This document shows positions 1 through 64,000 of a stretch of 64,000 nt of DNA, piece by piece. This stretch comes from Puccinia triticina (lineage: Eukaryota; Basidiomycota; Pucciniomycetes; Pucciniales; Pucciniaceae): assembly GCF_026914185.1 (NCBI RefSeq), contig NC_070560.1:6253501-6317500 (forward strand), written 5' to 3'. Position numbers and translations under genes: made by a program. Below the pieces are notes generated by a model. That model saw nothing but the letters and a program-made list of their open reading frames with translations, was not told the origin of the DNA and searched no databases. Each line of letters begins with the position of its first letter. Within the stretch, counting starts at the first letter, position 1.

Positions 1-2
1 CT

Positions 3-455
3 GGCCCGCCAACGACTCCTCAAGTTCAATTTCTCTATGCTTGGGACCCATTGACATCCCAGATGAAGCCTTACATGGCAGGTCACGGACCGGCTCCAAT
101 GTCTCAAGCACCCCCGTTGTCCTACCAGTCTCCATCTAACCCTTGGCCCACTCAGTCCACCTCTCACGTCGCTCAACCTGTTTCGTTGCCAGCTCCTTCG
201 GATGAGCCCGATGGTCTCGAGGATTACCTCCTATTCACTCACATGGATCCGCACTGTCCAAAGCTCCAGGAAGGACTTGACAAGCTCGGGATCAATCACT
301 ATAGCAAGTTGTACAACATGCAATCCGAGGAACTCGAAGAGGCAGGTTTGAAAAAAGCTGATGCCCGAGCTCTCATCTCCAATCTTAAGAAGTATGAACA
401 TCACCGTAAAAAAATCGTGCTCGTCGTGCTGTATGAATCTTCCACCTCTGTCTGA
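3..455 (+). CDS. SAM-domain protein, 3' part of gene (truncated by window edge)
   Basis: The frame is open from the left edge of the window to a TGA at 453-455, so only the C-terminal ~150 residues are visible and the true start lies outside. The visible part is a Pro/Ser/Gln-rich linker followed by a compact region (about 60 residues before the end) that reads like a sterile alpha motif: a YLL segment, a GLDKLGINHYSKLYNM segment, then EELEEAGLKKADARALISNL. This spacing of L, GI, Y, M and GL residues is what SAM folds use for protein-protein contact. SAM domains occur in signalling adaptors and RNA-binding proteins, so the biological role cannot be decided. The domain ends only about 15 residues before the stop. 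Nothing downstream suggests another exon. Confidence 0.6.
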   Translation, partial: GPPTTPQVQFLYAWDPLTSQMKPYMAGHGPAPMSQAPPLSYQSPSNPWPTQSTSHVAQPVSLPAPSDEPDGLEDYLLFTHMDPHCPKLQEGLDKLGINHYSKLYNMQSEELEEAGLKKADARALISNLKKYEHHRKKIVLVVLYESSTSV

Positions 456-701
456 TTGATCTGATTTCCCTTGAGCACATGTGACCATAGCAAATGCCAT
501 CTCTTTCTGTATCTCACTTCCTGTAGTGTTTTCTTTTAAATTTCAAAATTAAAAGCAATAAAAAATCTAGTTTCAATCTTTATTATGGATTGGATCAAAC
601 AGTTTAGATTTGGTTGAGAAAACAGGATAGATGATCAAGACAAGAATACAGCAAGGTTGAGAAAAAACAGCAAGGCTGAGAACAGAGGAACGATATCATT
701 A

Positions 702-752
702 TTGTGTATTGTAAGGATTGCAGACGTTATTTTGTATTGTAAGGATTGCAGA
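702..752. repeat. short direct repeat near transposase 3' end
   Basis: Two copies of GTATTGTAAGGATTGCAGA lie about 29 bp apart (near 705 and 734), just downstream of the transposase gene. They may be subterminal repeats of that transposon. No convincing terminal inverted repeat pair was found around it. Confidence 0.5.
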
Positions 753-779
753 AAAAAACAAACAACAAGCCTTGATTGA

Positions 780-1909
780 TCAGTTTTGAATAGCGTAGCC
801 AGATGCACGGAAGAGCTTTTGGGTCAGATCCGAAGTGAAAACCAGTGGAATAAAGCCATCAATAACCTCAAAGTCCTCCTCACCGCCGGTAAGTAAATCC
901 TTGTGTCGCTTCAAAGTTGACTTGTAGACACTGAAGGCCTTCTCAATGGGGTTCAAGTCGGGTGAATACGCTGGTAAGTAAAGTAAAAGGCATCCGGCAG
1001 ACTCGACAATATCGGCCACATCTCCATTATGATGGATTTGTGCATTGTCCATGACCAGGACACTGTTCGCCTGCGGAAAGGGATTCATGGAAGGAATCTG
1101 GCCGATGAAAGGAAAAATTCTTATCAGAATGTGAAGCTCTCACTGAAACTGAAACAAGAAAGAAGCTGACGAGGACATTTTCCAGGAAAAACTGGAAAGA
1201 TTGTCGGTCCATGGATTCCTCCTGCACCATGTGAGCGACCAATCCGGAAGTCGAAATTGCAGGGACTATGTTGAATTGATGGGTGCTTCGCTCGCGTGGA
1301 ACTCTTGGGGTTCGCTCACCAACCACAGCCCATCCTCGAGTCCTTTGGACGACCTCCAGGCACACTCCTGACTCGTCTGAGGAGGATGATAATCAAATCA
1401 GATTGTTGTTGCATCTGAAGGATAGTGAGATGGAACGGAAGCTCACCTGTAAATACAAGACAGTTCGTTGGCACTGCTCCAACCTGATAGATATAATGGG
1501 CCCGCTCCCATTCGTCTTGTTTTGGATGGACTGTGCGCATCGTCTTTTTCGACATGTTCAAGCGGGCATGGAGCGTCGTCAAGATTGTTGTAACGGACAC
1601 CGTGACGCCATGATTTTTGGCCAAGCTGCTCTGGATCTCGTCCGCGTAGATTGATGGCTTGTCAGCAACTAATCCTTTGATGAACTCTAAGTGGTCGGCA
1701 TCTAATTCGAATGGACGTCCTCTTTGCAGATAAGTTGCAGGGTCACACACAACAGCTCGGGTTCTCTCATACAAACTCTTCCATCGGTAAAGTGAATCCG
1801 GGCTGATTGTAGTCCCCAACGAGTCGTTGATATCGGCTAGACTCTTCCCTTTGATGGCTTGGCTGACCACATCGTATTTGACTTCTGGCGAATATTTCCG
1901 GTAACCCAT
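780..1909 (-). CDS. Tc1/mariner-IS630-like DDE transposase, three exons, apparently intact
   Basis: The gene resolves into exons 1909-1447, 1376-1171 and 1097-780, with introns of 70 and 73 nt that are GT-AG and keep frame. The product is 328 residues, normal for IS630/Tc1-type transposases. The N-terminus carries a helix-turn-helix (KYSPEVKYDVVSQAIKG...) followed by a second DNA-binding half. The catalytic core shows VFTDES (first Asp, spanning intron 1), VLVMDNAQIHH (second Asp) and LPAYSPDLNPIEKAF (Glu), so the DDE triad is complete. The start is the ATG at 1909 and the stop a TGA at 780-782. No frameshift or nonsense codon was found, unlike the other transposon genes in this window. It could therefore be active or a domesticated copy. 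The terminal inverted repeats of the element were not found. Confidence 0.88.
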
Positions 1910-1934
1910 TTTCTATCCTCACCAAATTGTCATG

Positions 1935-3095
1935 TCAGTGAGATTTCAACCCGGGAAGAATCAAGACAAAGAAAAACTTACACCCAATGACCAAAGGAAC
2001 GAACGATTGAGCTATGGCGGTGAGGTGTATCGGCCGGCCGATCGTACAAACAACTGGCGGGGGACCAACTGCTCCCCGCTGATCATCGGTGGGTGAAAAA
2101 AAAATTTGGGGAGGGGGGAAAGTGGAAAAAAAACAAAAAAACGGGGGGAACCGCAACCCTTACGAACATAGCTGTATATCCGTGTGAGCACGGATCTTCT
2201 CTGTTACTCGACTTCAGTAAACTCCAAGGTTTGCTTGACTTTGATAATTTTTTTAACCTTGAAGAAGGGGTGTAACTTAGCTTAGATTGTGTGGGATGAT
2301 GCGCAAGATGCAAGGCTTTGTGCCGAGCCAATTTTCAAGGTTTAATGTTGTGAGTGCAAGAAACTGTGTTGGTTTGAAGAAACCACCCAGCCAAACTCAG
2401 ATTCTAGGCTCTGCAAAAGGGGGTGATATGTAGCGCGCAAGTCCCTCCTGCCGAGGGCTATCGGAGGCTTGCTTTGCAAGACCATATGCCCGCAGCAGCG
2501 AGGGACTTGGGTTAAGTTTGATCTTGGGCACATTATCCACTTGGTGGTTGTGTGTATTTTAAATATTTACATGTTTTTTACAAACAAAAATTAGGACCTC
2601 AGAAGCCCAACCATGGCACGCGAGCATGCGCGTTTTAGACACAAGCCTCTCCCGCACTTCGTGCGGTCGACGGAGAGGCTGTACACGCTCGACGAAGTGC
2701 GACCTCCCGTCGAGACAGAGACCCTGCGGGGCTCTCACAGTGAGGCTTTGTTAAGCTCGGAATTAGCTCAGTTAGACCTTGACGGTGTATTTGTCGGTTG
2801 ACCTGAGGTCTGTTTTTTGGCCGTCAATGCTCGCAGAGCGAGGTCCTTCCAATTAACCACCGAACTTGCGGCACTCTTGACGGCGGACTGCAACTAAGAA
2901 GCAAAAGTTGCCAGGACCGGTCACACGGGGCCTGCCGGCCATCTGGTCAGATCTAGCTGTCCTTGAAATTTGTGGACGTGTTAGGGTGTTCAGCAGGATA
3001 ACTGGGTGACCATGTGATGGGACGAACCGGCAGATGTGCAGTGAGATGCAGTGCCAGTTCTTCTTTCGCCCTCTCACACCTGATACGCGTCCCAG
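1935..3095. other. intergenic stretch with several hairpins, no supported gene
   Basis: No coding region is supported here. It holds a purine-rich A/G run (2094-2150), an inverted repeat AAGTCCCTC (2439-2447) / GAGGGACTT (2500-2508), and a compact self-complementary patch around 2653-2710 (CGCACTTCGT and ACGAAGTGCG). CCGTCAA-type motifs also recur elsewhere in the window (near 7920, 10810 and 11990). These suggest decayed miniature elements. Confidence 0.5.
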
Positions 3096-3197
3096 GTGAG
3101 AAAAACCCCATCTCTCATGACATTGAAATCTTCACTCAAGTCAGTTGTTGCATGTGCCCTCACAGTCACTGCCCTCCCTCAAAGGCTCTCAGTTGCC

Positions 3198-6100
3198 ATG
3201 ATGCACTCGCCTCAGCTCAACTCTTCGCGATTCATTTTTTGTGTCCTGTTGGCTTTTGTCTATCCAAAGTACGTGATTCCCGGGTTTCAAGAGGCAATTA
3301 CGACTGACCTCAAAGCCCTTGGGCAAGTCACGGCCATCCCGGGAACTCCCTCATCCACCAGCGAACTAAGAAATGTGGCTCACCCAACCTACGTTCCCCA
3401 CTTCAATGATCATCGAGCTTACCTACTACAGCCTTCTTTGTGGCTGACGACTGGCTACTACGGGTACATATATCCGGGAGATTCATCAAATCATCACTCG
3501 GCCAAAACTTCATCCCTCCCATCTAACCCCATGATGCCGGTTCCACCCAGGATCTCTGATGGAAGTCGCGGCAATAGCAGGAGGATTCTAACAAATGGAA
3601 AGTTTTTCGACACCCGCAGTGGCCCGTCGAAAGATTCTTCAAGTATGACAAGCGTTGGATCTCAAATGATCATTGGACACCAGGCATCAACGCAGAAATC
3701 GTTTGATCCTGAGCTGACACAAAGAATGCTTAACTGTGAGCCGTTTACACCAGGGTGAGCAGATTCAACGCTTATATACATTTTGCGAGAAGTTCCGGTA
3801 GCTCTCTGTTCTGAAGTGACATCAGCGTATCTTTGAAAAAGACCAAGGCAAATAAAGTCTCAAAAAGAGGGAAAGGACTTTCAAGTCCGCACTCGTATTC
3901 AGAACCAAGCCGATATCGAAACAAATCCCAATGGCATCGATCTGCATCTTCATCCGGTTAGAACATCGGGAAACCCTTTAGGATATCAAGCTGATCAATC
4001 CAGGGACCCAGTGGATGAGCTCGCAAAGCACAGCGCCTCGAAAGTCCCTTGTAGAACAAAGGAAAGCACCGGGATCCTATCATCATCAAATGATTACCTC
4101 GAGACGAATCCTGACGACTTGATGAACGTTAAGAATTTCATCAAAACATTTGGTTGTGTTATCCCCTCTGCAGTGGTTGACGACAAGCGGCCTGGATCCA
4201 ATGGGCCCGTATGTTGTATTTCTCGTTTATCTTGCCTAATCATATGAATCCGCTCTGCTTTGCGCGGCAAACCTCGAGTTGACATCTTCTTGCTGATCAA
4301 CTGTTAAAATCTCTCAAAGCATGGCTCCGATGAATTTCTCCAGGAAAATTCCAAGGTCGGCAAGTTCAACGACAACGCAGAGCTAGATGAAGCTCCTACC
4401 TCAAGTCACACGGACCCATTAAGTTCACCGGTATCCAATGTTATTTCAAAGCAAAGCCCTCGTGTCGAACCTCCGGATGATCCAAATTGGATAGTAAAAA
4501 ACCCAGAACAGGCTCAGCCGCCAGAAAAACCTGAAAGTCTTCCCTCGCGCGGGCATGAGATTGAATATCCGAGACTGACATCCACGTCTGAAGAAAGTAA
4601 TGCAGCTCAACGGGGGAAATCTAGTCATCTAAGCCAAGAAGGAAGCAATACTGAGGGAGCAGCTCCAGACTACAAAACAAAGAAAAAGCAAGAAAATCCA
4701 CATGAAAAATCTGCTCAAACTTTTCCGCTTGCAAAGTCTCATGGTTCAAGTGAAAAAATCAATTCACCCCGAAGCTCTCAGTTTACAGTATCTTTTACGT
4801 CGAAACAGAAAGGAGATAAAGCAAAGGGATCACCAAGCCCGAGTCAAAGGCCGTCTCAATTTCCGGGCCAAACAAAAGTAAAAGGGACAGATTATTTGCA
4901 ACCCTCTCAGAATATCTTGGACCAAAAGGACCCCCAAGTTAAAGCAAAAACACTAAGTCTCCTAGGAATAGAACAACCAAAAAATACAGATCCAGCTCCT
5001 CAATCGACAATCCAGTCAGGGACACCCCGCAACAACAAAAAATTACACGCTTCTACTGATCAGCTTTCTCAACAAGCCAAAACAGAGTTCTTCACGAAAA
5101 CAAATGACGGGCATAAACGACACAAGATAGAAGCGGACGCTAAGGCGTCAAGTATTAGATTGACAAAACCTATTCTAAAGACAGGACGTTTCTCAGTTAG
5201 AAAGTCTCTTGAAAACTTAGAAAAGATGTAAGCATCATATCAATCGTTTGGCTTCTAGTACCTTCCTTTTTCCAAGCAAGGTGACAAAACATCTGATATC
5301 TGCACTGTTTGTTTTTCCTTGAATACATCTCAAGCCAAATTAAAGGTAAACTGAACATAGGTGACGTTGGGACAGAAGCAAGCACCACAGCTACTAAAAA
5401 ATCATTACTGCCCCAAGACTATGCCCAAGAGTTCAAACATCACTCAAAAGCTTCTACAGATACTGATACGATTTTGGCCACAAATAATGAACATCTTTCT
5501 AATTTATTTGAATCCCCATTATCAACATTTGCCCAACCCACAAATTCAAACCCAAAAATTGGAATCTTACCCTCACAAGAAAACCAAGTTCATCATTCCC
5601 CAACTAACTCACAGGAATCTTTGCAATTGAAAATTTCAACTCTGAAAGAGTGTGTTCAAGATCCCATCAAAGATCCTGGATCAATTGAAATTTTGACCAG
5701 CCAGGCTATCAAAACAATTCAAAAACAGCTTGACCAGCCAACATCAGGGAGAAAAGAGGAAACACACCCCACCATCAAAGAAACTGTGAAAGGTTCATCA
5801 AAATCTGGAGACAACTCTCAGTGAGTTTGTTGATCTCTTCTGATAATATTCAATAATTTGATGGCCAATTTTTCCTTGAAAAAAACAGACACCCTGGTCG
5901 ATTGGAATGTTACCATATCTCAATACCAAATCCCATTCCCACACAATCCAACCCTTCATCTAATACAAAATTCAAGTCTGTTCCAATATCTCAACATTCA
6001 AATGGATTTGATGACCAAAGCCCTACCCAAATATCTAGACAGATTCTCAGTCTCACCCCCAAAAATATCAAACCACTGAATAAGATCACTCCACAAATTG

Positions 6101-7404
6101 AGACACTCAAAGATACAGGTTTGGAAGCATCAAGCTGGTCAATGGCCTCAGGAAATCACAAGGCACATGCAAGTAGCAAGCTCTTGCAATCACCCCCAAG
6201 CTTCATGACTGATGATCAAAATCGGAAAATAAATTACAAAGCCATCATTTCACTTGAGGCCGCTTTTGGAGAAAGTATTCAATCAAAGAATCCAGAGACT
6301 TGCCAGACCACTACAAAGAGGAAAAGTGGGGTTCATTTGGTTCCAATGCTACCTCTGAGAGGATACTTGCATGTGGAGAATTGTTCAAATCATGTGCCGG
6401 TGGGCTTCATTACAAATGATGAGTACCAGAATCTTCTTTCACTCTGGAGAAAGGACAGCAATGCATACCAAAAAGTTGAAAGTGGTATTAGTAATGAACT
6501 AGGAGCCTTTGAAGCTGCCCGGAGGATAAATGCCCTTCGACGTCAGATTGTTAGTCATAGGATCTCCCGCAAATGGTCTCGGGTCCGTGGCGCATGGTTT
6601 GGCTACAACATCAATAATCCAACTGCTGCCATTGGGACGGAAAACTTGCTTGGTTTGTCTATTGAACCCAAGGATTTCCGAGATATTCCGATATCTAGTA
6701 CATTGGCAAGATCAAGGAAACAGATGTGGGGGTCCAAACCGGAGCTTGGGATGCTCTGGGGCCAAGCCGAAATGGAACGACAATTTGAAATGCGATCATA
6801 TCTTGCGCAAAGAACCAATCCATTCTTCTGGTGGGAAGATTATGATCTAAACATGGAAAGCAAATTGTTTGGTTTAGACATTACGACGATTCTCAAAGTA
6901 GGCGACTCATTACAATTCGGGACCAAGTTCTTGGTTAGTCGAGGCTATGGAAGGCTTTCGATTGACTCGGCATATGCTCTTTTACTCGATGTGATGACAG
7001 ACACTAAACGGCCACTGCCATGGATTGAGTCTTCAGAGAGGGCATGGTTTTATCGGCTATCTGACGGATTATACGAGCGACGACTTCGCCGGCTGAGTCA
7101 ACTCATTTCCAATCGGAACCCCCAAAAAAACCCTTTTTCTGCAGAAATACTGGCCCAGAAGATGGATGGAAATTACTTGAGCAGTGCTCGCGGATACCGA
7201 ATGGGCGAAGAGTTGCTTTGGGTTGATCAAGGACGCCCGTTGGATGAATTGTTGGAAAACATGAAAAACAGAAACCCGGCGGTCTCTGATCCAATGCTGG
7301 ATCTTCCTGAACCAGAGCAGTATCCAACATGGGAGGAATTCAAAGATATACTAGCTACAAGTGCTCATTATTTCTGGTTGTCGTTTAAGAACATCTTTGG
7401 ATGA
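3198..7404 (+). CDS. large secreted-type protein of unknown function, five exons, 1,275 residues
   Basis: Reconstructed exons are 3198-3754, 3848-4208, 4320-5227, 5335-5820 and 5889-7404. All junctions are GT-AG and frame-compatible (3,828 nt in total). The weakest acceptor is at 3847. The protein starts with a hydrophobic stretch typical of a signal peptide (FIFCVLLAFVYP, residues ~12-23). The start at 3198 is preferred because it places this segment right at the N-terminus; an in-frame ATG at 3117 would add 27 residues that are also partly hydrophobic. Residues ~190-900 are Ser/Gln/Lys/Pro-rich and look disordered. The last ~370 residues are folded-looking and rich in Trp and Arg (GAWFGYN, NPFFWWEDYDLN, RAWFYRLSDGLYERRLRRL). 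I do not recognise a family. A secreted, lineage-specific rust protein is a reasonable inference; nuclear or membrane roles cannot be excluded. Confidence 0.75.
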
Positions 7405-8150
7405 AAATTGTTTACGCAAATTACAGCAGCTGCAAGTAATAATATCCTGGTCCGAGTCGCGCTCTCTCCGAGCCCTTCATGGCCCCTTCGGGCCCCCCTC
7501 GGAGGCCGAAGATAAGTTCGATCCTGGTCACTTTTTTCAAAACCTTCCATAATTAGGATGTGAGATCCTTAAAATTCTTGAATTCCTATCGCAATCATTC
7601 AACTATATGCAGTGACCCATGATATCAGGTATGTATAGTTGGAAACTTACAGCCCAAAACGGTGGATGAGCTACGCTGATACTGACATCGTGGCTTTCCG
7701 CCCATGCCATAGAATTGGGCAGCGCAGCAAGGGTCACTGCACTGCGCTAACCGCTTTCTAGCGGGGTTTTCCGCCAAAAGCAACGTAACGCAGCGTAGTG
7801 TTAGCGTGGTCGCGCTGACAGTATGCTAACACCAGAATAGTGTTCCCATCTTGAGACGCTACGTCAAAGTTAATGGCAAAATAGTGTAACTTACACGGCA
7901 GTTGCACGCATTTAGGTTTCGGCCGTCAAAACTGCCGTCAGAGCCAAGTGAGCAGTCAGAATCAGTTATGGTTGTCGGCGCCACTCTTGAAAAAGTGCGC
8001 GCCAGACGGCGCCTCAAACATACCAGCAGCTGGCGCCTTTGGCTGGGGGCGCCGAGGGGCGCCGGGGCGCCAAGCAATTTTTTTGTAAAATCATAAAATT
8101 GATAAAATTTTGAAGTATATACATAAGCAAAGGAAACACATCTTCAAGTA
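7405..8150. repeat. intergenic repeats, possible decayed member of the CAAC-ended family
   Basis: No gene is supported. Around 7654-7830 the sequence has a CAAAACGGTGG...GCTACGCTGA start and iterated GTTAGCG / CGCTAAC-type motifs. It resembles the left end of the element at 24662 (CAACGGTGGGCC...GCTACGCTAA), but no right end or target duplication could be defined. From 7980 to 8080 there is a GGCGC-rich patch that has a counterpart at 10670-10770 on the other side of the hAT gene, so it may be a subterminal region of that transposon. Confidence 0.4.
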
Positions 8151-8152
8151 GA

Positions 8153-10419
8153 TCAGCCCATGAGGTCTTCGGGGTTCCAGTTTGAATCCTCGTCGGGGTT
8201 GGTATTATTCGCATCAACATCAATGACCTCGATATCCTTGTTTAGCGGAGGAAAGTGTTCCAACAAATCGAAGTCGAACAGTGTATCCATGAAGGCGTCT
8301 TCCCGTGAGAGGAGCACCTCATTCCGAGCTTGTTCTTCGTCAAAAACGCCTTCTTCAAATGCTTCCAGCTCGGCTGGAGTAAGAAATGAGTCGTATAGGT
8401 TCATGTTTTCATACTCGGAGTTTTCTTTTCCAGTTTTTTCACTTTCTTTTCTCTTTTTTCAATGAGCAAGTAACGGATCTCCTTGAAGAAGATGCAGTTT
8501 TATCTGAGACATCATCTTCAACGTGTTTGGGGACATTCGATTTCGAGTTTTAGTCTTCATTGCGGCCATCATCGAGAACAGTCTCTCAACTCCAGCAGCA
8601 TGAGGAACAATCTGAAGAAGACCAATAGCGAGTTTCTTCAGCGATTCGGAATCTAGCGAGTGAGGTACCATGAGCCAGTACTGTAGCGGGTTATTAACAG
8701 TCTTTGAGTTGAAAGGATAAACCAAATTGTAGTAGCAATTAATAGCATCTTTCAGAAGAGAGGCTTCACCTTTTGTCAGCTTCCAAGCTTTCGCAATACA
8801 AAGGAGCATTTGAGTGATTTCCAATAAAGAGTGCTTCTTTGAAACTGCTACACGGCGATAAGCAGGGTGAAGAAAGAAGGAAACAATATAGATGTCTTCA
8901 TGGAAGACTTTCGATTGCGAGTGAAGAACATCGATACAGTGTTCTTTAAACGGCTCAAACCTGGAGTAAATGTCTGTATCACGCATGTTCTTGAACACAT
9001 CCAGCAGTTCTTTCCATATATCAGCAAGTGTTGTGTCCGCACGTTCTAGATGGCCGATCGCATCAACCACTGGTTGTAGAAGTTTAACCAATGTTTGATT
9101 TGCGGTAAAGTGATCTCAATCATCGACGGCTTTGATAACCGCATCTGACATAGATGGAGTGTCGACGTTTGGGTCGCGAAATAATTCGAGGCACTTTTGA
9201 AAACCAACCTTGTGTGTCTGAACTCCTAAGCAGACCTTCGCCATGGAGTACCATCATGTCTCACAGAGAGTCTGAGACTGGAGACCATGTTTAACGTTGT
9301 TGTTCTTTTGCCATGTAGTTAAGTGTTCACGCCAGAATCCACAAGTTGTGAAGTAGTTAACGAGCGTCTTGTTTGTCTTGATAACATTTGCCATACTGGG
9401 AAGATTAACCACTTGCTTGGCAATCAGATTGAAAACGTGCAACACACAATGGACTTTGAGGATGTGTGGATGTTCCGCATTCACAAGCCGCTAAGATAGC
9501 ACATAATGCACATTTGTCAGCGCAAAAGTCAAAATCAAACATTAAGCAGAATTATTCAGTGACTCACGCGAAGCTTAGTCATGACTGATGGTGAATCTGT
9601 CGTGATCGCGCATATTTGATCCATTTCGACTTGCTTTGACTTGAGAGACTTCTTGGGAGCTAAGAAGATGTTGTCTGCCGTGTGCCGCTTTTGGTGAAGA
9701 TCAAGGATATCAAGAAAGTACTTTCTCTTGGCGCCTTTCAGGGCCATCAAAGAATATATGCTGTTGCCGGAATTGTCCGTCCAGCCGTCCAACGACAAGG
9801 TCATCTGCGTCTGTTTCTTGATTTTATTGAGCAGTAGTACTTTGTGTCTAGCGTGTACTATGGGTAATACATTTTCAACAGTTTGGACTCAACAAGGTAG
9901 TTTATAAAGGCTTCGGGCTAGTTCAGACTGATATTCTTGAAAGTAAGGATTCTCTAAAATTGTAAATGATACATTAGAGCTAATAAGAGCTTTGACAATC
10001 AACTCGTGAAGGATCTGAGTCTTATCATTTGATAATGGACGAAAGTAAGATTCTACTGATTGGCTGGCCTTGCTACTTGAGGGGATGGAAACAGATATCT
10101 TTCGGCTATCATTGTCATTGGAGGATTCAACCGCAACACCTTTAATTTTCAACTCGTTATCTTCAACCTTGAAAACGTTTTTTAAATAGGCAGATTTCTT
10201 TTCGGCAGGAATAGTTGTACAATTATCCTTGATGTGCGAGAATAGAAGGTGTGGTTTTGCTTGGCTGAAGACTTTGTTGCAATATGTGCACTTAGCTTGT
10301 CGTCTTCTTGAGTGGTCTTTTCGGAGATTGGACATCAGGAAGCCAGCCCATTTTGGCCCATGGGAAGCAGACGGCTTGGACCAATTGGGTGCAGCAGGCA
10401 AGGTTCTTGTTGGCGGCAT
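8153..10419 (-). pseudogene. hAT-family transposase with BED finger, four in-frame TGA codons
   Basis: Read on the minus strand from the ATG at 10419. It contains a BED-type zinc finger (CTYCNKVF followed by HLLFSHI and further residues), a central hAT region (LSLDGWTDNSGNSIYSLMALKG) and a C-terminal dimerisation region (LLQIVPHAAGVERLFSMM). An acidic tail ends at 8153. One GT-AG intron (9567-9491, 77 nt) joins MTKLR to LVNAEHPHIL in phase. The frame is then continuous except for TGA codons at 9891-9889, 9256-9254, 9118-9116 and 8461-8459. The second falls exactly at the Arg of the hAT TRW motif (CET-stop-WYSM). No frameshift was seen. The gene is therefore dead by point mutation only, and recently enough to be fully readable. 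GGCGC-rich patches flank it on both sides. Confidence 0.85.
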
Positions 10420-10499
10420 GTTAAAGCAAATTTGGTGTGTTGAAAGAATGAACAAGCACAAGGTTGAAGACCACCTACACAGAGACAGGTAAGAATGAC

Positions 10500-10855
10500 G
10501 GCCTCCTCAAGCCTCAGTGAGTCTTGTTAGCCCTCACTCTTTACTTTCCACTTGAGTTCAACACTCTGAACTTCGATTCCCAAGGCCATCAGGGATTCAA
10601 ATTCCATGATTGATGGTCCTGGGACTTGATTTACACTCTTTCCCAGCTCCTGACAAAATTAGTCTCTCGGGGTGCGCGCCGACCCTCATTTACAGAAAAA
10701 GGGCGCGCCTGGGTGCGCGGGTGCGGGGCGGGCGCACCTAGGCGCGCCATGAGGGGTGGCGCCGACAACCAGAAGTCAGATTGACCGCTCACCTAACAGC
10801 CTCCCGTCAGCCGTCAATCTGCCAGCCAAATTAACAGCCAAACCGCCGGCACTTG
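10500..10855. other. intergenic, GC-rich palindromic patch
   Basis: No gene is seen. From 10670 to 10770 there is a run of GGGCGCGCC / GGCGCGCC-type palindromes, probably subterminal to the adjacent hAT element or a decayed miniature element. Confidence 0.4.
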
Positions 10856-11580
10856 ACTCCAGGCAACTTTAACATAACTGGAACACAAGATGCTGTCAGA
10901 ACAGCCCTAACCCAAAAGGGGCCCAAGACAACTCCGCTCATCGGAGATACATCACCCTTGGCCCTCAGGCTCACCCATCTGCACTCCTCTTTTTTTCCAA
11001 GTCCCCTCATCGGAGGACACTTCACCCTCCATCTCCCCCACCCTCACCAAGCCACAACCTCAGCCAGACCTTCAACTTTATCCTCTCATTTTGTACCTCA
11101 CAAGCAATGTGCTCCGATTGGGGCGCCCAAAGGTAGCGAAGGTAGAAAGGCCTCCGAAGCCCACAAACTTGGCAGAACTGGTAAGCTCTGAGAAAAACTC
11201 TTGTCTGACTATTCATTCAATCTGCAGAGCTCATACATACTCCCCGTAGCGCCTCTTCGCTGACGCTCAGCCTGACCACGCCACAGCAGTCCAAACCTGT
11301 TCCGAGGTCCAGCCAATCGATCCGAGAGAAGCGGAGGATCTTTGAGCAGCCTGTCAACCCGTCGACCGATGATCTTCCTTATTTTTATCGTTTGACTAAC
11401 TCCTCATTGGCCGTCTCCATTGCCTTGCCCAGCCACTCTGCATCCGGAGGCGCCTTGTCAACAAGCTTGGGCGTCGACCGACGTCATTCCAGTGTAGCAA
11501 GTGAAAGGCAACAGTCCAAACGTAAGCCAACACCTGCCGAGATCAAGTTGCAAGACGAGACCCGGAGTGTCAAAGCTCTG
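10856..11580 (+). pseudogene. orphan gene fragment with two splice-like junctions
   Basis: Two exon-like open segments, about 10856-11180 and 11228-11580, join in frame through a canonical GTAAG...TGCAG intron of 47 nt. The second segment ends at a GTAGAT donor followed by an ideal polypyrimidine tract and CTAG at 11626. The encoded sequence is Ser/Arg/Lys-rich (KPVPRSSQSIREKRRIFEQP, then SERQQSKRKPTPAEIKLQDE) and looks like a fungal regulatory protein. There is no in-frame ATG at the front, and the sequence after 11626 degenerates into A-rich DNA. It is best explained as a fragment of a gene copied or captured next to the hAT element. The family is not recognised. Confidence 0.45.
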
Positions 11581-11639
11581 GTAGATAGATTCCCTCTCTT
11601 CCTCTCTCCCCTCTTCTCTTCTCTAGCCAGCCATAAAAG

Positions 11640-12195
11640 CAGACCAAACAAACAAAAAAACAGATGAAAAACAAAACCAAAAAACATTGTAGCATGCAAT
11701 AAAATTAAAAAAAAAAGTGCCCAGGTGGCTGTAAAATCTAATTGAGTGTGTCTTGTGAGTTGGCCCGAGAGGTGTGCCAAAAGCTATTGGAGAACAAGGG
11801 CTTTTGGTGGTCAAACAGTGGGCAAACGGCCCTGACTGATTTTGTATGGGGGCTCGGGTTCGACGGCAAATTGCCGCTGGGGTTGAGCCACCCTTACTTT
11901 TGCCAGCCGCTTGTCCAGTTGCGCATTGGCGGGGGTGCCGCCAAGTTCGGCGGTCCGCTTGACGGTTGACGGGAGGCCGGCATGCAAACGGTCAACACTG
12001 GCTGGGGGGGAACCGTCAAATTGACGGCCGAACTTTGGCCGGATTGGCGGCGATGTGGAACCGCTGTGTAGCCTAGCAACCCAGTTTTGCCACATGTATT
12101 TACAAGACTTGCAACATTACTTTCACCCCACTGTGAGACATTTTCAACAAACAAAATCTGCAATAACTCATCTTTTTTTGGATGTGTTGTGTTGC
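11640..12195. other. intergenic, CCGTCAA-rich inverted motifs
   Basis: No gene is supported. Between 11811 and 12065 the sequence is GC-rich, with repeated GGCGG, CCGCCAA and CCGTCAA / TTGACGG motifs in both orientations, consistent with a decayed foldback or miniature element. Confidence 0.4.
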
Positions 12196-12360
12196 GGGAT
12201 TCAAAGTTGGCCATGCATGACTTGCAATACATGTACATACTTTAGCAAGTTTTTGTTCAAGGCTTTTCTTGACAACCAACATTCAAAAAAACATTTGAGG
12301 AGGTTTGGTGTTGTAGTGCAAAAGTGCATGCAAGTTGCATCTGGCCAATGTAAAAAACCC
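12196..12360. mobile_element. degenerate TA-type miniature element, copy 2
   Basis: Starts GGGATTCAAAGTTGGCCATGCA and ends GCATCTGGCCAATG...ACCC, matching the better preserved element at 30867-31088 at both ends and at internal blocks (GTTCAAGGCTTTT, ATTCAAAAAAACATT). The outer Gs and the TA duplication are lost. Confidence 0.7.
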
Positions 12361-12574
12361 ACCCTTTTAAATTTTTGTGGTTGCAAAATTCTTATGCGCG
12401 GATTATTCAAGGTACACCTTCAATGTGAAAACACAATCTTTTGTACATACAGCAAAAATTATGGGAAATTTGACAACAATGGGGACAAGAAACCTATGTG
12501 GATAGCTTCTCCGCAACTTTTCACTCGGTGATATTCCCTCTAGCCACCCAGCCAAAAATTGTACAAATAATCCA

Positions 12575-15500
12575 TCAAACTACCACTCCAGCGATGTCAT
12601 TTGACTCAAGTTTTTTCCCTGTTTTTTTGGGGGGAGGAGGGGAAAGAAACGCATATGAGAGAATCCAAGTTTGGTAAGCGATCGGATTAACAGTCAGGAG
12701 ATTCATGTTTGAAGACCACCGAAACAGCATCCCAGGTAGTGGTTTTTTGGAAGCGTGTTGGGAATTTTCGTGATGAAATAGATTGAGCGAAGAAACACGA
12801 ACGGCTGACGAGCTGATGGGAGGAAAGAAGAACCAAATTACCTTTTCGATTTGATCGACGGCGCTGATCAACTTGACACTGTCTTCAATCATCCAATTGG
12901 TTTTGACACGCTCATATAGAATCGAACAATCCAATGAATCGCAGTCAATTTTGGCTTCCATTGTCGAAATAGACGAGCACCTCCTACAAATCACTTCGAC
13001 CTGCGCTCTCTTTTTTTCGATAGATCTTGCTTTGGTCAAAAGTGAGCATGCCACTCCGGTTGGATTACTAGAGCAACTTTCACACAGAATCCCTATATTC
13101 ACCGATTATAATTTTCAATGAAGCAAGCCGATCAGCATCCTGATAATTTTGCTCAATTGTTTTGGGAGCCATTTAATTTTTTGAAGTACATACCCTTCTG
13201 CCCCTCCTTCTCACAGTTCAAGCACCTGTCACTATGGAAATGCTCATCGACCAAAAGTTTGTTTGCTTTGGTTAATTGTTGTGCCAAATCTGCATGCTGT
13301 ATATTGACAGGCTCCGCTGATGGCTTATCTGAAATCTTGGCAGTGACGTTCACTCTATCAGGTTCGAATAATCCACTCGATTTTGTTACGCGGATCATTC
13401 TGGGCATCGATTGATACCATGCCGCTACATCCACTCCGATGAGATTAAATATGCGAGAAAGAGATGGAATGAAGACTCGGTTGATGTAATACTCCGCATC
13501 AAGCGCTAAAAGACTGCGATTTCCCAAGGGGTTTGGTAGCGCACGAATATCAGCAAACCGGCCTTCAAACTCTTTGACGGAATTGAGGTCAAGCCATCCA
13601 ACAAAATCTTTACGCAAGCAATTTTAAAAAAGACCGACCGGTTCTGTAAAAGTAATTCCGGCGAAACAGCTCGATCTCTTAGCCTAGATTGGGGTGCCCC
13701 TTTGACAATAACATAGGGTACACGCTCCGCATAGGCGGGTTCACTTCGCGGGTCTATCGCCATCTTCCGGGCTGCAATCAAAGCACCTGGTGGTGGTGGA
13801 CCTTTCTCGCTGATGGATAGAAAAGTAAGTTTGCTTTATCTTGTCCAAACCACCGTCTGATGACACACCTGTAACTTCCTAGTTTGACCTCCTTGGCAAA
13901 GGTGAAATCTTGAATGGATACTTTGCCAAGTAACAGTCTTTGCCATTGACGGTAAAGGTACGCCTTGATATCGGAGAGATCCTGAGTTGCGAATAGCTTT
14001 CTTTTGAAGTTTAATCATGATTCTATAAGCTTCTGAACCGTTTCATCATCAAGTCCCAAAAGGGAATGTCAAAAACAGAACAGGCAACCGACTTGAGACA
14101 GGTCTCCTGGATTTTTTGCAGCGCTGGAATCCCATCGCGCCTGACTATTTCGATGCCTTTGGCATCAAACACCGGCTCGGTATCGCTCAAATTCTCGTAC
14201 TTCGCCCCGACATAGCGTTTTTTTGCCATCAAGACACATGGCAAGTAAACCTGAGCGAGTTAAATTATAGAGTGCAAGTTTAGCTCCATCAGAATTCAAG
14301 GCAAAAAGTAATAATCACTGACTTTCTCAAATTTTAGTTTAACTGGTGCGGGATTTCTCTTGGTGACAGCGTCTGCCATCTCATTTCCGATCCTAAACGC
14401 CTCTTCCTTGGTTTTCCCTGGTAGGTACACAAACAAACTGTCCGTATCGCCGTATACTACTTTCGCCCCCCATTCCTCGACGCTGTGGATGAATTCCATC
14501 GACTGATATTTAGTCAGACCAGTTTGTGGTCACAAGGTAACTTTAGTCTATTCGGTTTTGTGCAAGGATTGAATCATTCGCGAACCTTTTCTAACGTTTC
14601 CCTTCCAGTCTGAACGATAGCATCTGCAATCTCAACACAGGGCATTCTGCCAGAGAAAGAAGCGCTGGTATAACCATATGTCACGTTTGCGATGAATTTG
14701 AGACCCAGTTGCCTCGCGTTAAGCATTTTTGACAGTGCCTGTAAGTATTGAACTCATCAGTAAGTGGCGGTTTATGGAATTAATATCGCATTCCAACCTT
14801 GTCATCTTTGGTGAATTTCATACTTTGCTTGATCATAACCCTCGTGTCTAGGAATTCGCTCAACATCTTGCTCAATAAGCTCTTGCGGACATGATGTTTT
14901 ACAAACATGAGTCCGTTGGGAGAAACTGGAGTATGTGAAATAAAATGATTGCAACGGTGGTTAGTACTACGTTACGCTGTCCATGCTGGATTTGAAACCT
15001 GCGATGGGCAGATGGCGAACGGCAGAATATGAGAGCCTTTCAAACTCGCCAATAATATCGTCTTTCAGCAATCTGAGCAGACCATCAGGCAAGTCTAGGG
15101 TCGAAGTTCCCAGCTTATTAACGCCTTTGAAAGGGCTCACTCGGCCAAGGCAAGTTGAGTAGCTTGAGAGGGGTCATCAGCTAGAAAGTCAATATATACA
15201 CGATCAACTTTGATGCACACACCAGTAATTGTAAGCAATCATGATCGAGGGGTAGAGAGACTGAAAGTCCAAAACCAAAAGGGGACTTTTGTAAAAAGCC
15301 GATTGTGGCTCCATAACAAGAGGGATACATTCGGCAGCATTCTGCTTTCCAACCTGGGAGAAATCATTATTCAATGAGTTAGAAGAAGCCAATTAACAGA
15401 TTGAAGGGGATAAGCCAATTGAAATTCGAGGGAATTCATGGCCACACTCACTTCGTCTCGACTAGGTGAAGGCAACAAATAGTTTTCCGGCTTGGAAATC

Positions 15501-18500
15501 CGAAACAAGACAGATTCAACTTTGAATTGTGATCCTCGAGAGATGGCGGAGAAAAAATCGACACCCAACGTTCGAGAAATTTCCCTAAAGTTGTCAGTTG
15601 ATTGTTCATTGATTTAGGAGAGTGATCAAGTTTGGTGAATTTGCGATGGAAGAGTAGAATCGATGGGTAGCCCAATCAACACCTTTTAAGCAAACGAAAA
15701 CACTAACGCATTGCGCGAAATGATCTCGGTTTCTTCAACCAAAGTTATGTCGAGCTCTACCCGGGCAATGTAGTACATTAAGACCCTTCTTCGTTGCTCT
15801 ACAGTTCCCTCCTTCCACCACTTGGCTAGAGTGGAAAATGAATAATGCGGAATTCTTGGAGAAGTAATAAACCGGAATGGAAAAGGCAATGAGCAAATAT
15901 CGACATCTTCCTTTATTTTCTGCTTGGTCAATTGCTTACCGAGTGCGTAAAACATGATAAACTACATTCTCGAATGTATATTGGGTTAAAGCTAGTTCAC
16001 TTCGAATAATACGCCATATTGAAAGGACATGGCGACCAGTTATCTTAATCGACGAGCCATGGGTATATCCCCATTTATCGTCTTTGCCAGCAAATCGGCC
16101 GTGAGATTCGGATCGGACTCGACCAAACTCATAAACCAAGTCAAAGTCTGGAAATTTACCCACCCAAAATCAGTTTGGGACCGGATGCAAGAACAGCCAT
16201 CAACCGGAAAACCTTACCTAGCTCGCAACCCCGTCTCATCACATAGCCCCATGACCAACTTTCCAATTCATATCCAGTTAAGACTTCTGGATCCCAGTTC
16301 CTGACTTTATCTATGAGTGAATTCAGTAAGTCAACTTCAGTGTGGACTACCTCAACACAACATTGATCTAAAGCGTATTTGGGTAATCTAAGTTGTGGCA
16401 AAGATTCCTGGGCATTTTCTTGATGCTCATCCACCATGATGATACCGACGCGAGAAATAGAATCGGGTCGATTGAGTTCGATATCGGCTCGTTCCGTTTT
16501 CAAACAATAGAATAATACCCTAATCTGGTCTGTAGCTGGATCAGGCCGTCTTTCGTTCTTACTGTCGGCTGGGAAAGCAAGCCAATCACAGGATCAGTGA
16601 TGTTCAGGAGATAGAAGCTTTTCTTCCCACTCTTACCATATACTTCAATTGCAAGAACGTCCATGTGTTGTGATTCGTGCGCTGTTGATTTCGATTTGAC
16701 TTGAGTGAACTTGAAGCCGCCGTTATGCTGAGTTGGACCTTCGATCTAAGTAAGCAAATATTTCCAACGTATGAGCTTTTCAACGCGTCAAACATAGTTG
16801 AGATCTTGATCGAAATAACCTGGGAAACGAGCAGGAAATCTTTTGGACATTTGAGAGCTTTTTTTACAAGAGGTCAGAGTGGCAATGCCAAAGAAAAAAG
16901 GGGATAACGGGGAGTAGTAGAGTCGAATGATTGGAAAGTAAAGGGAGAAATGAGGACGATAAATTTTAAACAAACACAAAATTGTAGAAGAAGAAAGGAA
17001 AGGAGGATGTCAATACAAATTTAAATGTGGTCTGATAGGTAAGTCTTTCGACATACTTTTACTTATCGGTGCCATTTTCAAAGCAGATAGTTTTGGCGGA
17101 GGGGTAGCGAATTCCCATCTGGGGATATGAGGGATTGACTTTTGCGAGAGGAGTCCGGGCGCCCCAAAGCTTTTGATCGCGTGCTCGAATTCCTTGATGA
17201 ATCTCAATGAGCTACCCAAGATGGTATACTGTCTCCCAGCATATTCTCTTTTCCGAGTGGGCACATCATTAGGATCTGAATAAAATGGATCTTTGTATAT
17301 TTTCATCGGTAAGTCAAAGTCACTCAGTGAGTTTACAAGCTCAACTGTTGACGGGGGAGACGCATGGTATCGATACCATTGAGTTTCGGTACAGCTCTTT
17401 TTGGGATGCTGGGTTTGAGTTAGTATAGCCATGTCGAGTCTCATCTTTGCTCTTTCATTCGTAATGGTTGATTGGCTCGCGAAAAGGGAATCCAAGTCGG
17501 GGGCCAAGTCGCCTTCTGCTGGCTGATCTGCTTCAAATTTCGGTGTGTTTGACCGATTGAGGGACAGCTCGTGCGATTCTCGTGATGAGCTTGATCCGAC
17601 TTGCTGATGGCCATTGTTGCTCACATCTCGTGAGTTAGGAATTGGTACAGAGGGAGCAACCGAATCCGTGCGCTCGACCTGCAGACTTGTACTGGCGATT
17701 GGGCGGGACGGTGGGCCTGAGTGGTGCTCATTCGAGATGCTCATTTTCGGTATACTATCGTCTTGCTGAAGACGCTCAACAAAACGCATCATTTTACCGG
17801 CTTTAGGCTGAAAAAAGCCGTCGTCCTGCTCCTGTCGTTCCCGCTTCATAGAATTATCTGCGTCTAGCTCGTAAGAATCCGCTGGTATTCTGCCCGGTTG
17901 AAGGAGCCGCTTATCGAGATTGAGTTTTCTCGGAGATTGGAGGCCCTTCGCAGGACTTTGCAACCTTTTGGACGGAGAAACTGCGGGAGAACGGCTGCTA
18001 ATGGATTAATATATCAGAAATCATAGGAATGAAGAAGAAGAGTTACACTGTTGAATGCCTAACTCTCAAATCGATCACACTTACGAATTTTTTGATTTCG
18101 TAGGAGTTGCGCGCTTTGATCCGCCAGCGTTGGGTTCAGCCTGGCCCAATACATCGGGGTTATCGATTTCGTCCCAATTCAATTCATCAAAGTCTTCCTC
18201 TTCGATTGGATCAAGTGCCGGATTATGAACAAGATCGTTTTCGTCGTCCGGGCCTTCGTCCTTGTAGCTTTCCATTTGTGACTGGATAGCTGCGACATCG
18301 ATCCCAAGATGCAGCTGTGCTTCTTCGTTGAAAAGCCCATCGGCCGAATCTTTCGATTTTTGCTTATTGTCAGGTTTGGTAGCCGAACCAGTTCCAATTC
18401 CATGGATGGCCCAGATACCATATGGATTCTCCTCTTGCTCGTCCTTGATCCACTTGCTGATATGAATAGCATCGACGGCTTGGAACGTGGTGGGTATCAA

Positions 18501-19860
18501 CTGCGAAAGTTTTGACTCGGGCTTGACAAACTGTTTGAAAGCCGTCTCGAGGTCCAGTGTATCTTGCTCGGCTGGATTCTGATGCTTGTTGCGAATCAAT
18601 TCTTCGATCTGTGACCGAAAACTGGGTTCCATAAACCATTGAGGCTGTTCACCTCTCGGATAGTCGCGTTGGGTAGCGGGACCTGTTTCGCGCACTTCCT
18701 CTGGCCCTGTCTGACCGCGTTTTTGGCGTCGTTTGCGCTCGTCTTCCCACAATTCTTTGACACTTTGAACCAACTTTTCATCGTCTGGAATGGGGTGTTT
18801 CAAAAACTCTACAAAGTCTTGATGCAACTGGCGTTCCTTGACCCAGTGGCGGTTCATGATGTCAGCTACTGTGCAGTCCAATTCGATGGGACAGTAGGAA
18901 GACTTTATCAAATCCATGGGCGCCATCTGAGATGCTGGCACGTTACTCGCCAAATAAATTGGTCCGTTAGATGTTTCGCCAGTGTTATACGTATCTATAG
19001 TTCACAACAAAAGTTCACTGGACTCGATTAGGGAGTTGAAATAGCCAAGTTGATATTGGAGACGCACCAGGCAATGGTCTTCGGAAAACACAATTGGATA
19101 GTTCTACCCAGCCACATCCGTATAGGTTGTGGTCAAGCATGAACTGTAAGTGAAATGGGATATGTTCCTCGAAAACTTTGAATCCCCCAGGTCGACTAGA
19201 AGCTTGAGCTCCAGCGCCTTGGGAATAAGCAAAGGGATTCATGACCTTGCCTGTTCGGAGTAATTCGGCCATCCGCTTCTTGAACTTGGGCTGCAAGCAA
19301 TATATTTTTAAAAAATAACGATAGCCCACATGGAATCCATAGAATGGGATGCCCTTGCACAGAGCAATAAAAGCTACGTATTGGTGTTTTCCTCGATCGG
19401 CTGGATTACTCATTTTAATTTTTCCCAGTGAAGCAGCAGTTGCGTAATTGAGGGCAGCGCCCAATCTGCGAATGTAGCTATGCACTAGAATGAAGATATG
19501 CCAACGGTTTGAATAAATGTGCAGCATTCATCAAATGCGCGTCAGCCCAATGATTCTAGGTCTTGAGGAATGGATAAGTCGATCCTGACCGGTATCCGGG
19601 TTAATCCCAGCCTCAAATTGCACGTAGAAGTAGGGCATAGCCCCGTGGACGTGGGCTACGACGCGTTGGCCGGCCTGAGTCGCGCCGAACAATCTGACAA
19701 CTGGAACTTTGTAAAACTGTTGGTCGCGAGGAAGGAAGGGCGACGTTTTCAAGCAAAGGGAAGAATCCGAAGGAGAAATACTGAGAGTGTCCAGTTGAAT
19801 GAGACGGAATCGGATTGACGGGCTTTCGTCGGGGATATGATCCCTCAATGGCTCGGTCAT
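12575..19860 (-). CDS. REV3: DNA polymerase zeta catalytic subunit (REV3), multi-exon
   Basis: A family B translesion polymerase that extends mismatched or damaged primer ends with Rev7 in the nucleus. Exons (minus strand): 19860-19590, 19484-19068, 18994-18085, 17997-17057, 16857-16820, 16745-16637, 16568-16218, 16147-15940, 15854-15708, 15584-15452, 15353-15223, 15162-14999, 14925-14798, 14738-14586, 14502-14323, 14250-14089, 13996-13869, 13809-13639, 13513-13194, 13092-12842. All phases agree (1,771 codons). The N-terminus has YKVPVVRLFGATQAGQ and IPFHLQFMLDHNLYGCGW, typical of Rev3. Motif A is DFQSLYPSIMIAYNY (~1205), motif B is NVTYGYTSASFSGR (~1330) and motif C is YGDTDSLF (~1385), followed by KKRYVG. 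The C-terminus carries two Cys clusters (CLNC, CESC, then CRRC and CDSLDC), the latter fitting the iron-sulfur CysB motif. The end is uncertain: the last exon may read on to 12575, or use a 29-nt intron and stop at 12687. Confidence 0.93.
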
Positions 19861-20011
19861 ACTGGATAGCGCGTGTGGAAGGGCTTGGATGACGGAACCG
19901 GCAAGCAATCACAGTTTTGAGCAGGAGCCATCAGTTGGGACGCGGACGATGGGGGTTATGATTATTATGGCATGGATCACTACCTGATATTGGCCGCTCT
20001 GGCATTGCGGA

Positions 20012-20097
20012 GCCTGTTTAGCATAGTCGTTATTGCGCGGCACTTGTACTGCCCGGTGGTCATGCCGAGGTCGCTGGTTCAAATCCGGCAATGGGCT
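20012..20097 (+). tRNA. tRNA-Thr(UGU) with a 13-nt intron
   Basis: A full cloverleaf can be drawn. The acceptor stem GCCTGTT pairs with AATGGGC (20090-20096) over seven pairs with two G-U type pairs. The D arm is GCA/TGC. The anticodon stem CGGCA/TGCCG is perfect once a 13-nt intron (20049-20061) is removed after the base 3' of the anticodon, the normal eukaryotic position. The anticodon is TGT (20045-20047), reading ACA threonine codons. The T arm is GCTGG TTCAAAT CCGGC. The D loop has CG where GG is usual, the only weak point. A T6 tract follows at once. The gene sits about 150 bp upstream of, and divergent from, REV3. Confidence 0.88.
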
Positions 20098-20102
20098 CAC
20101 TC

Positions 20103-20108
20103 TTTTTT
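20103..20108 (+). terminator. RNA polymerase III T6 terminator of the tRNA-Thr gene
   Basis: A run of six T residues begins six bases after the discriminator base of the tRNA, the usual Pol III stop signal on the coding strand. Confidence 0.85.
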
Positions 20109-20514
20109 GTGCCTGTTATTACACATGAAATTGTCCTTCTTTTTGCTGAACTGTGTCGTTGTCGTGATAGGCAGAACCAGCGCTGGTACGGGCGCACTTG
20201 CCGTTGGATCTGCGGCCCCTCTTCAGTTACGCAAACTTACGCATAAAACATGACCTACAGTGCTCACTGAAATTGATTGGTTTTGTGTGCGTTGGGTGTG
20301 TTTGAGGCGTGGCATGTAGTTCGAGGGTTTGGAGCTACATGGGACATCGGCCTGTAAAACAGGAATATGGCAACTGTTTACAAACAAAATGACAAGATGG
20401 ATGGCCCATTTTTCGAGAAAACACACAGCCGCTTCTCCTGGGATGACATTGTGAAACTCAACTTGATCCAAGAATTGATGGAAGGGAAGTTGAGTTCTGT
20501 CTGGTTGGGAGTGT

Positions 20515-21743
20515 ATGAAGTCGCGAGTCCCTCTGACCCCGGGCCCAGCCATCTTCCGTTTTCCAACCGCAACCACTCGACTTCCTCCAGGATCCCCCTC
20601 CAAGCTGTCTCCCTCAAGCCCAGCCTACTCTGCCTTCCTCCGACCCGGCTCAGTCTTCATTGGCTCCCAGTCATCGGTCGACCACCACCACCACTCCCCC
20701 CTCACCCAGCACCAGCACTACTCCAACCACCACCACCGCCAAGCCAGCCCAGGAACAGATGATCCCCTCGGAACCAGCCAGCCTGTCCGTCTAGCCAGCG
20801 CATCCCACTTCGAACGCGACCTCCGCCTCCACCACCGCATCCATCCCGACCATCATCTCCCCACCCCGCAATGTCTCGACCACCACGAAACCCTCACAAA
20901 CCCTCCCGAATGGACTGTCCGGGTCACCATCACACACTCCGACCATCGCACCGGAAAACTTGCAGGGATGATGCAAGCCGACGGCCTCTTCAATAACACC
21001 CTCTCCAACCCCGACCACCATCCCAGACCGCCCCGAGCAGACCCACCACTACCCCATCACGATAGCACCACCACCAGCACAACCATGATCATCACTGCTT
21101 GGGAGGGCGAGATCATCGACCTGAAGAAGTCCCCCAAGCAGCTCTGGACTAACGAGCTCGAGGACGAAGGTCGCTACAAGATCGGGCCCCTTCTCAGCGC
21201 CTCAGTCGACCCCACTCGCTCCAGACACCATCTCGATCAAATCAATACCTTCGGATCCATCTCCCACTCTAACGATCTGCGCTACTGGAGCAAAACTAAG
21301 GCTTTCTTCGCCATCAACCCCGATTCTATCTTCGACATACTCCAAAACGACCCCGCTTTTATCGACGCTCTCGACTCTCGTTTCATCCTCATGAGATGGA
21401 AGGGTCAGCTCCACACATCTCTCATACATACCAATCCAGTCGCCTCGATACTTCCTTCTAAACTTTTTTTTTTGCGTTTTGTTTCAGAGACTAATTTCGT
21501 GAACTGTGAACCCACACAATCTGGGCTGTCGATCCAGGGTTTCTACTACGTCTGTTTAGAGAAACAGACCGGTTTAGTCGAAGGTAAGACCCCTCCAACA
21601 AAAAACCCCTCCGATCGAAGATTAAAGTGAAGCGATTTCTTCCAGCCTATTACTACGATCCAGCTTCTCTTCCCTACCAAAAGCTTCAACTGAAACCTAT
21701 CGGGACCAACGGATTTGGCTTTGGATCGATGAAACTTGTTTAA
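20515..21743 (+). CDS. GID4: GID4/Vid24-like substrate receptor of the GID/CTLH ubiquitin ligase
   Basis: Exons 20515-21403, 21488-21583 and 21646-21743 give 360 residues, with introns of 84 and 62 nt, GT-AG and in frame. GID4 proteins bind Pro/N-degrons of gluconeogenic enzymes and bring them to the GID E3 ligase in the cytosol. Family hallmarks are visible in order: a LRPGSVFIGSQ segment (~50), WTVRVTITHSD and GKLAGMMQA (strands of the beta barrel), ITAWEGEIIDLKK, LRYWSKTKAF, FILMRWKE (completed across intron 1), and LSIQGFYYVCLEKQTGLVEAYYYDP (completed across intron 2). A His/Thr-rich insertion (repeated CAC/ACC codons) separates the first barrel strand from the rest, making the N-terminal half longer and less ordered than usual. 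The ATG at 20515 is the first in frame. It lies downstream of the tRNA, on the same strand. Confidence 0.88.
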
Positions 21744-21784
21744 CCATTCACTCACTCTCTAACCCTCACATATTTATACATACG

Positions 21785-21810
21785 AATACTATATATATAT
21801 ATATATATAC
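21785..21810. repeat. AT dinucleotide microsatellite
   Basis: An uninterrupted run of about eleven AT/TA units lies in the 3' region of the GID4-like gene. Confidence 0.9.
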
Positions 21811-23260
21811 ATGCTGCCACCCCATATCCATCTCTCTAATCTATTTATGATCCCTGGGAAATCATTGTGACTTGATTACCCTTATCCTCCACTGTTTATT
21901 CTCTGCTTCTCTGTATTTCTTATTCCTTTTTTTTCCTGACTGACTCCTCTATTGTTCCCACACCCACGGGAAATCAAGCAATATCCTCAAATGTTCATTG
22001 TCGCCATAATCTGACTTATTTATTGAACTGATCTTGATTATTTGATCATGATCATGTATTTGTTTCTGCTTATTATCAAACACTCCACTGATAAACCACC
22101 TCTTGTTTATTTATCTTCCGCAATTTCTGTCAATGGCTGCGGAATTTGTGAAAAGGAGTGTCCAAGGTGTTGGGGCCCATCTGGCAGGGCCCAGGAAGAA
22201 AATTTGTCCCCTATATTGTGTTTTTCAGAAAGCTTGGATGGACCCTTTCAATTAGTAATTTTTGGCTGTACAGCTGAGAGAAAAACATGATGCTCTTGCG
22301 CATGTTATTCCATAGATCCTGAAAGACATAGCAGAAATGCCCTTTATCTATGGCAATTCAAGTGTCCATCATGAAGATATGTGAAGGCTTGCTAGGGGGC
22401 TATTTGCCAGAAACAAGAGCTATGTGTAAAGATGTTGTTTTGTCTTACCTTAATCAAGGGCAGTGTGACTCAGCGTGTCACATTCATTATGACTGACGGG
22501 GCAAGGCCAAATGCATGAGAGCAAAGAGGGAAAGAGATGTACGCACAGAAAGGTTGAATATATCACAATTGTTTTTGTGCTTTCTTTGGGTCAGGGGGAT
22601 TATTTGGTTTTGGCTGAGAAGTCTCTGAGGAGGCAGAGTTATGGGCACTTGGGCCGGGGAATTTCCATATGAATTGAGTCATACATATTGTTGTATTCAC
22701 ATGCATTTTTCTGTCAGACTAAGAGCATTCCCACTGCGGGCCCTAAATTGGGGCCCTAATAGATTCCACTAGCTCCAAACGGAGCACTGGGTCAATTTGA
22801 TCCAAGCCAATGTGCATGCATGGGTGGACCAAGTGCCCTAATCCAGGCTAACTTAGCCATGGATGCTGATGCTCTGAGCACTCACCACCAGCCACATCCC
22901 AGCTTGTCTCCAATTCCCTGCCATTACCGCTCCCCAATCACCCACCACCACCAACCATAAATCCGTGCCCACTGCCTTGGGCAGTATTGCTTGCCACTGT
23001 AACAGTTGCTGCATGTTCCATTGGATTTACAAAACCGCCAATGTTATCCATATTGAACTCAGAAGCCCCTGTTGGTCTTGTTACATTTTTCCTTGCCATG
23101 GCAGCCCTTGCAACAGGAAAAAAAAGTAGTCACTTGATGGCAAGTGACATGATGCAGCTTTGTTTTCAGCTCCAACACTGCTCCAATGCTGCTCCTCTCC
23201 ACTAGCACATCTAGGGCTCACATGACAGGTGTCAGGATCAAAGCACTCAATGTGAAAAAA
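21811..23260. other. intergenic, no supported gene
   Basis: AT-rich 3' flank of the GID4-like gene, then low-complexity sequence. At 22730-22765 a GAGCATTCCCACTGCGGGCCC start resembles the end of a miniature element (it contains GGGCCCTAA twice), but no matching right end was found. Short open frames here lack introns, motifs or composition suggestive of coding. Confidence 0.5.
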
Positions 23261-23261
23261 A

Positions 23262-23835
23262 CAGATGATGCTCAGCTTTGGCCCTGGCCCAGCTGATGCT
23301 CAGCTTTTACCCTGGCTCAGCTGATGCTCAGTTTTTGCCCTGGCCCAGCTGATGCTCAGCTTTGGCACCGGCTACCTGATAATCATCTTTGGCCCTGGCA
23401 CAGCTGATGCTCAGTCTTGGCCTTGGCTCAGCTGATGCTCAGCTTTGGCCCTATCCTAGCTGATTTTCAGCTCTGGTCCTGTCCAAGCTGATACCCATCT
23501 TTTTCCCTGGCCTGGATAAGCTGATACCCAGCAAGCTACGCATCAGCTGGCCAGCTGGCCCAGGACTGGGTCAAAGCTGAGCATCAGCTGGGACAGGACT
23601 AGGAAAAGGCTGAGCAAGGACTGGTAAAAAGCTGAGCATCAGCTGCGCCAGGACTAGTACAAAGCTGAGCATCACCTGGGCAAGGACTGGTCAAAAGGCT
23701 TTATTCCAATTCTGAGAGTGAGCTGTGTGAAAAAGCTGAGCATGAGCTGGGCAAAAAATCTGAGTATGAGCTGGGTACCAAAGCTGAGTATCAGCTGGAC
23801 AGAACTGAGGATCAGTTGGGCTCATCAAAAACTGA
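23262..23835. repeat. foldback minisatellite with ~30-bp units in inverted halves
   Basis: The left half (about 23270-23520) repeats CAGCTGATGCTCAGC joined by TTTGGCCCTGGC-like spacers. The right half (about 23565-23830) repeats the reverse complement, GCTGAGCATCAGCTG, joined by GGACAGGACTAG-like spacers. The whole block can fold into a long imperfect hairpin. Units vary, so the array is old or was built by repeated slippage. Confidence 0.85.
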
Positions 23836-24654
23836 ACAGTCCTTGGTCCATGAGAGCGGCACCTTTAGCTGTACATTGTTTGGAGCGTCAAGCCATGGGG
23901 GGTTCCCTATGCTTGACCTCCTAGGGCGACCCAAGCGTCACATTGCTGTGAGCGGCTCCAGGCCGCTCAATGTGTGGGTTGACTGCGTGAGGCGGCCCCT
24001 TGAGGCTGGGCAAGGTGTTGGATTACCATAGCCTTCTGCCCAGAACATCTGCGCGCAGTGGCCAGTCCTCCGCGAGACAGCTTGAGCGCTTAGCCAAAGG
24101 CTTCTTTGAGGAGGGCCTAATGTAAGCCCCCATAGGCCCTCCAAGGATGGATGTATGCCACCTCCCCCAGGACAGGGGGGGCATAGCATCCTCTTCCCCT
24201 GCTTGAAGGGAGGGTGGGAGGCCAAAAAAAGGAAACTTGGCAATGAGTGATATGCACTCTGAGTCGAGAATGAAGGACTGAGTGAGACTGGTGTGGTGGA
24301 AGCCGCTGAGTGTACCAGTGGCTTGGATACTCACCTGTCTACCCTGGAGGACCCTGGAGCGCCCTTGTGCATTGCTGTGGTTGGTCCTCTAGTCCGCTTG
24401 CTGGTTTCTCCGCCCGAGTTTGTCTTGCGTAACTCCGCTTTGTCGTACGTGCGCGTATTGTGGGTTGCGGTTCAGCTAGGTGTCCGGCTTCATAGGCTTG
24501 TATGAGCGTCCACCTAGCTGTGGAGTGGGAGGGGCGCCTAACAAGGACCTTAGCCCCTTCTGCTACGCGCCAGTAACTCCCAATAAATTCTGGAAGTTGA
24601 GGAGATGGTTGGGAGATTGGGGTAAATAGTGGATAGATATTGGATAGATGGCGG
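23836..24654. other. intergenic, unclassified repeat-like DNA
   Basis: Moderately GC-rich, with no intron-bearing or motif-bearing reading frame. The open frames are short and overlap on both strands. No termini or target duplications could be recognised. Confidence 0.4.
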
Positions 24655-24661
24655 GTATCTG

Positions 24662-25128
24662 CAACGGTGGGCCAGCTACGCTAACTGTAGCGTTAGCGTA
24701 GCTGAATTCTGCTAACTTTTAGCATAGCATTAGCGGAATTGCTTCATCTCTGCACTAACGCTATGCGCACAGGGTGCGCAGCCATTTTAGCTGTTAGCGT
24801 AGTGTTAGCGCAGATGCGAGCAATGGCGCTAACGCTACACACAGAGGGCGCCAAAGAAAGCGCGCTTCGCTGCGCCACAGCGCTTTTAGCAGAAAAAAGG
24901 GCTGTTTTTCCGCTAAAAGCGCTGTAGCGCAGCGTAGCGTAGCTTAGCGACTGTAGCGGCGCGCTAACACTAACAAAAAATTGGCGCACTTTTAGCGCCG
25001 CTGAAAATCAGCGCAGCGTAGCGGCGCTAACTGCGCGCTAACGCTATTCAAAATTGGCGGGCGCTTTTTGCCGCTACACTAACATGTAGCACTGAAATAG
25101 CATAGTGTAGCGTAGCGGCCCACTGTTG
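24662..25128. mobile_element. non-autonomous element A1, CAAC...GTTG ends, 7-bp target duplication
   Basis: Left end CAACGGTGGGCC, right end GGCCCACTGTTG; read inward, both continue into GCTACGCTA. It is flanked by GTATCTG (24655-24661) and GTAGCTG (25129-25135), a 7-bp duplication with one difference. The 467-bp interior has no coding capacity. It is made of iterated self-complementary pieces (GTTAGCG, GCTAACGCTA, TAGCGCAGCG), so it could fold on itself along most of its length. A close relative lies at 63412-63764 and structurally similar elements at 31104 and 32015. Confidence 0.85.
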
Positions 25129-25135
25129 GTAGCTG

Positions 25136-26034
25136 GCTGGAGCTGGTGTGATGTCACTTGTCATAAACTGGCTATTTTCTTTTCCTGATTTTGGCACCTC
25201 CTGCAACACAAACAGATATGTAACCCTGTTGTAATCTACAAGCTTACAGCAATATTGAGAAAGCTTGCATTTCCGGCGGTGTGGTGTGCCAAATCTGTTT
25301 CAAGTATCAAATTACATAAAGTGATGGTTGAATACATGAGAAGGAGGTATATTCTTAGATTTATTATTGCATAATTAGATTCTACAGGTCATTTAACCCC
25401 TAGTCACTCACTTGAACCACTAGGATAGCTCCACTCAGTCAAAAGTTATTTTGGTTAAATGGTTTTCATCCAACATAAGTACATAGTATAGTAGTATATT
25501 GGTAGTACATAATATGGTATTAGAGCCAACCACAACTGGATCATGTTTTTCTTTGTGCATATTCAATTAGAGTTAAGGCTAGAACCACAAGTTGGCCATA
25601 TTTGTATGCATATTCAATTAGACTTAGGGCTAGAACCACATGTTGGCCGCCTTGTAGATAGACTATGTAAGGAGCCCTTCCTCCCCCCTTATATGAATTC
25701 AGCATGTGAATAGCAGCCACCAACCAACCAGTCACTCATTCATTTAACAGTGTGATCTCAAACATCCACTGACCCAACACCTGTGATCATAATCAGGTTC
25801 TTAAATAGCTTGTGTCATTGCACATCATCTAAATTGTTTGATCTAAGTCTGATAAAGACTACTGCACATAGTCATCTCTATCAAGGTTTTGCCACAACAA
25901 TAAATAAATTTTGTTGTCAGAATCCTTGTGTAGTACAATAGAGGGGCAGGTCCTTCAAACCACCCGTAACATAAATATTGCTTAACTGCAATATCATATT
26001 TGTTATCTCCCCCTCACAGAAATTCCACCCGTCC
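25136..26034. repeat. probable LTR-derived sequence
   Basis: No gene is supported. The stretch from about 25384 to 25980 shares phrases with the solo-LTR-like insert at 48.3-49.0 kb (ACCCCTAGTCAC near the start, CCACAAGTTGGCCA in the middle, then a TAAGGAG box and CT-rich leader, and AATAAA-type signals near the end). It is therefore probably an LTR or LTR remnant. Its borders could not be fixed. Confidence 0.45.
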
Positions 26035-26042
26035 CAAAGGAG

Positions 26043-27019
26043 TAGAGATAGTCATTTGGGACCCGGGTACCAAGCAGTACCCGGGTACCACACCGCTTTT
26101 TGGCCAATTTCAGGTACCCAGTACCGCACCCGGCACCGCCTGGGAGGTACCACGAGTACCGCTGGCAGGTACCGCGGGTACCACCCGTGATATTTTTTGG
26201 TGTGGCAGCCTCCTGCTGTCCTGCTTGCTCCATCCAGTTTGTTGCCGTCCTTTGCAACAAGCTGGAGGGCAAACAGGCCACTGTTTGCCAGGAGGGACTC
26301 CTCCCGGCAAGCACTGGCTCTCCTCTTTGACCGGAGGAATCCCTCCGGTTGAGGAGGAATACACACCTCTGACCGGAGGAATTGATCCATCCAATTGGAG
26401 GCATGTACACCTCTTTGACCGGAGGAATGGCTCCGGTCAAAGAGGCAAGTCCACCCAGCGAGCTAGATATGCGTCCAGCTCACCCGGTGGACATCCCTTG
26501 CCAAGCTGGATACATAATATGTATTCAGCTTGCCAAGATGGCTCATCCCTCACCAAGATGGATACACAATATCCAGCTCGGCTAGGGAGGTCTCACGGCG
26601 AGCTGGACACATCCAGCTCCCTTGGAAGATTCCTCTCGGCGAACTGGATACATATGTATCCCGCTTGGCGAGGGGACTCCTCCAGCTCATCAAGAGGTTC
26701 TTTGGCGTCTGCAAGCTGGATACAATATATGTATCCAGCTTCGCGGGAGGAGTCCCCTTGGCGAGCTGGATACGCCGAGAGGAATCCTCCTAGCTTGCTG
26801 GGAGGCCTTTGCCGAGCTGGATCTACCAAGTCCAGGCTCTCAATCCCCCTGGGGGTGGGAGGTACTTGTAGGCGGTACCCGGGTACCGCACTGCTTTCCG
26901 GCCAAAACCCGGTACCTAGTACTGCACCCGGCACCGCTGCGCGGGTGCAAGGCGGGTGCAAGGGGGTACCCGCCAAGCGGTACTAGGTACACACCGCGGG
27001 TACCAAATGACTATCTCTA
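26043..27019. mobile_element. non-autonomous hAT-like element with 8-bp target duplication
   Basis: Perfect 17-bp terminal inverted repeats, TAGAGATAGTCATTTGG (26043-26059 and, inverted, 27003-27019), are flanked by an exact 8-bp duplication CAAAGGAG (26035-26042 and 27020-27027). An 8-bp duplication with TIRs starting TAGAG is the hAT signature. The 977-bp interior has no transposase. It is filled with GGTACC / ACCCGGGTACC palindromes near both ends and, in the centre, with repeated GGAGGAAT and GAGCTGGATAC units that pair with each other (AGCTGGATACA / TGTATCCAGCT). Confidence 0.9.
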
Positions 27020-27167
27020 CAAAGGAGTTCTCACAGCGGTCCAACTTTGGACCTCCAACTTGACTACAGCCACAGCTGACTTTAGCCAACAGAAGAATAC
27101 AGCTTCTGTATCTCTCTCTCCTCTCTCCATGCCCCCCCATGACCATTGATATGCATTCCCCATGCGT

Positions 27168-28101
27168 TGTGGAACTACTCAAAGGGGAGAATAGAGCTTG
27201 GAAGGTAAATGGATAGCAACACTAGTACTAATGTAAGCTATGCAAGGGTGCTGATGAGGCTGCCTTCCTGACTAATGCTGAGGGGATGAGAGTAACACTA
27301 AGAAAAAAGAAGAAAAGGTGTGGCTGATTTCTGCTTGATCTTAGGAGCTAGTACTATGAGCTTTAACTACTGACTACTGAGGGTAAGAGAGATGGAGGAT
27401 TGATGAGAGTGGGGAACTTATAATTTCTGTATCCAAAATTATCTATAAATTCTGTATATATTTCTCTGCATGAGGTACAAGTGAGGGGGGGGGGAAGACG
27501 ATTCTTATAGTAAGGAGGGATGAGCACAGACAATGAAGAGTTCTGGCTATGAGAATGAAGGTTGTACAAATGAGGAAGAGTGATGTGAACATAGTAACAG
27601 TATGTAATGATGAGCAATGCTGAAAAGGGAATGCTGGTTATGGGAATAAAAGAATGTACTAATGGGGAAAAGTGATGAGAACATAGTAACTACTTGTAAT
27701 GATGAGCACTACTGAAAGAGGTAAGCACAGATCTAATGATGTAATGTGTACAATAGCCATAGTACATAATGAGGAATGTATGTAAAGGGTTTAGTATGTG
27801 AAAGTAATTATGTAAAAGGGATGTACTGTAATGATTCCAGTAAGTTACTAATGAATTGAGTATTGTAACTAATGAAGACTGTAGATTATCTGTAAGTCTT
27901 ATATCCTCTATAACTATTGAACCATTGAAGATAAGGGTATACTATGTATGAGGGACTATATGTGAAATTTGATGTAGAATCTGAATATGCAATAATAATG
28001 AGGTATTTGTGAAGGGTTATGGGGAAATGTTCAATGTAATGATGAATATATGTAAAAGAAAGCAATAAAATACTACTTATGGTTTGGAATGGAGCACCAC
28101 A
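27168..28101 (-). mobile_element. solo LTR of the LARD-like family, reverse orientation
   Basis: On the minus strand it begins TGTGGTGCTCCATTCCAAACC and ends in TTCCACA, matching the two LTRs at 52359-53389 and 56939-57971. It is flanked by an exact 4-bp duplication GCGT (27164-27167 and 28102-28105), so it is a complete solo LTR left by recombination. It is shorter (934 bp) and diverged from the pair in the right part of the window. Confidence 0.85.
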
Positions 28102-28105
28102 GCGT

Positions 28106-29139
28106 GCTGGCTGGTCATTGGGGGAGTGTGTATATGTACTCCGCTCCAGGACCAATCTGTTCCGGCCATCAGCATGGTGAACGGTTATGGGGTATGTACT
28201 TCTTCCCCTTGAGCTCCGTTTTTGAGGGGCTGTGTACCCAATCCATGACTTTTTGGCAGGGTGAAAATCCCCCGGGGAGCAGGAGCCTGTGATTAGGTTA
28301 TTTTTTTGCATTTTGTTTTTCATTATTCTCTTGTGTCCAGCTGAGGGGTCCAAATACTCCAAGAAATTGGAGGAGGGGCAAGAAAAATCCCCTTTGCCGG
28401 GGGGCAGAAAAAAATAATGGAGATTTCAATTTTTTTGATTTGCAGTGCGCAAAGCAGTTTGAGGCAGTGCGCACTGTGGCTGGGATAGGGAATTGTCAGC
28501 CTTAGAGTCATTGCGGCTGGCCTAAATTCTGCCTTTTCTACTCTTTTATACCTAAATTACTTTATATCTTTTTCATCTTAAGAGTTATCTTTTTTTTCGC
28601 TTCACATTCTGCTTCCTCATGCAATTTTAACCCTAGCTACAACTTACTATTTCTTTGTAACTCTACTCCTTCCCTGAGTTCTTGAGTTGTGGTGCACATG
28701 TGCAGCAGTGACGTGTAAGCGCTGCTAGGCGCGCCAACCACTTGTACATATGTAATTACATAAGCAAACAGTGAATTTATTTTTAAATTGAGGATCCCCC
28801 TTGCATCAGAGGGATCCACAGACTTCAGACAACCAGAACCACAGCTTCAGACACCCTAGGATCACCAACCAAAAGGGCACTATACTCCCAGTACACCTTC
28901 CATCACAAGCACCAAGGATATTGACAGTTTGTAACCTTTTTCACTGAACCTTGAGTATCTCAGAGGTACACCTCTGTCTCTTGATTGTCTTCTCTCCCTG
29001 TTTCTTTTTCCCCTCTTTTGATCACAGGTCTTCATATATCTTGAATTTATATCCAAAGAATATCTCAGACTATTCATCCTTCCTTTTCTGTGGTTTTTGT
29101 CAGTAACAAACCACATAGGTTTCCCTTTAAGGAACCTTG
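28106..29139. other. intergenic, no supported gene
   Basis: No intron-bearing or motif-bearing frame is visible. The sequence is AT-rich, with short open frames on the minus strand that end without continuation. Confidence 0.4.
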
Positions 29140-30233
29140 CACCAGGTGAGATATGTTCCCACTCCCCAGGGAGTGCCTTACTGTAAATTTTTTCCATAAC
29201 TGTGCTGGAGGCCTTTGGTAAAGAAATATTGAATAGGTATGAACAAGACTGGAAGTCAGCTTGAAATCAGTTGGAAATCATCCTGAAATAAACCATAAAT
29301 TGCCAAGGAATAATCCAGAACTCATCTGGAATTCATCCAGAACTCATCCAAAATAGAGGCCTTTCTTGGCTCTGTGACCAGTGTGTCCTTTTCATGGGGA
29401 TTTGAAAGGCGCAGTATGTCATATTGTCCCCCTTATGTACTTGCGTACATCAGGGGGACAATTGGTGTCTCAACACAAAGTTTTTACTTTTCATGTGGCT
29501 GTGAAAGGCCCATCCTGTGATATTTCCACCTCAATGTACGTGCGTACATTAGGGTGACTATTAGCAAAGTGCAAAAAATTTCACTTGCATGTGCACATGT
29601 GGATTTTGAAAAGCAAAAAAAAAAAACCACACAATCATTTTTGTGAAGAGTCCAGGATATGTGGCCAAACTGGGGTGGCACTGCAATCCAACCTTGACTT
29701 ACCTCAGACTTTCACCCCAATACAATAGTTTATCACCATTTTTTTAGCCAAATTCAAATTAATTACAGCATTTCCAAGAAAATGGGTTTCACTAATTTTA
29801 CTGCAACATTACCACATTCCGAAATTCTAAACCCAATAATACCAAGTTGTTTTTTACTTTAATTTTGTACATGAGGGCATATAATGTGAATTACAAGAAA
29901 CTCATTTTTTTTACAGGAATTACATTCAAGAATGGCAATTTTGCTTTCCTATCCTTCAACATCATCAAACAGGAGCAATTGATGAGTTGGACTTGGGTGA
30001 AATATCATTTCATCATATTTTTTCCTCTAGTTGTACCTAGAAAACAAAAGAGTTCTACACAACATTGTGTTGACTCCCAAATCAATTCTGACTGACTTTT
30101 GACTCACTTCTGCATCCAATTCAATTCATTTAGGGATGAGTTACTGATGCACATCAGGCTCAAATCCGACCAGAACTCATATCAAATTCAGCTCTGGCAC
30201 TCCCTGGGGAGTGGGAACATATCTCCCCTGGTG
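29140..30233. mobile_element. CACTA-like non-autonomous element, 38-bp TIR, 3-bp duplication
   Basis: The left terminus (29140-29177) starts CACCAGGTGAGATATG and the right terminus (30196-30233), inverted, starts CACCAGGGGAGATATG. The two arms match over 38 bp with one difference. Both are flanked by TTG (29137-29139 and 30234-30236), a 3-bp duplication as used by CACTA/EnSpm elements. The interior (1,094 bp in all) is AT-rich and non-coding. It has repeated CATCYGGAATTCATCC-like words and two GTACNTGCGTAC palindromes (near 29440 and 29540). Confidence 0.75.
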
Positions 30234-30660
30234 TTGACTATCCTCAGAGGAGTCTAAAAAATTGTGGCTGATTAGACTTGTCTAATTCAGATACCTTTCA
30301 TGTTTACATTGTGAGAAGAGGCTGTTGAAATCTCTGGCACAGCTTGGCAGCACTTGTCAGAATAAGAGCCTGTCCACTCACTTTCTGTTTCCTGTTCTAC
30401 CTGGCCGTGTGGTCTTTCTATGTCCTGTCTGACCAAGTGGTCTGTTTCTTCCTGTCCTGTATGGCCATGTGGCCTTTTTCCTGTCCTGTCTGACCAAGTG
30501 GTCTTTTTCTTCCTGTCCTGTCTGGCCATGTGGCCTTGTTCCTGTCCTGTCTCACCAAGTGGTCCTCCTGTCCTATCCTGTTGTCATTTTTGAGTTGCAC
30601 AGACCTGTCACGGTAGCAGCTCGGCAACTCGGCGGGGTGAGGAGGAACAACTGCGGCAGC

Positions 30661-30710
30661 ACTATCATCTAATTAGGTTTTGCTATAAGCTTTGTATATT
30701 AGATGATAGT
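30661..30710. repeat. perfect 13-bp inverted repeat (hairpin)
   Basis: ACTATCATCTAAT at 30661-30673 is exactly complementary to ATTAGATGATAGT at 30698-30710, with a 24-nt loop. It may be the remains of a very small transposon. Confidence 0.7.
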
Positions 30711-30866
30711 TTATACCTTGTTTTTCCTCTTTCCTTCCTCACTCATCTTTGTCCCATCTCCTGCACCATCTTCAGGTGCATATCTCTTCTGTTTGCTTCC
30801 TCCAGTCCCATAAATTGGTCTCATAGCTCACAGCCATATATCTGGCATTTCATAGTCATTTCATTA

Positions 30867-31088
30867 GGGGGATTCAAAGTTGGCCATGCACGACTTGCAT
30901 GCACTTTTGCAAGTTGGTGTTCAAGGCTTTTATTGAACATCAATATTCAAAAAAACATTCAAGCAGGCTTAGGGTATGTAGTACAGTGTGGCTTGCATGC
31001 ACTTTTGCAACTTGGTGTTCAAGAACAAACTTGAACACTGACTTGCAAAAGTGCATGGAAGTTGCATCTGGCCAACTTTGAAACCCCC
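30867..31088. mobile_element. TA-flanked miniature element (Tc1/mariner type), copy 1
   Basis: Terminal inverted repeats GGGGGATTCAAAGTTGGCCA and its near-perfect inverse TGGCCAACTTTGAAACCCCC are bounded by TA on both sides (30865-30866 and 31089-31090). It is 222 bp long, with no coding capacity. Inside are repeated TTGCATGCACTTTTGCAA words that are themselves near-palindromic. A TA duplication and a short G-rich TIR point to mobilisation by a Tc1/mariner-type transposase. Copies or relatives lie at 12196 and 37660. Confidence 0.85.
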
Positions 31089-31103
31089 TATTGTTCCTAG
31101 GCC

Positions 31104-31948
31104 CAACAAAGGGTAGGTACGCCAAGGCTGAAACGCTGCGCTGCGCTGAAAAAAAAGCGGTCTTTTAGCGCAGCGCAGCGGGGAACCGCTGCGCGGTCAG
31201 CCCAAAAAGCGGTAGCGCAGCGCCAGTCCCGCTGCGCTACCGCTGAAAATAGCGGGGTCCCGCTTTTTTCCCGACCCAAAAAAGCGGTAGCGCAGCGGGC
31301 GGGGCCACTCCTTTCAGCGCCGCGCAGCGGCCACCAAAACAGCTGCGCTTTGCGCTGCGCTGCGCTTTTTTGGCTGGCAGCGGGGGAGCGCTACGCAGCC
31401 AGCTCAAAAAGCGGTAGCGCAGCGATGGTTCCGCTGCGCTACCGCTGAAAGTAGCGGGTCCCTGCTTCTTGCCAGACCCAAAAAGCGGTAGCGCAGCGGG
31501 CGGGGCCGCTACTTTCAGCGCAGCACAGCGGCCACCAAAACCGCTGCGCTTCACACTGCGCTTTCACCCTTGGTTACGCTACGCGTAACGCGTAGATAAC
31601 GGTAACGTAACACAATTTTTCTCGTTATCTACACGTTACGCGTAATGGCGGTGCGATTAAGTTATTTCACCACATTAAGCCATTTTTTTATACTCGCTGT
31701 GTTATCCGGGCGCGCGGAGCCCCTGAGAACGGGCAAAAAATGAGGCAAAAAAGCCTTAAATGGCCCGTTATTGCGTTATCCGGGGGATAACACAATAACG
31801 GGCCTCAAAAATGAGGCCTGTTACGTTACGCGCAGGGCCTGAAATGACCCCGTTACTAGTAAAGTAACGGGGGGGGGCCGGATAACGGGGGTAATTACGT
31901 TACCAAAATTGCGCGGATAACGCAACGTAACGTGACAACCCTTTGTTG
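31104..31948. mobile_element. non-autonomous element B1, CAACAAAGGG ends, 7-bp target duplication
   Basis: The ends CAACAAAGGG and CCCTTTGTTG are perfect 10-bp inverted repeats, flanked by an exact 7-bp duplication CTAGGCC (31097-31103 and 31949-31955). The 845-bp interior has two parts. From 31120 to 31565 are iterated AAAGCGGTAGCGCAGCG / CGCTGCGCTACCGCT motifs arranged as two ~201-bp tandem units. From 31570 onward are TTACGCGTAAC, GATAACGGTAACG and GGATAACGC motifs shared with the neighbouring element B2. No coding region is present. The second part may be a nested sister element. Confidence 0.88.
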
Positions 31949-32014
31949 CTAGGCCCCCCTTTGGACCTTGCTGGGGGGCTCTCTAGTTGTGTGTTCTAAG
32001 TCCGCACCTTGGAC

Positions 32015-33302
32015 CAACAAAGGGTAGTTACGCTACGCGTAACACTTAGATAACGGTAACGTAACGGAATTTTTGCCGTTATCTACGTGTTACGCGTAAC
32101 ATTTGAGAGAAATAGGAAAACTGAAGAGATTGCATTTCTTATGAGTAACAGTTAAAAATAAATACAATAATTAATGGGTTTAGTTTTACCTGAAGGCAGA
32201 TAGAATCCTACAGCCTATTTGAGTTGACCTGACAAAAGACTTGAGACGTTAAGATTTTAAATAACAAAAATTTGTTTATCTTTCTGGTTGTTAAACAAAG
32301 AAGAACAGATGATTAGCTCTTAATCATGTTTTTGTTTTGTCAGGTTTGAGTTGAAAAGAAAGAACAACTTTACTTTGACAGATGATGGTTGTTAAACTAA
32401 GATTGAGTAAAGTGCTCTTAAGCAGTGTTGCTTTTCCGCTTGTTGATGATTGGCAAGCTTATTTGGTTTGTTAAACTCAAAATACTACTGTTTGAGTTTT
32501 AAGATATAGATTTGCTTTTAAGTCATTATATCTTAAATGGTTTGTGAAATGTCATATTACTTACGAGTTAATCACACTTAGTTGACTGTTTTGGGTTTTG
32601 GTTTGAACTTCAATTTCAAGGTTTGAACTGATCAGGAAGATAAGTTATAAGCTTATTTGATCTTTCTACATAAGGAAATCTAAGGCTGACTCACTTGGAG
32701 CTTGATGATCGAAGATCAATAAGTTTTTGAGTGATGACTTCAGTTGTGTCACCATGTGATTCAAGAGCGCAAGGCTTCTTGTGGTTTGCCTTGTCCAGGA
32801 TACCTGTCACAAGATTTGAAACAAAATGAATTTGCATATTCATATTTTTGTTTTAATGAGTGTACTCAAGGTACTACTCACCTTGGTTACTCCTCTTAAG
32901 AGGGTGAAGCTGATTCCAACAATGTTGGTGCAATTACATTATTGCACCACAGGAAGGCTCTTATTTTTATGTTATTTACGTTATTGGGGCACACATGGCC
33001 CCTGATAACAAGCAAACATCAAGGCAAAAACAGCCTCCAATGGTCTGTTTTTATGTTGGCCGCTGATATCAAGCAAATATTAAGGCAAAAACAGCCTTAA
33101 TTGGTCTGTTTTTGTGTTATCCTGCGGATAATGCACCAACGGGCCGCTTTTTTGAGGCCTGTTACATTACGTGCGGGGCTTAATTGGGGTGGCTTAAAAT
33201 TACCCCATTATTAGTAAAGTAACAGGGAGCCCCGGGTAATGAGGGTAGTTATGTTACCCAAAAATGTCAGATAACATAGATTAATGTAACTGCCCTTTGT
33301 TG
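32015..33302. mobile_element. non-autonomous element B2, CAACAAAGGG ends, 7-bp target duplication
   Basis: The ends are CAACAAAGGGTAGTTAC and, inverted, CAACAAAGGGCAGTTAC, flanked by an exact 7-bp duplication CTTGGAC (32008-32014 and 33303-33309). It is 1,288 bp long. The left 90 bp and right ~370 bp consist of TTACGCGTAAC, GATAACGG and GGATAA words shared with B1. The middle (~32110-32930) is AT-rich with TTTGTTAAAC / GTTTAAC words and has no coding frame. The same host repeat without this insertion lies at 44637-44650 (CTCGGACATG). Confidence 0.9.
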
Positions 33303-33455
33303 CTTGGACATGTAATCAAGTCACCAAGTCTGAGCATCTTATCACCAGACCCATCCAGATCCATTCTCTTCTGGTCATACCTCCGTGGTCACATCTCCCT
33401 TCCCCACTCAAAGTCTTCAAGTGAAACTTTAACAGCACTCCCTTAAGGAGTAGCA

Positions 33456-34980
33456 TTGCTAGTGGATTTTAGTTCCCACCTACAGGTCCACAGAGCCTTG
33501 ATTATCATCTCTCACATCTTCTCTTTCTCTGTTACTGTTTGTTATTTATTTATCCCTGTTGGGTGTCAGCTTTTAGTGAAAAAACAACCCGGTACCCAGG
33601 TACCCGCTGGCCGCATCCGCAGAAACCGCCAAAGGCCCCCAAGTTTGCTTGGGGATTGGGGCCTCAGGCGGCCAGTGCGGGCAATCAAGAAAGATTATTC
33701 ACTCTCCCAATGGCCAGCTGGCAATTTCATTGGCTGAGAGGCACAGACCCAACCCAAAGCAAACGGAAGGAGGGGTTCCTCCCTCCTTCCAATTATTTTT
33801 TTGGTCAGGTTTGCTGTCAGCTGAGCTCTAGCGTCTCATCAGCTGAGAGGCACAGGCCCAACCCAAAGCAAAGGAGGGGTTACTCCCTCCTCCAAATCAC
33901 TCCTCAGCGACTCATCAGCTGTGAGGCACAGGCCCAACCCAACATAACCAGAAGGAGGGGTTCATCCTTCCTTCCAATCACTTTTTTTAAGGGGGGTACT
34001 TGCGGTGCCAGGTGTTGGGTTTGGGTGAAAAAATGGGTGTGGTACTCAGGTGCCAACGGGTACCTGTGTCCACTGGGGCATTCCCTTGGCTGGGACATTG
34101 AGTGGACACTACCTGCAGTGTGTGACAAGTTTTTTGCAGTGCCCAAAGTACATCAGAAAAAAATGGTAATTTTTACCTAAGAGCAGGCAAGAGACCGCTC
34201 TACACTGAAAGAGAATAAGATAAAAAAAAACAATTAAAAGTAAACAATTGTGGTTCAAGATGAATATGATCTATTTTGGATAGCAGCCAGAGCCTCTTTT
34301 TATCCTATTTTTGTTTTGCTTCAGCAAAACGGCTAAAAAGTTTCACTATGTTATCTGGAAATTATAACATAGCTCCCTATCAGCCTCTTTGTTTCTATTT
34401 TACTTGCTTCTTATTACTCAGACACTTATCAAATGTTTCTCCAGCTCTTGGAGTGGATTTTGTGGTGCTGGTCTTGACTCCTTGGACATTGCCCAGAGAA
34501 AAGGATAGGGCTTTGGTTAGCTCCTATCTGATCTTCATCCCTTGTGCCATTGTACTGCTTACCTTTGGCACCTGTTTTGATTCTCTTGAGTAGAGACTTG
34601 ATGCCGGGATATTCCTCAAGCTTGCTTTGCTGCTTGCGGTTGTTTTGTCTGTATGCATAAACTTCCTGGGCTGCCCTTTGCCATTGGACAGTGGAAAAAG
34701 GTTCACTTTTGCTTACCATTTACTGCAGCATCCTTCTCAATTTATGAGAAGGGTGCTGTTAGTCAGAATTCAAGGGGAGAGATAACTTGGTTTGCTCTCT
34801 GGAGGCTCCTCTTTCATGTACAAATTGCTCTGGCCCTTGGCACAAGCTGCAGTTTCAATTCAAGACACTTGATCATGATTTTTTTCAACAGGTGCATGTG
34901 AGGTGGGGAAAAAAATCTATACCAAAATTGGATCTAACTTTCAAAGCTTGTGTAGACAGTGGATTCAATAAACTTGGATA
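33456..34980. other. repeat-rich intergenic region with a three-unit tandem array
   Basis: From about 33730 to 33990 three units of GCTGAGAGGCACAGGCCCAA followed by CCCAAAGCAAANGGAGGGGTT and a CCTTCC tract repeat at ~65-100 bp spacing. Blocks with GGTACCCAGGTACCCG and its inverse flank this array on both sides (33590 and 34045), resembling the GGTACC-rich ends of the element at 26043. The rest (34060-34980) has only short frames on both strands and no supported gene. Confidence 0.5.
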
Positions 34981-35002
34981 GGTAGATAATTTGAAGTAGA
35001 TA

Positions 35003-36761
35003 TTATTCTTCTAATAGTTTCTTGGTGAGATTTTCAATTGAAAGACAAAATAGTTTATTGAAGAAAATCTGAATCATGGTCGAGTCATAGTCATCCCTGA
35101 AGAAGATTTTTTCAGCTTTGTCTCTGCCTGACTTGACAATCCAAATATGCAAGATCTTCCAGAGTGATGTGCTATACTCATCCTTTCCAGTTCTGTTTTT
35201 ATCTTGGGCCATCCAGCATGTTTGGAAAAATTCATAGGCAGCTTCAAGAACATTCTGATTATGGTCATCTAATAAGACCCCTTGGCTCTTGGGAAGTACT
35301 TTTTCAATCATCTCCGCATAGAATAGGAAGATAAGGCATAATCTTTCCTTTTTCATCTGGTGAAAAGGGTCAACCAATTCTAGTTTGAGTGTAGTTTTTT
35401 GATTCCAATATCCAATCCATGGCTTATAATTTTGCCATAGCAGGTTGAAATTATCTCTGATATACGGTAATCTTGATGTTTGGTTTGTTCCGTATTTCTC
35501 CCTGAACTGTGGCGCGTGTTGTCTGATAATGCTGGCGCACCTTCTGAACATGTCCATGGCGCCTTGGTAGTTGTTTTCATGAATGACAACTTTCTTCTCA
35601 TGTGGGTCCAGAGCTTTGATTTGATCAATTATTTCTTGATCTTCGGATAATGGGTCAAGTTTTCCAAGTACTTCATGAGTAAATTCGAGTCGCGTATACT
35701 GACGATTACGACTGCTTGAATGTTGACTTTCGAGAGCGTTGGTGCGTTGAGGATTTGTAGCAGTTTCTGCGACAATTTCGTTTTCACAGGAAGCCAATTC
35801 GTTGGCAATTATCCGGTTTTCAGGAAAAACATCGGTGTTTTGGGGGTCGGGACGCAATAAACACCCCTCAGACGTGTTGTGTGTTCGACTCTTTCGGAGC
35901 GCTGGAAGTTGCATCTTTTTGTTTATGTGAGTAGCAGGAGTACGGATTGGACGTTTTTGGCTTCCATTTGCTAATTGTTCCGCCCTATGTAAGGAGAGAG
36001 ACGGCATTGAGAAAAGCAAGTTATCCAACTTCGGATTCGGAACGAGAGGGGTCCCACGAGCGAAAACCGGCTGTTGAAAGCTAGTTGGGTTACCTTGCAT
36101 TGCATTTTCTACGTGAACAGCAGTTGTAGGAGGCTGTCTCGCTCGCTCCAGGATCATGTTGTCTAGCTCGCCTTGCGCTCGATTAGGAACACGTGGCGTA
36201 CCGTCGACCGCGTCGTGCAGGATATCATCAAGGTTTTTCGGGGAGCATGGCGATCCATGCGTTCCCAAGCACTCCATGAGGTCGATTGTTTGCGGTGGAT
36301 TTGGTATCTCGTCTTGTTTCCTCCTTTTGGTCAGTGACGTCGGAAAGTGAGTTTCAAAAGGCATAGCATTGACACGCTTCGTTCCACTGTGAAACTCGTT
36401 AGGAACATCACCAGAAAGAGTTTCCCCCCAGTTCTCGGAGGATAGCCTGGGAGTAGGATTGGGGTGGGTGCCAAATGTTCTCAAGAAATCAATCTTTCCG
36501 TTTGGCTCTTGGACCGCCGAACCGCCTGCGCCCAAGTTTACGTCATGCGTAGCTCGTGGAGTGGTGATGCCATCACCAGTGTTGTCTATTGATCCGGAAG
36601 TAATTCCTCAAAAATCAGGGACCAGCAGGGCATGGGAAGGGAGTTCACTCACCGTCCCAACCAGAAAGAAAATCCCTAGTAACCTGACATGTTGAGTCAT
36701 CTAGGGTAGTGCAGGTAGTTACCAAGCCAAGGAAGACTAGATACGAGTTGGTGATCTTCAT
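35003..36761 (-). CDS. secreted-type protein of unknown function, two exons, 570 residues
   Basis: Exon 1 is 36761-36653 and exon 2 is 36606-35003, joined by a 46-nt GTGAGT...TTTGAG intron that keeps frame. The protein starts MKITNSYLVFLGLVTTCTTLDD, a convincing signal peptide with cleavage likely before or near TLDD. Residues ~40-320 are Pro/Asn/Ser-rich and look disordered. From ~330 to the end there is a predicted all-helical module rich in aromatics (GAMDMFRRCASIIRQHAP, YKPWIGYWNQ, LCLIFLFYAEMIEKVLP). I do not recognise the family. The architecture (signal peptide, disordered middle, compact C-terminal helical domain) is common among lineage-specific rust secreted proteins, so a host-interaction role is possible but not shown. 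The stop is TAA at 35005-35003. Confidence 0.75.
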
Positions 36762-37073
36762 GCTGCTGTTTTTCGTTCTGTTAGTGTTAGAGAGGTTTGA
36801 AAGAAGTTAAATTTATCTTTTCTGGGATTGCTCTGGAGAGCATGTGCCTGGAATTCGAAATCATGTTGAAACGAATATTATTTCTTCAAGAGCGAAACGC
36901 GTGCGTACAGTGCCCCACACCTCTTCTCAAATACCCCCACAGGGGCGTTCCAAAGTTTGGAATAAAAAATCCTAGAAAACTTTTGGGGGACTCTTTTCTG
37001 ATGATTTTTCATGTTTCTAGGTCAACAGGTATGGTACACACATTCTAGAGATGGGTTGTTAGTTTTTTCCGGC

Positions 37074-37161
37074 TTTGGGTCGAGACCTCTCAGAAATACA
37101 TGGAGCGCGGCTAGCAGTTTGGGTCGAGACCTCTCAGAAATACATGGAGCGCGGCTAGCAG
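37074..37161. repeat. perfect tandem duplication of a 44-bp unit
   Basis: The unit beginning TTTGGGTCGAGACCTC and ending GGCTAGCAG occurs twice head-to-tail (37074-37117 and 37118-37161) with no difference, so the duplication is recent. Confidence 0.9.
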
Positions 37162-37659
37162 TGTCGATGGCTCTCGAGACGGATCCAGGTCCCCACAAGT
37201 GTTGAGACCCGTATCAAGTCTCATCACAGAAGAAATGTTCACCCATTTTTGGACCTTGGACCTCCTCCTCAGGCCTTGTAAAGGAATGCTTATGAAACAA
37301 AACAGTGATCCAAAAACATGACATCAAACTCGACTCCAAGGATTACTCACAACCAATCTCAAAAATCGCCTCATACCCGTTGTCAATGCTGCCTCAAAAG
37401 TGAAGACTGATGCGTACCGGTCTTCAACATTTTCCATCCCAACCTTTATCAAGCAACCAAATTAACAACACTAACAACATCCTTTCTGACTTATCTTTGT
37501 CTCCGAACATTGTTTTCTTTGTATCGTGGCCTTCATCTATCAATATATGTCTGACACTTTGACTCTACCACTCTGATAGTTCCAGCTGGGTAGCGTGTGC
37601 TGGTGCATATAAAATCTTGTCGAGTGGAACAAACTCAAGGCCATCAAATCACACCAATA

Positions 37660-37826
37660 GGGGGTTTCACAATAAGCATTTTTGCTTCCCGTGGCACTAA
37701 ATTTCTTTACTCGTGGGTGACATACTCGCTTAAAAATTTGGCGGCAAGAAATCACCCCAAGCATCCTCATAACAATACTCGCGAGCGCTCGAACACCTTC
37801 CCGGGTTTCCTTATTGTGAAACCCCC
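37660..37826. mobile_element. TA-flanked miniature element (Tc1/mariner type), copy 3
   Basis: Terminal inverted repeats GGGGGTTTCACAATAAG and CTTATTGTGAAACCCCC are bounded by TA (37658-37659 and 37827-37828). It is 167 bp long and non-coding. The GGGGG start followed by an A/T-rich TTC word and the TA duplication link it to the element at 30867, although the internal sequences differ. Confidence 0.85.
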
Positions 37827-37946
37827 TAATAGGTGGAATCCCTCCCCCCAAAACCAACAAACTCTGCTTACAACCTTGAACCAAACTATCTGAAATCCTC
37901 CTTGACATTATACAGGTGCTTGAGGATAAAAATCCCTCCAAGCATT

Positions 37947-38676
37947 ATGAGGGCTGTGTGGTTATTACACTTCATAGTTAAGCTCTCTTTATTTCTTTGC
38001 AGCATGTGATTCAAATCTTTGTGCTAACAATTGATTCTTTAGCTCTTTGGGCAGAGCTGGGCCCAGGGCACTTCGGTATCAATCATAAACCATTCATCCC
38101 TTGGACAAGCTGATGCGCCGGCTAGCCACTCCATCACAATTGAACCCCACTCGGATCAAGTGATTGTGAATATTTGGCACGAAACACTACCAAATGTGAG
38201 TGCCGTTTCACTTGCAATATAAAGGCTTTGAATTTCAAGCTTTCTCCGAGCTGAAATCATTCTTTATCTACAAGGAAGGCAAGCAAACCAGGGAAAATCT
38301 TGCCATGAATGAAGAAGAAAGAGCGGCCAGTAGGACGACTCCGGCAACTTTGTCTCACACACCCACTGGTCCCGCAAACTCTAATGGGATAAATCTAAGC
38401 AGCGGCATCCCTCCCGGAACAATGTGTGTGATTTGTCCTGAAGATCACCAAGCTGGTGTTGTGTGGAGAGTGCTGGCCTGCCATCATGCATTTTGCATTG
38501 AATGCATTACACGATCTTTCACAACAAATCCCCGCTGTCCAATTTGTCAAGCGCTTGATCTTGTTGCATTCCAAGATTATACACCACAGGAGCGATTGAG
38601 AGAACTCGGTACGTTCCCAGAACGGTTGCAGGAATCACGCGTCCTAGCAACCGCTAGGACTGCCATGGAACGTTAA
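37947..38676 (+). CDS. secreted-type RING-finger protein (C3HC4), probably three exons
   Basis: The first exon 37947-37976 and the second 38043-38195 join in phase 0 through a 66-nt GTTAAG...TTTAG intron. Together they encode MRAVWLLHFILFGQSWAQG, a strong signal peptide with a likely cleavage after AQG. A second intron starts at 38196 (GTGAGT). The third exon start is uncertain: 38251, 38275 and 38284 all keep frame. With 38251 the protein is ~202 residues. The RING motif is complete: CVIC, then ACHHAFCIEC, then CPIC, giving C-x2-C...C-x-H-x2-C-x2-C...C-x2-C. RING-HC domains recruit E2 enzymes and make the protein a putative E3 ubiquitin ligase. A signal peptide on a small soluble RING protein with no obvious transmembrane helix is unusual. 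If the upstream exons are not used, translation could start at 38305 and give a 123-residue cytosolic RING protein. Confidence 0.7.
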
Positions 38677-38689
38677 GGTCGTCTTGTTG

Positions 38690-41400
38690 GCCGTAGGACG
38701 TTTTTTAGACAGCATTTTTTCATTGACGTCCTTGCCAACCGCGGTGGTTGCAGCATCTGGGGTTGCTAGGACGTCAAAGTCCCCTTGACGGAAGGCTTGG
38801 TGTTGAGAGGACGATGACCTCAACCCAGCCGTTCTTGGGATACCTGGGTTATCCTGACGCTTTCACCGGCGTCCGCAGGTCATTTGCTGAAGCCATGCGA
38901 TTGATAGGACGCTTGGGTTGCAAGGACAGCCTGCTCCAGCGTCCAAACAACGCTTTGAGGACATGATCGTCAATAGGATGTCTGGGTTCCTGGGACGTCT
39001 TGACAAAACGTCAAAAAGATATTTTCATTAATCTAAAATTCCCATTGACAGCGAGGTCCCCCAACTTGGGCGTTGCTAGAACAGGATGGTCCAACCAACC
39101 GTTTCTCAACGCTCAGGTTGCAGATTTTTTTTTTTTTTTGCTTTCCTGCGCCCACCTGCAAAGATGTTTTACCAAGTGAGTGTTCAAGGAGACAGCTTGA
39201 TTTTGACTTTTTTATTTTTTTATTTTTATTTGCCTTTGATGTTTTTTTTTGTGGAACGGTGGAAGCAATCTGGTTTGCTTTGGTATAGAAAGTGAAATTC
39301 TACTTAAGATGTATAGCCAGTGTTGTGTAGTACAAGGGGGAAGAAGTCCTTGACAGGAAGCCCATTGGTAGACTCAACTATGGGTTTGAGCCCGCAGGAG
39401 TTCCTTTTGCCAATCAGCACCTACGGGATTGACCCCTTGCCAAGGTTCCGGGCTCAATCCCTCGACGCTCTTCTAGAGCGCAGAGGGAAAGGCGTCAACC
39501 TAGCGTTGCCAGAGTGATTGGCAAACGAAGGTGCGGAACCCTTGTAGGTCCAGCAACGTCGGCGCGCCCGCCCCTCTTCGCCGGGATGCTGTTGTGACAA
39601 CTGAGACCACGCCAACCCACATTTTCTTGGTAATTTCTGACCGCATCAGAATGTTGCCCCCTGCGGAGGAAAGCAACGTTTGGGGGACGCAAAGATGGAG
39701 TGTCAACAGAACGTTGACCTGCTCCTGTGGTGTATTCAACAAAATAGAATCCGCATTCCAGCTGGGGTATCACTATCAAATAATCAAGTCCTAGTGGATT
39801 TGTTCCAATCGCACCAGGTCCAACAAAGGCGTCCGACCATGTGCGGTGTGGTGCGCCATTTGGTACACGCAGGGACAACTCTCATTTTGCGGCGCGGCGC
39901 GCGGAAGGACGTCAAGATCAAACCCTCAAGGCATCAAGATCTCCGGTGGCGCGGCGGGCATCTCCCTCAAGACGTCTCAGGAGCTTTTCAATCTTCTTTT
40001 ATTCCTTTCTTTTTTTTCTCTCTCTCTTGGTGTTTTGTTTTCTTTACACTTTGATTTTTTTTTCCTTTCCTTTACTGCGCGCGTTGGATGGTTACAGTGG
40101 GAAGGGTTTGGCTTTATTTCTTTTGTTTCTTGTTTGTTTTGTCTGGTTGTGTTGTGTGTGTTGAAGCTTGTGCGTGGGCGGGGCGTGATGACGGGTCCGC
40201 AGTGCGCGGCGCTTCCTGGAGTCTGAGTTCGCCCACGAACTCAGAGGAAGGGGGGCATGGAACCTAGCTGATCCCATTAGGAATCCATCAGAAGTTTATC
40301 TGTCATTATCCGGCGCCCTCCAAAGCGCCATACTGAATCTTATTGATCCTCAAGAATCTCTTCCTTAATCTGGGCTTTCTTCTTCCCTCAAAACAACAAA
40401 CCGCCGACGCGCGCTCAACACCGTCGTAAAATCTTCCCACCCCCAAACCTCAACGCTTAACCAATCCTCATCGCTCATCCCGACCATCACCCGGAGGGCA
40501 CATAAAATTTCTTTTCCCCCATTCCCCTCCAACTAACTGCCGCCGGCCTGCACCGGACGGAGTTCCACAGCGGCTATCTTATCGTGCTTCTGTTCATTAC
40601 GATCTTTATAGTGCTTGAGTATACACTCCAGTAAGTCCTTCAGTTGGATTTCCCTGTGACATCTCCGTTTATATTAACCGTTAATAACATGGAATACTTC
40701 TGATGAACCTCCTTTCACCCCAGTCCCAGGTCTTCCTACCCCAGAGGATGAGCTTCCAAGCAGCAGCTGGTACTACTAAAACGCTATGTCCTGGGAGGCC
40801 GTTCAATTCTTTGGAGCGGCGTCCAATAATCACATTGCTCCCCATTCAGCCCGATTATTGATTTATTGAGTCCAACTTGTGTTAGAGCTTCAAGAGAAAT
40901 ATATATGTGATTCAGAAGGTGTTGCTTTGATAACCAATTTAAACAGTAGACTATTGTTAAGGATTCTCTCAATTATTGTGTTTTTAAGAAAGCTTGGACG
41001 GATGGACAGGCTTGCTGTGCAGAAATTGTGGCATTCCATGATTTGTATTTTTTGGTTTTTGCCTTGTGTTGTGAAATACAGATCATCTTGATCATGTCCA
41101 CTTCTGGCCCAGCAGCCAGGAAGGCTGTGCCCAGTCCTGGCAGTTGGAAGTCTGTGGCCAGTCCCACCATTTGGAAGGATCCTGCCCAATGAGCCAGCCA
41201 TTTGAAGTCATCCTTCAATTTAATTGAGTGTTTTCCTTTTATTATTGCTAGAAACATGTCCCGCATTGGACTGGATCTTTTCAACAGGTAGAATCCTCCG
41301 CCGGAATACTTTTCAGCCTCTAAATTATGGTGTATTTGTGGGCTTGGTCCGCAACCAGCCCAATTGACCGTAAAGTTTTTTTTTTGGCATGGTTTCTAGG
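38690..41400. repeat. repeat-rich region, LTR retrotransposon 3' remnants, no host gene
   Basis: From 38690 to 39020 the word TAGGACGTC and its variants recur. From 39310 to 40270 the sequence resembles the 3' part of an LTR retrotransposon. Blocks CCCTCAAGGC, GGCGC and CTCAAG.CGT.TCAGG, a T/C-rich stretch, GTTTGAGTTC-like words and a purine run GAGGAAGGGGGGC all recur in the same order at 42250-42620. From 40270 to 40780 is LTR-like, also with a counterpart (42670-42900). From 40780 to 41400 nothing is recognised. Confidence 0.45.
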
Positions 41401-43694
41401 ACTAAGAGATACTGAACTTGCTTTCCAATGTTCAGCCTCAGGTGATTAATTGTGGTATTAGTTTTAAGCTCTTCTTTGAAACATTTAGCTCCACCAACAA
41501 GTCAATATGGTCGTTGATCAAATCCAAAAAGCCCAAGGTTTTCCAAATCAGCTTCCTCTCTTCCTTGACCTCACAGAATTCCAAGAAGTTGTTGCCATCA
41601 AGTGCAACAATAAATTTGACAGTGCAGGGGATCTTATTTGTAATTCCATTGCAAATGGGTCCCAGTGATGGAGTGGAAGATATCAATGAATATTCCCAAT
41701 GTCAACAAGTTCAAGAAATTGGACTATCAAATAACTGACAAGGTCTCCTTTACTCACTGGACTGCAGCCATCATTGACAATGGCCAAAACCACACAAAGG
41801 TGTTGGTAACAAGCCAGGGCCATCATCAATGTCAAGAAGCATGTCTTGACACAAAAGACGGCAACATCAGCCTTGTTGTCAAAGGCTCCCAATCCCTCCA
41901 ATCTCTCAGAAAACCCCATGGCAGGTGATTTCAATGCGATCAACCTGTACAGAAATCAAATTTTCACTGCAAACCCATCCAACTTGAAGTACAAAACAAA
42001 GATGCCTGTGCATATTGATCCAACTTATCCCACTCAATACATACCTCTGACTGCTGTGATGGTCTAAAAATGGGCCTATGCCATTATGAGTAATTTCTTG
42101 ATATATTGAACTTAAACTTCCAACAGACTGAAAGAATACTCTTATAGGTTCAAGGGAAGGAGGGAGTGCACGTTCTCACCCCCCCCCCCCTGCGGGATTT
42201 TGATTCAAGAATCTCTCAGTGGCCAGCAAGCGCAAACTTCACAAGATGTCTACCCGTTCCCAGCCCTCAAGGCTTCCTTAGGTTCAATGGCGCCACATGG
42301 CGCACATCCTCAAGGTGTTTCAGGCTTCTTTCTCTTCCTTCTCCCCCCTTGTTTCTGTGTTGGTTGATTTATTTTCTCATGCTAGTTTCTTTTCATTATG
42401 TTCTGTTATTTTCTTTTCACTCTGTGCGCTTTGGACGGGTTTGGATTAGGAGGGTTGGTCTTTGTCTTGTCTGGTTTTGTTTTTTTTCTGTCTCTTTGTC
42501 TTGTTTTGTTGCAGCGCGCGCGTGCGCGCTAGCTTGTGATGAGATCTCTGCTAGATGTCACCAACTCCAAGGTTTGAGTTCAGTTTGAACTCAGGCTTTG
42601 GAGCGGCATGGACTTACTCTGAACCAAAATTTTAGTGATCCATCAATCTAAAGGTTATTTTTCTTGGCATAGTCATGCCAGCACTCCGATGTCTTCAAGT
42701 TCATTACCCCGCACTCTCATCTCCTCCAGCTCTCTGGTTTAGATCACGACTTTGCCGGCAGTATCCCAGCTTCCCTATCAAGACAACAACACCAATGTGC
42801 TTTCCCCGCCGTTGTAAAATCATTCCCCCCCCCCAATGCTACACAAAATCTCAGCTTCTTTTCTTGACCAATCACCCCAAGGGCACTTCCTAGACTCTCA
42901 CTCATATCACGTACTCCCCTCCCCCAACTGCCTACTGTCTGACACAGTAGGAGTTCCTCAGCGCCCCGCTAAACTGGAAGTTAGACCCTTTGGACAACCT
43001 GTAGCACCCAGTCAATCACCTGTCAGGTGCCTCAAGTCACCTTTCCCCGCACCATTCTATCCTCACTACATATATTGGTTTGGATTTGTTTGTTATGTAC
43101 ATGAAATCATGCAGCACTGCCCCTACAGGCTGTGCCCCCTCAACTGAATGGTTCCCCAAATTCTAGTTCCTTCTAAATCCACTTTTTTTGGTCTTATTAC
43201 ATCACCTGATCATTCCCCGCACAGCTTATGCACCCCTTGCATAAATTATGACATCATCTGGCACAGCCCCACCTCATGCATGCACCCCTTACATAAATTC
43301 TACACAGCCACTCCATCTTTACTCCCTCATGTTTTACAGCCCAGGCCAGCTAGAATACCTCACTCAGGGGCTGCCCTGGAGCCAAAATCCCTCACATTTG
43401 TCTATATGAGGAGCTCTCTCCCCCCTATTTTTAGTTCCTCAGTGTATTGCTCATCAAGTTTTATACTCACCAATCACAACTCAAACCACTTATGTACACA
43501 CTCAACCCTCTTACTTACATATAAAACCCTTACATGTTGAATAACAACCTTTTTATACTGTTTCACAAGAAAATGTATCTTGAGCTAACCACTCCTATCA
43601 CTTATTAAAACTTGGCAAGCTTACCTTGGTGGGTCTTGTAGCTGGTAGAATAGAATCAGAAGGGCAGAGCTTGCACCTCCTTCATCCCCTTCTC
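41401..43694. repeat. repeat-rich region including second copy of the retrotransposon remnant and an LTR end
   Basis: From 41401 to 42070 there are short frames on both strands but no motif, and I do not call a gene. From 42140 to 42900 is the second copy of the remnant described at 39310-40780. The segment 43570-43690 (TTAAAACTTGGCAAGCTTACC, then GGGCAGAGCTTGCACCTC) matches the end of the insert at 48.9-49.06 kb, so it is an LTR end abutting the hAT element that starts at 43695. Confidence 0.45.
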
Positions 43695-44283
43695 TAGGGA
43701 TGATAATTGGTCTGCTCCGCCAACGGGCGGCCCAAGCCCTTCTGGGTTTGGCCCGGGCTTGGGCTAGCATTTTGGGGAATATTTCAATGTTGGCCCGACC
43801 CAAGAGACCTGCGCAATCAGTCAGGCCAGGGCGGGTAGCCCACCGGGCGCCCGTTGGGCCACCCCTGTATCACCTGGGTGGACCCCCAAGCAGATATGTG
43901 ATCAGGAGTCAGCAAGTTACCAAGGTGGTTAACCTGTACAACCGCCAACTTTGACCTTTTTGGTGGCCACCCTCAACTCTTGACAACATGGCAGGGTATA
44001 CCAGCGAGGGAATAAACATACTGGTGACTGCCAGACCGAATTTGCAAGCTAAGGAAACAAATGATATCCCCCAAATTCAGACTCCAGTACCTGCCGAAAG
44101 CCAGAGCCAATCAAAGAAGCAAAAACTCACCAGTGAGTTTTGGGTGCACTTCTCCAAGATAATAGGTCAGTTTCTTCGCGCTTTCCTGAATCTCCCCGCA
44201 CTTCCAGCAAGTGAAATTCAACTAAAATCCTTTTCTTTGACATTGGAATTTGTAGATTCCAATGGCAAAGAAAATGCCAAGTG

Positions 44284-44763
44284 TCAGAATCTGAGCTCTT
44301 AGTCCGCTCACTTTCTTTGTTTTCCTGTTCCTGTCCCCAGTTCCCGTTCCGCTTCCAGTTCCTGTCTTGTTGTCACCTGTTCAGTAAACTGTCCAGTACC
44401 CTGTTCCTGTTCCCAGTTCCAGTTCCAGTTCCTGTTCCCAGTTCCAGTTCCAGTTCCTGTTCCCTGTTCCTGTACCCTGTCCCTGTTCCTGTCACCTGTC
44501 CTGATTTGTTTGGCCAAGTGGCCATGACCTGTCTCCTCTTCCCTGTCACCAGTTTCTGTCCCCTGTTACTGTTGTTAGGCCCCCCTTTGGATATTGCTGG
44601 GGGGCTCTCTAGTTGTTTTGTCAAAGTCCGCTCCTCGGACATGAAATAAAAATCATCGAGTCTGAGCCCGAACAACCTCTTTTCAAGCTCCTCGTTCCTA
44701 TCAGTCACCCTAGATAGTCCCTCCCTCCTTGTTGCCTCTTTTTGTAGAGCTGAAATCTTAGCA
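44284..44763. mobile_element. repeat E1 inserted into the BED-finger exon
   Basis: A 480-bp insert between two copies of CCAAGTG (44277-44283 and 44764-44770). Its ends TCAGAATCTGAGCTC and GAGCTGAAATCTTAGCA form an imperfect inverted repeat. Inside is a CCTGTTCCCAGTTCCAGTT minisatellite (44320-44500) and the block GGCCCCCCTTTGGATATTGC that recurs in the host repeat at 31949. It is non-coding. Confidence 0.7.
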
Positions 44764-45391
44764 CCAAGTGCAACCACTGTGATTTGAAGCTCACAGGTAC
44801 CTCATCTGCTGGAACCAACCATCTCCATTGACACTCAAAGAAATGTATATTGAACAAAGGAGGTCTGCTTGTAGCCAAACAAGGACGGTTGAACTTCAGC
44901 TTGTTGAATGTTGCCCCCAGCCACTCCGTCTGGATTTACAATCAAGAAAAATCTTGCTTGTGCATGGCTGAAATGATCATACAACATTAATATCCCTTTG
45001 CCATGGCCTGTTAAGGTTGTGTGGTGTTATGTTTTCCTTTCCTTTGTTTCTCTGCTTCAAACCTGTCATGTACATTTCACTGCTTGTGACATTTCCTCTT
45101 TGTAGTCACCTGGGGCAGCAGACGTGGAAGGCTCTTTCCTCATCCTTCCACGATCATCATCATCTCTCTGCTGTTCCAGGTGATTGTCTTTTTGTTTCTC
45201 TTCTCTCTTTCCTTTTTCCATTGTTTTCTGTTTCCTTTTCTGATGCAATGATCATCCTTCCACGATCATCATCATCTCTCTGCTGTTCCAGTTTATCATC
45301 GCAACAGGTTATGAGCGCCATTTGCCGCTAAAGCCGCAGCATCTAAACCAACGTGGAGGATCCGTACGCTTCTCGATAAAGCTTCCGTCTC

Positions 45392-48300
45392 ATGACCTCA
45401 CCGTCACTTTCGTCAAAATCAGAACCCAAACCACAAGCAACCTCGTCTTCCAAACCACCCGCCTCGACGATGTCTTCTAAAGCCGACCCAGAGACCTGGA
45501 CGCATCCAGCTCTCAAAACCACCACCATAGAACGCCTAAAACCCCCCGGCCCAGGATCCAACTACGACGAATGGACCTGGTTCATGCGGGCTCACCTTAA
45601 CACAACCTACGTCATGTACGTTATCGACGACGAAGCCGCAAAGGCCAGGGCGAATCCAAACTGGTCCCGTGACAACAAAGCAGCCTTCGGGGCTATCTCC
45701 AGTACAATCCATGCCGCGCATGTTCGGAAGGTTCGTCACATCACCTCGGACACCCGAGCCCTCTGGCAAGCTCTCAAAGAGGCCCATCAAGACTCGTCTG
45801 CTGGGGGTATTACCTACTTTCTTCGCAAACTCACGACCGCCCGGATGACGGGTGACGACCTGCTTGCTCACCTGGAGGATATGGCGAAAACTTTTGAAAG
45901 CCTCTCCTCTCTGATCACCGCCAATGCCCCGCTCACTTTGGACGATATTTACTCATTGTCAATCCTCACATCTCTTCCGTCAGACTGGCTAGCCTGTGTT
46001 TTGGCAATGATGAACGATCCACGAGTTCCCCCCGTCAAGATCCTGGATGCTCTCAAAGCGGAGCATCTCCGCCGGAAGACCAGGAACAAGGAGCAAACCA
46101 TGGTTGAGTCGGTTGCACGCGCTTTGCTCTCCAACCAATCCCAACCCAGGGTCTCTCGACCTCCGCTCGATCACTCGCTCTACTGTTCCTTCTGCAAGAG
46201 GTCTGGGCACAACCTCGAGGTCTGCAAGAACGCCGCCAGGATCCTGGCGGACCACGACCGCAGGAACTCCAACTCTTCTTGGCGCCCTGACAACCCCAGC
46301 CGATCCAGCAGACCGTCTGGAAATCAATATCGGGCAAAACCGCAAGCCAAAGCCGGCCATACGACCGTGGTGGATCTCGGAGGTGGCGAAGACCAAGAAG
46401 ACTCGGACTACTCCGGATCAAACGACGATACACCGGACACCCATTACGCCCGAGCTGGCAACGCAGTTGCAGTGACCAAACACTCGGCGAACGCAGTCTC
46501 AGCGGCACCCCGGGACGCCAATCTTGACTCAGGCTGTTCCAATTGCATGACTCCCTACTCGTCAGGAGTCTTCAACGTCAAACCAGACAGCACCCTTGTC
46601 AGGCTCGCAGATCACTCCACTGTAGAAGCTTCTCATTGAGGCAAAGCCTTGCTTCCTCTCAGCACTCCTGTCACGGTCCCCACGCTCGTGGTTCCCGACC
46701 TCCACGAACCGTTGCTTTCCATCGCAGCAATGTGCGACTCGGGTCTCACTTGTGTCTTCGAAAAAGAGCACTGCAACATCTTCAAAACGAACTCCCTCGT
46801 CGTGAACGGCAACCCAGTTGGACAGGGCTATTGCAAAGGTGGTCTATACTACCTGCCCTCCAACGAGGTAAAGTCGCTCTCCACATCTACCCAAAGTCTG
46901 TCTTCTGTTGACAGCTCCCTTCTGGGCTTCCACCGTCGTCTCTCTCACATAGGCCTGCGGCCACTCAAACGACTCCTGAAGATTCTCGACATCAAACCGA
47001 CAATCATGAATGAGACGGATGTCCAGCGCTGCACAGTCTGTGTGCAGTCAAAAATGCACCGATCACCTTTCAATTCTCGATCCAACTATTGCTCCGACAG
47101 CCCCGGTAAGCTCATACACTCGGATGTGGGCTCTTTTGAGGTAGTATCCAGAGAGGGCTACAAATACTTTGTTACTTTTGTCGATGATTTCTCTAAACAT
47201 GTCTCTCTCTTCCCGATGAAATCTAAATCAAATGTTTTCAATTGCTTTAAAATTTTTCGTGCCCACTTTGAGCGAGATGGCTTCTACAAAATCCTGAGTT
47301 TGCGATCTGATAAGGGGGGGGGGGACATGTCAACGGAATTCTCTTCCTACCTCAATCTAGCGGGCATCAATCACGATCTGGGGCCGCCGCATTCCCCAGA
47401 GCTCAACGGTGTGGCTAAAAGAACAAATCGCACTCTTGGTAACCTGATTCGCTGTTCTCTCCAAGACGCCGGCCTTCCAAAATTCTTCTGGGCAGACGCA
47501 TTGCGGCATATCTCCTTCACACTTAATTCCTTTCCTTGCTATACCCCCGCAGGTTTCAAGGCACCGAACAAGATTCTCGGCAAACCATTAGTCAATCTCT
47601 CCACGCTCCATCCTTTTGGGTGCCTCGTGTGGTACAAAGTCCCCAAAGCAAACAGACAAAAGCTCGATGCAAAGGGCCGCCCCTCACTGCTCCTTTCATA
47701 CCTAGGCGATGGCAACGGGTACCGGCTATGGGATCTGGAAAAGAAGTCCGTCATCAAATCTCGTGATGTCCTATTCGTTGATGGAACCTTCCCATACGGT
47801 TCTGAGCTAACGCGGCAGACTTCCCCAGTAGAAGTGGAGTTGCCATGGCCACCCCATCTCTTAGTCTCAACTCCCGACATTGAGAAACCTCCTCAGCCGG
47901 ATCCGAAACCCGTGCCGTCCATTCTTGATCTCCCACCTCTCGACATTCCACTTCAGCCGCAATTTGATCGCTGCCTAACAGCGTCTATCCACGCCAACGG
48001 AAATCAACCAATCTCTCCGACTCCGTCGTCTCCACCGAGTGTACCTGCTCCACCGCCCTCTCCCTCTTCCCCCAAATCCCCTCCTCCCTCTCCCGCTTCC
48101 CCCAAGTCCCCTACTCCTGCCCCACCTCCCTCTCCCTCTTCTCCCAAGTCTCCTACTCCCGCTCTCCCTCCGTCTCCCAACTCTCCCGCATCTCATCCTC
48201 CCGCTGTAGTCGTTATTCCTGTGTTTGTAGGAGAAAAATTAAAACTTTTATTGGTACTCTCTAAACGCCTCAAGATAGGAACAAATGGACGGCAGAAATG

Positions 48301-50789
48301 GAATCTACGGCCAAAATAACCCCTAGTCACCAACTGGAACCACCTTCATATCTCTACTGGATCAGAAGATACACGGATCACACCTTTCACATGCTAGTCC
48401 GGGACAGTTCACAGAGTATTTCACATATGATTTCACACACAACTCAGCTCTAGGATACTTTGCATAGGATATTGAATACCTCATATTGAATTCCTTTGTT
48501 TCTTTTATTTCCTTCCTTTTATTCCACTCAACCACAAGTTGGCCACTGTTTTGATATTGCATACATATGAAACTCATGTAACCCCCTAGAAGTTAGACCC
48601 CTTTTCAGTTTACTATATAAGGAGGCCTCTTCCTGCCAGTTGTTTCCTCCCTCATGCCATCTGGCTCCCATCATCCATCTACTCACCTGTCACAGTTATT
48701 TATTACACATACATATCACAGTTACTTGCAATTCACACTCATAGTTGATTTCACAAACCTTTCACAAGCCTCTCAAGGTACTGGGTTCAAATCCTGGTGG
48801 AAGAATAGCTTTCAAACCTTGACCTTCTCTTTTTCACTTTATATACACTCTGCTCACGGACCTGGGTTCAAGCCCCATCCAAGTCATCAGTATTTTCTGC
48901 CCATTTCAGACATCTCATCTGTTTCTTAGACACTCAGAACTTTCCACCATACAATCCAACTATACTCTTCATCTCTGAACATATCCTTATCACTGAATAA
49001 AACTTCCAAGCTTAGCTTGGTGGTCTTGTTTTCTGATATCCAGAAAGGCAGAGTTTGCACCTCATCCATACCTTTCGCCATTCAGCAAAAGGGTCTCCCG
49101 ACACCTTTTGAGTCTTACACCGCCCCACCTTCCCCCTCCCCGCTCCCCTCGAAATCTCTGCCACCCCGTCCTCAGTTGCCACCAACTCGACGCTCTGGTC
49201 GTCAACGTCGGGCCCCCGACCGCTACGGTTCCTGGGCCAAATCAGTTTCCGCAACCGACGATGTAGATACGCCGAAGACTTGGAAGCAACTCCTACGATC
49301 TCCGCACAAATCCCGCTGGTTGAAGTCTGCTAACGAGGAATTCCTATCTCTTCTGGGGATGGAGACATGGCGCCTTGTTCCTCGTCCCCTCAAAAGAAAA
49401 ATTATCAAGCCGAAATGGGTATTCAAAGTCAAGTGCCGACCCAACAATTCCATTCAAAAGCTCAAGGCCAGACTCGTCACTATGGGATACACTCAAGTCC
49501 AAGGCGTCGATTACAAAGAGGTTTTCGCGCCTACTCTTCGTCTTATCCTCAGCCTCTTGGCCATAAAGAAGTGGAAAGGGCGTCAAGTTGACTTCAAGAC
49601 CGCATTCCTCAACGGCCGCCTAGAAGAACCCGTTTATATGGAACAGCCCCCCGGTTTCAAGGACCCACTCCATCCGGATTGGGTATGTGAGGTCCATAGG
49701 TCAATCTATGGACTCAAACAGTCGCCGCGTGAGTGGAACATCGAGCTACACAACGGGCTCGTGCAGGCAGGTCTCACGCAATCACGGTACGACCCCACGC
49801 TGTACTTCAAGATCATCAACACTGCTCTTGTTGGCGCAGTAACGGTTCATGTAGATGACCTGGCAATCGTAGGAGAACCTTCCTTTGTCAACCCTCTAAT
49901 CAAAAACCTGGGCAGTCGCTTCAAAATCGGAGCCGATGAAGACCTTCATCATTTCCTTTCCATGAAAATTGGCAGGGATGTAGACCGCAGTCTAATCTAT
50001 CTCTCTCAGGCCCACTACATATCCGATCTGCAACAACGCTTCCTCACGGGTCCGAATATTTCCGTGAAAACACCAACCGACTCATCCTTCAAGGACCTTG
50101 TGCCTTGAAAACCAGGAGAACAGGCCTCATCAGGACCTTATCCGCAGCTTATCGGCGCGCTACTCTGGGCATCCCAGTGTACTCGTCCCGACATTGCTTT
50201 CGCGGTAAACCGCCTGTCCCAATTTCTCCGAGATCCATCTGAAGCGCACTGGCGAGCGGCTATTCGAATCCTCAATTACCTTATCTCCACCCAAAATCTC
50301 CGCCTTTGTCTGGGCGGATCTTTAACGTGCGCCGGTTATTCCGACTCAGACTGGGCAGAGGACCGTCACGACAGGAGGTCCACATCTGCGTACACCTACA
50401 GGCTCGGCGACGGGGCTATATCTTGGAAATCTCGGAAGCAAGCTACGGTCTCGCTCTCTAGCACGGAGGCTGAATACAAAGCCCTCTTGGATTTGTGCAA
50501 GGAGGGCTTGTGGCTTCGCTACATCCTGACGGAGCTCAAGCTTTGACCCCAAACCGCGATTCCTTTACACGTGGACAACGCTGGTGCCGAGGCCCTAGCG
50601 AAAAATCCGGAACATCATGCGCGGACGAAACACATTGACGCACGATATCATTTCTCCCGCAAATGCGTCAAACAAGGGAAAATCTCAGTCCTTCATGTCT
50701 CGACGAAGGACATGCTTGCCGACATGCTCACCAAACCGCTTGGCCGTACTCTCCTGGAGGAACACCGCACATGTTTTGGAGTAGTCTAG
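45392..50789 (+). pseudogene. Copia-1 gag-pol, three in-frame TGA codons and one large insert
   Basis: One reading frame encodes, in order: gag with a CSFCKRSGHNLEVC zinc knuckle; an aspartic protease with the LDSGCSNCM active site (~46525); the GAG-pre-integrase HRRLSHIG and CTVCVQSKMH segments; an integrase core with HSDVG, LRSDKGG and PELNGVAKRTNRT; a Pro/Ser-rich linker (48020-48200); reverse transcriptase with QVDFKTAFLNG and VTVHVDDLAI (the VDD box); and RNase H with YSDSDWAEDR and LSSTEAEYKA. TGA codons interrupt it at 46637, 50106 and 50544. The insert at ~48225-49066 separates integrase from reverse transcriptase. With LTRs almost identical, the copy is young but not able to make a full polyprotein. 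Confidence 0.9.
48225..49066 (+). mobile_element. solo-LTR-like insert inside Copia-1
   Basis: This non-coding block interrupts the pol frame between the Pro-rich linker and reverse transcriptase. It has promoter-like TACTATATAAGGAGG (48610) with a CT-rich leader, AATAAAAC near 48993, and the inverted word CCAAGCTTAGCTTGG (49007). A matching end lies at 43590-43690. Exact borders and target duplication could not be fixed (ATTCC and ATACC are weak candidates). Confidence 0.55.
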
Positions 50790-53632
50790 TTCTTTCTTTC
50801 TTTTCATTTATGTTCTTCCTCTCATTTTCTTCTCTCTCTTCTTTCTTTGTTCTTTCTTTTCTTTCTTCCAGGGTTCTCAGCAAGGGGGGGTGTTAAGGTT
50901 GTGTGGTGTTATGTTTTCCTTTCCTTTGTTTCTCTGCTTCAAACCTGTCATGTACATTTCACTGCTTGTGACATTTCCTCTTTGTAGTCACCTGGGGCAG
51001 CAGACGTGGAAGGCTCTTTCCTCATCCTTCCACGATCATCATCATCTCTCTGCTGTTCCAGGTGAGTGTCTTTTTGTTTCTCTTCTCTCTTTCCTTTTTC
51101 CATTGTTTTCTGTTTCCTTTTCTGATGCAATGATCATCCTTCCACGATCATCATCATCTCTCTGCTGTTCCAGTTTATCATTGCAACATGGCCAAGCACA
51201 AAGGTTTTATTGAGTTCCTGAAAGAAATTCAACCTCAACTCAAGATGCCAGGACGTCTTACCATGCAAAATGATTACGTGAAATTGTTCAACAACCAAAA
51301 GACAGACCTTATTGAGAAGATTCAAAAGGACACCAAACATGTTGCACTAACAACCAATCTATGGACAGCCTCTGACCTCTCTGGCTACATGGTTGTGACG
51401 GCACACTATATTGGCACAAATTGGGACCTGCAGGAGTTATTTTTCAGTTTCAGACCGCTTCCACATCCACACTCAGGCCCTGCTATTTCCAAATGACTCA
51501 GCCAAATTCTTTGTGACTGGAAACTAGTCAAAAAACTTGCATTTGTCACAGTTGACAATGCAACCTCCAACACTGCGGTAATGGTTAGACTTCAGCAATA
51601 CGTGGACAAGCGCAGTACTACTCCTGGTGCTGCAACCTCTGATTATTTCCACTTCTGCTGCCTAGTTCACGTCATCAATTTAGTTGTCAAGGATGGGATC
51701 AAATTTGCCGGTACCGCTGTTGATTGACTACGTAGTAGTGTTCATTACATCCATGGACCTTCAAGCCGCATGGATGCATTTGAAGAGGTCCTCACTGCAG
51801 TTGGTATTGACATCAAGAAGAAACATCCCTGCAAAGATGTCCCAACTTGTTGGAACTTGACTTACCTGATGATTGAGGCATCCTTGCCCTGCAAGTTAGC
51901 CTTTGAGGGTCTAGTGATTCTGGACAAGAAGTATGAATACTGCCCGACCGAGGTTCAATGGGAGGAATTAGTGTCCATGGAAAAGTTCCTAGAACCATTT
52001 AACAATGGTTTGTTTTTTTCTTGCTTATTGGTTTTTGACTGACTTGTTTCTGTTTTAGCTACTGTTTTTTTGAGTGGTACACAGTACCTGACCATCAATT
52101 ATGCCTACCATGCAATGACAGCAATCAATAGGCAACTCAAGGTAATAGCAGCCAATCCAAGCAATCTAGCTAATGTCAAAGAAAAGATTGCTCCAATGAA
52201 GGCTAAGTTTGAAAAATACTGGGAGCCAGCAAAGGAACTGCTTGCAGTTGCACTCATCCTTGACCCCCGTTATAAAATGTGATTTCTCCAGTTCAACCTT
52301 GAGCAACACAAAGCAGCAGATGAAGATGTTGGCAAGTTTGTTGGAAAAGTAAGGTCGGTGTGGTGCTCCATTCCAAACCATAAGTAGTATTTTATTGCTT
52401 TTCTTTACATATATTCATCATTAAATTGCCCATCTTCTTATAGCCCTTCACAAATACCTCATTATTATTGCATATTCAGATTCTACGCCAAATTTCACCT
52501 ATAGTTACTCATACATAGTACCCCTTTATCTTTAATGGTTCAATAGTTATAAAGGATATAAGATTTACAGAAAACCTACATTCTTCATTGGTTACAACAC
52601 TCATTTCATTAGTAACTGACTTAAATCATTACAGTACTTTCCTCTTACAGTTACTTTCTCACATATTAAACCCTTTACAGACATTACTCATTATGTACTA
52701 TCCCTATTTGCACACATTGCATCATTGGATCTGTGCTCACCTCTTTTAGTAGTGCTCATCATTACAAGCTGTTACTATGTTCACATCACCTTCCCCATTT
52801 GTACAGTCTTTTTTCCCATAGCCAGAATTCCCATGTCTGTGCTCATCCTTGTACCCCCCTGTGGTTTCTTTCACTTATAAACTCCCCTCAGCTGCTGTAC
52901 TTCCCCCTGATGCTGGTTTGTTTTGGATTATCCCCCCCCATAGTATAACTCTCATCACTTGCACACTTTGCTCTTACCCTTCTCCTCAGATTGTACTCTT
53001 TACTAGACTATCATCACTTGCATATCTTTGCTATCACCTCCCATCTTGAACTCAGAATTGAACCCCATTACATACTTTGCTCTCAACCTCTCATCCTTTG
53101 CACATTTTGCTCACAACCCTCATTTCCACTCACCTCATCCTCAAGCTTGTGGTATTCCAACTAGACATTGATTGATATACATAAACTCCTTATTCTAGAC
53201 CTCACTAAGGATTAGTAGAACTCAAGCCACACCCTTTTCTTTCTTCTTTTTCTTAGTGTAACTCTCACCAACTCCAGCATTAGATAGGAGGGCAGCCTCA
53301 ACAGCACCCTTAGCTTCAACCTACATTATTACTAGTGTAGTTGTCTATTTCCCCTCCAAGCTCTTTTCTGTTTGTTCAGTTGTTCCACAAGTGGTGTCCC
53401 AACAGTGGCCTGATTTCCTTCTTATTCTTCAGTCTTATACACCTCTAGCATAAGATTTTCATCATCACCTCTAGTTTTGGCTATAAATCCACATTATTAA
53501 TCACAATCACACCCTTCTTACCCCAGTCCTTCATTCAAATCCTTCTATCCCTCATCAATTACCTTCAAAATATCTTCTACTCCATCCCTCTCATCAAAGA
53601 TCTCCATTTAAATTCTTCCCTCTCACTCCATC

Positions 53633-54532
53633 ATGGCCAGTTTCTCTCTTCACCCCATTCCTCAGAATCAACAAAATCATCCTGAAACCTCGAGGAAACC
53701 TTTTTCAGCCACTAAATCCTCAAATAGCCCGCAACCAAAGAATTATAAATGTTTATATTGCTTCCAGAAAGGTCACACCATCTCCAGGTGCCATATAGTC
53801 ACTTATGATAAGCGGAAAGGATTAATTAGACAAACTAGCAATACTGGCATATGGCTCTCAGATAATTCCTACATCCCTTTAGATTTATCTCGGCCTGTTA
53901 AAAGTGTAGTTGAACGTTTAGTTGCTGCTCGGACCCTCGAATCTTTCACCTGTTCCTCCTCTTTGGCTTCCCTCAATCAATCTCTTGCTTCGGGTGGAGT
54001 TTGCGAAGGAACGGATACACTGGAAAACCTCAGCATGACCCCGGCCCCGTTATTGGATCAGAGTACAGCTACGGATCAGATAGACCTCACCAATGACCTC
54101 CCCTACGTTGGATCTCTCAAACTCACGGTGAACAAACGCAATTGCGAAGCAAAGGTGTATTCGAATTCGATCTTCAATTTTATCACGGAAGGCAAGGCTC
54201 GGACGGTTGGTTTGGATGTGCGCCGTCGAGGATTTCGCATACCAGGAACGCGGCCGGGTGATTACATCGAGGTCAATGGGATAGCCGCTGCCACCATATC
54301 ACTTGGAAAGGTATCCAGCGTTACCTCCTTTTTGGTTACTGACAGGATTGGACCTTTGATCCTCGGCAAAACATTCCTGGACGACTTCCCTGCCAAGCTA
54401 CAGCGTAAAGGATCATTGGGCCCAGCGCTGGCATTCTCAGACTCAAGTGGAACAAAGTACATCGCTCCAATCGTTGACACTAGGAAGAACAAATACGACG
54501 ACCAGGACAAATCAATGACCAGTCCTCCTTGA
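53633..54532 (+). CDS. gag-like zinc-knuckle protein with retropepsin-like region (LARD element)
   Basis: A 299-residue frame is the only coding capacity of the LARD-like element. It has a single zinc knuckle CLYCFQKGHTISRC (~residue 40) and, from ~150, a beta-rich stretch that reads like the retropepsin fold of Ty3-type elements: LKLTVNKRNCEAKVYSNSI, where the second half of the active site would be, then GPLILGKTFLDDFPA. The catalytic D-T/S-G is not present (YSNSIFNFI), so protease activity is unlikely. The frame is intact although the element has no polymerase, suggesting selection for the protein or a recent origin. It could bind the element RNA for packaging by a partner. Confidence 0.65.
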   Translation: MASFSLHPIPQNQQNHPETSRKPFSATKSSNSPQPKNYKCLYCFQKGHTISRCHIVTYDKRKGLIRQTSNTGIWLSDNSYIPLDLSRPVKSVVERLVAARTLESFTCSSSLASLNQSLASGGVCEGTDTLENLSMTPAPLLDQSTATDQIDLTNDLPYVGSLKLTVNKRNCEAKVYSNSIFNFITEGKARTVGLDVRRRGFRIPGTRPGDYIEVNGIAAATISLGKVSSVTSFLVTDRIGPLILGKTFLDDFPAKLQRKGSLGPALAFSDSSGTKYIAPIVDTRKNKYDDQDKSMTSPP

Positions 54533-54559
54533 GAGTGCTGCATTGTTTAACCAACCGGG

Positions 54560-55560
54560 ACTGTTGCTAGCGGCTATCAGCACTCGTTTTGACACCGGTG
54601 AACAACCCGGCATTCTCCCTAACTTCCGCTTATAATCACTTGTTTTTGATGACGGTCTGCGACTTGGAAACCTTTCACTTTTCTATTTCTTTTTGATTCC
54701 AGGGTCTCAGTCAGGAAATAATTCTCTCTCATGCTTTCGACACCGGTGTGCGATCCGGACCGCTTTTAAAACTCTTTTGACTTCGCTGTACAACCCAACT
54801 CAGTGCTTCCCTCCTAGCAATGCCGACGCGCGATCCAGATTGGAATACCAGCTGTATCATCCTGTCGCATGGAGCTGGATCTTCAAGCACTGCTCTTCTT
54901 TCGGCACTGGAGTTCGAACCAAGTGCTGCATTTATACTGTCGGAAGAGTCTAGCATCCAATACCCTTCTTCAACCCCGCCGAGGGGATTACACATGGTTA
55001 TTCTGCTTTCCAACTTGGTCGTACCCTCAACATTTCGAGAATATTATTGGATCATTAGATGCGCTAGGATCTCAGCTCTCGAATGAATCAGGCTTGACGT
55101 TATTCCATCGACGCCAGTGCACAATCCGGAAACCTTTTCATCTATTACTCATTACTCAATATTTACTTGATCAGTTTCCATCTGCGCGGGTTTTTTTTTT
55201 GACCTCATGCTTATTGTTTTCGACGCCGGTGGTCGACCCGGATATGTACAAAATTTGATTGGAGCATCATTTTTTTCTTCAGTTCTTCTCTATCTTTTGG
55301 CACCGGACTCGGCGCTACCTTCTCTGATAATGGAGATCATTGGATGCGCAAGGATCTCAGCCCTCAAATGAATCAGGCGTGAATTTATTCCAGCAACGCC
55401 GGTGCACGATCCGGAAGCTTTTCCTTTATTTTACTGCTCATAGCTTTCCCAAGATCTTGTCTGCGCGGGTTTTTCGACTTCATTTTTTACTGCTTTCGAC
55501 GCTGGTGTAGGACCCGGATCCTACTGATGCTTCTTTCGACACCGGTACATGACCCAGTGC
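54560..55560. repeat. dispersed CCGG-bounded motif repeated through the LARD interior
   Basis: The word TTTCGACACCGGTGTRCGAYCCGG and its variants recur about eight times (for example near 54590, 54737, 55108, 55217, 55395, 55496 and 55535) at irregular spacing of 40-200 bp. Each is followed by a T/C-rich stretch. The core pairs with itself (CCGG at both ends). Confidence 0.65.
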
Positions 55561-56599
55561 CTCTTTCCTGATATCAACTATACATCTCACATCTTTTGGA
55601 CGCGGACTTGTGGTACATACCTCATACTTGTTGGATTCTAGCTCAATTCATGTCTTCATGGACCACCTTTCTTCATGGACCACCCAATACCTCAAATTTC
55701 ATCATCTACCTGATTTCTTTTGGACACTTGAACCTTGGATTTGATCCTCTGAAATTCTCCTGGACCTCTAGGAATTGGCATCTTTGAATGAAATCCTCTC
55801 AGTTTATTCATCAGGCCCCAGGAATTACTCAGGGACCCCGTCATTGAACCCAGACACTATCAGAACTTGGAATACAGATTTACAACTCAGATATCAAATC
55901 AGAACTCCCTCTTGTGCACATCCTCTTCCCTTCAGAATATTTTCATCATCATATCTTCCAGGTTATTCCCTCACTTCACATCATTCAGACATCAACCTCA
56001 CCTTCAACTTTTCCACAATCATGAATTAAATCAAATCAACCAATCAAATGGACCAATTATTCCCTCATCATCATCCATCCATCCATCAATCATTCCCATC
56101 ATCATTCATTTTCTCCCCCATCATCCATCAACATTCCTTGGTATCTAATATCAATTACTGGACATCCAACCACCACAATACTGGAATTTCTTCATCATCT
56201 TCACCCTGTATTCTAGGAATTATTCAACCAACAATCCAATCATTCATTCCTTCACCATGATAATCAATTTCTTCCAACACATTGCAGCTCAGAAACCACC
56301 CAATTTGAGCAAGAATATTCTTTGGACAGCTTATCAACCTCCCTGGACTTCAAATTCTCTTCACAGAACTTTAAATTATATATTCAGACACTTCAGAAAT
56401 TCAGTCATTCAACTCCAAATCATTCACAACCTTCAGAAATTACAATTATCAACCCCATCAATCATCATCATCATTGCATTGCTCTTCCTTAGCCTCAGTT
56501 AGGCGGGAAAATTATTGTATTCTTCAGAGTGGAATTTAGTCTAATATGTGTCTGTCTCAAGGATATTGCCTTCAGCAGAGTTAGATCTTCTTAAACATT

Positions 56600-56870
56600 C
56601 ACCCCTCATTGATAATTGGACCTTCTTTTGGATACTGGACTCTTTGGATTGGATACTGGACTATGGATACTCTGGATACATAGGACTATTGGACTTGGGA
56701 TTGGACTTGGATACCTTGGACTCAGATATACTGGACTTGGATTATACTTGGATTCTATTTGGCTTTGGACACTGGACTCTGGATTTGGACTGCTACTCAG
56801 GACTTTGGATTTCACCTTTTGGAGGAGGAACACTGGACTTTGGACCTTGGACTCTTGGACTCAACATTCT
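56600..56870. repeat. TGGACTTTGGA minisatellite
   Basis: Short units based on TGGACT, TTGGA and TGGATAC repeat about twenty times. The open frames on both strands here are by-products of the repeat. Confidence 0.75.
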
Positions 56871-59300
56871 TCAACTCTTTCTGGATCACCCTTCTCTTTG
56901 GTGCATTGCCTGGGGACAGACAATAAGTTGGGGGAGGATGTGGTGCTCCATTCCAAACCATAAGTAGTATTTTATTGCTTTTCTTTACATATATTCATCA
57001 TTAAATTGCCCATCTTCTTATAGCCCTTCACAAATACCTCATTATTATTGCATATTCAGATTCTACGCCAAATTTCACCTATAGTTACTCATACATAGTA
57101 CCCCTTTATCTTTAATGGTTCAATAGTTATAAAGGATATAAGATTTACAGAAAACCTACATTCTTCATTGGTTACAACACTCATTTCATTAGTAACTGAC
57201 TTAAATCATTACAGTACTTTCCTCTTACATTTACTTTCTCACATATTAAACCCTTTACAGACATTACTCATTATGTACTATCCCTATTTGCACACATTGC
57301 ATCATTGGATCTGTGCTCACCTCTTTTAGTAGTGCTCATCATTACAAGCTGTTACTATGTTCACATCACCTTCCCCATTTGTACAGTCTTTCTTCCCATA
57401 GCCAGAATTCCCATGTCTGTGCTCATCCTTGTACCCCCCTGTGGTTTCTTTCACTTATAAACTCCCCTCAGCTGCTGTACTTCCCCCTGATGCTGGTTTG
57501 TTTTGGATTATCCCCCCCCCCATAGTATAACTCTCATCACTTGCACACTTTGCTCTTACCCTTCTCCTCAGATTGTACTCTTTACTAGACTATCATCACT
57601 TGCATATCTTTGCTATCACCTCCCATCTTGAACTCAGAATTGAACCCCATTACATACTTTGCTCTCAACCTCTCATCCTTTGCACATTTTGCTCACAACC
57701 CTCATTTCCACTCACCTCATCCTCAAGCTTGTGGTATTCCAACTAGACATTGATTGATATACATAAACTCCTTATTCTAGACCTCACTAAGGATTAGTAG
57801 AACTCAAGCCACACCCTTTTCTTTCTTCTTTTTCTTAGTGTAACTCTCACCAACTCCAGCATTAGATAGGAGGGCAGCCTCAACAGCACCCTTAGCTTCA
57901 ACCTACATTATTACTAGTGTAGTTGTCTATTTCCCCTCCAAGCTCTTTTCTGTTTGTTCAGTTGTTCCACATCGGCCATCTTTGCACTTTGGAACCTATA
58001 CGTTCCAGTGCCATCATCTGTAACGGACACAACCAACAGTCAAGTCCAACCTTCCTCAAAAAGGAAACCCATCAACCAGGATTTGTCTGCCTTCCATCAG
58101 TATACGGCTGGCACAATCAACACATCACCTAACGCACCAGCAGCCAAGTTGGATCTCTACCTTGAGGAACAAAACCTCATCCTCTCCAACAATGCCAATT
58201 CTGAGTTTGATCTCCTTGGCTGGCGGAAATTGAACGCTGCACAATTCCCATCACTCTTGGAGATTGCCAGAGCGGTACTCATGGTCCCAGCAACATCAGT
58301 AGTGTCCAAGTCGGCTTTCTCTACTGATGGATTTGTACTTGACAACTATCAAATGCACCTCAATGAAGACTCAGTTGAGGTCTTGATATGTACTCAAGAC
58401 TGGATCAAGGCGGCCTTGTAGTTAGATATTTGTCAATTTCTATGAATTTTCTATTGTTTTGTCATTGCCCCTCCCTGGTTATAAAGTAGAAACATATCAA
58501 ACAGGAATGAAAGGCAGTACAACTTGTCAAAAGCTTTTCTTTTTCTTGCTTTTTTTGGGGCTGGGGCCCGCCGGCGGCCTGTGGGCAGCCCATGGGCCGC
58601 CCAAGTCATAAAGAGGTTTGGGTTGGGTTGGGGTTTGAGAGGAACTGGCCCAGCCCAGCCTGTCTGTTAATCAACAAACTAAAGGTTGTATTTCTAATAA
58701 GCTCTTCTGAAGAAATACACGCGATAAAATAAAGAAAAGAAGAAAAGTAAATATACCTAAAGGCAAGAATAACAATGATGATGGACACATGAGAGAATAG
58801 AATACACCGGACACAAAGGGACACAGGACACGACAACAAACTAAGAAGAAAGTAATGTTAATATTGATGACCACGAGGAGAATGTGAATAACAGGGATCA
58901 GTCAGAACCTACAAGTCAAATGAGATAGGTTGATGATTGAGGTCAAAGTCGGCGAGTCAATGAAAGAAGGGATATGACACAACGGTCAGGTTAAAGTCGG
59001 CGGTTTGTTGGAGGAAGGGATGAGACGCAACAAGGGCAAAGATAAAATAGGAGTGATTAGAATCACAATGAGATGGAATTGACCAATGATGATGTCAAGG
59101 TGGAGGAACAACTTTGAAGATAGGTAAAGCTAGATGGCAGATGATGAAAGCTGCAGGTTCCCCAAGAGAAGGAAGTGTAGTCAAGGAAGGAAGGAGTTCA
59201 TATATCAAAGTTAGGACGGTCTGAGCGGAGTTCTTGCAGGGAGAGTTTTGGAGGACCAAGAGCCGAATGACGTCAGTTGAGACTGGGGCCGCTAGAAGAT

Positions 59301-62300
59301 CTAGAGGGATGTCACATGAATATCAACACCCCCCCTTCCCTCTAGTCGCAAAAGGCCTAGGGATTGAAGAGATTTAACAAGCGCTGGCCAAGCCACTGAC
59401 TTTGTGAGGAAGTCGGCTAGCATTTTGTTGGTGGGAGTGTACTTCAGGAGAATCTTCAAATCTTTGATGACCTCGCGTATGAAGTGAAGTTGGATCTCCA
59501 CATGCTTCATCCGCTTGGCATTGGTGTTCGCTTTGAAATTAGCGACCGCAATACATCCTTGGTTATCTTCATGAACAACGGTGGGAGCATCAGACAAAGC
59601 AATATGAACTTCATTCAAAAATTGACAGAGCCACAAAATTTCAAAGGAAAAGTCTGTGAGCGCACGATATTCAGCTTTGCAAGACGACAGCAAGACAACT
59701 GGTTGTTTCTTGGTTTGCCAAGAAATCAAATGATTGTTCATTTGAGAAAGGTAACCGGTGACCTAGCGTCGAGTTGCCGGACAGTTCCCCCAATCAGCAT
59801 CCGTATAACCAGCTAAGACCGACAGCAGACCCCTATTATACACCAGTGCATTATTGGCTGTCCCAGACAGGTACCGCAAGACATGAATGAATGCTTCCCA
59901 ATGTTGAATCCCTGGAGCTTTGAGAAATTGAGACAGCGATGAAACCGCATACGAGATGTCAGGACAAGTTGCAGTCAAGAGGTAACTCAATGCTCCCACT
60001 GCGCTCCTGTAGTTGAAACCAAGAGATTTAAAACGATCCTGATCACTGATTGAGGCTTTATCCAGATGAAGGTTGGGAGTGAGAGGAGTCAACACGGAGC
60101 GACAGTTGGTCATGCCGTACAAATCCAATACAGAGTTCACATAATGAATTTGCGAGAGAACAATCGCTCTGTCTTCATGTAAGATCTTGATACCCAGCAT
60201 CAAGTCAGCGTGACCCATGTCCTTCATGTCGAATTCAGCATTAATTTGATCCTTGAAGGGTTGAACATTCTTGCTGAACACGGCGAGATCGTCGACGTGA
60301 ACAAAAACCCACACCGGAATGTCGCCCAAGCAATAGAACACACAGGGATCAGACACAGCGATGTTGAAACCAACCAAAACTAGCCATTTTGAGAGTCGAT
60401 TATACCAGGCGAGAGGCGCCTGCTTGAGACCATAGATGGCTTTATTGAGCTTGATACAAGATTTCTTCTTGTCCAAATTAACACCTTGCAGAATGGACAG
60501 AAAAACCTCCTCATCCAAGTCCGCATTCAGGAAGGCAGTCTTGACGTCTAGTTGATGAAATTCAAGGTTATTTGCGGCAGTGTGCAAGATAAGAGTGCAA
60601 AGAGAATTGAGGCGTCCAGTCGGGGCAAAAGTCTTTGAAAAATCAATTCCGTAGACCTGAGGTAACCTTGAGCGCATAACCTGGCCTTGAACACAACATT
60701 GGACCCATCTTTCTGTTTTCTAAAGACCCAAGTGGTACCGACAGTCTTGATGGTAGGTAATAAATCAAACACATCCCATACTTTCAAGGTTTTCATGGCA
60801 GAAAGCTCTTTGTCAATTGCTGCAACCCACCCGGCTGACTCCGCTCCCTTAATGGCTTGATGGTAGTGATTCGGAATATCATCCCGTAGCCACAAAAGCA
60901 CGAGGGCGACGATCTCGTTTATATGGAAGGATATGATTGGTGGAAATGTCACTGTTGATCAACGTTGGATGGCGAGGCCCAACCACAGAGATTTGAGTAG
61001 GAGGAGGAAGATCTGGAGGAGGGAGAGCTGGAGGCCCGTCATTGAAAGCAGGCTTGTTAGACGAGTCCGAAGAGGTGTCCGAATCAGCTTCAAAAGAGTC
61101 ATGAGCCCATTCCCCATCTCTCAACTCCTCACTCATGGCAAAAGGTACTGAGTCATTTGAGATCTTCGGAAAAACATGCTCATCGAATCTGACATGTCGA
61201 GTTTTAACAAGCTTTTTATCTTGGAGGCGCAAGATCCGGTAGAGAGACGCCTTGTTTTCAAAACCAATTAGGATGCCAACTTCCCCAGTCTTCCCAAGCT
61301 TCCAATCTCGATGGTGCTTTGGAACAGCAATGAATGCTTTGCAACCAAATGGCCTAAGGCAATGACAAGGTGCAGAAGTTTTAGTCCACATCTCATAAGG
61401 GGATGATGGGCGAGAAGGAGACGCTAACATGTTTGAAATGAAGGTTGCCGCGTTGACAGCTTCAGCAGTAAGTTTTTGGAAGACTGCTTGTAAGAAGCAG
61501 ACACCTTGCTTTATCAAGGATTGTTCGATTGGCTCGTTCAGCGAATCCATTTAGTTGAGGAGTTTCAGCCGGTGAGAAGGTTTGAAGAATGCCTTTCTTA
61601 GCAACAAAACTATCAAATTTTCCATTGACAAATTCGCCACCCTGATCTGAAACAATTTCCTTCACTTTGTGATCTTGAAGGTTCTCAACAAGATTAACAA
61701 AACGTTTGAACTCTTCAAATGCTTCGGATTTCGCCTTAAGAAATCGAACAAATTTGAACGATGAGTATTGATCCACAATGGTCAAGAAGTAATTGAAACC
61801 AGAAAGAGAGGAGGGAGTAATTGGTCCGACGAGATCCATGTGAAGTTGTTGGAGAGGAAATTGAACAGGCAAGAAATGACTTGGAAAAGAAACAAGAGTC
61901 ATTTTTGAGCAGTTACATACCTCGCACATAGAATAAACTTTTGAGGTAGGGAGCCCCATTGACTTCATCACTTCGTCCCCAGGATGTCCAAGCCAAAGAT
62001 GCCACAGGTCATGGTCCGAAGCTTTGACATTAACAAGAGCTTTTGGGCATTTGACATATTGAGCGTGAAGGAGATTATCGATAATTTCTCCAGAAAAAAT
62101 TGAGCCCGTGGAATCAGAGATGTCAAAGAACTGTGAATTCTTCACAATGTTGACGGATGAGTTGATTAATCGAACCAAAGAGATCAGTTGTTGTGATATT
62201 GTCGGTACGAGAAGACAATTAACTAATTTAATGACACGTCCATTAGTGAAGATTTCAGCAATGCTGTGACCAGTTGCAACAAGAGGTGAATCAGGGTTGC

Positions 62301-63240
62301 CAGTTTTGATTAGGACCTTCTCTTGAGTGTATGAAGAGAATAGGCTGCAATCTCAAAGCATGTGATGAGAGGCTGCCGAGTCAATTACAATGTCCTCCGT
62401 CGGTTGCCCAGAAATGTAGGAGACAAAAACGGAAGCACAAGCAAAACTAGCACTGGCATTCTTAGGTATTGACGATGGAGCGGGTCGGAGGTGTGGATAC
62501 TTCTCATAGCATTTAGAGTCAACATGAGTCGTAAATTCAGGATTGTGTACTTGATTTGCGCAGTAATGGATGATCTTGAATGGGAACTTGCTTTGCGAAT
62601 TTGAGGAAGTTACTAGAGCAGTGCCTTCTTCCTTCTCGACTTTGGTATTCTTATGAGTCAACCACGTCTAAAGTGAATTGAGAACAAGATAAGGATCAGA
62701 AGTACAGTCTTCAGAGAGTGCACAGTTGTCAATGATCTTGTCGAGTTTGTTGTCATGCATGAGTTTGCCAAGAACCAAGTAAGAAATGATGTCCTTGGGC
62801 AACGTGATGCCAACAGCGTCAATGTCAAGAAGATGAGCTTGAGTCCGATCAATGTAGTCTTGAAGATTTCCCATATAGATTTCAGCGGACCAATTCATGA
62901 AGACACGACCACAATTGATAACGGAATGTGAAGCGTATTGCAAACTGATCTTCTTCCATAACAAGATAGGATTGGAGTTAGTCACTGAGTTCACAACTTT
63001 TTTGTAGCATTGAGCATTGATTCTGGAAGTGATGATCGATATTGCTTTGTGTCCGAGTTTGATATAGACCAACTTTTCAGCTTCCGTAGCGGTGATGGCG
63101 ATTGGAATGGTGCAACAGTCCCAGAGATCCTTTCCACAAAGATATATGAACATACGCGATTGCCAATTGGTGTAATTAGATCCATCCAAGATGGGAACGC
63201 CATTGGATGCCGCCGTGTCATTCTTGTCGGTGCCAGACAT
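59301..63240 (-). pseudogene. Copia-2 gag-pol, decayed by frameshifts and stops
   Basis: From ATG 63240 the reading passes through gag, the protease region (IDSAASHHML), GAG-pre-integrase (DHDLWHLWLGHPG), integrase (HMDLVGPI, IVDQYSSFKF, SDQGGEF, TPQLNGFAERANRTI), reverse transcriptase (LDVKTAFLNADLDEE, VHVDDLAVFSKN) and RNase H (YTDADWGNCP, LLSSCKAEYRALT), ending near 59301. Damage: a TAG at 62670-62668, a TGA at 62355-62353, a two-base loss near 61470 (between SLPKTY and AEAVNAATF), single-base shifts near 60880 and 60665, and a TAG at 59765-59763. Domain order proves Copia (integrase before RT). Confidence 0.88.
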
Positions 63241-63411
63241 TATCCTTGCCTTTGATTTGATGAGTTTGATGAGTTTGAGTCAAGGTATGTTGAGCCAAAC
63301 GAGACTGTAAATCTGTTAATCAACAAACTAAAGGTTGTATTTCTAATAAGCTCTTCTGAAGAAATACACGCGATAAAATAAAGAAAAGAAGAAAAGTAAA
63401 TATACCTAAAG

Positions 63412-63764
63412 CAACAGTGGGTCAGCTACGCTAACATAGCTGTTAGCGTAGCGTAGCGCAGCGCAAATGCGCTATTTTTTAGCGTAGCAAGAGCGCGCGC
63501 TATGCTGCGCTAAAGCGTTTTTTGCAGCAAAAAAGTGCCTTTTTTCCGCTAAAAGCGCTTTAGCGCAATGTAGCGTAGCGTAGCGGCTGTAGCGCAGCGC
63601 TAACGCTAAACAAAAATTGGTATGCTGTTAGCGCCGCTGAAAATTAGTGAAGTGTAGCGGCGCTAACAGCGCGCTAACGCTATTCAAAAAAGGTTGGCGC
63701 TTTTTGGCGCTACGCTAAACTTTAGGGCTAAAATAGCGTAGTTTAGCGTAGCGGCCCACTGTGG
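63412..63764. mobile_element. non-autonomous element A2 inserted in the Copia-2 LTR, 7-bp target duplication
   Basis: Left end CAACAGTGGGTC, right end GGCCCACTGTGG; both run inward into GCTACGCTA. The exact duplication CCTAAAG flanks it (63405-63411 and 63765-63771). The other LTR of the same retrotransposon has the uninterrupted sequence ATACCTAAAGGCAAG (near 58755), so the insertion boundaries are directly visible. The 353-bp interior repeats GTTAGCG / CGCTAAC-type words like element A1 (24662) and is non-coding. Confidence 0.92.
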
Positions 63765-64000
63765 CCTAAAGGCAAGAATAACAATGATGATGGAAACGCG
63801 AGAGAATAGAAGGCACCGGACACAACAACAAACTAAAAAGAAATTAATGTTAATATTGATGACCGCAAGGAGAATGTGAATAACAGGGATCAGTCAGAAC
63901 CTACGAGTCAAATGAGATAGGTTGATGATTGAGGTCAAAGTCGGCGAGTCAATCAAAGAAGGGATATGACACAACGGTCAGGTTAAAGTCGGCGGTTTGT

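What the first reader, a model, noticed from the sequence alone, without database searches (positions are those of the whole stretch)
31104..33302. A group of elements with CAAC...GTTG ends and 7-bp target duplications that fits no superfamily I can name
Four elements share 5'-CAAC...GTTG-3' ends followed by a GGG word, and all four are bounded by 7-bp duplications: CTAGGCC, CTTGGAC, CCTAAAG (all exact) and GTATCTG/GTAGCTG (one difference). They fall in two sequence groups: A (CAACAGTGGGCC, 24662 and 63412) and B (CAACAAAGGG, 31104 and 32015). None encodes a transposase. Known superfamilies mostly give 2-5, 8 or 9-11 bp duplications. A consistent 7 bp with CAAC ends suggests an unusual or undescribed transposase family in this lineage.
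Basis: partly seen in the sequence, partly recalled or inferred. Interest (0 to 1): 0.88.

Follow-up and report, generated by a model that had tools for sequence, protein, structure and literature searches.

The report
Miniature hAT7 transposons in rust fungus
These short insertions, in what is likely the wheat leaf rust genome, are flanked by 7-base repeats like those of a larger mobile element there that carries a hAT transposase domain, so they are likely passengers of the recently named hAT7 transposons and not a new superfamily.

Summary
In detail: all four elements exist with 7-bp flanking duplications (three exact, one with one difference). One detail is off: the right end of 63412-63764 reads GTGG. 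Both elements in the finding's span are composites, a ~388-bp and a ~451-471-bp miniature element, each split by another repeat. Of 25 copies with both ends read, 18 have an exact 7-bp duplication, 4 have one difference, none has 8 bp.

"Fits no superfamily" fails for group A. A 12,981-bp element in the same genome has CAACACTGGG ends, an exact 7-bp duplication, a hAT dimerisation domain (PF05699) near one end and a Tet-like domain inside; the two ends of 63412-63764 match its two ends. Of 16 relatives of its transposase, 11 termini were read; all 11 show CARC(A/G)(C/G)TGGG. This fits hAT7, hAT transposons with 7-bp duplications described from Puccinia in December 2025 (PMC12730594).

Group A is therefore non-autonomous hAT7. 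Group B (CAACAAAGGG) shares the 7-bp duplication, the NYNNNRN target preference and the end pattern, and has a 5,730-bp copy whose interior I could not read. B's assignment is likely, not proven: its ends fail the Repbase one-mismatch rule.

The parts
24655..24661 (.). left 7-bp target duplication GTATCTG of A1
24662..25128 (.). A1: 467-bp non-autonomous hAT7-type element, ends CAACGGTGGGCC / CAACAGTGGGCC (reverse complement of right end)
   Evidence: left end 80% over 41 bp and right end 88% over 34 bp to the two ends of the hAT7 element on C2
25129..25135 (.). right target duplication GTAGCTG (one difference)
31097..31103 (.). left target duplication CTAGGCC of B1
31104..31948 (.). B1: group B miniature element (about 388 bp without its insert), ends CAACAAAGGGTA / CAACAAAGGGTT
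31122..31573 (.). 452-bp other repeat nested inside B1, ends CCAAGGCTGAAA / CCAAGGGTGAAA (reverse complement); possible 5-bp duplication TTACG with one difference
31949..31955 (.). right target duplication CTAGGCC of B1
32008..32014 (.). left target duplication CTTGGAC of B2
32015..33302 (.). B2: group B miniature element (451-bp subtype, about 471 bp in two pieces here), ends CAACAAAGGGTA / CAACAAAGGGCA
32104..32924 (.). about 0.82 kb other repeat nested inside B2 (boundaries approximate); has copies elsewhere without the B2 ends
33303..33309 (.). right target duplication CTTGGAC of B2
63405..63411 (.). left target duplication CCTAAAG of A2
63412..63764 (.). A2: 353-bp non-autonomous hAT7-type element; left end 91% identical over 46 bp to the transposase-side end of the hAT7 elements on C2 and C4, right end 82% over 55 bp to the other end of the C2 element; right terminus reads GTGG
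63765..63771 (.). right target duplication CCTAAAG of A2

Best explanation
The four elements are insertions without a transposase gene, flanked by 7-bp target duplications; group A shares its ends with larger elements of this genome that carry a hAT transposase domain, and both groups are likely non-autonomous members of the hAT7 lineage, moved in trans by its transposase. Shown: the ends, the duplications, the hAT dimerisation domain inside CAAC-ended elements, and the match of A2's two ends to the two ends of one such element. Inferred from established hAT biochemistry (Hermes/Ac-type, recalled): the transposase would bind the terminal and subterminal repeats, cut the element out and insert it at a 7-bp staggered cut. 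The preferred target NYNNNRN is read from the duplications. Group A elements likely arose by internal deletion of hAT7 elements. Group B is placed in the same lineage by duplication length, target preference and end pattern only.
For: 7-bp duplications: 18 of 25 copies exact, 4 with one difference, 1 with two, 2 none; none exact at 8. Coding partner: element C2:8944580-8957560 (12,981 bp). Its left junction is the only genome match to ATTTACGCAACANNGGG; its right end is followed by ATTTACG; of lengths 1-12 only 7 matches. PF05699 lies near its right end (E 3.5e-11, 43.2 bits, cut-off 21.4). A Tet-like PF20515 domain at 8946712 lies upstream on the same strand. The sister copy at C4:3938220 has the same end, PF05699 at 4.3e-11, and PF14372 at 25.8 bits, just under its cut-off of 27. 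Of 16 relatives of that transposase exon at 43% identity or more, termini were read for 11, and 11 of 11 show CARC(A/G)(C/G)TGGG, 10 of them CAAC. 11 of 16 have a Tet-like domain within 10 kb upstream on the same strand (103 of the listed Tet places typed in; expected 0.4% each), the gene order published for some hAT7 families. A2's left end matches the transposase-side terminus (91% over 46 bp, E 2e-12 in a 14-sequence set) and its right end the other terminus of the C2 element (82% over 55 bp; 84% over 57 bp for the A copy L084). Target preference: Y at position 2 in 22 of 22 duplications and 10 of 10 coding-copy flanks; R at position 6 in 17 of 22 and 8 of 10.
Against: Group B's first 11 bases differ at 2 positions from the nearest hAT7 end, more than the one mismatch of the Repbase naming rule (passage read). 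No transposase was read inside a B-ended element. End polarity is not uniform: A1's right end also matches the transposase-side termini of L122-L124 (91% over 22 bp), so the deletion model is clean only relative to the C2 element. The right end of the C4 copy was not found: no exact duplication nearby. L114 (C1:4428609) shares the 20-bp end but differs soon after, with no right end within 1 kb; not followed. L128/L129, from a 36%-identical transposase family, showed no CAACNNNGGG terminus in the stretch read.
Confidence: 0.87

Rival explanations
1. Group B (CAACAAAGGG) belongs to a separate, undescribed transposase family that happens to share a 7-bp duplication and CAAC ends with the hAT7-related group A.
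For: Two mismatches in the first 11 bases against the hAT7 ends; no B-ended hAT gene read.
Against: B alone shows the same target preference (Y at position 2 in 14 of 14 of its duplications with at most one difference, counted from the table) and the same end pattern CAACNNNGGG..AGNTACGNTA.
Confidence: 0.08
2. The elements are moved by a KDZ (Kyakuja/Dileera) transposase; published Kyakuja elements also give 7-bp duplications with CA..TG ends.
For: KDZ genes are abundant here (185 matches), and Kyakuja has 7-bp duplications (PMC12730594, passage). One boundary between two KDZ loci (L023/L028) begins (T)CAACRATC, without GGG; whether it is a terminus is unclear.
Against: In 30 KDZ loci (3.5-3.8 kb each, 30 of 185 matches) CAACNNNGGG occurs here and there, but a facing pair was seen only in L013 and its relative L035, inside the element and without matching flanks. 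The KDZ group with a clear common boundary (L013, L017, L019, L020, L035) ends in CACCTATG. Published Kyakuja elements have no inverted repeats, while the five elements measured here have 10-18 bp.
Confidence: 0.03
3. The partner is one of the common Ac-like hAT families of this genome (TAGGGATG-type ends).
For: They are the highest-scoring hAT matches.
Against: 50 of the 150 listed hAT matches were sampled (30 loci, 20 downstream stretches). A boundary could be read for 38 of the 50, and each is TARGGNTG-like; 12 of the 50 gave no usable boundary. One further element with both ends has an exact 8-bp duplication.
Confidence: 0.01

Closest known systems
hAT7 (hAT families with 7-bp target duplications, Kojima 2025, PMC12730594)
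   Same: 7-bp duplications; hAT transposase domain; Puccinia including P. triticina; Tet-like gene upstream of the transposase in the same orientation (published for hAT7-1_PCor, hAT7-2_PCor and hAT7-1_PHor; 11 of 16 here)
   Different: The window copies are about 0.35-0.47 kb without their nested inserts and lack the genes; the main text, searched, has 'MITE' 0 times and 'non-autonomous' once (about TET genes); group B ends differ at 2 of 11 positions from the hAT7 ends seen here
canonical hAT (Ac/Tam3 type)
   Same: PF05699 dimerisation domain; short inverted repeats
   Different: 7-bp rather than 8-bp duplication; ends CAACNNNGGG rather than the TARGGNTG-like ends of the other hAT families sampled here
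hAT MITEs (for example of plants and Drosophila; recalled, only listings seen)
   Same: short, many copies, share ends with an autonomous hAT
   Different: 7-bp duplication and CAAC ends
Kyakuja (KDZ)
   Same: 7-bp duplication, CA..TG ends
   Different: no inverted repeats in the published cases; KDZ transposase, not hAT

Membership tests
hAT7, for group A | 7-bp target duplication | tested here: met
   5 of 9 A copies exact, 2 with one difference, 1 with two, 1 none; the C2 coding element exact
hAT7, for group A | ends shared with an element that encodes a hAT transposase domain | tested here: met
hAT7, for group A | Repbase rule: same duplication length and at most 1 mismatch in positions 1-11 of the end | tested here: met
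   rule read; A2 left against C2 right end 1 mismatch, A1 left against L122 0 mismatches
hAT7 | transposase falls in the published hAT7 clade | not testable with these tools
hAT7 | Tet-like gene in the coding relatives (TET+ subset) | tested here: met
   11 of 16 relatives within 10 kb upstream, same strand; not a requirement for all hAT7
hAT7, for group B | 7-bp target duplication | tested here: met
   12 of 15 B copies exact, 2 with one difference, 1 none (table: winB1, winB2, L071-L082, C8Blong)
hAT7, for group B | Repbase rule: at most 1 mismatch in positions 1-11 of the end | tested here: not met
   2 mismatches, CAACAAAGGGT against CAACACTGGGT; so B is called likely, not filed firmly
hAT7, for group B | hAT gene inside a B-ended element | tested here: inconclusive
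   5,730-bp B copy found but only its two ends could be read
canonical hAT | 8-bp target duplication | tested here: not met
   positive control with 8 bp
Kyakuja/KDZ | KDZ transposase in an element with these ends | tested here: inconclusive
   not seen in 30 of 185 KDZ matches, nor near the A and B ends listed when compared by eye; those lists are capped

The most novel reading that the evidence does not exclude
Group B is driven by its own, not yet described autonomous family, represented by the 5,730-bp element C8:877001-882730: either a Tet-less sister of hAT7 with CAACAAAGGG ends or, more boldly, a non-hAT transposase that converged on CAAC ends and a 7-bp cut.
Probability: 0.12. Interest if true: 0.5.

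Novelty: new member of a known kind. Interest (0 to 1): 0.3.

Why it matters
It largely settles an apparent orphan: group A of these 7-bp, CAAC-ended elements is not a new superfamily but a set of miniature relatives of hAT7 elements, many of which carry a Tet-like gene. It adds three testable facts about hAT7: its ends in this genome, a symmetric NYNNNRN target preference, and high-copy derivatives that would have to borrow a transposase to spread. It also warns that CAACAAAGGG alone is a poor probe, because it also encodes a TTKG stretch of hAT transposases.

Tried and rejected
Pfam Tet_JBP PF12851 gave no match (the tool says this does not show absence), so PF20515 was used instead. The first CAACAAAGGG-plus-hAT coincidence (C1:4166222) turned out to be coding sequence. 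C3:2183478 looked like an end beside a hAT domain but is a 476-bp group A copy with its own ATGTCAA duplication. C16:1607375, a hAT domain beside a Tet-like domain, has a TAGGGATG end on one side and no convincing 7-bp pair. C2:422826 is coding. L128/L129 showed no CAACNNNGGG terminus. The search of solved structures with one exon piece gave nothing convincing (best E 0.12). Literature on miniature or 7-bp elements of this kind; beyond PMC12730594, which I read in part, nothing of the kind caught my eye in the listings; the query was rejected for its syntax and not repeated, so absence from print is not claimed.

Full report
Where this is. The window lies in a 122.8-Mb genome of 18 contigs. 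A wheat leaf rust (Puccinia triticina) haplotype is the likely source: published haplotypes are 123.9 and 121.6 Mb with about 77% transposable elements (PMC12210899, passages read).

The observation. All four elements and their 7-bp flanks are there, with one correction: the right end of 63412-63764 reads GTGG. None has a stop-free stretch over 114 aa, and the longest frame of each matches no Pfam family. The two elements inside the finding's span are composites. Without its 452-bp insert, 31104-31948 is about 388 bp, a common length among the B copies read. 32015-33302 consists of 89 bp plus about 382 bp of a 451-bp subtype around a 0.82-kb repeat that occurs elsewhere by itself. So 845 and 1,288 bp are not natural lengths of the family.

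Not chance. Extended group A ends occur 172+/172- against 2/3 for the reversed pattern, and group B ends 94+/72- against 0/0. For duplications I took 12 B pairs from C1 and C2, seven A places on C1 and C2, and three further copies met on the way (L070, L111 and the long C8 copy). Two of the seven A places (L088, L089) had no right end inside the 520 bp read and were dropped before the count. With the four window elements and the C2 element, 25 copies have both ends: 18 exact 7 bp, 4 with one difference, 1 with two, 2 without; none exact at 8. Mismatched left/right pairs gave 0 of 600 exact and 5 of 600 with at most one difference. The B pairs were chosen for having intact ends, so the sample favours well-kept copies.

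Finding the partner. The common hAT genes here are not it: 50 of 150 listed PF05699 matches were sampled; the boundary could be read for 38, each TARGGNTG-like, and 12 gave none. Another hAT element (L069) with both ends has an 8-bp duplication. In the KDZ sample (30 of 185) no element with such ends and matching flanks was seen. Three rarer ends, CAACACTGGGTCAGCTACGC, stood out among the 100 places listed. One (L114) soon differs from the others and was not followed. The copy at C4:3938220 carries, on the minus strand, exons of a hAT transposase: PF05699 at E 4.3e-11, and PF14372 at 25.8 bits, just under its cut-off of 27. The copy on C2 is bounded by ATTTACG at both ends. Its left junction pattern occurs once in the genome, 12,981 bp from the right end, and only 7 bp match. 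It holds the same hAT exon and a Tet-like domain upstream on the same strand. The other end of the C4 copy was not found.

Generality. An exon of that transposase has 16 relatives at 43% identity or more, itself included. I read the terminus of 11. Three (L119-L121) plus C2 and C4 read CAACACTGGGTCAGCTAYGC, three (L122-L124) read CAACGGTGGGCCGCTAC, L125 reads CAACGGTGGGCTGATAC, and L126/L127 read CARCGGTGGGCAGATACG. Two of the 16 (C2:3893361 and C2:3918713) lie 25,352 bp apart with Tet-like places at the same spacing, so they are probably one event. Eleven of 16 have a Tet-like domain within 10 kb upstream on the same strand, two more at 14 and 18 kb, three none.

Link to the window. A2's left 46 bp are 91% identical to the transposase-side terminus of these elements, and its right 55 bp are 82% identical to the opposite terminus of the C2 element. 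A1 behaves the same way (80% over 41 bp, 88% over 34 bp). Relative to the C2 element the polarity is kept, as expected for an internal-deletion derivative. Against a simple picture, A1's right end also matches the transposase-side termini of L122-L124 (91% over 22 bp), so another subgroup has the ends the other way round. Group B matches the two ends of the 5,730-bp C8 element (94% over 50 bp for B1's right end, 89% over 46 bp for B2's left end), whose inside I could not read. The targets agree: position 2 is a pyrimidine in 22 of 22 duplications and in 10 of 10 coding-copy flanks, and position 6 is a purine in 25 of 32; pyrimidines at the other five positions number 11-17 of 32.

What is known. 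PMC12730594 (outline, searched passages and figure legends read; supplement and figures not seen) names hAT families with 7-bp duplications hAT7, reports 20 Tet-bearing families from six Puccinia species including P. triticina, and describes a Tet gene upstream of the transposase in the same orientation for some. Group A fits that lineage; group B likely does.

How it likely works (inferred). The hAT7 transposase would bind the CAACNNNGGG ends and the subterminal GTAGCG/TACGC repeats, excise the element and insert it with a 7-bp stagger at NYNNNRN. Miniature copies keep the ends and lose the genes, so they would depend on transposase made elsewhere. The chemistry is recalled from studied hAT transposases and was not tested here.

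Noticed in passing
L069 (C1:4166101-4176100), C1:4243596, C1:4320971: A CAACAAAGGG place and a hAT domain recur at the same 5,060-bp distance three times on C1, 77,374-77,375 bp apart, which looks like a tandem triplication of a ~77-kb segment (or an assembly duplicate).
   Followed up: no
window 31122-31573: 452-bp GC-rich repeat with CCAAGGNTGAAA ends and CGCTGCGC-rich interior, with a possible 5-bp duplication; superfamily not identified.
   Followed up: no
window 32104-32924: 0.82-kb repeat with diverged full or partial copies (67-88%) on C15, C3, C18, C16 and C9; solo-LTR-like TG..CA edges but no clean duplication.
   Followed up: partly
L113, L069, L116: CAACAAAGGG (in L116 a close variant) also encodes TTKG in the hAT stretch VWTTKGNRF, inflating genome counts of the bare 10-mer.
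   Followed up: yes
L013, L017, L019, L020, L035: A KDZ transposon group with CACCTATG termini and several near-identical copies.
   Followed up: partly
L091, L092, L096, L103: hAT groups with TAAGGCTG, TAAAGGTG or TAAGGGTG ends; L091 and L092 are 96% identical, and one search lists further places with the same 502-aa open frame.
   Followed up: no
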